The notes under the pieces were generated by a model, which saw nothing but the letters and a program-made list of their open reading frames with translations, did no database searches and had not been told where the DNA came from. 39,401 nucleotides of DNA from Oscillospiraceae bacterium (GTDB lineage Bacteria > Bacillota > Clostridia > Oscillospirales > CAG-272), in NCBI GenBank assembly GCA_015065215.1, contig SVQT01000016.1:1-39401 (forward strand). The letters are read 5' to 3'. Below are positions 1-39,401 of the stretch, in pieces (positions within the stretch are counted from its first letter, which is position 1; every line of letters begins with the position of its first letter). The translations under genes and the position numbers were made by a program.

Positions 1-126
1 CGGTTCAAGCGCCAGTGCGCAAGATCCGGTGTCCTTGCCGAACTTCGCAAGAGAGAGCATTACGAAAAGCCCAGCGTAAAGCGTAAGAAGAAGTCCGAAG
101 CTGCACGCAAGCGTAAGTATAAATAA
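1..126 (+). CDS. rpsU: 30S ribosomal protein S21, C-terminal part
   Basis: The first 41 codons form an open frame from the window edge to a TAA stop. It encodes a very basic tail that includes [20 protein letters not shown] and ends in RKRKYK. This is the typical C-terminal half of small-subunit protein S21, a short protein (about 58 residues) near the 3' end of 16S rRNA that takes part in initiation. The start lies outside the window. A strong terminator follows 11 bases after the stop, so this is the end of its transcript. Identification rests on the [11 protein letters not shown] pattern and the Lys/Arg-rich tail. Confidence 0.93.
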
Positions 127-137
127 TCATTGCGAAA

Positions 138-176
138 ACAGAGAGCCGCGGGTAAGCCCCGCGGCTCTCTGTTTTT
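138..176 (+). terminator. Rho-independent terminator after rpsU
   Basis: A 15-bp GC-rich stem (arms ACAGAGAGCCGCGGG and CCCGCGGCTCTCTGT) closes a 4-base loop and is followed by a T run. It ends the rpsU transcript. Confidence 0.93.
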
Positions 177-213
177 CTGTGCGCTGACGCGAAAGAGGAA
201 TTTTTCAAATTTG

Positions 214-242
214 TTGCTTTTTTTCGCAATGTATGCTACAAT
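214..242 (+). promoter_or_regulatory. SigA-type promoter for the DUF5058 operon
   Basis: TTGCTT at 214-219 and TACAAT at 237-242 are 17 bp apart. Transcription would start near 249, leaving a leader of about 155 bases before the ATG at 405. Confidence 0.75.
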
Positions 243-404
243 ATATATGTATTTTGAAAAGGCGGGGATGTACCCGTCCCTTGGTACACCGATCGCTTTG
301 ACACAGCCTTTGCGGATAGTCTGGCGGGATGTACGGCGTTGCTACAAAAATGAAAAGAAAGCCCCCAAACGGTATAAAAAATCAAGAAAAAAAGGAGAAA
401 CAGC
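243..404 (+). other. Long 5' leader of the DUF5058 operon, possibly structured
   Basis: No gene fits this stretch. It holds a hairpin with arms GGGATG/CGTCCC at about 266-281, and the string GGGATGTAC occurs twice, near 267 and 327. I see neither an intrinsic terminator nor a recognisable riboswitch consensus. The AAGGAG ribosome binding site sits near 390-395, just before the ATG at 405. Leaders this long often hold regulatory RNA, but I cannot assign a class. Confidence 0.4.
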
Positions 405-1202
405 ATGGAATTCAGTATCAATCACCCCTTGCTCTTTGTGCTGGCAGGTATCATCGTGCTGATCGTGCTTGCCCAGTCTGTCTTTTTCCTGCTCCTTGCC
501 TGGCGCCGCGGCGTCAAGATGGGAATGGAGAAAAAGAAGCTGCGCCGCATTGCCGTGAGCGCCGCCGTGTTCACCATCGCCCCCGCCATCGCGATCATCA
601 TCAGTATCGCGACGCTTTCTAAGGATTTGGGGCTTCCGCTCCCTTGGCTGCGCCTGAGTGTGGTCGGCTCGCAATCCTATGAGACCATCGCGGCGCAGAA
701 CACCCTGAGCGCCATGGGCTCTAAATTGGGTGGCGGCACGGTTTTGAACGCCTCTGCCTTCGTGACCATCGCGCTGGTCATGACCATCAGCATTATGGTG
801 GGCATCTGGCTGGTGCCGGTGGTGGCCAAAAAGATGCAAAAGGGCATGATCACCATGGAAAAGCGGGATAAGAAATGGTCGGATATTTTCAATGCCTCTA
901 TGTTTATCGGCATGATCGCCGCCTTCCTTGGCTTTGTATTCTGCGATTTTGGCTCGATCTTCAAGGGCGAGACCTACGGCCTGACCCCTGTGCTGGTCAT
1001 GATCGTATCGGCACTGACCATGGTGCTGGCCGGCCTTTTGGTTCGCCTGACCAAATGGCGCTGGATCAATGACTACGCCTTGCCGGTCAGTCTTGTGGTG
1101 GGCATGGCAAGCGCCATTCCGATCACAGCTTGGCTGGGTGTTGAGCCCGCCGGGGAGGTTGCCGCCGAAACGGCACGCCTTCTCACAACTGTATTTTGCT
1201 GA
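405..1202 (+). CDS. DUF5058-family integral membrane protein
   Basis: This 265-residue protein is strongly hydrophobic, with about six to seven membrane spans. The first (residues about 9-31) is followed by the basic stretch RRGVKMGMEKKKLRR. A loop near residues 87-110 holds SQSYETIAAQNTLSAMG, then come further spans and a basic loop KKMQKGMITMEKRDKKW near 146-162. The overall pattern matches my memory of DUF5058, an uncharacterised membrane family of Firmicutes often found beside a second membrane protein and an M20 peptidase. The next gene starts 17 bp downstream. The start has a good AAGGAG. Transport is a plausible role from the fold and context, but the substrate is unknown. Confidence 0.72.
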   Translation: MEFSINHPLLFVLAGIIVLIVLAQSVFFLLLAWRRGVKMGMEKKKLRRIAVSAAVFTIAPAIAIIISIATLSKDLGLPLPWLRLSVVGSQSYETIAAQNTLSAMGSKLGGGTVLNASAFVTIALVMTISIMVGIWLVPVVAKKMQKGMITMEKRDKKWSDIFNASMFIGMIAAFLGFVFCDFGSIFKGETYGLTPVLVMIVSALTMVLAGLLVRLTKWRWINDYALPVSLVVGMASAIPITAWLGVEPAGEVAAETARLLTTVFC

Positions 1203-1219
1203 AAAGGGGGGCAACGAAA

Positions 1220-1933
1220 ATGGATGAAAATCGCAATATAGAAACCGAAGCTGTTGTCGATACCGCGACCGAGGCAGGCGCCACTTATATGGACAAGGTG
1301 CATAAGTGGGGGCGTATCTGGAACCTTTCTATGGTACCGATCCTGTTCGCCTTCCCGATCATTATCGCTATTGTTTTTCAGGCCATCCCTGACTGGAAGG
1401 GCCTTGGCATGGGCCTTTTGGCCACCGCGCCGATGTACTGGGCGGTCGGCGTTGTAGAGACCTTTACCTATATCCCGATGCTTGGCGCGGGCGGCTCTTA
1501 CCTTTCCTTTGTGACCGGTAATATTTCCAATTTGAAGCTCCCCTGTGCGCTGGGCGCCTTGGATCAAGCCGGTGTGAAGGGCAGCTCAGAGGAGGGGGAG
1601 GTCATCTCCACCATCGCCATTGCCGTTTCCAGCATTGTCACCACCCTGATCATTATTTTGGGCGTGATCCTGCTGGTGCCGCTGACCCCCGTGCTGGAAA
1701 ATCCGGCGCTGGATCCCGCCTTTGCCCAGATCCTGCCTGCTCTGTTTGGCGGCCTTGGCGTGGTGTTCATCTCCCGGAACTGGAAGATCGCCATCGCGCC
1801 GATCGCGTTGATGCTGATTTTGTTCATCGCGATTCCCGCCTTGAATGAGGGCACTGTGGGTATTATGGTGCCGGTCAGCGTGATCTTTACGATGATTGTC
1901 AGCCGTATCATGTATAAAAAAGGTTTGCTTTGA
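1220..1933 (+). CDS. Integral membrane partner of the DUF5058 protein, function unknown
   Basis: The product has 237 residues, counted from the ATG at 1220, which has an AAGGGGG site upstream; an upstream in-frame start at 1196 overlaps the previous gene and is less likely. An acidic, soluble N-terminus of about 30 residues precedes about six membrane spans. Gly/Pro-rich turns lie between spans, for example ETFTYIPMLGAGGSYLSF and SFVTGNISNLKLPCALGALD. The conserved-looking TGNISNLKLPC loop between spans could line a substrate path (inference). It is co-transcribed with the DUF5058 gene before it and the M20 peptidase after it (11 bp gap), so the two membrane proteins probably act as a heteromeric complex. 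I do not recognise a named family. Confidence 0.6.
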   Translation: MDENRNIETEAVVDTATEAGATYMDKVHKWGRIWNLSMVPILFAFPIIIAIVFQAIPDWKGLGMGLLATAPMYWAVGVVETFTYIPMLGAGGSYLSFVTGNISNLKLPCALGALDQAGVKGSSEEGEVISTIAIAVSSIVTTLIIILGVILLVPLTPVLENPALDPAFAQILPALFGGLGVVFISRNWKIAIAPIALMLILFIAIPALNEGTVGIMVPVSVIFTMIVSRIMYKKGLL

Positions 1934-1944
1934 GAGGTGAGGGA

Positions 1945-3396
1945 ATGCCTGAAGCGTTACTGTATATTTTGTATGGCTTAGCGGGGGTGTTGGCCCTGCT
2001 GATAGCGGTTGTCTTGGTGCGGACCTTTACCTTTCGCCCCAAGACCTCCAAAAAGGAGATCGACACAGCTCCCGTCTCCTTTGACGGCGATGCCGCCGTC
2101 TGCGCGTTGCAAAAGCTGTTGCAGTGCAAAACGATCTCCTATCACGACCAAAGCCTTGAGCAGGAGGCGGAGTTCCAAAAATTGATCGATCTGCTGCCTG
2201 AGCTGTACCCGGAGGTCTATCGGGCTTGCGAGCTGCAAGCCTTGCCCGACCGCGCCTTGCTTTTCCGCTGGGCGGGTAAAAAGCAGGGGGCTCCCGCGGT
2301 GATGATGTCGCACTATGACGTGGTACCGGTAGAGGAGAGCGCTTGGCAAAAGCCGCCCTTTTCCGGCATCATCGAGGATGGTGTTTTGTGGGGCAGAGGG
2401 GCTCTGGATACCAAGGTGACCATGAACGCGGTGCTTTTTGCCGCCAATCACATGATCAAAGAGGGTTATGTGCCGGAAAATGATATTTATTTCGCTTTTT
2501 CCGGCGGTGAGGAGATCAACGGCCCCGGCGCGTTGCATATCGTCAATTACTTCAAGGAGCGGGGCATTACCCCCGCTTTGGTGGTGGACGAGGGCGGCGG
2601 CGTGGTGGAAAAGGTTTTCCCCGGTGTGAAAAAGCCCTGCGCGTTGGTCGGTATCGCCGAAAAGGGGATGCTCAATCTGACGCTGTCGATGGAAAGCAAC
2701 GGCGGTCATGCCTCGGCACCAAAGCCCCATACCCCCATCGGGCATCTTTCCCGCGCGGTCTGCAAGGTAGAGGATCATCCCTTCCCGATGCATACCACAA
2801 AGCCGGTGAAGGAAATGTTCGATACGCTGGGGCGGCACTCCACCTTTTTGTTCCGTATGATTTTTGCCAATCTCTGGCTGTTTGGCTGGGTGTTAAAGCC
2901 GATCTGCGCCAAAGGCGGTGATCTCAACGCCCTGCTGCGCACCACAGTGGCCTTTACCCAAAGCGAGGGCAGCTCCGCGCCCAATGTCATCCCGCCCAAG
3001 GCGTCGGTAACAGCGAACCTGCGTCTCAATCCGGCCGATAGCGTGCAGGGGGCGGTGGATCGGATCAGCAAATTGATCGGGAACGAGCAGATCAAGCCGG
3101 TGGTGGGGTATCATGTAGAGCCCAGCCGCATTTCCCAGACCCATTGCGACGCCTGGGATAAGATTGTCTCGGCGGTTGGCGGTACCTGGCAGGGCAGTGT
3201 TGTTTCCCCCTATCTCATGATGCAATGCTCGGATAGCCGCCATTGGGGCGCGATTTCTGATCACGTTTACCGCTTTTCCGCCATGGACCTCACCGCCGAG
3301 GAGCGGCGCACCATCCACGGCCATGACGAGCGCATCCGGTTGGATTGTCTCAAGCGCTCGGTGGAGTTTTATATCCGCCTCATGCGGCAATGCTAA
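1945..3396 (+). CDS. Membrane-anchored M20-family metallopeptidase
   Basis: This is a 483-residue M20 dizinc hydrolase (ArgE/DapE/carboxypeptidase group). I prefer the ATG at 1945, preceded by GAGGTGAGGG, over a TTG at 1930 that overlaps the upstream gene. Residues about 3-26 form one hydrophobic helix followed by RTFTFRPK, which suggests an anchor with the catalytic part on the cytoplasmic side. The M20 signature is complete: the metal-binding His in MMSHYDVVP, the bridging Asp in GRGALDTK, the Glu pair in FSGGEEINGPG, an Asp in VVDEGGG and a C-terminal His in IHGHDERI. A dimerisation (lid) domain lies in the middle. As the third gene after two membrane proteins, it may cut a peptide or N-acyl amino acid that they move (inference). 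Confidence 0.85.
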   Translation: MPEALLYILYGLAGVLALLIAVVLVRTFTFRPKTSKKEIDTAPVSFDGDAAVCALQKLLQCKTISYHDQSLEQEAEFQKLIDLLPELYPEVYRACELQALPDRALLFRWAGKKQGAPAVMMSHYDVVPVEESAWQKPPFSGIIEDGVLWGRGALDTKVTMNAVLFAANHMIKEGYVPENDIYFAFSGGEEINGPGALHIVNYFKERGITPALVVDEGGGVVEKVFPGVKKPCALVGIAEKGMLNLTLSMESNGGHASAPKPHTPIGHLSRAVCKVEDHPFPMHTTKPVKEMFDTLGRHSTFLFRMIFANLWLFGWVLKPICAKGGDLNALLRTTVAFTQSEGSSAPNVIPPKASVTANLRLNPADSVQGAVDRISKLIGNEQIKPVVGYHVEPSRISQTHCDAWDKIVSAVGGTWQGSVVSPYLMMQCSDSRHWGAISDHVYRFSAMDLTAEERRTIHGHDERIRLDCLKRSVEFYIRLMRQC

Positions 3397-3423
3397 TTGA
3401 CAAAATTGGTTTTCGTTAGCAAC

Positions 3424-3462
3424 AAAGCACCCTGACGGCATTTGCCGTCAGGGTGCTTTGAG
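3424..3462. terminator. Bidirectional terminator between the M20 gene and hpf
   Basis: The arms AAAGCACCCTGACGGCA and TGCCGTCAGGGTGCTTT flank a very small loop, with A and T runs on the outside. It lies between convergent genes and can serve both. Confidence 0.88.
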
Positions 3463-3465
3463 ATT

Positions 3466-3990
3466 TTATTCTTCCGCGATGATCAGGCCGTAATCGCCTG
3501 CCTTGCGGCGGTAGACCACGCAGGGCTCGTTTGTTTCGGCGTCACGGAAGACAAAGAACTGATGCTCCAGCAGGTTCATTTGCAAAATGGCTTCTTCTAC
3601 CGACATGGGCTTGATGGGGAAGGATTTGGTGCGGATTTTGAACTCGCCCTCTTCCTCCTCGTCTACATCATCGGGCAGGGGACTTTCAAAGGCACCGCTG
3701 CGCAAGCGCTTTTCCAGTCTGGTCTTGTTTTTACGGATCTGCCGCTCCAGCGACTCCATCGCTTCATCGATCGCGTTCTGAAAGCTCTCGGCACCCTCCT
3801 CACTGCGGAAGATGGTACCGCCGTAGTTGATGGTGATTTCTATATATTGCAGATCGTGCCTACAGCTGTAGACCACGATCGCCTCCGCGTCGTCGCCAAA
3901 GAAACGATCGAATTTGGCTAATTTCTTCTCGGTCAGATCCTTGAGGGATTGACGAACGGTCATTTGCTTTCCGCTAACAGTCATTTTCAT
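3466..3990 (-). CDS. hpf: Ribosome hibernation promoting factor, long form
   Basis: This is a 174-residue long-form HPF. The N-terminal part (residues about 1-95) has the YfiA/HPF beta-alpha-beta-beta-beta-alpha pattern (MKMTVSGKQMTVRQSL, then YIEITINYGGTIFRSEEGAE). After an acidic linker (DDVDEEEEGEF), the C-terminal domain carries IRTKSFPIKPMSVEEAI and ends in RRKAGDYGLIIAEE. In long-form HPFs the C-terminal domain mediates formation of 100S ribosome dimers at slow growth. The ATG at 3990 has AGGCGG seven bases upstream; a GTG at 4044 would add 18 residues with poor ribosome binding site spacing. It is a single-gene unit. Confidence 0.95.
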   Translation of the reverse strand: MKMTVSGKQMTVRQSLKDLTEKKLAKFDRFFGDDAEAIVVYSCRHDLQYIEITINYGGTIFRSEEGAESFQNAIDEAMESLERQIRKNKTRLEKRLRSGAFESPLPDDVDEEEEGEFKIRTKSFPIKPMSVEEAILQMNLLEHQFFVFRDAETNEPCVVYRRKAGDYGLIIAEE

Positions 3991-4064
3991 AGCAATTCCG
4001 CCTTTCTGTAACCGTAGGGTGCCGCGGGGAAGCCAAGCGGACACCTCCTCGGGTTTACAATTTC

Positions 4065-4092
4065 ATTATAGCACATCTTTTGTGAAAAATAA
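4065..4092 (-). promoter_or_regulatory. Probable hpf promoter
   Basis: On the minus strand a perfect TATAAT (4070-4065) lies about 75 bases upstream of the hpf ATG. The -35 region is AT-rich (TTATTT-like) and weak, so control by another factor or by SigB/SigH-type sigma factors cannot be excluded. Confidence 0.5.
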
Positions 4093-4147
4093 ATAGGTTT
4101 TTCGAAAAAAAATGAAAAAAATTGTGAAAAATTTCTGTTTTTCTGTC

Positions 4148-4183
4148 AAAAAACGCTCTGCGTCGCGACGCAGAGCGTTTTTT
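4148..4183 (-). terminator. Terminator of the esterase-lacI unit
   Basis: A perfect 24-bp palindrome (CGCTCTGCGTCG and its complement) is flanked by six A and six T. It sits four bases past the esterase stop on the minus strand. Confidence 0.9.
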
Positions 4184-4187
4184 GAGA

Positions 4188-4997
4188 TCAAAGCTCCTTT
4201 GCCCACTTGATGGCCAGCTCCACCCAGCAAGCGCAGTGTGGGTTGAGCAGATTTTCACTGCCCTTGGCGGTCTGCTCGTTGCAAAGGGCAAGGCCGTGGG
4301 GGCCGTTGGGGAAGATGTGCAGCTCGAAGGGTACCTTGGCTGCGGTCATGGCCTCTGCCATGAGCAGGGCGTTTTGCACAGGTACGCAGTTGTCATTGAA
4401 GGTGTGCCAGATAAAGGCGGGGGGCGTGGTCTCGTTGACGTGCAGCTCCAGCGAGAAGCGGTTTTCCTCCTCCTTGGTGGGGGTCTTGGTGCCGCAGAGC
4501 CTGTGGATCGAGCCCTTGTGTGCCCACTCACCCGCGGTGATCACTGGGTAGCACAAAATCATGCCGTTGGGGCGGTTGATCCCCTCTGGCGCTCCCTTTT
4601 GTATATCGGCCAAAACGGGGCTGTTCCAAAGCACGCCGGCGCTGGCGGCAAGATGTCCGCCTGCTGAGAAGCCGCAGGTGAAAATGCGATCCGGGTCGAT
4701 ATGATACTCCGGCGCGTGCTCGCGCACGTGCTTGATAGCCAGGGCAACCTGTTTTAAGGGGGCGTAATCCTTGGCGCCCTCGCCAACGCTATAGCGCAGG
4801 ATAAAGGTGGCAAAGCCCGCGGCAAGGAACTGGGTGGCGATCGGCTCTGCCTCACGGTCAGAGAGCGCGCCGTAGCCGCCGCCGGGGCAAACGATGACGG
4901 CCTGCCGGGGGGTGAGCTTTAGCTCGGCGGTGTTAGAAACGCAAATAGGGGTCAGGGTGGCATCCTGATGGCCAAGGGCAATGGTTTGGTAGATCAT
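4188..4997 (-). CDS. Alpha/beta-hydrolase esterase, acetyl/feruloyl xylan esterase type
   Basis: The product has 269 residues with an alpha/beta-hydrolase fold. The oxyanion-hole motif VCPGGGYG is at residues 37-43, the nucleophile elbow GFSAGGH has Ser111, the acid is probably Asp202 in FNDNCVP, and the base is His234 in GPHGLAL. The order and the GGGYG/SAGGH signatures fit the esterase_lipase/BD-FAE type that removes acetyl or feruloyl groups from plant xylan. No signal peptide is seen, so it would act in the cytosol on imported oligosaccharides. It lies 12 bp downstream of a LacI-family gene in the same direction, which suggests sugar-controlled co-expression. Exact substrate specificity cannot be read from sequence. 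Confidence 0.82.
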   Translation of the reverse strand: MIYQTIALGHQDATLTPICVSNTAELKLTPRQAVIVCPGGGYGALSDREAEPIATQFLAAGFATFILRYSVGEGAKDYAPLKQVALAIKHVREHAPEYHIDPDRIFTCGFSAGGHLAASAGVLWNSPVLADIQKGAPEGINRPNGMILCYPVITAGEWAHKGSIHRLCGTKTPTKEEENRFSLELHVNETTPPAFIWHTFNDNCVPVQNALLMAEAMTAAKVPFELHIFPNGPHGLALCNEQTAKGSENLLNPHCACWVELAIKWAKEL

Positions 4998-5009
4998 AGC
5001 GGTTACTCC

Positions 5010-6017
5010 TTATGCATTGTTTTTTACCGTGCGGCGTTGGATGAGCTTAGTGGGTAAGATGATTTGCTCTTTTTGGGTGGCGTTTTCCTCGATCTTGCTC
5101 CAGATCAGCTCCGCGGCGGCGGTCGCCATTGTTTTTTTGGAAACGCTGACTGAGGAGAGCGCGGGGGAAAAGGAAAAATCAGAGCAGATGTTGTCAAAGC
5201 CCACCACGGAAAGATCGTTGGGGACCGACTTGTTCATATCCTCTAATACGCGGATCGCCTCATAGGCCAGCAGATCACTGAAGGTGATCAGGCCGGTGAC
5301 CTCTGGGTGCGCCATGAAAAAGCGGTGCATCTGGGCGCGGTTGCTGCTGTCTGTTTTCACCGAAAGCGTGAGCAGCCGGCCTTCTGACAGAGGGAGCTTG
5401 CGCTCCGCGTGCGCGCGGCGTATGCCTTCAAGCCGTTCCTTTGCCGCCGAGATGCGGAGGTCGCCGTTAAAAAAGGCGAGATGGCGGTGCCCCGCGTCAA
5501 AGAGATGGCTGGCCGCCAGATAGCCGCCTAACGCGTCATCGCAGACCACATAATCGGCATCGGTGCCGTCCTGCCTTCTGCCGATCAGGCAAAAGGGGAC
5601 GCCGGTGCTTTTCAGATACGCGAGATTGTCTTCGTCCCCGGCAGCTGGGCAAAGAAGGATGCCATCCGCGTTTTGCGCCAATGCCGCATGAATGGCCTCA
5701 CGCTCAATGGCCGGATCCTCATCGGTATTGAGCACAAAGACGGTATAGGATTTTTGCCTGAAAAACGCCTCAATGCCCCGGAAAATAATAATGAAATTGG
5801 GGTTTGCCACATCCGGCAATATCAAGGCGATGGTGCGACTGCGCCCCGAGCGCAGTCCGCTGGCGGCAGTGTTGCGGATATAGCCCATTTCGGCGGCAAT
5901 TTTGCGGATCTCCGCGCGGGTGCCGGCGGCAATATCGGTCTTGCCGGAAAGGGCGTGTGACACCGTATTGATCGAATAACCGGTTCGTTGGGCAATGTCC
6001 TTTAGCGTAACCTTCAC
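5010..6017 (-). CDS. LacI-family transcriptional regulator
   Basis: The product has 335 residues. The N-terminal helix-turn-helix (residues 3-48, VTLKDIAQRTGYSINTVSHA) has the LacI hallmark and is followed by the hinge region (IRNTAASGLRSGRSRTIALI). The periplasmic-binding-like effector domain runs from about residue 62 to 325 (ALILPDVANPNF, then VVGFDNICSDF). The start is a GTG at 6017 with GGGAGG upstream. It heads a unit with the esterase and probably represses that unit in response to a plant sugar (inference). TGCCAAACGGCA, a small inverted repeat overlapping its own -35 box (6065-6076), is a possible operator but does not match the classical LacI/GalR consensus well. Confidence 0.93.
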   Translation of the reverse strand: MKVTLKDIAQRTGYSINTVSHALSGKTDIAAGTRAEIRKIAAEMGYIRNTAASGLRSGRSRTIALILPDVANPNFIIIFRGIEAFFRQKSYTVFVLNTDEDPAIEREAIHAALAQNADGILLCPAAGDEDNLAYLKSTGVPFCLIGRRQDGTDADYVVCDDALGGYLAASHLFDAGHRHLAFFNGDLRISAAKERLEGIRRAHAERKLPLSEGRLLTLSVKTDSSNRAQMHRFFMAHPEVTGLITFSDLLAYEAIRVLEDMNKSVPNDLSVVGFDNICSDFSFSPALSSVSVSKKTMATAAAELIWSKIEENATQKEQIILPTKLIQRRTVKNNA

Positions 6018-6049
6018 CAGCGCCGCCTCCCTCTTGGTTTGTTTTTTTC

Positions 6050-6078
6050 ATTGTATCACATTTGATGCCGTTTGGCAA
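6050..6078 (-). promoter_or_regulatory. lacI-esterase promoter
   Basis: On the minus strand TTGCCA (6078-6073) and TACAAT (6055-6050) are 17 bp apart. The promoter lies back to back with the folate gene promoter at 6097-6124. Confidence 0.8.
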
Positions 6079-6096
6079 GATTTTTTTCTCCCCCTC

Positions 6097-6124
6097 TTGA
6101 CATTTGCGCCCAAGGTGCTATAAT
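6097..6124 (+). promoter_or_regulatory. Strong SigA promoter for the folate gene
   Basis: The consensus boxes TTGACA (6097-6102) and TATAAT (6119-6124) are separated by 16 bp. Transcription would begin near 6131, directly before the riboswitch. Confidence 0.9.
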
Positions 6125-6134
6125 GTATATATCT

Positions 6135-6240
6135 TGAAGAGTAAAAGCTGTGGCGTCAAGTGCCGACGGGACGGGGAGTTGCCGGTCGGACGAAGGGCAA
6201 AAAAGTTTGTTCCGCGGTCACCGCTTTGCATCCCGCTTCA
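6135..6240 (+). promoter_or_regulatory. Tetrahydrofolate (THF, folT) riboswitch
   Basis: The core elements of the THF riboswitch appear in order: AGAGTA, GGCGTCAAGTG, a P3 stem CCGAC/GTCGG, GGACGAAGGGC, TTCCGCGGTCACC and GCATCCCGCTTCA. P1 closes by TGAAG (6135-6139) with CTTCA (6236-6240). P2 pairs AAAGC with GCTTT (6226-ish). The GGGAC loop near 6168 can pair with GCATCCC, as in the known pseudoknot. The gene downstream carries FolT, the usual partner of this class. It most likely lowers expression when reduced folate is plentiful. Confidence 0.88.
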
Positions 6241-6262
6241 TCCAAAGAATTGAGAGCGAACG

Positions 6263-6296
6263 CCTCCTTTTTTCGATGAAATTCGGGAAAGGGAGG
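6263..6296 (+). promoter_or_regulatory. Hairpin that can hide the folT ribosome binding site
   Basis: CCTCC (6263-6267) can pair with GGAGG (6292-6296), the Shine-Dalgarno sequence of the ATG at 6305. No U-rich terminator lies between the aptamer and the gene, so control is probably at translation. Pairing is seen in the sequence; switching is inferred. Confidence 0.6.
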
Positions 6297-6304
6297 TTTT
6301 TGAT

Positions 6305-8188
6305 ATGCAACATGAAGCAAAAGCGGCCGCTTGCCGCCCCGGTAAACGCGGTTTCACACACCAGCTGCGTCGCGACTTGACGGTTTTTGGCAATTTACGG
6401 GTCCTTTGCCTTGCGGCAATGCTGGCGGCAATGGGCGTGGTATTGGGGTATATTGCCAAATTGCTTTTTGGTACGGGGCCCCTGCGCATCACCTTTGAAA
6501 ATCTGCCGATCATATTCGGCGGTGTCACCTTCGGCCCCTTTATGGGGGCCGCCATCGCGCTGATTTCCGATCTTTGCAGCTGTCTTTTTTCGGGGCAGGG
6601 TCCCAACCCCTTGATTGCGGTTGGCTCCGCTTCTATTGGCTTGCTTTCCGGCTTTTTGGGGAATTACCTTTTCCGCCGCCGCCGCTTTTTTCCTTTGCTT
6701 TTGGTAGAGCTGCTGACCCACCTCGTTGGCTCGGTGACGGTAAAATCACTGGCACTGCATGCAATGGGCTATGCCTGGCCGCTCTTACTCCCCCGTATTC
6801 CGATCTATATCGGCATCGCCTGCTGTGAGGCGGCGCTGCTGCGTGTGCTGTTGCAAAGCCAGCATTTGATACAGTTGCTGGAGAAAGTTCATCCAAGCAA
6901 AAAGGAGCGCTTGACTATGACGTATGACGAGGCGATTGCCTATATCCATTCGGTCAGCTGGAAAGGGAGCCGGCCGGGGCTGACACGAATGACAGAGCTG
7001 CTTGGCAAATTGGGCAACCCGCAGGATAAGCTCCGTTTTATCCATGTGGCGGGTACCAACGGCAAGGGCTCCTTTTGCGCCATGACCGAGTCGATCCTGC
7101 GTGCCGCGGGCTATAAGACCGGACTGTTTGTTTCCCCCTATATCAAGGATTTCAATGAGCGCATCTGCGTTGCCGGTGCCCCCATTGGCAACGAGGACTT
7201 GGCAAGGGCAACCGCGATTGTGCGGCCGGTGGCGGACAGTATGGCGGATGCTCCCACTGAGTTTGAGCTGATCACCGCTATTGGCTTTGTGCATTTTCTC
7301 TCCTGCCAATGTGATATTGTCGTGCTGGAAACCGGCATGGGTGGTAGATTGGATTCGACCAATGTGATCAAAGCGCCGCTTTTTGCTGTCATTACCGGCA
7401 TCGCGATGGATCATATGTCCTTTCTCGGTGATACCGTAGAAAAAATCGCCGCCGAGAAGGCCGGCATCATCAAGCCCGGTGCCCCGGTGCTGTGGGGGGG
7501 CAGAGATGCCGCCGCCCGCCGGGTGATTGCCGATAGGGCCGCTGAAATGGGCTGTACGATGATTGCGACCGAAGATACCCCCCTGACGGTACGGGAAATG
7601 ACGCTTTCCGGTACGGTTGCCGACTATGGCGAGTGGCAGCAGGTGCGTCTGCCGTTGCTTGGCAGCTATCAACCGCGCAACCTTGCCAATGTATTGGCGG
7701 CAGTTCCCTTGATGCGCGGGGCAGGCCTTTCTGTTTCCGACGAGGCGGTGCGCGCGGGGCTTGCCACGGCGCGCTGGCCCGGCCGCTTTGAAAAGCTTTG
7801 TGAGAACCCGCTGATTTTTTCTGACGGTGCCCATAATCCCGAAGGGGTGGAGGCGGCGGTAGAGAGCATCAAGACCTATTTTCCCGGCGAGAAGGTGTTG
7901 CTTCTTTTAGGCGTGATGGCGGATAAGGACTATCGCGGCATGGTAGAGGCGCTGGCTCCTGTTGCCGCCGAGGCGTTCACTCTGACCCCCGATAATCCCC
8001 GTTCGCTTCCCGCCGCTGATTTCGCGAAGGCGTTTGCCGAGGGCGGCGTCCCCGCCACTGCCTTTGACACGGTTGAAGAAGCGGTCCGCACCGCGGTGGC
8101 AAGGGCCAAAGAAACCGGCAAACCGCTGATCTCGCTGGGCTCGCTTTATATGTATTGCGAAGTGACCAACGCCCTTGAAAAGCTCTGA
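6305..8188 (+). CDS. folC: FolT-FolC fusion: ECF folate transporter S component plus folylpolyglutamate synthase
   Basis: This is a single 627-codon frame. Residues about 30-195 form a six-helix ECF substrate-binding (S) subunit of the FolT type (GVVLGYIAKLLFGTGPLRI, LPIIFGGVTFGPFMGA). From Met205 to the end lies a full FolC of 423 residues: ATP-binding loop HVAGTNGKGS (about 248-256), ETGMGGRLDSTN, and DGAHNPEG in the C-terminal domain. FolT would bind folate at the membrane together with the shared ECF energy module (encoded elsewhere). FolC adds glutamates and so traps folate in the cell. Met205 (6917) has its own AAAGGAG, so free FolC may also be made. The fusion is unusual: most FolT proteins stand alone. 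A sequencing error is a minor alternative, but no second stop-proximal gene pattern is seen. Confidence 0.9.
   Translation: MQHEAKAAACRPGKRGFTHQLRRDLTVFGNLRVLCLAAMLAAMGVVLGYIAKLLFGTGPLRITFENLPIIFGGVTFGPFMGAAIALISDLCSCLFSGQGPNPLIAVGSASIGLLSGFLGNYLFRRRRFFPLLLVELLTHLVGSVTVKSLALHAMGYAWPLLLPRIPIYIGIACCEAALLRVLLQSQHLIQLLEKVHPSKKERLTMTYDEAIAYIHSVSWKGSRPGLTRMTELLGKLGNPQDKLRFIHVAGTNGKGSFCAMTESILRAAGYKTGLFVSPYIKDFNERICVAGAPIGNEDLARATAIVRPVADSMADAPTEFELITAIGFVHFLSCQCDIVVLETGMGGRLDSTNVIKAPLFAVITGIAMDHMSFLGDTVEKIAAEKAGIIKPGAPVLWGGRDAAARRVIADRAAEMGCTMIATEDTPLTVREMTLSGTVADYGEWQQVRLPLLGSYQPRNLANVLAAVPLMRGAGLSVSDEAVRAGLATARWPGRFEKLCENPLIFSDGAHNPEGVEAAVESIKTYFPGEKVLLLLGVMADKDYRGMVEALAPVAAEAFTLTPDNPRSLPAADFAKAFAEGGVPATAFDTVEEAVRTAVARAKETGKPLISLGSLYMYCEVTNALEKL
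6901..6919 (+). promoter_or_regulatory. Internal ribosome binding site and start for the FolC domain
   Basis: AAAGGAG (6901-6907) lies nine bases before an in-frame ATG (6917), exactly at the border between FolT and FolC domains. FolC made from here would be 423 residues, the usual family length. Confidence 0.65.
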
Positions 8189-8275
8189 TCCCCATTGGGG
8201 CAATCAAAACCAAATCTTTCCAAGGGGCTGATTCATGAGCGCCGAACAAAGAACACACGAAAAAGCATAAAATGA

Positions 8276-8316
8276 AGCCGCTTTGCCATCAAAAAAGTGA
8301 TGGCAAAGCGGCTTTT
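8276..8316 (+). terminator. Terminator after folT-folC; copy 1 of a recurring hairpin
   Basis: The arms AGCCGCTTTGCCATC and GATGGCAAAGCGGCT enclose the loop AAAAAAGT and are followed by T's. Almost the same element recurs at 36,014 and 38,197. The sequence from 8,189 to 8,275 holds nothing else recognisable. Confidence 0.88.
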
Positions 8317-8358
8317 TAACTATGCGTTTCACGCGTGGTTTTGATTTCGGATCAGCGG

Positions 8359-8390
8359 TTGACGACAAAGCAAAGCCCCCGTGCTATAAT
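8359..8390 (+). promoter_or_regulatory. Promoter for the phage-tail-like pair
   Basis: TATAAT at 8385-8390 is preceded by TG one base upstream (an extended -10). TTGACG at 8359 is 20 bp away, longer than ideal, so the extended -10 is probably the main element. The leader up to 8488 holds a small TGGGAG/CTCCCA hairpin near 8396-8411. Confidence 0.6.
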
Positions 8391-8488
8391 GGCAATGGGA
8401 GGGGGACTCCCAATAGAGCGCCCCGGGCGCGGAAAGGAGAGATGGCCACTGAACGTGTGCCAAAAAACAAGAAAAAGGAGGATTTTTT

Positions 8489-9271
8489 ATGCCACAAATT
8501 GTGTGCAACATTGCGCTGGATGTTGCGGTGAATAACATCGAGCAAATGCTGAGCGCAAAGCAGGGGGATACCCAAAACCGTTTGCTTTGCGTCACATTCA
8601 CCGATTGCGGAAAACCGCTGCCGATCGAAAAGGATGCGGTGGTTTTGCTGAATGTAAAAAGCGGGGAGGCGCGCGCTTCTTTTGAAGGGACAGTCACCAA
8701 GGAGGGGAAGGCACTTTTTGCTATTCCGGATTTTGTGCTTGTTAAGGCCGGCAGTGTGCAATGCGATGTCTCTGCCATCACTCCAAACGGCGGCCGACTG
8801 ACAACCGCCGCCTTTGGTATTTTGGTCGAGCCGGCCATCTGCCCCTCGGGAGAGGTGAGTAACGATGCCGCCGTTTCGGATCTCGCGGCCGATTTCATCG
8901 CCTCACAGCGGCTTTTGACACTGACCCCGCAGCCGCGCGAGACGGGCTATGTGATTGCCCCCGAGATTAATCACAAGTACTGCCTGGATCTGTCTGACAG
9001 CCGCTATGCCCCCGGTGGCGTATGGGCGAATTTCCGGCTGGAGCTGCCTGTGCCCACCAACGCCACAAAGGAGAATTGGATTTTGATCTATTGTCATGCT
9101 CCGATTACCGCCGAGGCGGGTGCTGTTTCGATTGATTTTGGCAGTGATTGCCTGTTTGCGGACGCGAGAGCGCCAATGGTTTCACTTTCTGATTTTGATA
9201 TTGTTTGTACCTATTCACGTGGGGCCGGTTGCTGGCAGGTCGGCGTGGTGCAATATGCTAAACAGGGGTAA
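8489..9271 (+). CDS. Phage baseplate/tail-like protein with BppU-type N-terminal domain
   Basis: The product has 260 residues and a strong AAGGAGG before its ATG. Residues about 1-115 follow the pattern of the BppU N-terminal domain (DUF2479): LDV near the start, AKQGDTQNRLLCVTFTDCGK, a VLLNVKSG strand, and ILVEP at the end. That domain anchors receptor-binding or baseplate proteins in phages of Gram-positive bacteria. The rest (about 140-260) looks like a beta-rich domain (NHKYCLDLSDSRYAPGGVWANFRLELP), perhaps for binding or attachment. The next gene starts five bases after the stop. There are no head, portal or lysis genes nearby, so this is a tail module without a prophage. The family call comes from pattern memory and is moderate. 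Confidence 0.5.
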   Translation: MPQIVCNIALDVAVNNIEQMLSAKQGDTQNRLLCVTFTDCGKPLPIEKDAVVLLNVKSGEARASFEGTVTKEGKALFAIPDFVLVKAGSVQCDVSAITPNGGRLTTAAFGILVEPAICPSGEVSNDAAVSDLAADFIASQRLLTLTPQPRETGYVIAPEINHKYCLDLSDSRYAPGGVWANFRLELPVPTNATKENWILIYCHAPITAEAGAVSIDFGSDCLFADARAPMVSLSDFDIVCTYSRGAGCWQVGVVQYAKQG

Positions 9272-9276
9272 ACGGT

Positions 9277-10482
9277 ATGAGTTTTTCTTTAAAACAGCAT
9301 AGCCTGCTGCGTGAAAGCCGCCGCCCGCTTGCCTATTCGGTATCCTTTCCGGATCCCACTGTGCTCACCGGTGTGAGAGAGGATATGGCGGTAGGCATGG
9401 TGGCCAATGTCGCCATTGGCGACAATGTGATTGTGCGCAACGATTTTGACAGAGTCCCTATTTTCCAGCGGCCGATTTTCAATGCGACCTGGGATGGCGG
9501 AAAGGGGCGTTGGGTGGATTTTGTCGCCCGCGGTGAGCCGGGCTTTACGTATCATCCATCCGACCCTTACCGTGAGGTAATCTATCGCTGTCAGCCCTTT
9601 TGGTATCAGATAGAGCTGCGGGAGGGAACCGGCCCTGCCAGGGTCTCTGTTTCGCCGTACCCCTTGGAGGGGTATACCTTGGCGCCAATGTTCCCCAATG
9701 AGCGGGACTATATCTACCGTCCTGTTTTTGAAATGAGCGTGGGGAAGGACAATTTGCCGCATTCCCGTTCCAACCAGTGGGCGTTTCGCGGCAAAGGCTT
9801 GAGCGAAATTATGCAGTATGTAGCCGCTTATGATCCCCGTGCCAGAGTTGAGAGCGTTTTTGACTGGTTCAGTGACGCGCTGCTGTTGCTGGTGGAGTTT
9901 GCCACATGGGATCTTGCCTCGTATATGAGAGGGAACTTCACGCGCGAGGTCACCACTGGCTTAGGGGTTACTCACACCATTGCAAGCTCGGGATGCCTCC
10001 TGGACGGCGCGCCCATTGTGTGGCGCGGCAAAGAGAACGCTTGGCAAAATGTTTGCTCCTTCCTTTGTGATATTTTAATCCAAAAGCATATCGCCGCGGA
10101 TGGCAGCTATACCACCACCATTTGCCACCTGCCAGATCTGAAATATTTTGACGGCACCATCAATGAGCATTATGTAGAGATCGCCCCTTATTTTTCCAAT
10201 ATTATCAGAGGTCAATTCCCAGTTGGCGGCTTTGATATGAAAAAAGGCGTTTTCTATCCTTCCAGCGGCATTACGGGGGATACGGCCATCAAATCCTATG
10301 CCTATATCCAAAGCCAGCTGGGCGAGGAGTTTCCCATTGTGGTTGGTGTTGGCGGCGGTACCAGTTCGCAAATGCTCCCAGCTGATGTGAACGGTTCGCC
10401 CTTCCATTGGGAGGCTGTGCAAAAAGAGCAGTCCAGAGAGCAAAATTTTGGCGCCAGACTGATTTTGGACGAGGCGCTGTAA
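9277..10482 (+). CDS. Tail-fibre-like protein with C-type-lectin-like C-terminal fold
   Basis: The product has 401 residues. The N-terminal part (about 1-170) is beta-rich and unassigned. From about residue 180 there are features of formylglycine-enzyme/C-type-lectin-like domains used in phage tail tips: GLSEIMQYVAAYDPRARV, then APIVWRGKENAWQNVCSFL (the family pattern is often WRGIENPWGNIWEW). At the very end VGVGGGTSSQ and QNFGARLILDEAL resemble the closing strands and final GFRL/GARL motif of that fold. Such proteins are common targets of diversity-generating retroelements, but no reverse transcriptase or template repeat lies in this window. It is paired tightly with the BppU-like gene upstream. 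The likely role is host or surface recognition. The fold call is moderate. Confidence 0.45.
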   Translation: MSFSLKQHSLLRESRRPLAYSVSFPDPTVLTGVREDMAVGMVANVAIGDNVIVRNDFDRVPIFQRPIFNATWDGGKGRWVDFVARGEPGFTYHPSDPYREVIYRCQPFWYQIELREGTGPARVSVSPYPLEGYTLAPMFPNERDYIYRPVFEMSVGKDNLPHSRSNQWAFRGKGLSEIMQYVAAYDPRARVESVFDWFSDALLLLVEFATWDLASYMRGNFTREVTTGLGVTHTIASSGCLLDGAPIVWRGKENAWQNVCSFLCDILIQKHIAADGSYTTTICHLPDLKYFDGTINEHYVEIAPYFSNIIRGQFPVGGFDMKKGVFYPSSGITGDTAIKSYAYIQSQLGEEFPIVVGVGGGTSSQMLPADVNGSPFHWEAVQKEQSREQNFGARLILDEAL

Positions 10483-10501
10483 AAATACGAAGCGAGGCTG
10501 A

Positions 10502-10527
10502 GCACACCTGCCACGTGGCAGGTGTGC
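10502..10527. repeat. 26-bp perfect palindrome
   Basis: The left arm GCACACCTGCCAC is followed directly by its exact complement with no spacer. There is no T run after it, so it is not a standard terminator. It could form a cruciform or RNA hairpin after the tail-like gene (stop at 10,482). Confidence 0.75.
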
Positions 10528-10530
10528 AGT

Positions 10531-10710
10531 GATATAAATCCCTTGCGGGATTGGCGATATTCCCTTTGAGAGCGATATTTGCCTATGACAAGCGATATGT
10601 GCTGTGGGGCGTAGGGGGGATTTATATCATATCGCAACCGAATGAAATGAGGTTGTATTGCATCGGGGCGCAAGCGAAGATATAGCGCGTTTGCGGAGCA
10701 AACATATAAA
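10531..10710. repeat. Modular palindromic repeat block with GCGATAT units
   Basis: Outer 12-bp arms GATATAAATCCC (10531-10542) and GGGATTTATATC (10617-10628) enclose three GCGATAT units at 10554, 10572 and 10592, spaced 18 and 20 bp. After the outer arm come further short inverted pairs: CAACC/GGTTG, and GTTTGC/GCAAAC at 10689-10703. I recall mosaics of this type as non-coding dispersed repeats in Clostridia; their role is unknown. Confidence 0.65.
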
Positions 10711-10856
10711 GGGCATTTGTGACCACAAACGCAGTGCTTGTTCAAGTAAAGAGGACCGGAGAACGCAAAGGTTGTTATCCTTAACGGAAAAATAACCCGA
10801 AATCGAATAGGACTTGAAAAGGCTACCATTCCAACAATACGATATGAAATTATTTC

Positions 10857-10897
10857 AAAAGGAAGTGGATATGAGCCTTCACAACCACTTCCTTTTT
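10857..10897 (+). terminator. Terminator before the AT-rich cassette
   Basis: The arms AAAAGGAAGTGG and CCACTTCCTTTT with a 16-base loop are followed by TTTTT. The stretch before it (10,711-10,856) has no clear gene; a 49-codon open frame ends at this hairpin but lacks a start. Confidence 0.75.
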
Positions 10898-10930
10898 AGA
10901 AAATGAATCTCGTTTAAATTAGGCCAAAAG

Positions 10931-10959
10931 TTGACTTTTTGTTTTGAAAATGGTATAAT
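10931..10959 (+). promoter_or_regulatory. Distal promoter of the AT-rich cassette
   Basis: TTGACT (10931-10936) and TATAAT (10954-10959) are 17 bp apart. Transcription from here would give a leader of about 200 bases before the first gene at 11,167. Confidence 0.8.
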
Positions 10960-11055
10960 AATTGTGAAAGAAAAGGAAAACTCTCGTTTGTTCGGTGTGA
11001 TTTTCATCAGTTGATAACAAAAACACATAAATTTAAAATATGTCTCTTTAAAGTC

Positions 11056-11084
11056 TTGATTTTTGGGAGAAAATATGTTATAAT
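11056..11084 (+). promoter_or_regulatory. Proximal promoter of the AT-rich cassette
   Basis: TTGATT (11056-11061) and TATAAT (11079-11084) are 17 bp apart. It lies 125 bp after the distal promoter and about 75 bp before the first ATG. Confidence 0.8.
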
Positions 11085-11166
11085 GTCTCATCTGTCGTGC
11101 GAAACAATATGTTACTTTCATCGTATACTAGTGTTGGCTAACAAAATGAAAAGAGGTTATGATTAA

Positions 11167-11382
11167 ATGAGAAAAACAACACAATCCCCCACAAAAGGAT
11201 TGACAATCCAAGAAACAGATAACTACAATGATGTAAATTTGGCTGCCTTGGATGCCCATATTGAACGGTCGCTTACTGGTACTGCGCGCCAAGTATATAC
11301 TTTAATCCAAGTTAATGCTCCGTGCAAAGTAACAGTTACCGAAAAAAGCCAAAAAAAGTTGGCGAAAGTTGTATTAAGCTAA
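11167..11382 (+). CDS. Small protein of unknown function, first gene of the AT-rich cassette
   Basis: The product has 71 residues, is soluble and mixed in charge, with no membrane span and no motif I recognise. AGAGG lies ten bases before the ATG. The middle (DVNLAALDAHIERSLTGTA) is probably helical, while the C-terminal third (CKVTVTEKSQKKLAKVVLS) is basic and strand-like. Two good promoters precede it and the second gene begins four bases after its stop. AT-rich codon use sets it apart from the neighbouring core genes, a sign of recent acquisition. The size and position would suit an antitoxin-like or regulatory partner, but nothing in the sequence proves that. Confidence 0.65.
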   Translation: MRKTTQSPTKGLTIQETDNYNDVNLAALDAHIERSLTGTARQVYTLIQVNAPCKVTVTEKSQKKLAKVVLS

Positions 11383-11386
11383 TAAA

Positions 11387-12124
11387 ATGAGCAATCAGTT
11401 TGTCTTCCTAAGTCCTGTGTCAGTGTACGATGATAAGATTTTTACCCAAAAAAGGGCGACAGAATGGAAGCAACATATTCGAACGGCATATAATGTTATA
11501 TATCGTGGCTTGTTTGACAAGTTGGATAATTCAACAAAAGTTCGTTTTTTTGTGTGCAAATCTTTGGTAGATGAAGTTGTCGTTGATGCCATTATAGGCA
11601 TGCGAAAAATCATTGATAGTAGATATAATTCCATAGAAGATCCGAATTCTTTTAAGATTATTTCTTATTTGACTTATTGGTGGTTGAGGCACAAACCTGT
11701 AAGCATACATTACGGAAAAGACTTTTGCCTTGAGGACATAAAATTGAGCCCTACTCCCGAACTATCTGCAATGTCAGAGGAAAAGCGTGAGGAAGAAAGG
11801 CAAAAGGTCGTTTGGCAATTAAAACATATCAACGAGTTGATTGCGGTACAGATGTCTTTAACCTATATATTCGATTTTGAAAATCGCATATGTGACAATG
11901 CTTCTTGTAAAAGAGTGAAAAGGAAAGAAAAAGACAAATTCTGCTTTGAAACTTTCGATGAAATGCAGGAAGTTATAGTGAAAAAACTAACATATTACTT
12001 TTGTTATCGTACCGTAGCGCCCAAAATAATTGAGCATATTTTAGAAGGTTATACTTTTCATCCTGCTTGGGGATTAACTGGTTCACAATGGGCTAGTGCA
12101 AAAGTTGAAGGTGACGCACCGTGA
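11387..12124 (+). CDS. Unrecognised 245-residue protein, second gene of the AT-rich cassette
   Basis: The protein is predicted soluble and mostly helical. There is almost no ribosome binding site and the ATG lies four bases after the previous stop, so translation is probably coupled. Visible parts are an amphipathic N-terminal half (residues 25-85), an aromatic stretch KIISYLTYWWLRHKP (90-104), a charged helix rich in Glu/Arg/Lys (about 128-145), and a Cys-containing segment CDNASCKRVKRKEKDKFC (Cys169, 174, 186) that could bind a metal but does not match a known zinc-finger pattern. No nuclease, ATPase or HTH motif is evident. It shares the last four bases (GTGA) with the third gene. The cassette position next to phage-like genes makes a defence role thinkable, as inference only. 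Confidence 0.75.
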   Translation: MSNQFVFLSPVSVYDDKIFTQKRATEWKQHIRTAYNVIYRGLFDKLDNSTKVRFFVCKSLVDEVVVDAIIGMRKIIDSRYNSIEDPNSFKIISYLTYWWLRHKPVSIHYGKDFCLEDIKLSPTPELSAMSEEKREEERQKVVWQLKHINELIAVQMSLTYIFDFENRICDNASCKRVKRKEKDKFCFETFDEMQEVIVKKLTYYFCYRTVAPKIIEHILEGYTFHPAWGLTGSQWASAKVEGDAP

Positions 12125-12441
12125 GAGAAAAGAAAAATTTTGAATTGAGTTTTGTTGTAATCTTCTTTATTTTGGCAGGAATTGGATTATTAATCGCCCT
12201 CGCGTCTGCTATATTATTTTTGATTGGAAACGATTGTGCTGGCGCTGTTGGTATAGTATCAACAATTGTGTCTATCGTTTTAAGCGCAATATCAATGGCA
12301 TATACATATATTTCGGGAGTTCAGACTTTAACAACAATTAGAGATTTAAAAAGACAGAATGATGCCTTGGTAGAGGAAATTACCAACGAACGTAGCGAAG
12401 ACAACTACAATGAAATCAGCGAAGAGAATGCTTTTGGGTAA
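12121..12441 (+). CDS. Two-span membrane protein with C-terminal helix, third gene of the AT-rich cassette
   Basis: The product has 106 residues from a GTG start that overlaps the stop of the gene before it by four bases. The basic start MREKKNFE is followed by membrane spans at about 9-34 and 41-65, then a charged helix (about 66-92, TIRDLKRQNDALVEEITNER) suited to coiled-coil contact, and an acidic tail. Two spans plus a cytosolic helix is the general layout of small membrane effectors (for example SLATT-like 2TM proteins), but no specific family can be assigned. Tight coupling with the 245-residue protein suggests that the two work together. A terminator follows the stop within ten bases. 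Confidence 0.7.
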   Translation: MREKKNFELSFVVIFFILAGIGLLIALASAILFLIGNDCAGAVGIVSTIVSIVLSAISMAYTYISGVQTLTTIRDLKRQNDALVEEITNERSEDNYNEISEENAFG

Positions 12442-12447
12442 CACCAT

Positions 12448-12488
12448 AAAAAAGTCATTACGGAAGTGATTCTGTAATGACTTTTTTT
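12448..12488. terminator. Terminator of the AT-rich cassette
   Basis: The arms AAAAAAGTCATTAC and GTAATGACTTTTTT flank a short loop, so it works on both strands and can also stop transcripts from typA. Confidence 0.85.
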
Positions 12489-12506
12489 GTTGAAGCTACA
12501 AGCGAA

Positions 12507-12533
12507 AAGCGGAAGGCAAAACGCCTTCCGCTT
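12507..12533 (-). terminator. Hairpin downstream of typA, possible terminator
   Basis: The arms AAGCGGAAGGC and GCCTTCCGCTT flank a five-base loop. On the minus strand it is followed by TTTTCG, a weak T tail. The 160 bases between it and the typA stop also contain a CTCTGTT/AACAGAG hairpin near 12,551-12,570 and no gene. Confidence 0.5.
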
Positions 12534-12696
12534 ATACACCGACACAAATTCTCTGTTAAGCACAACAGAGCAAAGCTCTCTGTCCTTTTTTCTGTCCGTA
12601 GGCATTATTCAATCTTATGCCGCGCCGCCGCGGGCGCGCCGATTTGTCACAGATATGCCGCGAACGTTTTTTGCCGTGATGCGCTTGCGCCGGCGA

Positions 12697-14535
12697 TTAT
12701 TTTTGCTGCATGGCGCGTCTGAGGCGCATGGTCTCCTTCATGCGCAGTTCGGTATTCAAAATCTTTTTGCGCAGTCTGATCGACTTGGGTGTGACCTCGA
12801 TCAATTCATCGTCGGTGATGAACTCAATGGCCTCCTCCAGTGAGAAGATGACCGGCGGGGTCAGCAGCAGCTTTTCGTCGGCACCCTTCGAGCGGATGGC
12901 TGTCAGCTTCTTTTCATCGCAGGGATTGAGCGCAATATCGTCATTTTTGGGATTCTCGCCCACGATCATGCCCTCATAGACCTCGGTCTGGGGGCCGACA
13001 AACAGATTGCCGCGCTCCTGGCAGTGGAAGAGGCCGTAGCGTGTGGTAACACCGGCTTTAGAGGCCACCAACGCGCCGGTAAAGCGCATGGGGATCTCGC
13101 CGCGATAGGGCTGATAGCTGTCAAAAATGGTGTTGATCACACCCTCGCCGTGGGTGGCGGTCATAAACTCAGAGCGATAGCCAATCAGGCAGCGGGAGGG
13201 GATCAGATATTCAATACGGGTACGGTCACCGATCGGGTTCATTTCCAAAAGGTCACCCTTGCGCTGTCCCAGCTTTTCTACAACCGGGCCGACAAATTCC
13301 TGGGGAACATCCAGCAGTACCTTCTCAAAGGGCTCGCACTTGACGCCGTCAATATCACGGTAGAGCACGCGGGGGTTAGAGCAGCAAAGCTCATATCCCT
13401 CACGGCGCATATTTTCGATCAGGATCGAGAGATGCATTTCGCCGCGGCCCGCTACCTGGAACTCATCGGTGGTCTCGCCATCCGATACGCGCAGTGACAT
13501 ATCGCGTAAGGTTTCCCGGTAAAGCCGCTCACGGAGCTGGCGGGAGGTCACGAATTTGCCCTCCTTGCCGGCAAGCGGACTGGTGTTGACCGCAAAGGTC
13601 ATTTCCATGGTGGGCTCACTGACCTTAACGAATTCCAGCGGCTCCACGCAGGCGGTGGAGGTCACGGTATCGCCGATCGAAATATCGCCGGCGCCCGAGA
13701 AGCAGACAATATCGCCCATTTTGGCGCTCTCTACCGGTACGCGGACCAGCCCGTCAATCTGATAGATCGAAACGATCTTGGTCATTTTGGGGGCGGCGTC
13801 AGAGTGATAGTTGCAGATCATGGCGGTCTGATTTTGCTTTAGGGTGCCGCGCTCAATACGGCCGATGCCAATGCGGCCCACATAGTCGTTATAGTCGATC
13901 GAGGAGACCAGTAGCTGTAGCTCGCCGTTCTCGTCACCCACGGGGCAGGGGATATAGTCCAGAACGGTATCAAAAAGAGGGGTCAGATCCACACCCTCCT
14001 CGTCCGCTGAGCGGGTGGCGGTGCCGGCACGGCCGGAGCAGTAAAGCATGGGGCTGTCCAACTGCTCGTCGGTGGCGTTCAGATCCATCAAAAGCTCCAG
14101 AATTTCATCCTCCACCTGGCCAAGGCGGGCGTCAGGCTTGTCGATCTTGTTGATGACCACAATGACACGGTGGTTCAGCTCTAGGGCACGCTGTAGGACA
14201 AAGCGGGTCTGGGGCATGGGTCCCTCGGCCGCGTCTACCAGCAAAATAACACCGTTGACCATTTTGAGGATGCGTTCTACCTCGCCGCCAAAGTCTGCGT
14301 GGCCGGGGGTATCGATGATGTTGATCTTCACATCCTTATAGTGCACGGCGGTGTTCTTGGCCAGAATGGTAATGCCGCGCTCCTTTTCAATGTCGCCCGA
14401 GTCCATCACGCGGGTTACCGTTTCCTGGTTTTCACGGTAGATGCCGCCTTGCTTTAGCATTTGGTCTACCAGCGTGGTCTTGCCGTGGTCAACGTGGGCG
14501 ATGATTGCCACATTGCGCAGATCCTCTCTCAACAT
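12697..14535 (-). CDS. typA: Ribosome-associated translational GTPase TypA/BipA
   Basis: The 612-residue length is normal for the family. The GTPase domain holds the P-loop AHVDHGKT (residues about 14-21), the switch region RGITILAKN, DTPGHADF, and the NKID specificity motif. Domain II (GRIGIGRIERGTLK), an EF-G-like domain III/V region (VAGRGEMHLSILIENMRREGYEL) and the BipA-specific C-terminal domain (HCQERGNLFVGPQTEVYEGM, ending in RLRRAMQQK) follow. TypA binds the 70S ribosome and helps assembly and translation under cold or other stress. It has its own promoter and a GAGG ribosome binding site. No anomalies are seen. Confidence 0.97.
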   Translation of the reverse strand: MLREDLRNVAIIAHVDHGKTTLVDQMLKQGGIYRENQETVTRVMDSGDIEKERGITILAKNTAVHYKDVKINIIDTPGHADFGGEVERILKMVNGVILLVDAAEGPMPQTRFVLQRALELNHRVIVVINKIDKPDARLGQVEDEILELLMDLNATDEQLDSPMLYCSGRAGTATRSADEEGVDLTPLFDTVLDYIPCPVGDENGELQLLVSSIDYNDYVGRIGIGRIERGTLKQNQTAMICNYHSDAAPKMTKIVSIYQIDGLVRVPVESAKMGDIVCFSGAGDISIGDTVTSTACVEPLEFVKVSEPTMEMTFAVNTSPLAGKEGKFVTSRQLRERLYRETLRDMSLRVSDGETTDEFQVAGRGEMHLSILIENMRREGYELCCSNPRVLYRDIDGVKCEPFEKVLLDVPQEFVGPVVEKLGQRKGDLLEMNPIGDRTRIEYLIPSRCLIGYRSEFMTATHGEGVINTIFDSYQPYRGEIPMRFTGALVASKAGVTTRYGLFHCQERGNLFVGPQTEVYEGMIVGENPKNDDIALNPCDEKKLTAIRSKGADEKLLLTPPVIFSLEEAIEFITDDELIEVTPKSIRLRKKILNTELRMKETMRLRRAMQQK

Positions 14536-14579
14536 ACTGCTTTACCTCACAATTTACAAATTTCTTCAAACAAACATAT

Positions 14580-14608
14580 ATTATATCACTTTTTTGCGTT
14601 TTTGCCAA
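14580..14608 (-). promoter_or_regulatory. typA promoter
   Basis: On the minus strand TTGGCA (14608-14603) and TATAAT (14585-14580) are 17 bp apart, giving a leader of about 40 bases. Confidence 0.8.
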
Positions 14609-14666
14609 TAGGGAGAGCGACAATTTTTTTGAAAAACAAGATTTTTTTGTTGTTGTAATTGACGGG

Positions 14667-14708
14667 AAAAAGGCACCCGCGGCAATTGCTTGCCGCGGGT
14701 GCCTTTTT
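14667..14708 (-). terminator. Terminator after the 51-residue protein gene
   Basis: The arms AAAAAGGCACCCGCGGCA and TGCCGCGGGTGCCTTTTT have a six-base loop, form a strong stem, and have T runs on either strand. A second hairpin (AACCG..CACTT/AAGTG..CGGTT, 14732-14754) lies in the 3' untranslated part just before it. Confidence 0.88.
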
Positions 14709-14814
14709 GCTTGTAGCCTTTAGGGCAGATCAACCGGCACTTGAAGTGGCGGTTGTGCTTTTTAAAAGAGATCGTGATCGGCGGCACCCTGTCAAAGCGG
14801 GCCCGCCCTGGCGG

Positions 14815-14970
14815 TTATGTGTCGGTTGGCTCCTTCTTTTTGCGTGGGCAACGCTTTTGCTGCTCTTTGTCACGCAGGATGCGGGCAAGATTTTTGGTGG
14901 CCAGCTTTAGCTCCACGGCGCTTTTGTCGGGGTTGGGGGTGATTTTTTTGGTGGGCTGCTTGCGGTTCAT
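14815..14970 (-). CDS. Small basic protein of 51 residues, unknown function
   Basis: The frame begins with ATG at 14970 and ends with TAA at 14815-14817. It starts MNRKQPTKKITPNPDKSAVE, has a helical middle (LKLATKNLARILRDKEQQKR) and ends with a Lys/Arg tail and PTDT. GGAGG lies nine bases before the ATG. A near-perfect promoter (15004-15032) and a strong terminator (14667-14708) frame it, which supports a real single-gene unit even though it is short. The charge suggests contact with nucleic acid or the ribosome (inference). No family is recognised. Confidence 0.72.
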   Translation of the reverse strand: MNRKQPTKKITPNPDKSAVELKLATKNLARILRDKEQQKRCPRKKKEPTDT

Positions 14971-15003
14971 TTTTTGCTTCCTCCGTGGATTTGATACATG
15001 CCT

Positions 15004-15032
15004 ATTATACCCTTAAAAAAGGCAACCGTCAA
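15004..15032 (-). promoter_or_regulatory. Promoter of the 51-residue protein gene
   Basis: On the minus strand TTGACG (15032-15027) and TATAAT (15009-15004) have a 17-bp spacer. The start codon follows about 34 bases after the -10 box. Confidence 0.85.
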
Positions 15033-15130
15033 CGGGTTCGGCAAAAAGTTACAAAACATTCGCAAATCTTACAATCTGGCCGAAGTGTAAGAAAACGCCA
15101 ATTTCTTTGCCAATTTCTTTTGATTGGCGA

Positions 15131-15159
15131 TTGACAAAAAAAGCGTTTTATGGTATAAT
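15131..15159 (+). promoter_or_regulatory. Consensus promoter of the glycyl radical enzyme operon
   Basis: TTGACA (15131-15136) and TATAAT (15154-15159), spacer 17 bp, form a perfect SigA promoter. GTGCGA (15175-15180) and TCGCAC (15195-15200) form an inverted repeat just past the expected transcription start and could be an operator. Confidence 0.92.
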
Positions 15160-15214
15160 GGCATTATCGTTAATGTGCGATCGAAACATATGGTTCGCAC
15201 AGAAAGGAAACGCA

Positions 15215-17188
15215 ATGAACGAAAAACTGTATTCCTTTATTTTGAACAAAAAACATAGGGCCTTCCGTCACGAGGTTGACCGGGATTTTGCCACCGCCTT
15301 TTCCGCCGCGGGAACCCCGTATGCCGAGCGGATCACGGCCCGGTTTGAAGAGCTGATGGCGGCACAGGAGCCCCATATTTTGGAAGGGGAGCAGATCGTG
15401 CTGCTTCGCACCACCGCAAAGACCCCCGATGTGCTGACCGAGGCGGAGTGGGAGGCTTATCGTGCCGAGCACGGCTATGTGCATGAGCTGGGATATACCT
15501 CTAATCTTTGCGGTGACTATGCCGGTATCATTGCCGCCGGTCTGGATGCGATCCGTGAAACCGCGGATGCCTATGGCAAGCGTGAGATCGACGCTATCTT
15601 TGCCCTTTGTGACCGTTACATTGCCGAGGCGGAACACCTGGGGCGGCATGATGTTGTGGAGGTGCTGCGGCAGATTCCTCACAAGGGTGCCAGGACCTTG
15701 CGTGAGGCGTTGCAGTTTTTCCGCATTCTGCATTTCTCGCTTTGGCTGGAGGGGTGCTATCACAATACGGTAGGTCGTTTTGACCAGTACATGTACCCCT
15801 ATTTTGCGGGGGATCTTGCCACGGGGCGCCTCTCTGAGGCCGAAGCGGAGGCTTTGGTGGAGGATTTCTTCCTTTCCTTTAACAAGGATAGCGACCTTTA
15901 CCCCGGTGTACAGCAGGGTGACAACGGCCAGAGCATGGTGCTGGGCGGCTGTAACGCCGCGGGGGAGGACTGCTTCAACGCGCTGTCCGCCATTTGCCTG
16001 CGTGCCAGCAAAAAGCTTTTGATGATCGACCCCAAGATCAATTTGCGTGTATCGAAAAAGACCCCCATCGAGGTCTATCGCCTGGGCAGCGAGCTGACCA
16101 AGGCCGGCCTTGGCTTTCCCCAGTACAGCAACGACGATGTGGTGATCCCCGCCCTGAAGGCGATGGGTTATGCCCACGAGGATGCCTGTGACTATGTGGT
16201 TGCCGCTTGTTGGGAGTTCATTATTCCCAAATACGGCTATGAAATTGTCAATGCCGGCGCGCTCAATTTCCCGGCTGTGGTCAGCAAGGTAATTGAGGAA
16301 AAGCTGCCCAACGCTATGAGTTTTGAGGGCTTTATGGAAGATGTGGATGCCGCCGTGAAGCGTGAGGCCACCGCTATGACCGCCATGAAATCGGCGGCGC
16401 CCTTCCTGCCCTCCCCCTTGATGGATCTGCTGATTACCGAGCGCCGTTACCGCAACTTCGGCTTCCACGGTACCGGTATCGCCTCCGCGGCGGATGCGTT
16501 GGCGGCGGTGAACACCCATGTTTTTGAGAAAAAGGATGTTACGGTCGAAAGACTGCTGGCCGGTCTTGCGAGTGACTTTGCCACCGACCCCGATTTGCTC
16601 CGCTTGCTTCGCTATGAATCCCCCAAAATGGGCTGCGATAACGATGCGGTTGACAGCCTGGCTGTCCGCCTATTGGATGACTATGCTGACGGCCTTGCCG
16701 GGCACAAAAACGCGTACGGCGGCATCTACCGCGCCGGTACCGGCACCGCCATGTATTATCTGTGGCACGCCGCTGAGGTGGGCGCCACCGCAGACGGACG
16801 CCGCCGCGGAGAGCCCTTCGGCACCAATTTCTCCCCCAATCTGTTCGCCAAGATCGACGGCCCGACCTCGGTGGTCCGCTCCTTTACCAAGCCGCACACC
16901 GATAGGGTGTGCAACGGCGGTCCGCTGACGCTGGAGTTTGCCGCCTCGATGTTCAAAGCGCCTGACAGCATTGATAAGCTGGCCGAGCTGGTACGCTTCT
17001 TCGTGCGCAAGGGCGGACATCAGCTACAGCTCAACGCCGTGAATGCCGACAAGATGAGGGCGGCGCAAATGCACCCAGAGCAGTACGCCCAATTGGTGGT
17101 GCGCATCTGGGGCTGGAGCGCGTATTTCGTGGAGCTGGATAAAGAGTATCAGGATCACGTCATCGCCCGTCAGGAATATACCGTTTGA
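15215..17188 (+). CDS. Glycyl radical enzyme of unassigned substrate
   Basis: The product has 657 residues, shorter than the usual 760-850 of pyruvate formate-lyase or diol dehydratases. The C-terminal radical loop is RIWGWSAYF (radical Gly633), a variant of the common RVxGYxAxF. The thiyl-radical Cys is Cys332 in AACWEFIIP. The C-x-E pattern (Glu334) is the one found in dehydratase-type members and absent from pyruvate formate-lyase, which has Cys-Cys. Flanking motifs (GGCNAAGEDCFNALS, GLGFPQYSNDD) also follow the family. The next gene is a dedicated activase, nine bases downstream. The operon continues with a HAD phosphatase and two glycosidase-type proteins. A C-O lyase acting on a sugar, polyol or sugar acid is the best guess; the substrate is unknown. 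Confidence 0.9.
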   Translation: MNEKLYSFILNKKHRAFRHEVDRDFATAFSAAGTPYAERITARFEELMAAQEPHILEGEQIVLLRTTAKTPDVLTEAEWEAYRAEHGYVHELGYTSNLCGDYAGIIAAGLDAIRETADAYGKREIDAIFALCDRYIAEAEHLGRHDVVEVLRQIPHKGARTLREALQFFRILHFSLWLEGCYHNTVGRFDQYMYPYFAGDLATGRLSEAEAEALVEDFFLSFNKDSDLYPGVQQGDNGQSMVLGGCNAAGEDCFNALSAICLRASKKLLMIDPKINLRVSKKTPIEVYRLGSELTKAGLGFPQYSNDDVVIPALKAMGYAHEDACDYVVAACWEFIIPKYGYEIVNAGALNFPAVVSKVIEEKLPNAMSFEGFMEDVDAAVKREATAMTAMKSAAPFLPSPLMDLLITERRYRNFGFHGTGIASAADALAAVNTHVFEKKDVTVERLLAGLASDFATDPDLLRLLRYESPKMGCDNDAVDSLAVRLLDDYADGLAGHKNAYGGIYRAGTGTAMYYLWHAAEVGATADGRRRGEPFGTNFSPNLFAKIDGPTSVVRSFTKPHTDRVCNGGPLTLEFAASMFKAPDSIDKLAELVRFFVRKGGHQLQLNAVNADKMRAAQMHPEQYAQLVVRIWGWSAYFVELDKEYQDHVIARQEYTV

Positions 17189-17197
17189 TCAAAAAGT

Positions 17198-18028
17198 ATG
17201 CTAACGGGTCATATTTTCGACATCAAAGAGTTCTCGGTCAATGATGGTCCCGGCGTGCGCACCACTGTTTTTTTCAAGGGGTGTCCCTTGCGTTGCGTGT
17301 GGTGCCACAATCCTGAGGGGCTGGAGCCCGGCAGAGGCGTGTTGGTTCGCCAACGGGGCTGTCTGCAATGCGGCAGATGCCGGCAAGGCTGTGATCATCC
17401 GGATTGCAGGGGGCTTGAACGCTGTCTGCATGCCTGCCCGGCGGGACTGGTAGAGGAAATTGGCAAGGTGTGGGAGGTTGACGCCTTGGCCAAGCGCCTT
17501 TTGCGGGATGCGGATCTGTTTGAAAGCGCCGGCGGCGGTATAACGCTTTCCGGCGGGGAACCGCTGATGCAACACGCCTTTGCCGCCGCGCTTTTGCGAA
17601 AGCTGCCGGTGCACAAGGCCATCGAGACCTCCGGTTTTGCCAGCGCTGAGGTGTTTGACAAAATCATTGGTCTTGTGGACTACGTGATGATGGATATAAA
17701 ATTGGCCGATGGAGAAGCCCATCGCCGCTATACCGGCGCGGATAACCGCCCGATCTTAGAGAATTTTAAGCGCTTGCGCCAAAGCGGCAAGCCTTATCTT
17801 GTCCGTGTGCCGCTGATTCCCGGCATTACCGATACTGAGAAAAATTTGCGGGAAATCGCTACCATTGTGGGGGATTCGCCGGTAGAACTGCTCCCGTATA
17901 ACCGCATGGCGGGGGCAAAATACCCCTTGGTGGGGAAGACCTTCACCGATATGATAAAACAAGGCCAAAACAGCGAGATCGACCTTTCGCTGTTTCAAAA
18001 CGCTACGCTGCGCAGTGACGCGCATTAA
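17198..18028 (+). CDS. Glycyl-radical enzyme activating enzyme (radical SAM)
   Basis: The product has 276 residues. The radical-SAM cluster motif GCPLRCVWCHNPEG (C-x3-C-x2-C) is near residues 29-40. A Cys-rich insert (CLQCGRCRQGC, then CLHACPAG) gives the extra ferredoxin-like cluster region seen in activases of non-PFL glycyl radical enzymes. TLSGGEPLMQ binds SAM, and MDIKLADGEAHRRYTG is typical of PflA-like proteins. It makes the glycyl radical on the enzyme encoded just upstream. The start has a weak ribosome binding site nine bases after the stop of that gene, so translation is probably coupled. It is oxygen-sensitive, which fits an anaerobic host. Confidence 0.95.
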   Translation: MLTGHIFDIKEFSVNDGPGVRTTVFFKGCPLRCVWCHNPEGLEPGRGVLVRQRGCLQCGRCRQGCDHPDCRGLERCLHACPAGLVEEIGKVWEVDALAKRLLRDADLFESAGGGITLSGGEPLMQHAFAAALLRKLPVHKAIETSGFASAEVFDKIIGLVDYVMMDIKLADGEAHRRYTGADNRPILENFKRLRQSGKPYLVRVPLIPGITDTEKNLREIATIVGDSPVELLPYNRMAGAKYPLVGKTFTDMIKQGQNSEIDLSLFQNATLRSDAH

Positions 18029-18037
18029 GGAGGAGCT

Positions 18038-18718
18038 ATGAAAAAAGCAGTCATTTTTGATTTTAATGGCACTTTGTTTGCGGATTCCGACAAGCACCGT
18101 GAGGGCTGGAAACGCTTTTTGGCCAAGTACGGCTTGGACGTGGACGACGAGGAGCTGCGCACCCATTATCTGGGGCGTACGAATCCTTATATTCTCAAGC
18201 GCGTATTCGGCGAGGACCTTTCGCTCGAGTTGATCGCAGAGCGCACGCTGGAGAAGGAGGCCACCTACCGTCAATGCTGCATGGAGGATCCCGCCAGCTT
18301 CCACCTGATCGCGGGCGCTACTGCCTTTTTGGACTATCTGAAGGCGAGCGGCGTGGATTTCACCATCGCCACCGGCTCGGAATACTCCAACGTGGATTTC
18401 TATTTTGACAAGTTTGAGCTGGGCCGCTGGTTTGACCGCTCCCGCGTGGTACTGGATGACGGTAGCTTTCCCGGCAAGCCCGCCCCCGACGGCTATCTGC
18501 GTGCCGCCAAGGTGCTGGGGCGCGATCCTGCCGATTGCGTCGTGTTTGAGGATTCCATCTCCGGCGTGCGCGCCGCCCACGCGGCCGGCATCGGCAAGAC
18601 CGTTGCCATTACCACCGAGGTCAGCGCCGAGCGGCTCATGTCCTATCCGGGCGTGGTGATCGCCGAGCCGGATTTTACCAACATGATCGAGATTTTTGAG
18701 GGGGTTCTTTCCCAATGA
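18038..18718 (+). CDS. HAD-superfamily hydrolase, beta-phosphoglucomutase-like
   Basis: The 226-residue product has a HAD core with an alpha-helical cap (subfamily IA). Motif I is FDFNGTLF (Asp8 nucleophile); the usual second Asp is Asn10, so the acid/base step may differ. Motif II is the Thr/Ser in TIATGS, motif III is the Lys in GKPAPDG, and motif IV is VVFEDSISGVRAAHAAG. The relatives are sugar-phosphate phosphatases and beta-phosphoglucomutase. It follows the activase with AAGGAGG and overlaps the next gene by ATGA. Within this operon it could dephosphorylate or isomerise the sugar phosphate made from the glycan, or clear a damaged product. The substrate cannot be read. Confidence 0.88.
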   Translation: MKKAVIFDFNGTLFADSDKHREGWKRFLAKYGLDVDDEELRTHYLGRTNPYILKRVFGEDLSLELIAERTLEKEATYRQCCMEDPASFHLIAGATAFLDYLKASGVDFTIATGSEYSNVDFYFDKFELGRWFDRSRVVLDDGSFPGKPAPDGYLRAAKVLGRDPADCVVFEDSISGVRAAHAAGIGKTVAITTEVSAERLMSYPGVVIAEPDFTNMIEIFEGVLSQ

Positions 18719-20754
18719 TCCTGCAAAGCATCAACGTAGCGGTAAAAACCGCGGACGGTAACGAATTTTCGTTACATAAGGGCAAGGGCGGCGGCTATTC
18801 CTGCCGCTGGGCCGAGGCCAATGTGGGCTATACCGCGCTGGACGGTGGCTATGTGCTGTGGGCAAATGCCGGGCTGAAAAAGGAGACCGCGCGCTTTGAC
18901 GCGCAGGATGCGATCACGCTGCGCTTTGCGCAAGGGAACGTCCCTTACCTTGCTTACTATATGCGCTGCTCCTATTGGTGCCGCCCCGCCTTTGGCGTGG
19001 ATCTGACGGCGGTGCCGAAGCGCACGCAAGCGCTTCTTTATAAGGAGGGAAGCACCTGGCGCGTGCTCTGGTCGCTTTGCGGCGATGTGTTCAACTGCAC
19101 CTTGCAGGGCGGCGAGCAGGGGCTGGAGGCGAAGATCGCCCCCTGGTCGGATGGCGAGGCTGTACTGGAGAAAATGCCTGTTTTACTGCATTTTTCCGGC
19201 AAAGAGCCCCACACGGTATTGGAAAAGACAGCAAAAGCCGCCGCAAAGCTGCTGAACGGCAGAGTGACTACGGTCTATGAAAAGCCATTCCCTGAACTGT
19301 TTGAATACCTGGGCTGGTGCTCCTGGGATGCTATGCGCGTTCACATCAGCGAGCAGGGCTTGTTGGTTAAGGTGGCAGAGCTCAAGGAAAAGGGCATCCC
19401 TGTGCGCTGGTGCATTCTGGACGATATGTGGGCCCACGTGAAGGGCATCAAGGGCTTGCCCGAGGAGATGACGACACACGATATGGTCAAGATCATGCAC
19501 CAGAGCACCCTGCACGCGCTGGAGGCCGATCCCGACCGTTTTCCAAACGGCCTTGCGGGCGCCATCGAAAAGCTGCATAACGAGGGATTGCGGGTGGGCG
19601 TGTGGTATCCCACCACCGGCTACTGGAAGGGCGTTGACCCCGAGGGACCTCTTGCCGCCGAGCTTGCCGACATTCTGGAAATGCTCCCCAACGAAAACCT
19701 TCTGGTAAAGCCTAACGCCGAGGCGGCGAACCGCTTTCACAATGCGATACAGGATATGCTAAAGGATGCGGGCGCCGACTTCGTCAAGGTGGATAATCAG
19801 ACCCATTATAAGAACAAATACAGCCCCGTACATCCGGTGGGTGTTGTGGCAAAGGCGGTTCAGAATGCCATCGAGGATGTGACCGAGGCGCATTTCGGTA
19901 ACGCGCTGATCAACTGCATGGGTATGGGCAACGAAAGCATGTGGAACCGCCGCAAAAGTGCCGTTTCCCGTTGCTCGGGTGACTTTCAGCCCGAGAACCG
20001 TGAATGGTTTGCCAAGCACATCCAGCAATGCGCCTACAATTCCTTGTTCCAAGGTCAGTTCCATTACAGCGACTGGGATATGTGGTGGACCGATGACGAG
20101 CAGGCCCTGAAAAACAGTGTCTGCCGCGCCGTTTCCGGCGGACCCATTTATGTAAGTGATAAGATCGGACGCTCCCGCCCTGAGGCGCTAAAGCCGCTGT
20201 GCTTTGCCGACGGCCGGATCCTGCGTGCCGACGGGCAGGCCACCCCGATTGCGCGTTGCCTGCTGGAAAACCCCACCGTCTCTCACGCGCCGCTCTTTAT
20301 TTTCAATAAGGCCAACGGCTGTGGCGTGGTGGCGGCCTTTAATATTCACGCCGAGAACCAAGCGCAGGAAGGGTGGCTGTCACCTGCCGACTTAAAGCTA
20401 CCGGCGGGCCGCTATCTGGTACGTGAGCAGCTGCGTGGCGAGACCCGCGTGCTGGAAAAGGGAGAAACGCTTTCGGTGTCTCTTGCCGATAACGACGCTT
20501 TCGCGTTGTATATCTTCTATTCGCTCAAGGGGAATGTTACCCCTCTTGGCCGTGTGGATAAATTCATTTCCCCCAAGGCCTTGCTCGGTCGCAATGCCAA
20601 GGGTGTCAAGCTCTATGAGGGCGGCCCCGTGGCCTTTGTCGGTGTGGATTTCATCGCCACCAACAAGCGTGAGCGCGTAGAAGGCGAAAAAATGGGTAAT
20701 ATAACGGTTTTCGCACTGGAAAAGGATGAGACCGCAATCCGTTATTTGCAGTAA
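18715..20754 (+). CDS. GH36-like protein, raffinose synthase/Sip1 group (alpha-galactosidase type)
   Basis: The product has 679 residues. An N-terminal beta-sandwich (about 1-190) is followed by the TIM barrel, with FEYLGWCSWDAM and IPVRWCILDDMWAH typical of the raffinose synthase/seed-imbibition group. ADFVKVDNQ carries the likely nucleophile Asp360. HYSDWDMWWT (Asp453/Asp455) is the next conserved loop, and a C-terminal beta domain with FNIHAENQAQ follows. There is no signal peptide, so it works on oligosaccharides in the cytosol, probably releasing or transferring alpha-galactose. It shares ATGA with the HAD gene before it. True substrate specificity could differ from galactose. Confidence 0.85.
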   Translation: MILQSINVAVKTADGNEFSLHKGKGGGYSCRWAEANVGYTALDGGYVLWANAGLKKETARFDAQDAITLRFAQGNVPYLAYYMRCSYWCRPAFGVDLTAVPKRTQALLYKEGSTWRVLWSLCGDVFNCTLQGGEQGLEAKIAPWSDGEAVLEKMPVLLHFSGKEPHTVLEKTAKAAAKLLNGRVTTVYEKPFPELFEYLGWCSWDAMRVHISEQGLLVKVAELKEKGIPVRWCILDDMWAHVKGIKGLPEEMTTHDMVKIMHQSTLHALEADPDRFPNGLAGAIEKLHNEGLRVGVWYPTTGYWKGVDPEGPLAAELADILEMLPNENLLVKPNAEAANRFHNAIQDMLKDAGADFVKVDNQTHYKNKYSPVHPVGVVAKAVQNAIEDVTEAHFGNALINCMGMGNESMWNRRKSAVSRCSGDFQPENREWFAKHIQQCAYNSLFQGQFHYSDWDMWWTDDEQALKNSVCRAVSGGPIYVSDKIGRSRPEALKPLCFADGRILRADGQATPIARCLLENPTVSHAPLFIFNKANGCGVVAAFNIHAENQAQEGWLSPADLKLPAGRYLVREQLRGETRVLEKGETLSVSLADNDAFALYIFYSLKGNVTPLGRVDKFISPKALLGRNAKGVKLYEGGPVAFVGVDFIATNKRERVEGEKMGNITVFALEKDETAIRYLQ

Positions 20755-20796
20755 AATCAATACCGTTTCGGTACTATTTTAAAGGAGAGTGTAAAG

Positions 20797-22317
20797 ATGA
20801 AAAAACTGTACGCGATGCTCCCCGAGGAGCTTGGCACCATCAATCCCGATATTTACGGGCATTTTTCCGAGCATATCGGCGGCGTGTTCTACGACGGCCT
20901 GTGGGTCGGTGAAGACTCTGATGTCCCCAACATCAAGGGCTTTCGTAAGGATGCCATTGAAAAGCTGCGCGCCATCAACATTCCGGTGCTCCGTTGGCCG
21001 GGCGGTTGCTTTGCCGAGGTCTACAACTGGCGCGACGGCATCGGCCCCCGCGATCAGCGCCCCGTGCGCCACAACTGGTGGGATTATGAGGACGGCCGCT
21101 TGGAGAGCAATCAGGTGGGTACGCACGAATTCATTGACCTGTGCCGTCTGATCGGCGCCGAGCCTTATTTTGCCGCCAATATCACCTCGATGACCCCGAT
21201 GGACATTCGCGACTGGATGGATTACTGCAACTCTCCCCGCGGTACCACGACTCTCGCGCTGGAGCGTGAAAAGAACGGCTCGCCCGAGCCCTTCAACGTC
21301 AAGTACTGGGGCGTTGGCAACGAGACCTGGGGTGGCGGCGGTGAGATGACCCCCGAGGTCTACGCGCACGAGTACCGCAAGTACGCCGCCGTGCTCTATA
21401 ACCTGACCCGCTTTATGGGCGGTGAGCTGTTCGTATCCGGTGCCAACGGTATGGACGGCGATGATTGGACCAAGCGTTGCCTTGGTGAGCTGCGCAAGGT
21501 ACATTACAGTAAGATGGCGGGCTATACTCTCCACTACTACTGCGGCGGCATGGAGTGCCGTGGCTTTAACAGCGATGAGTGGTACGAGCAAATGCGCCGT
21601 GCCGACAAGATGCAGCAGGTCATTGACAAGGCCTGGGGCTTTATCGTGGGCTACGGCATGCAGGCAGAGGCGAAGCTCGTTATCGACGAGTGGGGCGCCT
21701 GGCACAGACGCGGCAGGCCCTCGCAGGGCGGTAGCGGCCCCTCGAACGGTATGAATCTGTACGAGCAGCAGTGTACCATGCGTGACGCGCTGGTTGTGGG
21801 CTGGAACCTGAATATGTTCAATAACAACTGCGATAAGATCCGTATGACCAACGTGGCACAGCTGATGAATAACATCCAGAGCCTGTTCCTGGCCGGTGGC
21901 GAGCATTGCATTACCACCCCCGCCTATCATGTGTTTGATATGTTCAAGGGGCACATGGGTGGCACCGCGATCCGCACCGCCATTGACAATCCCTCCATTA
22001 CCTACAAGTCCCCCAAGGACGGCCAGAACAAGGAGGTCAAGCAGTTCACCACCTCTGCCAGCGTCAAGGACGGCGTGATGACCCTGACGTTGACCAACGC
22101 AAGCCTGAAAAAGGACGAGACCATCAGCCTGGAGATCGTTGGTGGCAAGGCCGCGGGTGATGCTAAGGTAACGGTGCTCCACGCCGAGAACCCCGACACG
22201 GTCAATACCTTTGAAGAGCCTGACAAGGTTGTGCCCGCCGCGGCTGTGGAAATGCCCCTGCGCTACATCAAGGTGCCCCGTGCCAGCGTGGTGACCGTTG
22301 AGGTGAAACTGGCATAA
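20797..22317 (+). CDS. GH51 alpha-L-arabinofuranosidase
   Basis: The 506-residue length is normal for intracellular GH51. The acid/base is Glu176 in GVGNETWG and the nucleophile Glu298 in VIDEWGAW. VLRWPGGCFAEVYNWRDGIG is the family signature near 64-83, and HYYCGG lies between the two catalytic Glu. The C-terminal beta-sandwich is complete. It removes arabinose from arabinoxylan or arabinan oligosaccharides in the cytosol. AAAGGAG precedes the ATG, 42 bp after the stop of the GH36-like gene, with no promoter between them. It is the last gene of the operon, before a strong terminator. Confidence 0.95.
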   Translation: MKKLYAMLPEELGTINPDIYGHFSEHIGGVFYDGLWVGEDSDVPNIKGFRKDAIEKLRAINIPVLRWPGGCFAEVYNWRDGIGPRDQRPVRHNWWDYEDGRLESNQVGTHEFIDLCRLIGAEPYFAANITSMTPMDIRDWMDYCNSPRGTTTLALEREKNGSPEPFNVKYWGVGNETWGGGGEMTPEVYAHEYRKYAAVLYNLTRFMGGELFVSGANGMDGDDWTKRCLGELRKVHYSKMAGYTLHYYCGGMECRGFNSDEWYEQMRRADKMQQVIDKAWGFIVGYGMQAEAKLVIDEWGAWHRRGRPSQGGSGPSNGMNLYEQQCTMRDALVVGWNLNMFNNNCDKIRMTNVAQLMNNIQSLFLAGGEHCITTPAYHVFDMFKGHMGGTAIRTAIDNPSITYKSPKDGQNKEVKQFTTSASVKDGVMTLTLTNASLKKDETISLEIVGGKAAGDAKVTVLHAENPDTVNTFEEPDKVVPAAAVEMPLRYIKVPRASVVTVEVKLA

Positions 22318-22354
22318 CGGTATCGAAAAACGCATGTTTTTTGCCACAAAAAAG

Positions 22355-22387
22355 CCGACAGCCATGCATGGCTGTCGGTCTTTTTTT
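22355..22387. terminator. Terminator of the glycyl radical operon
   Basis: The 12-bp arm CCGACAGCCATG is followed directly by its complement, with A's before and a T run after. It is shared with the convergent XRE gene. Confidence 0.9.
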
Positions 22388-22583
22388 AATCTTTCCGTTC
22401 GAAAATGTAGTCCAATGTTACACCGTAGTGGTCTGCCAGCTTCAGCAAATGCTCCAAGGGGATGTTTTGATAACCCCGCTCATATCGGGAGTATACTGTT
22501 TGCTTGATGCCCAGCAGATTGGCAATATCTGTTTGTGTCAGGTCGTGATCCTCGCGTAGATCTCGTAATCTCCTTAAATACAT
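22386..22583 (-). CDS. Small XRE-family regulator (minus strand)
   Basis: The product has 65 residues and is almost only a helix-turn-helix of the Cro/C1 type: LRDLREDHDLTQTDIANLLG then VYSRYERGYQNIPLEHLLKL. The ATG at 22583 has GGAG eight bases upstream; an earlier in-frame ATG would need translation of the operator region. It faces a second, 71-residue HTH gene across a shared promoter region with two matching palindromic sites. Probably it represses that promoter and its own. Confidence 0.9.
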   Translation of the reverse strand: MYLRRLRDLREDHDLTQTDIANLLGIKQTVYSRYERGYQNIPLEHLLKLADHYGVTLDYIFERKD

Positions 22584-22596
22584 CTTTTTTTCTCCG

Positions 22597-22614
22597 TAGT
22601 ACATAGTGGTACTA
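22597..22614. promoter_or_regulatory. Candidate operator, copy 1
   Basis: TAGTACATAGTGGTACTA has half sites TAGTAC and GTACTA, six bases apart. It lies directly before the -35 box of the plus-strand XRE promoter and 14 bp upstream of the minus-strand XRE start. Confidence 0.7.
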
Positions 22615-22643
22615 TTGACAATACCATAAAAATGTGATAAAAT
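22615..22643 (+). promoter_or_regulatory. Promoter of the plus-strand XRE gene
   Basis: TTGACA (22615-22620) and TAAAAT (22638-22643) have a 17-bp spacer. The -10 box sits within a perfect inverted repeat ATGTGAT-AAA-ATCACAT (22632-22648). Confidence 0.82.
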
Positions 22644-22650
22644 CACATAT

Positions 22651-22668
22651 TAGTACCAAAGAGTGCTA
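22651..22668. promoter_or_regulatory. Candidate operator, copy 2
   Basis: TAGTACCAAAGAGTGCTA has the same half sites and spacing as copy 1 with one mismatch. It covers the expected transcription start of the plus-strand gene. The distance between the two sites (54 bp centre to centre) is about five helical turns. Confidence 0.7.
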
Positions 22669-22687
22669 AAAGGAGGTGGAAAAGCTT

Positions 22688-22903
22688 ATGGACGAGGAAA
22701 TCCGCTTGTTTTGCCGAAATGTTAAGTTGTTGCGTGAACGGTATGATTTAACATTAGCAGAGATGGCAGAGAGGTTGGGCGTTTCTGAAAAAGAGGTGAT
22801 GATGCTTGAACAAGGTGTGATACCCGAGGAAACGACCGTTGAAATCGTTATGCGGATCGATAAATGCTTCGGTATTTCTCCCAAGGCACAATTCGAGCCT
22901 TGA
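22688..22903 (+). CDS. Small XRE-family regulator (plus strand)
   Basis: The product has 71 residues, with the HTH spanning most of it (FCRNVKLLRERYDLTLAEMA, then LGVSEKEVMMLEQG). GGAGGT ten bases upstream supports the ATG at 22688 over a GTG at 22676. It lacks any further domain, so effector sensing, if any, must come from a partner. With the opposing HTH gene it forms a divergent pair under one operator region, similar in layout to a phage-type switch. There are no integrase or phage genes nearby. Confidence 0.88.
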   Translation: MDEEIRLFCRNVKLLRERYDLTLAEMAERLGVSEKEVMMLEQGVIPEETTVEIVMRIDKCFGISPKAQFEP

Positions 22904-22920
22904 GGAGAAGATAGCGCATC

Positions 22921-22950
22921 AAAAGGCTCTGCGGGCACGCAGAGCCTTTT
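22921..22950. terminator. Terminator between the XRE gene and the MBL gene
   Basis: The stem AAAAGGCTCTGCG/CGCAGAGCCTTTT with a four-base loop lies between convergent genes. Confidence 0.85.
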
Positions 22951-22957
22951 GAATGTT

Positions 22958-23746
22958 TTAAAACTCCAGCTCCATACCGTCCTTTGCCACGATCATGCCA
23001 AGCTCGGTGAGCAGGCCGTAATCACCCTTTTTCAAAGCGTCGTAGGGCGGAACACCGATATGATCGGCGATCAGGGTCGCATCTCTGGGGAGTACGCCGT
23101 TTTCGCGCATGGCGGTGAGCAGCAAACGCAGCATGGGGATGGTGTTGTGCTCGGCGATGCGGAAGTTACCGGGCAGCTCGCCAACGGTGGCCTCTAAGAT
23201 CATCGCGGTGAAGACAATGCGCTTTCTGTAGAGGTACTGCCAGGTCTCACAGCGGAACCAACCACCGTCACAGCCGTAGAACAGTACCTGCTCGCTCTTT
23301 TCGAAAATGTAATGCACGGGCTGCTCGTCGGGGCCTGCCACGTGGTTGGCGGGGAGCGCGGTCACCTTCATGCCGGCGGCCTCAAAGATCTGCATATTCT
23401 TGACGGTGCAAAGATTGATCCTTGCAGCCTCCTCGTCAGTCAGGCGCAGATAAGGGACGGCGCTCTCGTGGCACCAGAAATTGATCTTTTGCGTTGCCGC
23501 GTCGGCATACTGCATCAGGGTCGCCTTGCAGTAGTGGTCGCCGTGGGTGTGGGACAGAAAAATGTCGGTCACGGCAGCGGTGTCAACGCCCAACTCAGTG
23601 GCGTAGTCAAAGGATTGGAGCGCCACATCCACCAGCACGGTGCCCTCCAGCAGCAGAGAGGAGCAGCGGCGCTGACCGGGCTTGATCTCAGCATTGGGGG
23701 TTTTGATGGCACCGGCGGCACCGGTTCCGAGAAATAAAAGCTTCAT
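22958..23746 (-). CDS. MBL-fold metal-dependent hydrolase, PhnP-like
   Basis: The product has 262 residues. It starts with MKLLFLGTGAAGAI, the standard opening of PhnP/RNase Z-like metallo-beta-lactamase proteins. SHTHGDHY carries the HxHxDH metal ligands (about 65-70). ANHVAGPDEQPVHYIF has the next His, and IADHIGVPPYD the C-terminal one. Relatives cut phosphodiesters or cyclic phosphates; the substrate here is not evident. AAGGAGG precedes the start. It is divergent from an SGNH hydrolase gene. Confidence 0.85.
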   Translation of the reverse strand: MKLLFLGTGAAGAIKTPNAEIKPGQRRCSSLLLEGTVLVDVALQSFDYATELGVDTAAVTDIFLSHTHGDHYCKATLMQYADAATQKINFWCHESAVPYLRLTDEEAARINLCTVKNMQIFEAAGMKVTALPANHVAGPDEQPVHYIFEKSEQVLFYGCDGGWFRCETWQYLYRKRIVFTAMILEATVGELPGNFRIAEHNTIPMLRLLLTAMRENGVLPRDATLIADHIGVPPYDALKKGDYGLLTELGMIVAKDGMELEF

Positions 23747-23776
23747 GTTTTCGCCTCCTTAATAGGTTCTACCTGC

Positions 23777-23805
23777 ATTATAGCATAACAAAAAATGAAA
23801 ATCAA
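23777..23805 (-). promoter_or_regulatory. Promoter of the MBL gene
   Basis: On the minus strand TTGATT (23805-23800) and TATAAT (23782-23777) have a 17-bp spacer. Confidence 0.8.
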
Positions 23806-23814
23806 TCATTATTC

Positions 23815-23843
23815 TTGCTTTTTAGGTAAAAGCATGCTACAAT
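23815..23843 (+). promoter_or_regulatory. Promoter of the SGNH hydrolase gene
   Basis: TTGCTT (23815-23820) and TACAAT (23838-23843) have a 17-bp spacer, the same box pair as the promoter at 214-242. Confidence 0.75.
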
Positions 23844-23870
23844 GATTTTATCAACCGAAAGGAGTTAAGC

Positions 23871-24674
23871 ATGGATATTCAACAATATATGAAGCTTGAG
23901 GGCGAGCGGCCTTTGGATAGCATTGCGCAAAACGGCGGATTTTGCGGTATCTTTCGCAAAATTGCCTGCATTGGAGACAGCCTTTCCTCAGGTGAGTTTC
24001 AATCCTATGAAAACGATACGCACGGTTATCACGATTTCTATGACTACTCTTGGGGGCAGTACATGGCAAGAGACACGGGATCTACCGTTTACAACTTTTC
24101 AAAGGGCGGCATGACTGCTAAGGAATACGATCGGTTTGCGCGCGATAAGGGCTTTTTTGATGATCAATATAAGAGCCAGGCTTACATCATTGCGCTGGGT
24201 GTAAACGACGTTTCCCGTGTACTGAAGGGGGAGCTGGAGTTTGGCGAATTGTCTGATGTGGATCTCACCGATTATGCCAAAAATCGTGGCACGTTTGTGG
24301 GCTATTATGCCAAAATCATTGCCAAATACCAAGCCATTCAGCCCAAAGCCAAGTTCTTTTTGGTCACTGCGCCCCGTGATGGCAGTGAGAGCGAGCGGCA
24401 GACCTATTATGACAAGCACGCCGAAGTTTTGCGCGGATTGGCGGAAATGTTCCCCAACTGCTATGTGATCGACCTGCGTCAATATGCCCCGGTGTATGAC
24501 GCGGAATTCAAAAGGAATTTCTTTCTCTCCGGCCATATGAACGCCGCCGGCTATCGCCTGACCGCCTTGATGATCGAGAGCTATATTGACTATTTGATCC
24601 GCCACAATCCGGAGGATTTTACTCAGGTCAGCTTCATCGGTACCCCCTACCACAACGCCAACGCCAAGTGGTAA
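23871..24674 (+). CDS. SGNH/GDSL-family hydrolase (esterase)
   Basis: The product has 267 residues. Block I is IACIGDSLSSGE (Ser37 nucleophile), block II the Gly in NFSKGGMTA, block III LGVNDVSR with the Asn, and block V GHMNAAGYR with the catalytic His. This is the complete SGNH set. There is no signal peptide. Family members remove acetyl groups from sugars or lipids; the substrate is open. It is a single-gene unit with its own promoter, AAGGAG and terminator. Confidence 0.9.
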   Translation: MDIQQYMKLEGERPLDSIAQNGGFCGIFRKIACIGDSLSSGEFQSYENDTHGYHDFYDYSWGQYMARDTGSTVYNFSKGGMTAKEYDRFARDKGFFDDQYKSQAYIIALGVNDVSRVLKGELEFGELSDVDLTDYAKNRGTFVGYYAKIIAKYQAIQPKAKFFLVTAPRDGSESERQTYYDKHAEVLRGLAEMFPNCYVIDLRQYAPVYDAEFKRNFFLSGHMNAAGYRLTALMIESYIDYLIRHNPEDFTQVSFIGTPYHNANAKW

Positions 24675-24696
24675 GACGGGAGCGGTTCAAACACCC

Positions 24697-24743
24697 AAAA
24701 AGAGGCTGTCCCAAACGCTTTGCGTTTGGGACAGCCTCTTTTT
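24697..24743. terminator. Terminator between the SGNH and MBL-GDPD genes
   Basis: The long stem (AAAAAGAGGCTGTCCCAAAC with its complement) has a tiny loop and T runs on both sides, between convergent genes. Confidence 0.93.
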
Positions 24744-24752
24744 GATAGCGCG

Positions 24753-26213
24753 TCAAAGGCTATTCTGATTTTTGTCCTTGATGTAGGCCAGCAGCTCGTC
24801 CGGGAAGTTGACGGTCATGCCGTCGGCACCGGCATCAAAGACAGCCTTCATATGATCGCGGTTCACCCCCCAGGCGCGGACGTTAAAGCCGGCGGCGTGC
24901 CATTCACGCACACGCTCGGCGGTTATCAGGTCGGCTGGCGGACAGAGCTCGTCGCCGCCGATGGCCGCCAATGCCGCAAGGGTATCGTCGGTTACCTCCT
25001 TGACCAGCCAGCCCACACGGAATTCGGGCGCAAGCTGCTTGAACGCCTTGATGTCATCGAAGCGGAAGGAGGTTACAAAGGTTTTTTTGCGCATGTCAAA
25101 GCGTCGCAGGAGTGCGGCTACATCCGCCCCGATCTCCTGTTGCTTGAGCTCGATGGCAAAGGAGATGTCGCGGTGGGCGAAATGCGTGAGAAAATCCTCA
25201 AAGGCCACAATCTTATCGGTGAGGCCGTTTTTGCTTACATGCAGTTCTTGTAGCTCCGCGAAGGTCATCTCCTCCACAGGGGTATCAAGCCCCTCGCCGC
25301 ACATCCTGGCGGGGGTGGCGTCGTGATGGAGGATCAGCACGCCATCCTTGGTGCGGCGCACATCGGTCTCAATGCCGTTCGCCCCCATAAAAATGCCGGT
25401 GTAAAAGGCAAGCATGGTGTTTTCAGGGGCATATTCACTGGCGCCCCGGTGAGCGTAAGTTACAAAGTGCTCGCGGTTTTCTGCCGCCAGATGCTTCCAC
25501 AGCTTTGGTTCCAATGTGTCCAGAAAGCGCAGCCAGATGCCGTTGCTTTCATCCACAAAAGGATTGACGGCAGGATTTTCTTTGAGTAATGCGGCATTTT
25601 CTCGGGTGTGATTTTGCCCCGCGTGGTTGCCCACAAACAGATCCACATGCTCCTTTTTCAGCTGTTCGATCGAGGTAAGAAAGTGTTTTCGCATCGAAAA
25701 AGGCACGTCGTATTTTTGCAGGTAGTGGCGCATGAGCTGAGGTGTCCCCGCGCCGCCGAACATGCCGCAGCGCAGTCGCTTACCCTTTTCCTCTACATAA
25801 AAGAAGAAGGAATAGGTGCCCTCGGTATGCCCGGGGGTATGCTTGCAAAGGACCTCGGTCTCCCCCAGCTTTACCGTCATGCCGTCGGTGTAGTAGACGT
25901 CGGGGGTAAAGCCCTTGATGTATTTGACGTCTTCTCTGGCAAGGTAGGTCTTGGCGCCGGTCAGTGCCACCAGCTTGGCGGTGGCGTCGGTGTGATCGTA
26001 ATGACCGTGGGAGTGCAGAATGATCTTGACCTCCCGGATGTCAAAGCCAAGCTCGGCTACCGCGTCTAAAATCGTTTCGTAATTATCCTCATAGCCGGTG
26101 TCGATCAGCATCAGGCCCGCGGTTGTGACAAGCAAATGGCAGGAGGCCTTTTGCGTTCCTACAAAGTAAAGGTTGCCCGCCATGCGAAAGGGCGCGATGT
26201 CTGATAGTGCCAT
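24753..26213 (-). CDS. Fusion of an MBL-fold hydrolase and a glycerophosphodiester phosphodiesterase
   Basis: The product has 486 residues. Residues 1-230 are a metallo-beta-lactamase domain: LHSHGHYDHT at 67-75 holds HxHxDH, His129 in HTPGHTEG and His197 in VGNHAGQ are further ligands. Residues about 250-486 are a GDPD TIM barrel: YAHRGASEYAPENT (His255, Arg256, Glu265), GIETDVRRTKDG (Glu282, Asp284) and the catalytic His297 in LHHD. Both sets of catalytic residues are complete. GDPD cuts glycerophosphodiesters to glycerol-3-phosphate and an alcohol; the MBL part is of unknown substrate. AAGGAG is before the ATG. The topoisomerase gene lies 118 bp upstream on the same strand. Confidence 0.9.
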   Translation of the reverse strand: MALSDIAPFRMAGNLYFVGTQKASCHLLVTTAGLMLIDTGYEDNYETILDAVAELGFDIREVKIILHSHGHYDHTDATAKLVALTGAKTYLAREDVKYIKGFTPDVYYTDGMTVKLGETEVLCKHTPGHTEGTYSFFFYVEEKGKRLRCGMFGGAGTPQLMRHYLQKYDVPFSMRKHFLTSIEQLKKEHVDLFVGNHAGQNHTRENAALLKENPAVNPFVDESNGIWLRFLDTLEPKLWKHLAAENREHFVTYAHRGASEYAPENTMLAFYTGIFMGANGIETDVRRTKDGVLILHHDATPARMCGEGLDTPVEEMTFAELQELHVSKNGLTDKIVAFEDFLTHFAHRDISFAIELKQQEIGADVAALLRRFDMRKKTFVTSFRFDDIKAFKQLAPEFRVGWLVKEVTDDTLAALAAIGGDELCPPADLITAERVREWHAAGFNVRAWGVNRDHMKAVFDAGADGMTVNFPDELLAYIKDKNQNSL

Positions 26214-26331
26214 TTTTGCTCTCCTTTTGTTGAAAAATGAAAAATAACGGTTTCGAAATTAAAATATTTTTTGCTAAAATTAGAAAATCGGCTCGGTTTT
26301 TTGGAAATGCGCTTTTCTTGGTACCGCGCCG

Positions 26332-28335
26332 TCAAATGTCCGCGTCTTTGATATACTGGCTGCCGTGCTCGGCGATAAAGACCTTGCGTTCGGCAAGATT
26401 GTCACCCATGAGCACGTCAAACATATATTCTGTACGCTCCACGTCGGCGGGCTCTACAGAAATCAAGCGTCTGGTGGCCGGGTTCATGGTGGTCTGCCAC
26501 ATCATCTCAGGCTCGTTTTCGCCAAGACCCTTTGAGCGTTGCAGGGTGTATTTCTTGCCTTCCAGCTTTTTCAGGATCTCCGCTTTCTCAAACTCGTCAT
26601 AAGCGAAAAAGGTTTCGTCCTTGGTGGTGATCTCAAACAGCGGCGATTCGGCGATGAAAACCTTTTTTTCTCTGAGCAGGGTGGGCAGCAGACGGTAAAA
26701 CAGGGTCAGGAGCAGGGTTCTGATCTGAAAGCCATCCTCGTCCGCGTCGGTACAAATGATGATTTTAGACCAACGGAGCTGGCTCAGATCAAATTGATTC
26801 ATGTCCGCCTTGACCTTGGTTTTGCCGTCTATTTCCACGCCGCACCCGATCACGCGAAGCAGATCGGTGATGATTTCGCTTTTGAAAATGCGCTCGTAGG
26901 AGGCCTTGACACAGTTCAGCGTCTTACCGCGAACCGGAATGATCGCCTGGAATTCGGCAGAGCGCCCCTGTTTACAGGAGGACAAAGCGGAATCGCCCTC
27001 CACGATATACAGCTCACGGACATCCGGGTCCTTTGAGCGGCAGCTGACAAATTTTTCCACACGGTTGGCAATGTCAATGCTGCCGGTCAGCTTCTTTTTG
27101 ATATTCAGGCGGGTGGTTTCCGCGTTTTCACGGCTGCGCTTGTTGATCAGTACCTGATTGCAGAAGGTCTCCGCCTCGGTGGGATGCTCGGTGAAATAGA
27201 TCTGCAGGTTTTCACGGATAAATTTGTTGAGCGCGTCGTAGATAAAGGTGTTGGTGATCGACTTTTTGGTTTGGTTCTCGTAAGAGGTCATGGTCGAAAA
27301 GCTGTTGATCACCAAAAGCAAGCAGTCGGCCACATCCTGAAAGGTGATTTTATCCTCCTTTTTGGTGTATTTGCCGGCGTTTTTCAGATAGCTGTCAACG
27401 GCAAATACAAAAGCGGATTTTACAGCCTTATCAGGGGAGCCGCCATGCTCCAGATAGCTGGAGTTGTGGTAGTATTCAAGGCGGGGCTCTGTGTTGGTGA
27501 CACAGAAGGAAACGTCCGCCTTTAGCTTATAGTCATCCTTGTCGGCACGGTCACGGCCAACGGTTTCCAGATGCCACAGCACAGGCTCGATGGCCTGGGT
27601 GCCCTTGGCACACTCTACCACATAGTCGGCGATGCCGTTTTGATAGATGAAGTTTTCCTCCGTGAAGCTGCCGTTTTCCTGCTCCAGGCGCAATATGAAA
27701 TTGATCCCCGGATTGACCACCGCCTGACGGTGCATGGTGGCGCGGAAATTCTCGTGGGGGATTTTAATATCGGTAAAGACCTCAATATCCGGTCTCCAAT
27801 GAATGACAGTGCCGGTGCGGCGCTCTTTTTTCTCTAAAGGGCGGCTCTCCAGCTCGGTTTTGGGCTCACCCTTGGCAAAGGAAATGGTATGAACCTGGTT
27901 GCCGTCATAGGAGGAAACGTGCATGAATTCAGAGGAGTATTGGGTAGCGCAGGCGCCAAGACCGTTGAGGCCCAGCGAATATTCATAGGCGCCGCCGCCC
28001 TTGTTGTTGTCATATTTGCCGCCGGCATAGAGCTCACAGTAAATGAGATCCCAGTTCCAACGCTTCTCCTTTTCGTTATATCCCAGCGGTACACCTCTGC
28101 CGCGGTCGTCAACCTGAATAGAGTAGTCACGGTAAGCGGTAACGGTGATCACATTACCGTGCCCCTCACGTGCCTCATCCACCGAGTTGGAAAGTATTTC
28201 AAAAAAGGAATGCTCACAGCCCTCCAGACCGTCCGAGCCGAAGATAACGCCCGGGCGCTTGCGCACACGGTCGGCACCCTTTAGCGCGGTGATGCTGGCG
28301 TTGCCGTATGATTTGGATGAATTTTTTGCAGCCAT
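26332..28335 (-). CDS. Divergent type IIA DNA topoisomerase B subunit (GyrB/ParE paralog)
   Basis: The product has 667 residues. The GHKL ATPase domain has EILSNSVDEA (N box), VDDRGRGVP (G1) and a lid SLGLNGLGACATQ in which the usual His of GGLHGVG is Asn. The transducer and TOPRIM domains follow: YIVEGDSALSSCKQGR, then CTDADEDGFQIR (usual TDADVDGSHI). QRSKGLGENEPEMMWQTTM matches the B-subunit C-terminus. The metal-binding residues appear intact, so it is probably active. No A subunit (parC/gyrA) is next to it: upstream is murD on the other strand and downstream the MBL-GDPD gene. It is clearly more divergent than a housekeeping GyrB. A true ParE whose partner is elsewhere is possible. Confidence 0.87.
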   Translation of the reverse strand: MAAKNSSKSYGNASITALKGADRVRKRPGVIFGSDGLEGCEHSFFEILSNSVDEAREGHGNVITVTAYRDYSIQVDDRGRGVPLGYNEKEKRWNWDLIYCELYAGGKYDNNKGGGAYEYSLGLNGLGACATQYSSEFMHVSSYDGNQVHTISFAKGEPKTELESRPLEKKERRTGTVIHWRPDIEVFTDIKIPHENFRATMHRQAVVNPGINFILRLEQENGSFTEENFIYQNGIADYVVECAKGTQAIEPVLWHLETVGRDRADKDDYKLKADVSFCVTNTEPRLEYYHNSSYLEHGGSPDKAVKSAFVFAVDSYLKNAGKYTKKEDKITFQDVADCLLLVINSFSTMTSYENQTKKSITNTFIYDALNKFIRENLQIYFTEHPTEAETFCNQVLINKRSRENAETTRLNIKKKLTGSIDIANRVEKFVSCRSKDPDVRELYIVEGDSALSSCKQGRSAEFQAIIPVRGKTLNCVKASYERIFKSEIITDLLRVIGCGVEIDGKTKVKADMNQFDLSQLRWSKIIICTDADEDGFQIRTLLLTLFYRLLPTLLREKKVFIAESPLFEITTKDETFFAYDEFEKAEILKKLEGKKYTLQRSKGLGENEPEMMWQTTMNPATRRLISVEPADVERTEYMFDVLMGDNLAERKVFIAEHGSQYIKDADI

Positions 28336-28379
28336 CCATAGGCCTCCTTATCGTCTATTTTGTGTCTTACTATCAGTTT

Positions 28380-28408
28380 ATTATACCATATCTTGTGGAT
28401 TTTGTAAA
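28380..28408 (-). promoter_or_regulatory. Promoter of the topoisomerase B gene
   Basis: On the minus strand TTTACA (28408-28403) and TATAAT (28385-28380) have a 17-bp spacer. Confidence 0.8.
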
Positions 28409-28457
28409 GTGGAGCGGTCATTTTTTTGAATAAAAAGCAAAAAAATTACGATAATGC

Positions 28458-28486
28458 TTGCACCAAAGGGAAAGAAGCGGTATAAT
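28458..28486 (+). promoter_or_regulatory. Promoter of the murD operon
   Basis: TTGCAC (28458-28463) and TATAAT (28481-28486) have a 17-bp spacer. The start point would be near 28,493, which rules out the in-frame ATG at 28,492 as a good start for murD. Confidence 0.8.
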
Positions 28487-28524
28487 ATAATATGGATAAT
28501 CTTGTGCCCAAACGAGGTGTCCGC

Positions 28525-29844
28525 ATGAAAAACGACTATCAAGACAGAAGCGTTGCAGTGCTTGGCTTTGGCCGTTCCGGCAGGGCGGCAACCGATTTTT
28601 TGCTTCAAAAAGGGGCAAAGGTCACCGTCTATACCGAAAGCGAGCCGGACCCTGCCCAGGCGTCTAAAGCGGCAGCAAACGGCGCGGCGTTTCGCGTCGG
28701 TCGCTTTCCGGAAGTGTTTTTGCAGGAGCTGCTGGTGCGCTCGCCGATCCTGCGCCCCGATCTGCCGCCCATTGTGGCATCCTTGCGCCGCGGCGCTGTG
28801 CTGACCTCTGAGACCGAGCTGTTTTTTGCCCATAGCAAAGCGCGGATCATTGGTGTGACCGGCAGTGATGGCAAAACCACCACGTCAAATCTGATCGCCC
28901 TGCTTTTGCGTGGGGCAGGGCATTCTGTTTATTTGGGGGGCAATAACGGCACGCCGCTTTTGCCTGTGGCGGAAAGGATGCGATCCACCGACTTTGCGGT
29001 GGTGGAATTGTCCAGCTTTCAGCTCATGACCTTGCGAAAATCCCCCCTCATCGGGGTGATCACCAATATCACGCCCAATCATCTGAATTGGCACCGTGAT
29101 ATGGGGGAATATATTACTGCAAAGCGCAAAATAGCCGGGGACGGTATGCGTTTTCTGGCTTATAACAGCGACTGCCCCACCACGGCACAGGCAATCCGGC
29201 AGCTATCGGTACCCACGGTAGCATTTGCCGTGCGAGGGGAAAATATGATGTTAACCGAAGGCGGCAAAACCGATACCGTTTTGGCACCAAAGCGGTTTTC
29301 CTTGCCCGGGCGGCACAATTTGGAAAATTTAGCCGCCGCCTATGCCGCCGCGCGGCCGTTTGTCACCCTGGACGACATGGATCGGGCGGTGGCGGATTTT
29401 CATGGCGTGCCGCATCGCTTGCAGTATGTGGATACCGTTGGCGGTGTGCGGTTTTATAATAGCTCGATTGATACCACCCCCACACGCACGGCCGCCGCGC
29501 TGGCGGCGCTGGGCGGCCGTCCGATCGTGATCGCGGGCGGGAGGGGAAAGGGTGTTTCCTTTGCTCCGTTGGCAGAGGTGATGGCAAGCCGCGCCAGCGC
29601 GGTCTGCCTTTACGGAGAAGCGGCCGAGGAAATGGCCGCGGCCATGGGGGCGCATGTGGTGACCCATCGCTTTCAAGCCTTTGAGGCCGCCTTTTACGCC
29701 GCGGCGAAAATGGCCAACAGGGGTGAGACGGTCCTGCTGTCACCCGCTTGCACCGCCTTTGATCAATTCCGGGATTTTGAACACCGTGGCCGGGTGTTTT
29801 GCGATCTGGTGCGCCAACTAAAGAAAGAGACAATGCCGTCTTGA
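28525..29844 (+). CDS. murD: UDP-N-acetylmuramoyl-L-alanine--D-glutamate ligase
   Basis: The product has 439 residues from the ATG at 28525 (GAGGTGT upstream). It adds D-Glu to UDP-MurNAc-L-Ala in the cytosol for peptidoglycan. The N-terminal Rossmann domain (SVAVLGFGRSGRAA) is followed by the ATP loop GVTGSDGKTTTS, then VVELSSFQL, NITPNHLNWHRDM, the LPGRHNLENLAAA motif, and a C-terminal domain with VIAGGRGKGV and LLSPACTAFDQF. All Mur-ligase invariants are seen. It is the first gene of a long operon and is separate from any visible division/cell-wall cluster. The next gene starts 34 bp downstream without a terminator. Confidence 0.95.
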   Translation: MKNDYQDRSVAVLGFGRSGRAATDFLLQKGAKVTVYTESEPDPAQASKAAANGAAFRVGRFPEVFLQELLVRSPILRPDLPPIVASLRRGAVLTSETELFFAHSKARIIGVTGSDGKTTTSNLIALLLRGAGHSVYLGGNNGTPLLPVAERMRSTDFAVVELSSFQLMTLRKSPLIGVITNITPNHLNWHRDMGEYITAKRKIAGDGMRFLAYNSDCPTTAQAIRQLSVPTVAFAVRGENMMLTEGGKTDTVLAPKRFSLPGRHNLENLAAAYAAARPFVTLDDMDRAVADFHGVPHRLQYVDTVGGVRFYNSSIDTTPTRTAAALAALGGRPIVIAGGRGKGVSFAPLAEVMASRASAVCLYGEAAEEMAAAMGAHVVTHRFQAFEAAFYAAAKMANRGETVLLSPACTAFDQFRDFEHRGRVFCDLVRQLKKETMPS

Positions 29845-29878
29845 CGGCTTCGTTGTTACAAAGAAAGGAAGATACGGT

Positions 29879-30919
29879 TTGGAACTTCGTGAACTGATCC
29901 CCGCCATGGCGGGGCTGATGAGCATCACCGGGTACGAGACCTATGATGCCGAAAAGCTAACTGCGATGACGCAGGGGTTTGATGAGGCACTGACCGACGC
30001 TGTGGGCAATCGGATTTTCATCCGCCGTTGCGGGCGGCAGAACGCCCCCAAGATTTTGATTGATACCCACTTTGACGAAATCGGCCTGTATGTGTCTGAT
30101 ATTCGGGAGGGGGGCTTTCTCAAGGTGGTGCCGATCGGCGGCCTTGACGGGCGGACCCTGCCCTCTGCCGACGTGAAAATTTACGGCAAGCAGGTGTTGG
30201 AAGGCGTGATCGCCTCTACGCCCCCCCATTTAAAGGAAAGGGACACCAAAGAGGAGGTGAGCCCGGCGGAGGAGCTGCTGATTGATACCGGTTATCCCAC
30301 GCAGGAGCTAAAAGAGCTGGTGCGTGTTGGCACGCCGGTGGGCTTTGCCCCCCGGTATCAGTGGCTGCAAAACGACCGTCTGATCGGCAAGGGACTGGAT
30401 AACAAGGCGTGCTGCGCCATCGCGGCCCACGCCCTGCGTGAAATTCCGGCACAGGCGCTGGCGGGAGATGTTTATCTGGTTTTTGCGGTGCATGAGGAGA
30501 CTGACCCCGTGGGCGGCACCGCGGTAGGCGGCTTTGCCATCGAGCCGGATTACGCGATGGTGATAGACGTGAATATCGCTCACGCGCCGGGCAGTAAGGA
30601 GAGCCAGACAGTGGAAATGGGCAAGGGCCCCTCGCTTTGCCGCAGCGCGATAACCGATCGCGCGCTGACCAAGATGACCGAGGCGCTTTGCGCCGAAAAG
30701 GAGATCCCGTGGCAGCGCTGCGTGGATGCCACCTCTACCGGAACCGATACCGTTGCGCTGCATTTGGTTGGAAAAGGGATTCCCGTGGTTGATGTGGGCT
30801 TGCCGCTTCGCGCCATGCACACCTATGTGGAAATGCTGGATATGCGGGATGCGGAGGACTTGGCGCGATTGGTACAAGCCTTTGTGTGTGACAAAAAGAT
30901 CGGGGAGGTGTTTGCGTGA
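29879..30919 (+). CDS. M42-family aminopeptidase, paralog 1
   Basis: The product has 346 residues with a TTG start supported by AAAGGAAG nine bases upstream. It has the dizinc ligand set of M42 (tetrahedral aminopeptidase/endoglucanase-like): His64 (IDTHFDEIG), Asp174 (KGLDNKA), Glu206/Glu207 (HEETDPVGG), Asp230 (VIDVN), His314 (AMHTYVE). These enzymes form dodecameric cytosolic shells that trim peptides from the N-terminus. It overlaps the next paralog by four bases (GTGA). Confidence 0.9.
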   Translation: MELRELIPAMAGLMSITGYETYDAEKLTAMTQGFDEALTDAVGNRIFIRRCGRQNAPKILIDTHFDEIGLYVSDIREGGFLKVVPIGGLDGRTLPSADVKIYGKQVLEGVIASTPPHLKERDTKEEVSPAEELLIDTGYPTQELKELVRVGTPVGFAPRYQWLQNDRLIGKGLDNKACCAIAAHALREIPAQALAGDVYLVFAVHEETDPVGGTAVGGFAIEPDYAMVIDVNIAHAPGSKESQTVEMGKGPSLCRSAITDRALTKMTEALCAEKEIPWQRCVDATSTGTDTVALHLVGKGIPVVDVGLPLRAMHTYVEMLDMRDAEDLARLVQAFVCDKKIGEVFA

Positions 30920-31974
30920 AAAGCGGCGTTGAGCTGATCGAAAAATTGGCGCTTTGCTTTGGCCCCTGCGCTTGTGAGGGGGAAGTGGAGCAGGCCATCC
31001 GTGAGGAGCTGGCACAGAGCCGTGCCACGCTTTCCACCGACCGCATGGGCAACCTGACCGCGCATCTGGCGGGGCCGGAGGGGGCCCCCCGCATCATGCT
31101 GTCCGCTCATATGGACGAGGTCGGCTTTATGATCACCTATATTGAAAAAGAAGGCTTTCTCCGGTTTGATACGGTGGGGGGCATTGACCGCGCGGTGATC
31201 TCGGGCAGAGCGGTTCTGCTGGGCGACGAGACAAAGCGGATCCCCGGCGTGATCGCGGCCAAGGGCATCCACCAACAAACCGCGAAAGAGCGCAAGGCGC
31301 TCCCCGAGCTGAGCGATCTTTATATTGATATTGGCACCAAAAGCAGAGAGGAAACCGAAAAAGTGCTGGAACGGGGTGACTTTGGCGTGTTTGACACTCG
31401 CTTTGCCCGCTTTGGCAAGGAGGGCGCTTATATCAAATGCAAGGCGCTGGACGATCGCCTGGGCTGTGCTGTTTTGATCGAGGTCTTGCGCGCGGTGGAG
31501 GAGAAGGCGTTGCCGCTGGATCTCTGGTTTTGCTTTACGGTGCGTGAGGAGATTGGCAAATCCGGTGCCGGCGTGACCGCCAATCGACTCCAACCGGACT
31601 TTGGCATTATTGTAGAGACCACCGCCATTGCCGATGTGGCAGACGTAGAGCCCGCCCGCCGGGTAGCGACAGTGGGGGAGGGCGGCGTGCTTTCGCTGCT
31701 TGACCGTTCTACCGTTTATGATCGGGCGCTCATCGACTTTGCCCTGGAAACGGGTGCGAAATACGCAGTTCCGGTACAGGTCAAGCGCTATGTTTCGGGC
31801 GGTAATGACGCGGCCCACGTTCAGCGAAGCGGCGCGGGTGTGCGCTGTATGGCGCTTTCCGCCGCCACCCGCTATCTCCATGCACCGGTTTCGGTGGCTG
31901 CCGTGCGGGATTATGAAAATATGATCGGTTTGCTGACCCATATGCTGACCGACTGGAAAGAGGAACTCAAATGA
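30916..31974 (+). CDS. M42-family aminopeptidase, paralog 2
   Basis: The product has 352 residues with a GTG start inside the stop of paralog 1. Ligands are the His in SAHMDEVGF, Asp in KALDDRLG, the Glu pair in VREEIGKSG, Glu in IIVETT and His in RYLHAPVS. Glu replaces Asp at the fourth ligand, as in the glutamyl-aminopeptidase type, which may mean a different specificity from its two neighbours. It overlaps paralog 3 by ATGA. Confidence 0.9.
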   Translation: MKSGVELIEKLALCFGPCACEGEVEQAIREELAQSRATLSTDRMGNLTAHLAGPEGAPRIMLSAHMDEVGFMITYIEKEGFLRFDTVGGIDRAVISGRAVLLGDETKRIPGVIAAKGIHQQTAKERKALPELSDLYIDIGTKSREETEKVLERGDFGVFDTRFARFGKEGAYIKCKALDDRLGCAVLIEVLRAVEEKALPLDLWFCFTVREEIGKSGAGVTANRLQPDFGIIVETTAIADVADVEPARRVATVGEGGVLSLLDRSTVYDRALIDFALETGAKYAVPVQVKRYVSGGNDAAHVQRSGAGVRCMALSAATRYLHAPVSVAAVRDYENMIGLLTHMLTDWKEELK

Positions 31975-32972
31975 TACGAACCCTAAAGAAAATGCTGCCC
32001 GCGACCCCATCTGTTTCGGGGCGAGAGGGCGGCGCGCGAGAGATCATTGCCGGTGTGATGCGCCCTTTGTGTGACGAGGTGCGCGCCGACCCCATGGGCA
32101 ATCTCATCTGCCTGAAAAAGGGCAGTGCCGCCAGCCCCCGTAAGGTGATGCTTTGCGCGCATATGGATGAGATCGGCTTTATTGTGAATTTTATTGAAGA
32201 GAATGGCTACCTGCGCGTGGCCCCCATCGGCGGCATTTCTTATACTGCCGCCGCCTTTACCGAGGTCGTGTTTGAAACAGGCGTGAGGGGCGTGCTGGTG
32301 CCCGAGGCCGATCTGCCCGCCAAGGAGGCGCCCAAGGCGGAGAAATGCTATGTGGATATTGGCGCTACCTCCCGCCGCGAGGCGGAGCGCCGCGTGAAAA
32401 TTGGCGATTGCTGCGCCCTGACCTCCCGCTTGACACGGCTGAACGCCAACCGTGTGGCAGGCCGCCCCTTGGACGACCGCGTCGGCTGTGCTTGCCTTAT
32501 CCAGATCGCCAAGGCGCTTACCGCGCCTGCCGATGATATTTACTATGTCTTCTCGGTGCAGGAGGAGGTGGGCTGCCGCGGCGCCAAAACCGCCGCCTTT
32601 GCCATTGGTGCCGATCTGGCGCTGGTCTATGATGTGACCGGCACCGGGGATGAGCAGGGCAGTAAGCCGATGGCGGTGAAGCTGGGCGAGGGGGTTGCCG
32701 TTAAGATCAAGGACCGTTCGGTGATCTGTGACCGCGCGCTGGTGGACGAGCTGTTGGATCTGGCAAAAGCCAACAAAATCCCCGCGCAATGCGAGATCCT
32801 GACCTATGGCGGTACCGATACCTCCGCCATTCAAATGACCGGCTTTGGTTGCCGCGCGGGTGCCCTTTCGATTCCCACCCGCTATATTCACTCGGGTGTA
32901 GAGATGATCGACCTGCGTGACGCGCAAAACGCGGTGCGGCTGACGGTGGCATATTTGGGAGGTAGCAAATGA
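31971..32972 (+). CDS. M42-family aminopeptidase, paralog 3
   Basis: The product has 333 residues, the shortest of the three. Ligands are the His in CAHMDEIGF, Asp in RPLDDRVG, the Glu pair in VQEEVGCRG, Asp in VYDVTGTGD and His in RYIHSGVEM. It begins in the stop of paralog 2 and ends by overlapping the PLP-enzyme gene (ATGA). The three M42 subunits could assemble into a mixed complex (inference); their parallel expression in one operon would allow this. Confidence 0.9.
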   Translation: MIRTLKKMLPATPSVSGREGGAREIIAGVMRPLCDEVRADPMGNLICLKKGSAASPRKVMLCAHMDEIGFIVNFIEENGYLRVAPIGGISYTAAAFTEVVFETGVRGVLVPEADLPAKEAPKAEKCYVDIGATSRREAERRVKIGDCCALTSRLTRLNANRVAGRPLDDRVGCACLIQIAKALTAPADDIYYVFSVQEEVGCRGAKTAAFAIGADLALVYDVTGTGDEQGSKPMAVKLGEGVAVKIKDRSVICDRALVDELLDLAKANKIPAQCEILTYGGTDTSAIQMTGFGCRAGALSIPTRYIHSGVEMIDLRDAQNAVRLTVAYLGGSK

Positions 32973-34234
32973 TCGCTTTTTCTAAAGAATTACTGGCGCT
33001 GGCCGATCGGGCGGAGGCGGCCCTTGCCAATGAGTTTGCCCGTATCGCGAGCGTTTCGCAGGAAAATACCGCCCGCGTGATGGCCGCCTTTGCCGAGCAT
33101 CGCGTAGACGCCGCTTGCTTTGCTCCTACCACCGGTTACGGCTACGATGACCGCGGCAGAGTGGTATTGGATCGGATTTTTGCCGACGTGATGGGTGCCG
33201 AGGCCGCGTTTGTCCGCCATAGCATCGTCAATGGCACCCACGCGCTGACCATCGGCCTGTTTGGCCTGCTGCGCACCGGCGACATGTTGCTGTCGCTGAC
33301 CGGTAAGCCTTATGATACGCTCGAGGAGGTCATCGGCATTTCCGGCACGCCGGGCAACGGCTCGCTGGCCGATTACGGCGTTGACTACCGGGGCGTTGAG
33401 ATGCTTGACGGCAAGCGCATTGATTATGAGGCGGTGGGTAACATTCTGCGCTCTCCGGACGGTGAGCGCGTAAAGGTCTGCTTTATTCAACGCTCCAAGG
33501 GCTATCTCAACCGCAAGACCCTGACAGTGGACGAGATCGGGGAGGCGGTGCGCTTTGTCAAAGCCATCCGCCCTGAGGTCTTTGTGGTGGTCGACAACTG
33601 CTATGGCGAATTTACCGAAACCAAAGAGCCCCCCGCGGTGGGCGCGGATCTGGCCATTGGCTCGCTGATCAAAAATCCGGGCGGCGGCATGGCCGAGACC
33701 GGCGGCTATCTGGCCGGCACTGCCAAAGCGGTGGAGCTTTGCTCCTATCGCCTCACTTGCCCGGGCATCGGCTTGGAGGTGGGCGCTACATTGGGGCAGA
33801 ACAAGCACATTTTCCGTGGCCTTTTCTATGCCCCGCATACCGTGGCTGAGGCGCTTAAAACCGCGCATTTCGCCGCTTACATCTTTCAGGCCCTCGGCTA
33901 CACCGTAGAGCCCGCCCCCGAGGGGCCGCGTTCGGATATTATTCAAACAGTGATTACCGGGTCGGCCGAGGGGCTGTGCGCCTTCTGCCGCGGCATTCAG
34001 GCCGGCTCCCCGGTGGATGCCTATGTAACCCCCGAGCCCTGGGCCATGCCCGGCTATCGGGATCAGGTGATCATGGCGGCCGGTACCTTTGTGCAGGGCG
34101 CCTCGATCGAGCTGTCAGCCGACGGGCCGCTACGCCCCCCCTATACCGCCTTTTTTCAGGGCGGCCTGACCTTTGAAAGCGGTCGGATCGGTGTGCTGTC
34201 CGCCGCCGCGGAAATGTTGCGTTGCTTAAACTAA
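32969..34234 (+). CDS. PLP-dependent enzyme, methionine gamma-lyase-like (aluminium-resistance family)
   Basis: The 421-residue product belongs to the Met_gamma_lyase-type family long labelled aluminium resistance protein. Signature parts are FAPTTGYGYDDRGR, VRHSIVNGTHAL, VVVDNCYGEF, and the PLP lysine Lys235 in GSLIKNPGGG, followed by GYRDQVIMAAGTFVQGASIE. The true reaction is not well established; a C-S lyase or related amino-acid chemistry is expected. It follows M42 peptidases and precedes a cysteine desulfurase (two genes later), so the operon might link peptide breakdown to sulfur amino acids (inference). Confidence 0.88.
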   Translation: MIAFSKELLALADRAEAALANEFARIASVSQENTARVMAAFAEHRVDAACFAPTTGYGYDDRGRVVLDRIFADVMGAEAAFVRHSIVNGTHALTIGLFGLLRTGDMLLSLTGKPYDTLEEVIGISGTPGNGSLADYGVDYRGVEMLDGKRIDYEAVGNILRSPDGERVKVCFIQRSKGYLNRKTLTVDEIGEAVRFVKAIRPEVFVVVDNCYGEFTETKEPPAVGADLAIGSLIKNPGGGMAETGGYLAGTAKAVELCSYRLTCPGIGLEVGATLGQNKHIFRGLFYAPHTVAEALKTAHFAAYIFQALGYTVEPAPEGPRSDIIQTVITGSAEGLCAFCRGIQAGSPVDAYVTPEPWAMPGYRDQVIMAAGTFVQGASIELSADGPLRPPYTAFFQGGLTFESGRIGVLSAAAEMLRCLN

Positions 34235-34250
34235 GAAAGAGGGAAGAAAA

Positions 34251-34793
34251 ATGAAAAAGATTTTTGTCAAGGTAACTTTAACGCTGCTGGTGCTACTGAT
34301 GGTCTGTGCGGCGGTTTCCTGTAAACGGGATGACCCGACGCCTGACGGTATGCAGAATGTTTCTGCCGCGAACAGCGATGCGTTCTATCATCTCTACGTG
34401 CCGGAAAACTGGATTTCTCAGACTTCTGCCGGCATTTCCGGTGCCCGTGTTTCCAACACCGATACCTCTAACGTCACGGTGACGATGTATTTTCCGGATG
34501 TGGAAATGACCCCTGCCGAGTACTGGGAAAACCGTTGCGCGCCCTCCTATGGCAAGGTCCTCTCTGAGCTGGAGGTGATCGCGGAAAGCTGTATCGACAC
34601 CAAGCTTGGCGGTCTGGATGCCAGACAGTATGTGTTCAAGGGCTTGCTGGACGGTGTCAGCTATCAGTTCTTGCAGATCATTGTTGTCAAGGGCAATGTG
34701 CTCTATACCCTGACCTATACCGCAACCGCTGAAAATTATGACAAGCATCTGGAAACGGTGGAAAGCATCCGTTCCAACTTTACTTTCGCGTAA
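34251..34793 (+). CDS. Lipoprotein of unknown function, PsbP/DcrB-like
   Basis: The product has 180 residues. A signal peptide with lipobox AVSC (Cys24) and a hydrophobic core (KVTLTLLVLLMVCAA) sends it to the outer face of the membrane. The mature part (YHLYVPENWISQ, then a final THLET-like helix and SIRSNFTF) has the beta-alpha pattern of small PsbP/Mog1-like domains, often found as secreted lipoproteins in Firmicutes. GAGGGAAG precedes the ATG. Position in the operon gives no clear hint of its role. Confidence 0.8.
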   Translation: MKKIFVKVTLTLLVLLMVCAAVSCKRDDPTPDGMQNVSAANSDAFYHLYVPENWISQTSAGISGARVSNTDTSNVTVTMYFPDVEMTPAEYWENRCAPSYGKVLSELEVIAESCIDTKLGGLDARQYVFKGLLDGVSYQFLQIIVVKGNVLYTLTYTATAENYDKHLETVESIRSNFTFA

Positions 34794-34796
34794 GAG

Positions 34797-35957
34797 ATGA
34801 ATATTTATTTAGATAACAGCGCGACCACCGCGCTTTGTACCGAGGCCAAGGCGGCAATGACGGCGGCGATGGAGGTGTTTGGCAACCCCTCCTCGCTTCA
34901 TGAGGTGGGGCAGAAAAGCGCCGCTTTGCTGCGGGAGTCCAGAGAAGCTGTGGCAATGGCGCTTGGTGAACGCTATATAAAGGAAGGTCAATTGATCTTT
35001 ACCGGCTCGGGCACCGAGGCAACTGTCCTTGCCCTGCTTGGCACGGCGCACGCCAAAGAGCGCCGTGAGGCAAAAACAATTTTAACCACCGATTCTGAGC
35101 ACCCGTCTGTAGAAAACAACCTGCGCCTTTTGGAAAAAGAGGGCTTTCGGGTCATCCGCGTCCCCACCCGTGGGGGGGCTTTGGATATGGATGGTGTCCT
35201 TGCCCATTGCGATAAGCAGCTGTTCATGGTCTCGATGATGCTGGTCAATAACGAGACCGGCGCCCGGTATCCGGTCGAACAGGTTTTTGCCGCCGCCAAG
35301 CGCGCGAACCCCGACTGCATCTGTCATTGCGATGCGGTGCAGGGCTTTCTCAAGGTGCCGATGACAGTGAAAAATCTCGGCGCCGATCTCATCACCGTCA
35401 GCGCCCATAAAATTCACGGCCCCAAAGGCGTCGGCGCCCTTTATATCGCCCCCCACATCCTGAAAAAACGTGCCATTTCCCCGATTTTGGCAGGGGGTGG
35501 ACAGGAGTTTGGCCTTCGTTCCGGTACCGAAAATATCATCGGCATCGCCGGCTTTGCCGCCGCCGCGAAAGCGGGTCATCAGAGGGTGGGGCAGGATGTC
35601 GCGCGCATGGCATCGCTTTCACAAGCGTTGATTGACGGTCTTGCCGGCAGTGAGATCCGGGTCAATCTCCCCCCAAAGCGGGCGCCGCATATTGTCAATA
35701 TCACCCTGCCGCAGATCAAAAGCGAGACCATGCTCCACTTCCTTTCGGGCAAGGGGATCTCGGTCTCCAGCGGCTCGGCCTGCTCCTCTCACGCCAAAAA
35801 TCCCAGCGGCACACTGCTGGCCTTTGGCCTTGCCGCCGCCCAGGCGGATTGCTCGCTTCGCGTGAGCTTCTGCCCGACCAACACCGAGGCGGATGCAGAG
35901 GCGTTGCTCGCGGCACTTGACGAGGGGTGTAAAAATCTTATTCGCGTTCGCAGATAG
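34797..35957 (+). CDS. Cysteine desulfurase family protein
   Basis: The product has 386 residues and belongs to the NifS/IscS-type class V aminotransferases. Hallmarks are YLDNSATT at the start, Lys205 in SAHKIHGPKG that binds PLP, a His near EHPSVENN, the RSGTENIIGI motif, and Cys329 in SSGSACSSH that takes the sulfur. It releases sulfur from cysteine for Fe-S clusters, thiolated tRNA or cofactors. No iscU or thiI is next to it. It begins three bases past the lipoprotein stop and closes the murD operon. Confidence 0.92.
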   Translation: MNIYLDNSATTALCTEAKAAMTAAMEVFGNPSSLHEVGQKSAALLRESREAVAMALGERYIKEGQLIFTGSGTEATVLALLGTAHAKERREAKTILTTDSEHPSVENNLRLLEKEGFRVIRVPTRGGALDMDGVLAHCDKQLFMVSMMLVNNETGARYPVEQVFAAAKRANPDCICHCDAVQGFLKVPMTVKNLGADLITVSAHKIHGPKGVGALYIAPHILKKRAISPILAGGGQEFGLRSGTENIIGIAGFAAAAKAGHQRVGQDVARMASLSQALIDGLAGSEIRVNLPPKRAPHIVNITLPQIKSETMLHFLSGKGISVSSGSACSSHAKNPSGTLLAFGLAAAQADCSLRVSFCPTNTEADAEALLAALDEGCKNLIRVRR

Positions 35958-36013
35958 ATCATGACCGCCGCTTGAAGTGGTGTAAAAATGAAATTTGATA
36001 AAAATTTCCACCT

Positions 36014-36057
36014 AAAAGCCGCCTTGCCATCAAAAAAGTGATGGCAAGGCGGCTTTT
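36014..36057 (+). terminator. Terminator of the murD operon; copy 2 of the recurring hairpin
   Basis: The arms AAAAGCCGCCTTGCCATC and GATGGCAAGGCGGCTTTT with loop AAAAAAGT match copy 1 except for a compensating T-A to C-G pair change. Confidence 0.88.
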
Positions 36058-36065
36058 AAATGAAA

Positions 36066-36087
36066 TACCCCCGCGGGGGATATTTTT
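36066..36087 (+). terminator. Small second hairpin with T run
   Basis: TACCCCC and GGGGGATA pair around GC and are followed by TTTTT. It is weaker than the hairpin before it and may be a backup terminator. Confidence 0.5.
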
Positions 36088-36113
36088 CTGTCCCGGTAAA
36101 TGATCGTTTGCAC

Positions 36114-36142
36114 TCATATCTTCTCTTGCTGGCTCATAGAAT
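36114..36142 (+). promoter_or_regulatory. Probable SigE (sporulation) promoter of spoIVA
   Basis: TCATATC (36114-36120) and CATAGAAT (36135-36142), spacer 14 bp, agree well with the SigE consensus (about KMATATT, then CATACAAT). SigE control of spoIVA is known in Bacillus. No good SigA promoter is seen here. Confidence 0.7.
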
Positions 36143-36176
36143 GTAGCGATACCGACAGAAAGCGGAGGAGAAAGAT

Positions 36177-37655
36177 ATGGCAGAACATTCGATCTACCGG
36201 GATATTGCCGAGCGGACCGGTGGCGACATTTATATCGGCGTGGTGGGACCCGTCCGTAGCGGTAAATCCACCTTTATCACACGCTTCATGCAGGAGCTGG
36301 TGCTCCCCAATATGGAGGAGAGCGCCGCCAAGGAACGGGCCAGAGATGAAATGCCCCAAAGCGCCGCGGGGAAAACCGTGATGACGACCGAGCCCAAATT
36401 CGTACCCGATGAGGGGGTATCGCTGACCTTAGAGGGCGGTATTGCCATGCGGGTGAAAATGATCGACTGTGTGGGCTACATGATTCCCGAGGCCATGGGC
36501 GGCGAGGAGAATGGCGAGGTCAGATTGGTACATACCCCGTGGTCAGAGGAGCCGATGCCATTTCCGCAAGCGGCCGAGTACGGCACGCGAAAGGTGATCG
36601 GCGAGCACGCCACCATCGGCATGCTGGTCACCTCTGACGGCACGGTCGGCGAGATACCGCGCGCCTCTTACATCGAGGCGGAGGAGCGGATAGTCAGTGA
36701 GCTTTCCGCCATGGGAAAGCCCTTTGCCGTGGTGCTCAATTCCGCCGATCCCACCAAGCCGGAGGCGGTGGCGCTTGCCGCGGAATTAGAGGAAAAATAT
36801 CGGGTGCCTGTCGCGTTGGTCAGCTGTCTGTCGCTGGGCGCTGAGGACATCCGGGGCATTTTGGCGATGATATTAGGCGAGTTCCCGGTCACCGCCGTCG
36901 GACTGCGTATGCCCGCTTGGTCAAAGGCGCTGGAAGAGGGCCATGCGGTGCGCAGAGCGATCACCGAGGACATCTGCCGCCTTGCGGGGCAGGTGGATCG
37001 GATGGGGAGCGTTGGCGGCATTTTTGAAAAGCTTGCCGAAAATCCTTACATCGAAAAGGTAGAAATCGGCGAAATGGATATGGGCACCGGTCGTGTTTGC
37101 CTGAGCCTTTCGCTAACGCCGGCCCTTTACTACGATGTGCTGTCTGAGCTTGCCGGCGAAGAGATCCGCGAGGATGAAACGCTGTTCCGCTTGGTGCGGG
37201 AATTTGCCGAGATCCGCCGTAAATACGCGCGGGTTGAGGAAGCCTTGGAAAGCGCCGACGAGAAGGGCTACGGTATCGTGATGCCGGAGGTGGACGACCT
37301 GCGTTTGGAAAAACCGACCATCGTCAAGCAATCCGGCGGCTATGGCGTGCGGCTTTCGGCGGCGGCGCAGTCGCTGCATATGATCCGTGCCGATATTCGC
37401 ACCGAGCTGAACCCGATTGTGGGCACCGAGCAGCAATCCGAGGAGTTTGTGCGCAATATTCTGGCCGAATTTGAAAGCGATCCCAAAAAGCTTTGGGCCT
37501 CCAATATGTTTGGCAAGAGCCTTTATGAAATGGTCAATGAGGGTCTGCACCAAAAGCTGGAGCATATGCCGGAGGATGCCCGCAAGAAAATGGCCGAAAC
37601 CTTAGAGCGGATTATTAACGAGGGGTCGAACGGTCTCATCTGCATCTTACTCTGA
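36177..37655 (+). CDS. spoIVA: Stage IV sporulation protein A (spore coat ATPase)
   Basis: The 492-residue length equals the family standard. The Walker A motif is GPVRSGKST (residues 24-32), and DCVGYMIP is Walker-B like. The middle domain and C-terminal part (end: NGLICILL) match the SpoIVA layout. The protein hydrolyses ATP to form a basement layer on the forespore surface, onto which the coat is built. It stands alone with GGAGGAG before the ATG. Strong evidence that the organism makes endospores. Confidence 0.96.
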   Translation: MAEHSIYRDIAERTGGDIYIGVVGPVRSGKSTFITRFMQELVLPNMEESAAKERARDEMPQSAAGKTVMTTEPKFVPDEGVSLTLEGGIAMRVKMIDCVGYMIPEAMGGEENGEVRLVHTPWSEEPMPFPQAAEYGTRKVIGEHATIGMLVTSDGTVGEIPRASYIEAEERIVSELSAMGKPFAVVLNSADPTKPEAVALAAELEEKYRVPVALVSCLSLGAEDIRGILAMILGEFPVTAVGLRMPAWSKALEEGHAVRRAITEDICRLAGQVDRMGSVGGIFEKLAENPYIEKVEIGEMDMGTGRVCLSLSLTPALYYDVLSELAGEEIREDETLFRLVREFAEIRRKYARVEEALESADEKGYGIVMPEVDDLRLEKPTIVKQSGGYGVRLSAAAQSLHMIRADIRTELNPIVGTEQQSEEFVRNILAEFESDPKKLWASNMFGKSLYEMVNEGLHQKLEHMPEDARKKMAETLERIINEGSNGLICILL

Positions 37656-37874
37656 TTCGCACAAAAAGCGGCGCATAGCGGTGTTGCTTCCTCGAAAGCG
37701 GCTCGACATAGACAAACTATGTCGTCGCCTTGCTTTCATCGTCGCGCCTTGCTCTGCTTGCTTTTTGAGCGAATGGGAATGGTATCAAAGCGGCGCCCTG
37801 TTGTGTTGTTCCTCGCCTCAGCCCTCGACTATCGCTGCACCTCGCAAAACTTCGACTACGGGCTTCGCCCTCCG
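37656..37874. other. Non-coding stretch after spoIVA
   Basis: No believable gene is seen. It contains a hairpin CGACATAG/CTATGTCG (about 37707-37728) and short low-complexity CGCC/CTTCG segments that lead into the tandem repeats. There is no clear terminator for spoIVA within it; the hairpin at 38,197 is the first good one. Confidence 0.6.
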
Positions 37875-38119
37875 CTCAGGATGACACGTAGCCTGTAGGG
37901 GCGACCATTGGTCGTCCGCGCCTCTCAGGATGACACGTAGCTTGTAGGGGCGACCATTGGTCGTCCGCGCCTCTCAGGATGACACGTAGCCTGTAGGGGC
38001 GACCATTGGTCGTCCGCACCTCTCAGGATGACACGCAGCCTGTAGGGGCGACCATTGGTCGTCCGCACCTCTCAGGATGACACGTAGCTTGTAGGGGCGA
38101 CCATTGGTCGTCCGCACCT
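37875..38119. repeat. Five tandem copies of a 49-bp unit
   Basis: Units begin CTCAGGATGACACG at 37875, 37924, 37973, 38022 and 38071, exactly 49 bp apart. Each includes TGTAGGGGCGACCATTGG and the inverted repeat CGACCA-T-TGGTCG. The copies differ only at single positions, mainly near the junction. They are direct, adjacent repeats without spacers, hence not CRISPR. The same kind of sequence is familiar as dispersed repeats in Clostridia. Confidence 0.9.
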
Positions 38120-38196
38120 CGCCCGTTCGCCACGCCTCCGCCTTTGGCTTCACCCTGCGATCCTGCCCTATCAACCAAACGAAAAAGAATAGAACA

Positions 38197-38236
38197 AGCC
38201 GCTTTGCCATCAAAAAAGTGATGGCAAAGCGGCTTT
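38197..38236. terminator. Terminator between spoIVA and rsmA; copy 3 of the recurring hairpin
   Basis: The arms AGCCGCTTTGCCATC and GATGGCAAAGCGGCT with loop AAAAAAGT are identical to copy 1 within the stem and loop. It lies between convergent genes. From here to 38,369 nothing further is recognised. Confidence 0.82.
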
Positions 38237-38369
38237 TCGGTAGAAATTCTATCGAATTCTATTTTTTATGTGTGTTTTTTAGTTGCGCCCTCGGCACTCG
38301 ACGTATATGATACGCCTATCGTACCGAGATCACATCTTCTGCATCTCATGACGCAGCCCCTTTTCCTCT

Positions 38370-39230
38370 TTACAAAAGCTCCGCGATCAGATCTGAAAGT
38401 GCCACAAACTGCGCCACGTCCAGCCGTTCGCCGCGGATGTCGGGGCGGTGGCCCGCCTTGGAGACCACCGCCACGCACTGCTCCTTGGAAAGGGCGGGGA
38501 AGCCGGCGGAAAGGGCGTTGGGCAGGGTCTTGCGCCGCTGCTCAAAGGCGGCTTTCACGGTGCGGCGGAAGATCTCCGGGTCTTTGGGTTGATAGGGCTT
38601 TTGCTCGTGGAGCTTGATCCGTACCACGGCTGAGCTCACCGAGGGGGGCGGTATAAAATTGCCCGCCGAAACGGTGAAAAGCCGTTCAGCCGTGCCGTAA
38701 TAGTTCAGCATAGCGGTGATGGCGCCGTAAGCACCGCTGCCGGCCTTGGCGGTGAGCCGGTCGGCCACCTCGGATTGGATCATGATGGTGATATAGCGGA
38801 AGGGAAGCTCGCTTTCCAGTAGCTTCATGAGGATCGGGGTGGTGATATAATAGGGCAGATTGGCGCAGACTGAGACGCTGCCCGCCTCAAAATAAGGGGT
38901 CAGCAGGGCAGGGAGGTCAGCCTTCATCACATCCTCGTTGACCACCGTCACGTTATCAAACTCGTCAAGCGTATAGGAAAGGGCGGGGATCAGGCCGCGG
39001 TCGATCTCCAGCGCCAGCACCCTGCTGTACCTGGCGCAAAGCTCACGGGTCAGGGTCCCGATGCCGGGGCCGATCTCTAAAATGCTGTCAGCGGCGGTGT
39101 CAGAGGCGCTGTCGGCAATATCCGAAACGATCATCGGATTGGTCAGAAAATTCTGCCCAAACTCCTTGCGAAAGCGAAGTCCAAAGGCCTCCATAATGTT
39201 TTTTACCGTTCTGATGTCACAAAGGTTCAT
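38370..39230 (-). CDS. rsmA: 16S rRNA dimethyladenosine transferase
   Basis: The product has 286 residues (KsgA/RsmA). It methylates two adjacent adenines near the 3' end of 16S rRNA. FGQNFLTNP is at the start, the SAM-binding LEIGPGIGTLT at about 52-62, LEIDRGLIP next, the catalytic NLPYYITTP, and FIPPPSVSSAVV in the C-terminal part. AGGAG lies before the ATG at 39230. The tRNA gene lies upstream on the same strand, with a terminator between. Confidence 0.96.
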   Translation of the reverse strand: MNLCDIRTVKNIMEAFGLRFRKEFGQNFLTNPMIVSDIADSASDTAADSILEIGPGIGTLTRELCARYSRVLALEIDRGLIPALSYTLDEFDNVTVVNEDVMKADLPALLTPYFEAGSVSVCANLPYYITTPILMKLLESELPFRYITIMIQSEVADRLTAKAGSGAYGAITAMLNYYGTAERLFTVSAGNFIPPPSVSSAVVRIKLHEQKPYQPKDPEIFRRTVKAAFEQRRKTLPNALSAGFPALSKEQCVAVVSKAGHRPDIRGERLDVAQFVALSDLIAELL

Positions 39231-39270
39231 GCTGATCTCCTAAACGAAAGTAAAATGCGCGTTTGACCCA

Positions 39271-39304
39271 AAAACCGCACCCTGCCATGGCAAGGTGCGG
39301 TTTT
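39271..39304 (-). terminator. Terminator after tRNA-Val
   Basis: The arms AAAACCGCAC and GTGCGGTTTT, with further pairing of CCTGCC/GGCAAGG inside, are followed on the minus strand by T's. It lies seven bases past the tRNA 3' end. Confidence 0.8.
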
Positions 39305-39310
39305 ACGTTT

Positions 39311-39387
39311 TGGTGGGGACAGTTGGGATCGAACCAATGACCTCATGCATGTCAAGCATGCGCTCTAACCAGATGAGCTATGCCCCC
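39311..39387 (-). tRNA. tRNA-Val, anticodon GAC
   Basis: On the minus strand the gene folds as a normal 77-base cloverleaf: acceptor GGGGGCA/TGTCCCC with one G-U pair, D arm GCTC/GAGC, anticodon stem CATGC/GCATG around TTGACAT (anticodon GAC), T arm with GGTTCGATCC-type loop. ACCA is encoded at the 3' end. Confidence 0.92.
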
Positions 39388-39401
39388 ATATCGGCAACGG
39401 A

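Follow-up and report, generated by a model that had tools for sequence, protein, structure and literature searches.

What does a membrane protein of the DUF5058 family do beside a second multi-span protein and an anchored M20 hydrolase? These three genes were claimed in a preliminary description of a 39,401-nucleotide stretch of DNA from an Oscillospiraceae bacterium (contig SVQT01000016.1), hereafter the window; they are real, contiguous and on the same strand. We call their products P1, P2 and P3. The locus is composed as follows.

About 1-126, at the window start: final part of a gene for a small ribosomal-protein-like product, taken by eye as rpsU
234..242, plus strand: TGCTACAAT, a possible extended -10 promoter element spotted by eye in the sequence, with a poor -35
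405..1202, plus strand: P1, DUF5058 membrane protein, 265 aa (PF16481, hydropathy)
1220..1933, plus strand: P2, unnamed membrane partner, 237 aa (conservation, pairing with DUF5058)
1945..3396, plus strand: P3, M20 metallohydrolase, 483 aa (PF01546, conserved residues, anchor topology)
3423..3460, plus strand: terminator-like hairpin of 17 pairs (sequence scan)
3466-4014 or 3466-4044, opposite strand: ribosome hibernation factor gene (S30AE domains)

The intergenic gaps, 17 nt between P1 and P2 and 11 nt between P2 and P3, leave one tight same-strand run. For P3 we took the ATG at 1945, preceded by a purine-rich ribosome site; the start given earlier, at 1930, is an alternative TTG. That the three genes share a single promoter is plausible given the extended -10 element found by eye, but a consensus scan upstream of P1 picked up no promoter, including TGCTACAAT at 234-242. 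No Rfam match to a riboswitch or other RNA was found in the P1 leader. At the other end, both convergent transcripts could terminate at the hairpin.

Positions 258-350 hold the 3' remnant of a low-molecular-weight phosphotyrosine phosphatase gene (GGDVPVPWYTDRFDTAFADSLAGCTALLQK), with a stop codon just upstream. In two close relatives, L044 and L045, an intact copy lies immediately upstream of P1 (LMWPc at 9e-27 in L045). The remnant points to a deletion that brought rpsU next to the cassette, or else to a join made in assembly.

Further along the window, at 6135-8188, a THF riboswitch (78.6 bits) precedes a single 627 aa frame, in which the S component of an ECF transporter is joined to Mur-ligase middle and C-terminal domains; we read it, from its domains, as a putative FolT-FolC fusion that would combine folate uptake and polyglutamate trapping in one protein. 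Three consecutive proteins at 8489-12124 have no Pfam match and are possibly of phage origin. Positions 29879-32972 carry three tandem M42 aminopeptidase genes with overlaps of a few bases.

P1 matches PF16481 (DUF5058) over its full length, positions 1-222 of 222, at 2e-65 and 221 bits, well above the curated cut-off of 28.2, and is thus a member of the family. Hydropathy predicts six membrane segments and a conserved loop at residues 68-121 that contains R83 and E93; the loops at 28-48 and 141-160 are strongly positive. Across 28 diverse homologues, P60, G76, R83, E93 and G105 are invariant. A literature search mostly outside subscription journals found no paper naming DUF5058. The genome G079 (L018 / L126) has an in-frame TGA within the P1 gene, and this copy may be broken.

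P2 is also hydrophobic, with five predicted membrane segments and a long conserved hydrophobic loop at residues 57-133. Its motif reads E80-x5-P-x-LG-x4-Y-x2-F-x2-GN-x2-N-x3-P; G31, G89, Y94, G100 and P108 are invariant in 28 homologues, and E80 and N101 nearly so. Searched as a single sequence, P2 matched no family in Pfam, NCBIfam or the PDB, and a set of 28 diverse homologues returned nothing in Pfam or the PDB. AlphaFold modelled both P1 and P2 poorly (pLDDT 59.5 and 66.7, pTM 0.41 and 0.40, respectively); a fold search of the PDB with the P2 model gave nothing at E below 1. Profile and PDB searches matched neither protein to a transport family, a fold or a solved structure. P1 and P2 align weakly by profile, as ancient paralogues or paralogous half-transporter subunits of the DUF969/DUF979 (IT superfamily) kind might, but reversed and shuffled controls equal or beat this alignment, which therefore lends the idea no support. 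Residues kept in both proteins across bacteria and archaea, several of them within the long conserved loops, are candidates for a substrate site.

The two membrane proteins belong together. Of 399 genomes drawn evenly across the phylum, 31 have DUF5058 above its curated cut-off, and P2 is found in 31 of these 31. The two genes adjoin in every case save one contig break (G384). A reverse search of the same 399 genomes with the P2 alignment gave one further good match, partial and without P1 (G276), and two more at E near 5e-4, each with internal stop codons. The pair is also present in 13 other genomes among 58 relatives searched, and at the 80 loci retrieved with P2, P1 is present unless the contig begins inside the cassette; many of the genomes used are metagenome assemblies. 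The gene order of the cassette recurs far above chance. Frequent separation of the three genes had been named as evidence against a functional unit: P1 and P2 hold together, bar contig breaks and G276, but P3 is swapped for other enzymes in distant lineages.

P3 belongs to peptidase family M20. It matches Peptidase_M20 (PF01546) at 1.8e-25 and M20_dimer (PF07687) at 7e-13, both over cut-off, which gives it the catalytic and the dimerisation domain. Its metal and catalytic residues H123, D125, D155, E189, E190 and D215 are kept in at least 97 per cent of 92 sequences, and the last histidine motif, GHDE, is present at 459-462. The nearest family is that of the PRK08262 / PM20D1-like M20 enzymes: the best NCBIfam matches are PRK08262 models (NF006113) at 324 bits, below the equivalog cut-off of 503.

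Hydropathy places a single membrane segment at residues 7-25 of P3. We compared lysines and arginines in the 15 residues after this anchor with those in the short stretch before it, for 90 orthologues with a clear anchor and starts chosen by rule. They are more numerous after the anchor in 89 orthologues, equal in one and fewer in none, with means of 3.5 after and 0.2 before. The positive-inside rule thus predicts an external N-terminus and a cytoplasmic catalytic domain. A unit that transports and then cleaves needs an enzyme facing the cytoplasm. The side of the peptidase had been set beforehand as a check; in these 89 orthologues, the prediction falls on the import side.

Is the hydrolase as constant as the pair? 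An amide or peptide hydrolase adjoins it on the same strand in 27 of the 31 genomes of the draw. The other four have a PGA_cap protein only (G292), PGA_cap followed by M20 (G369), or neither (G218 and G265). Such a neighbour is seldom expected by chance: 30 of these genomes carry 288 M20 genes in all, roughly one every 250 kb, a background near 0.4 per cent of genes; the window's own genome has five M20 genes, two of them M42-type. At a generous 3 per cent per neighbour, the probability of at least 26 in 30 is near 1e-28, a value given as an illustration, related genomes not being independent.

Over a wider set, a script scored an adjacent enzyme at 117 loci, none at nine and a contig end at four. 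Four of the nine do have P3 (L091, L096, L110 and L030), which leaves five: no hydrolase adjoins the pair at L075, L131, L143 and L195, and at L103 the M20 gene sits on the strand opposite to P1-P2. The L103 enzyme (3679-4995) is P3-like and has no N-terminal anchor; its gene is divergent and upstream of the pair, and there is no downstream P3.

The gene after P2 is P3 in the window's own clade. Elsewhere, the following partners were found.

L124, L126, L127, L132, L133, L139: M20D (M20D/TIGR01891)
L128-L130, L134, L136: AbgB-like M20
L141: glutamate carboxypeptidase-like M20 (PRK06133), then an Amidohydro_3 protein
L125: C45 amidase
L137: PRK09061-type amidohydrolase (acyl-amino-acid deacylase-like)
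L140: Xaa-Pro-dipeptidase-like amidohydrolase
L142: M42 peptidase
L135, 7148-8524: PGA_cap (CapA-like) protein directly after P2, no M20
L138, 2840-4180: PGA_cap (CapA-like) protein directly after P2, then M20

The enzyme has been replaced repeatedly: on a quick tree of P1 and P2, with several long branches, its type changes at least nine times. What the partner enzyme families have in common is that they cleave the amide bond between an amino acid and an attached acyl, aroyl or aminoacyl group. Since P3 is usually replaced by another amide or peptide hydrolase, the exchange favours coupling between transport and cleavage. Most replacement enzymes start at the catalytic domain and have no anchor, so anchoring is a trait of the P3 clade and is not essential to the design.

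The cassette extends beyond Bacillota, on the evidence of plasmid records and a small number of spirochaete contigs. Six haloarchaeal plasmids, from five genera, encode DUF5058; the five read fully each carry P2 and, behind it, an M20-type amidohydrolase. Four haloarchaeal cassettes (L191, L192, L193 and L196) adjoin genes for glycine cleavage, lipoate (lipA) or serine hydroxymethyltransferase (SHMT), and these neighbours hint at a substrate that may yield glycine. On a Paracoccus plasmid, the amidohydrolase comes ahead of the pair. The pair is found on two spirochaete contigs, of which L091 also has P3 and L075 lacks it; in Paenarthrobacter the pair is present and no enzyme was found nearby. 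The cassette is either old or mobile.

We propose that P1 and P2 form a two-subunit importer whose substrates, N-acyl amino acids or small peptides, would then be hydrolysed in the cytoplasm, and put the probability of this reading, made from sequence and gene context, at roughly 60 per cent. The two proteins would be subunits of one membrane carrier, taking up N-acylated or N-aminoacylated amino acids, that is, N-acyl amino acids and dipeptide-like conjugates. No ATPase turned up in the cassettes examined, which makes a secondary, ion-driven carrier probable. Through its N-terminal anchor, P3 would stay attached to the inner side of the membrane, its catalytic domain lying in the cytoplasm; there it would cut the amide bond, release one free amino acid together with an acid or another amino acid, and by this hydrolysis pull uptake forward. 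In other lineages, the carrier pair would be kept and a different amide hydrolase would act with it in the cytoplasm. Given that the partner enzymes share the cleavage of such amides, carrying the conjugates would be the simplest role for the membrane pair. Transport, its inward direction, the substrate class and the secondary energy coupling are what we infer. The transport-and-cleavage unit of the preliminary description thus stands in part: the pair is conserved, a hydrolase is coupled to it and P3 is predicted to be cytoplasmic, but the M20 enzyme itself is not constant.

Gene context fits export as well as import. P1-P2 might export or equilibrate the product of the hydrolase, a free amino acid or acid, with the substrate entering otherwise; gene context and P3 topology would fit this equally well and it too needs no ATPase, but what the partner enzymes share is an amide-linked substrate, while their products vary more, and we regard this alternative as unlikely. 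P3 might instead run in the direction of synthesis, condensing acids with amino acids, and P1-P2 would export the N-acyl amino acid so formed, either as a signal or as a waste product. Gut MAGs are numerous among the close relatives, which agrees with such a role, but most replacement enzymes come from known hydrolase families (M20D, AbgB-like, glutamate carboxypeptidase-like, M42) and amino-acid breakdown genes adjoin several of the haloarchaeal cassettes; this makes synthesis an improbable account.

It is also conceivable that the pair is not a transporter, and serves as a membrane platform or as a membrane-embedded modifying enzyme for amphipathic amide substrates. Neither protein has homology to transporters, and the invariant R83 and E93 of P1 and Y94 of P2 could be catalytic. 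Yet P1-P2 has no recognisable protease or hydrolase motif, its conservation is mostly of glycine, proline and asparagine within hydrophobic stretches, and a platform is superfluous for most partner enzymes, which are without an anchor; we give this role a low probability. Mere coincidence of unrelated functions in one operon, for which one could cite the loci that lack the enzyme, is already disfavoured and very improbable, in view of the 27 genomes in 31 against the background above and the recurrence of the cassette in archaea and several bacterial phyla.

The proposed importer has analogues among known systems, which it would resemble in working while forming a separate protein family. The closest, which serves as a precedent, is the DUF969/DUF979 pair, whose gene neighbours encode pyroglutamyl peptidase or 5-oxoprolinase: as here, two dissimilar small membrane proteins sit beside a cytoplasmic peptidase. 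DUF969/DUF979 has been proposed as a heteromeric transporter (PMC11467057), and its suggested role in 5-oxoproline transport is supported by a C. jejuni mutant (PMC12795558). Two of our loci (L198 and L199) have DUF969, a protein of about 305 aa in the DUF979 position and a frame resembling, by eye, pyroglutamyl peptidase. Unlike DUF969/DUF979, P1-P2 cassettes carry different enzymes. Sequence kinship of P1 or P2 with DUF969/DUF979 (IT superfamily) was considered and finds no support in profile comparison.

Escherichia coli YjiH/YjiG and the isoaspartyl dipeptidase IadA offer a similar arrangement, two membrane proteins and then a dipeptidase in one gene run. The Gate domain PF07670 is present in YjiH as well as in YjiG, whereas P1 and P2 do not match it; kinship here likewise finds no support, with a profile probability under 1 per cent compared with 99.9 for YjiH-YjiG. 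AbgAB is a cytoplasmic M20 amide hydrolase, and AbgT with AbgA/AbgB (uptake and cleavage of p-aminobenzoyl-glutamate) combines, like the cassette, a carrier and an M20 amide hydrolase; AbgB-like M20 enzymes are present in several P1-P2 cassettes. Uptake by AbgT is known (PMC6002978). However, AbgT is a single protein from a separate family, to which P1-P2 has no Pfam match. As for P3, we take the PRK08262 branch of M20 to be linked to PM20D1 and CPS1. PM20D1 is secreted (PMC7145423), in contrast to P3, which is predicted to be anchored with a cytoplasmic domain.

More broadly, DUF5058 and P2 may constitute an unrecognised two-subunit family, shared by bacteria and archaea, of secondary carriers that import amide-linked amino acid conjugates and have repeatedly swapped their cytoplasmic hydrolase, so that the partner enzyme would report the substrate of each cassette; we give this wider proposal even odds. 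This gives DUF5058, a domain so far without an assigned function, a role that can be tested, and it identifies P2, for which the libraries searched contain no family model, as the near-constant partner. Candidate substrates can readily be listed from the partner enzymes. For gut bacteria, the cassette could mark consumers of N-acyl amino acids or of host or diet conjugates.
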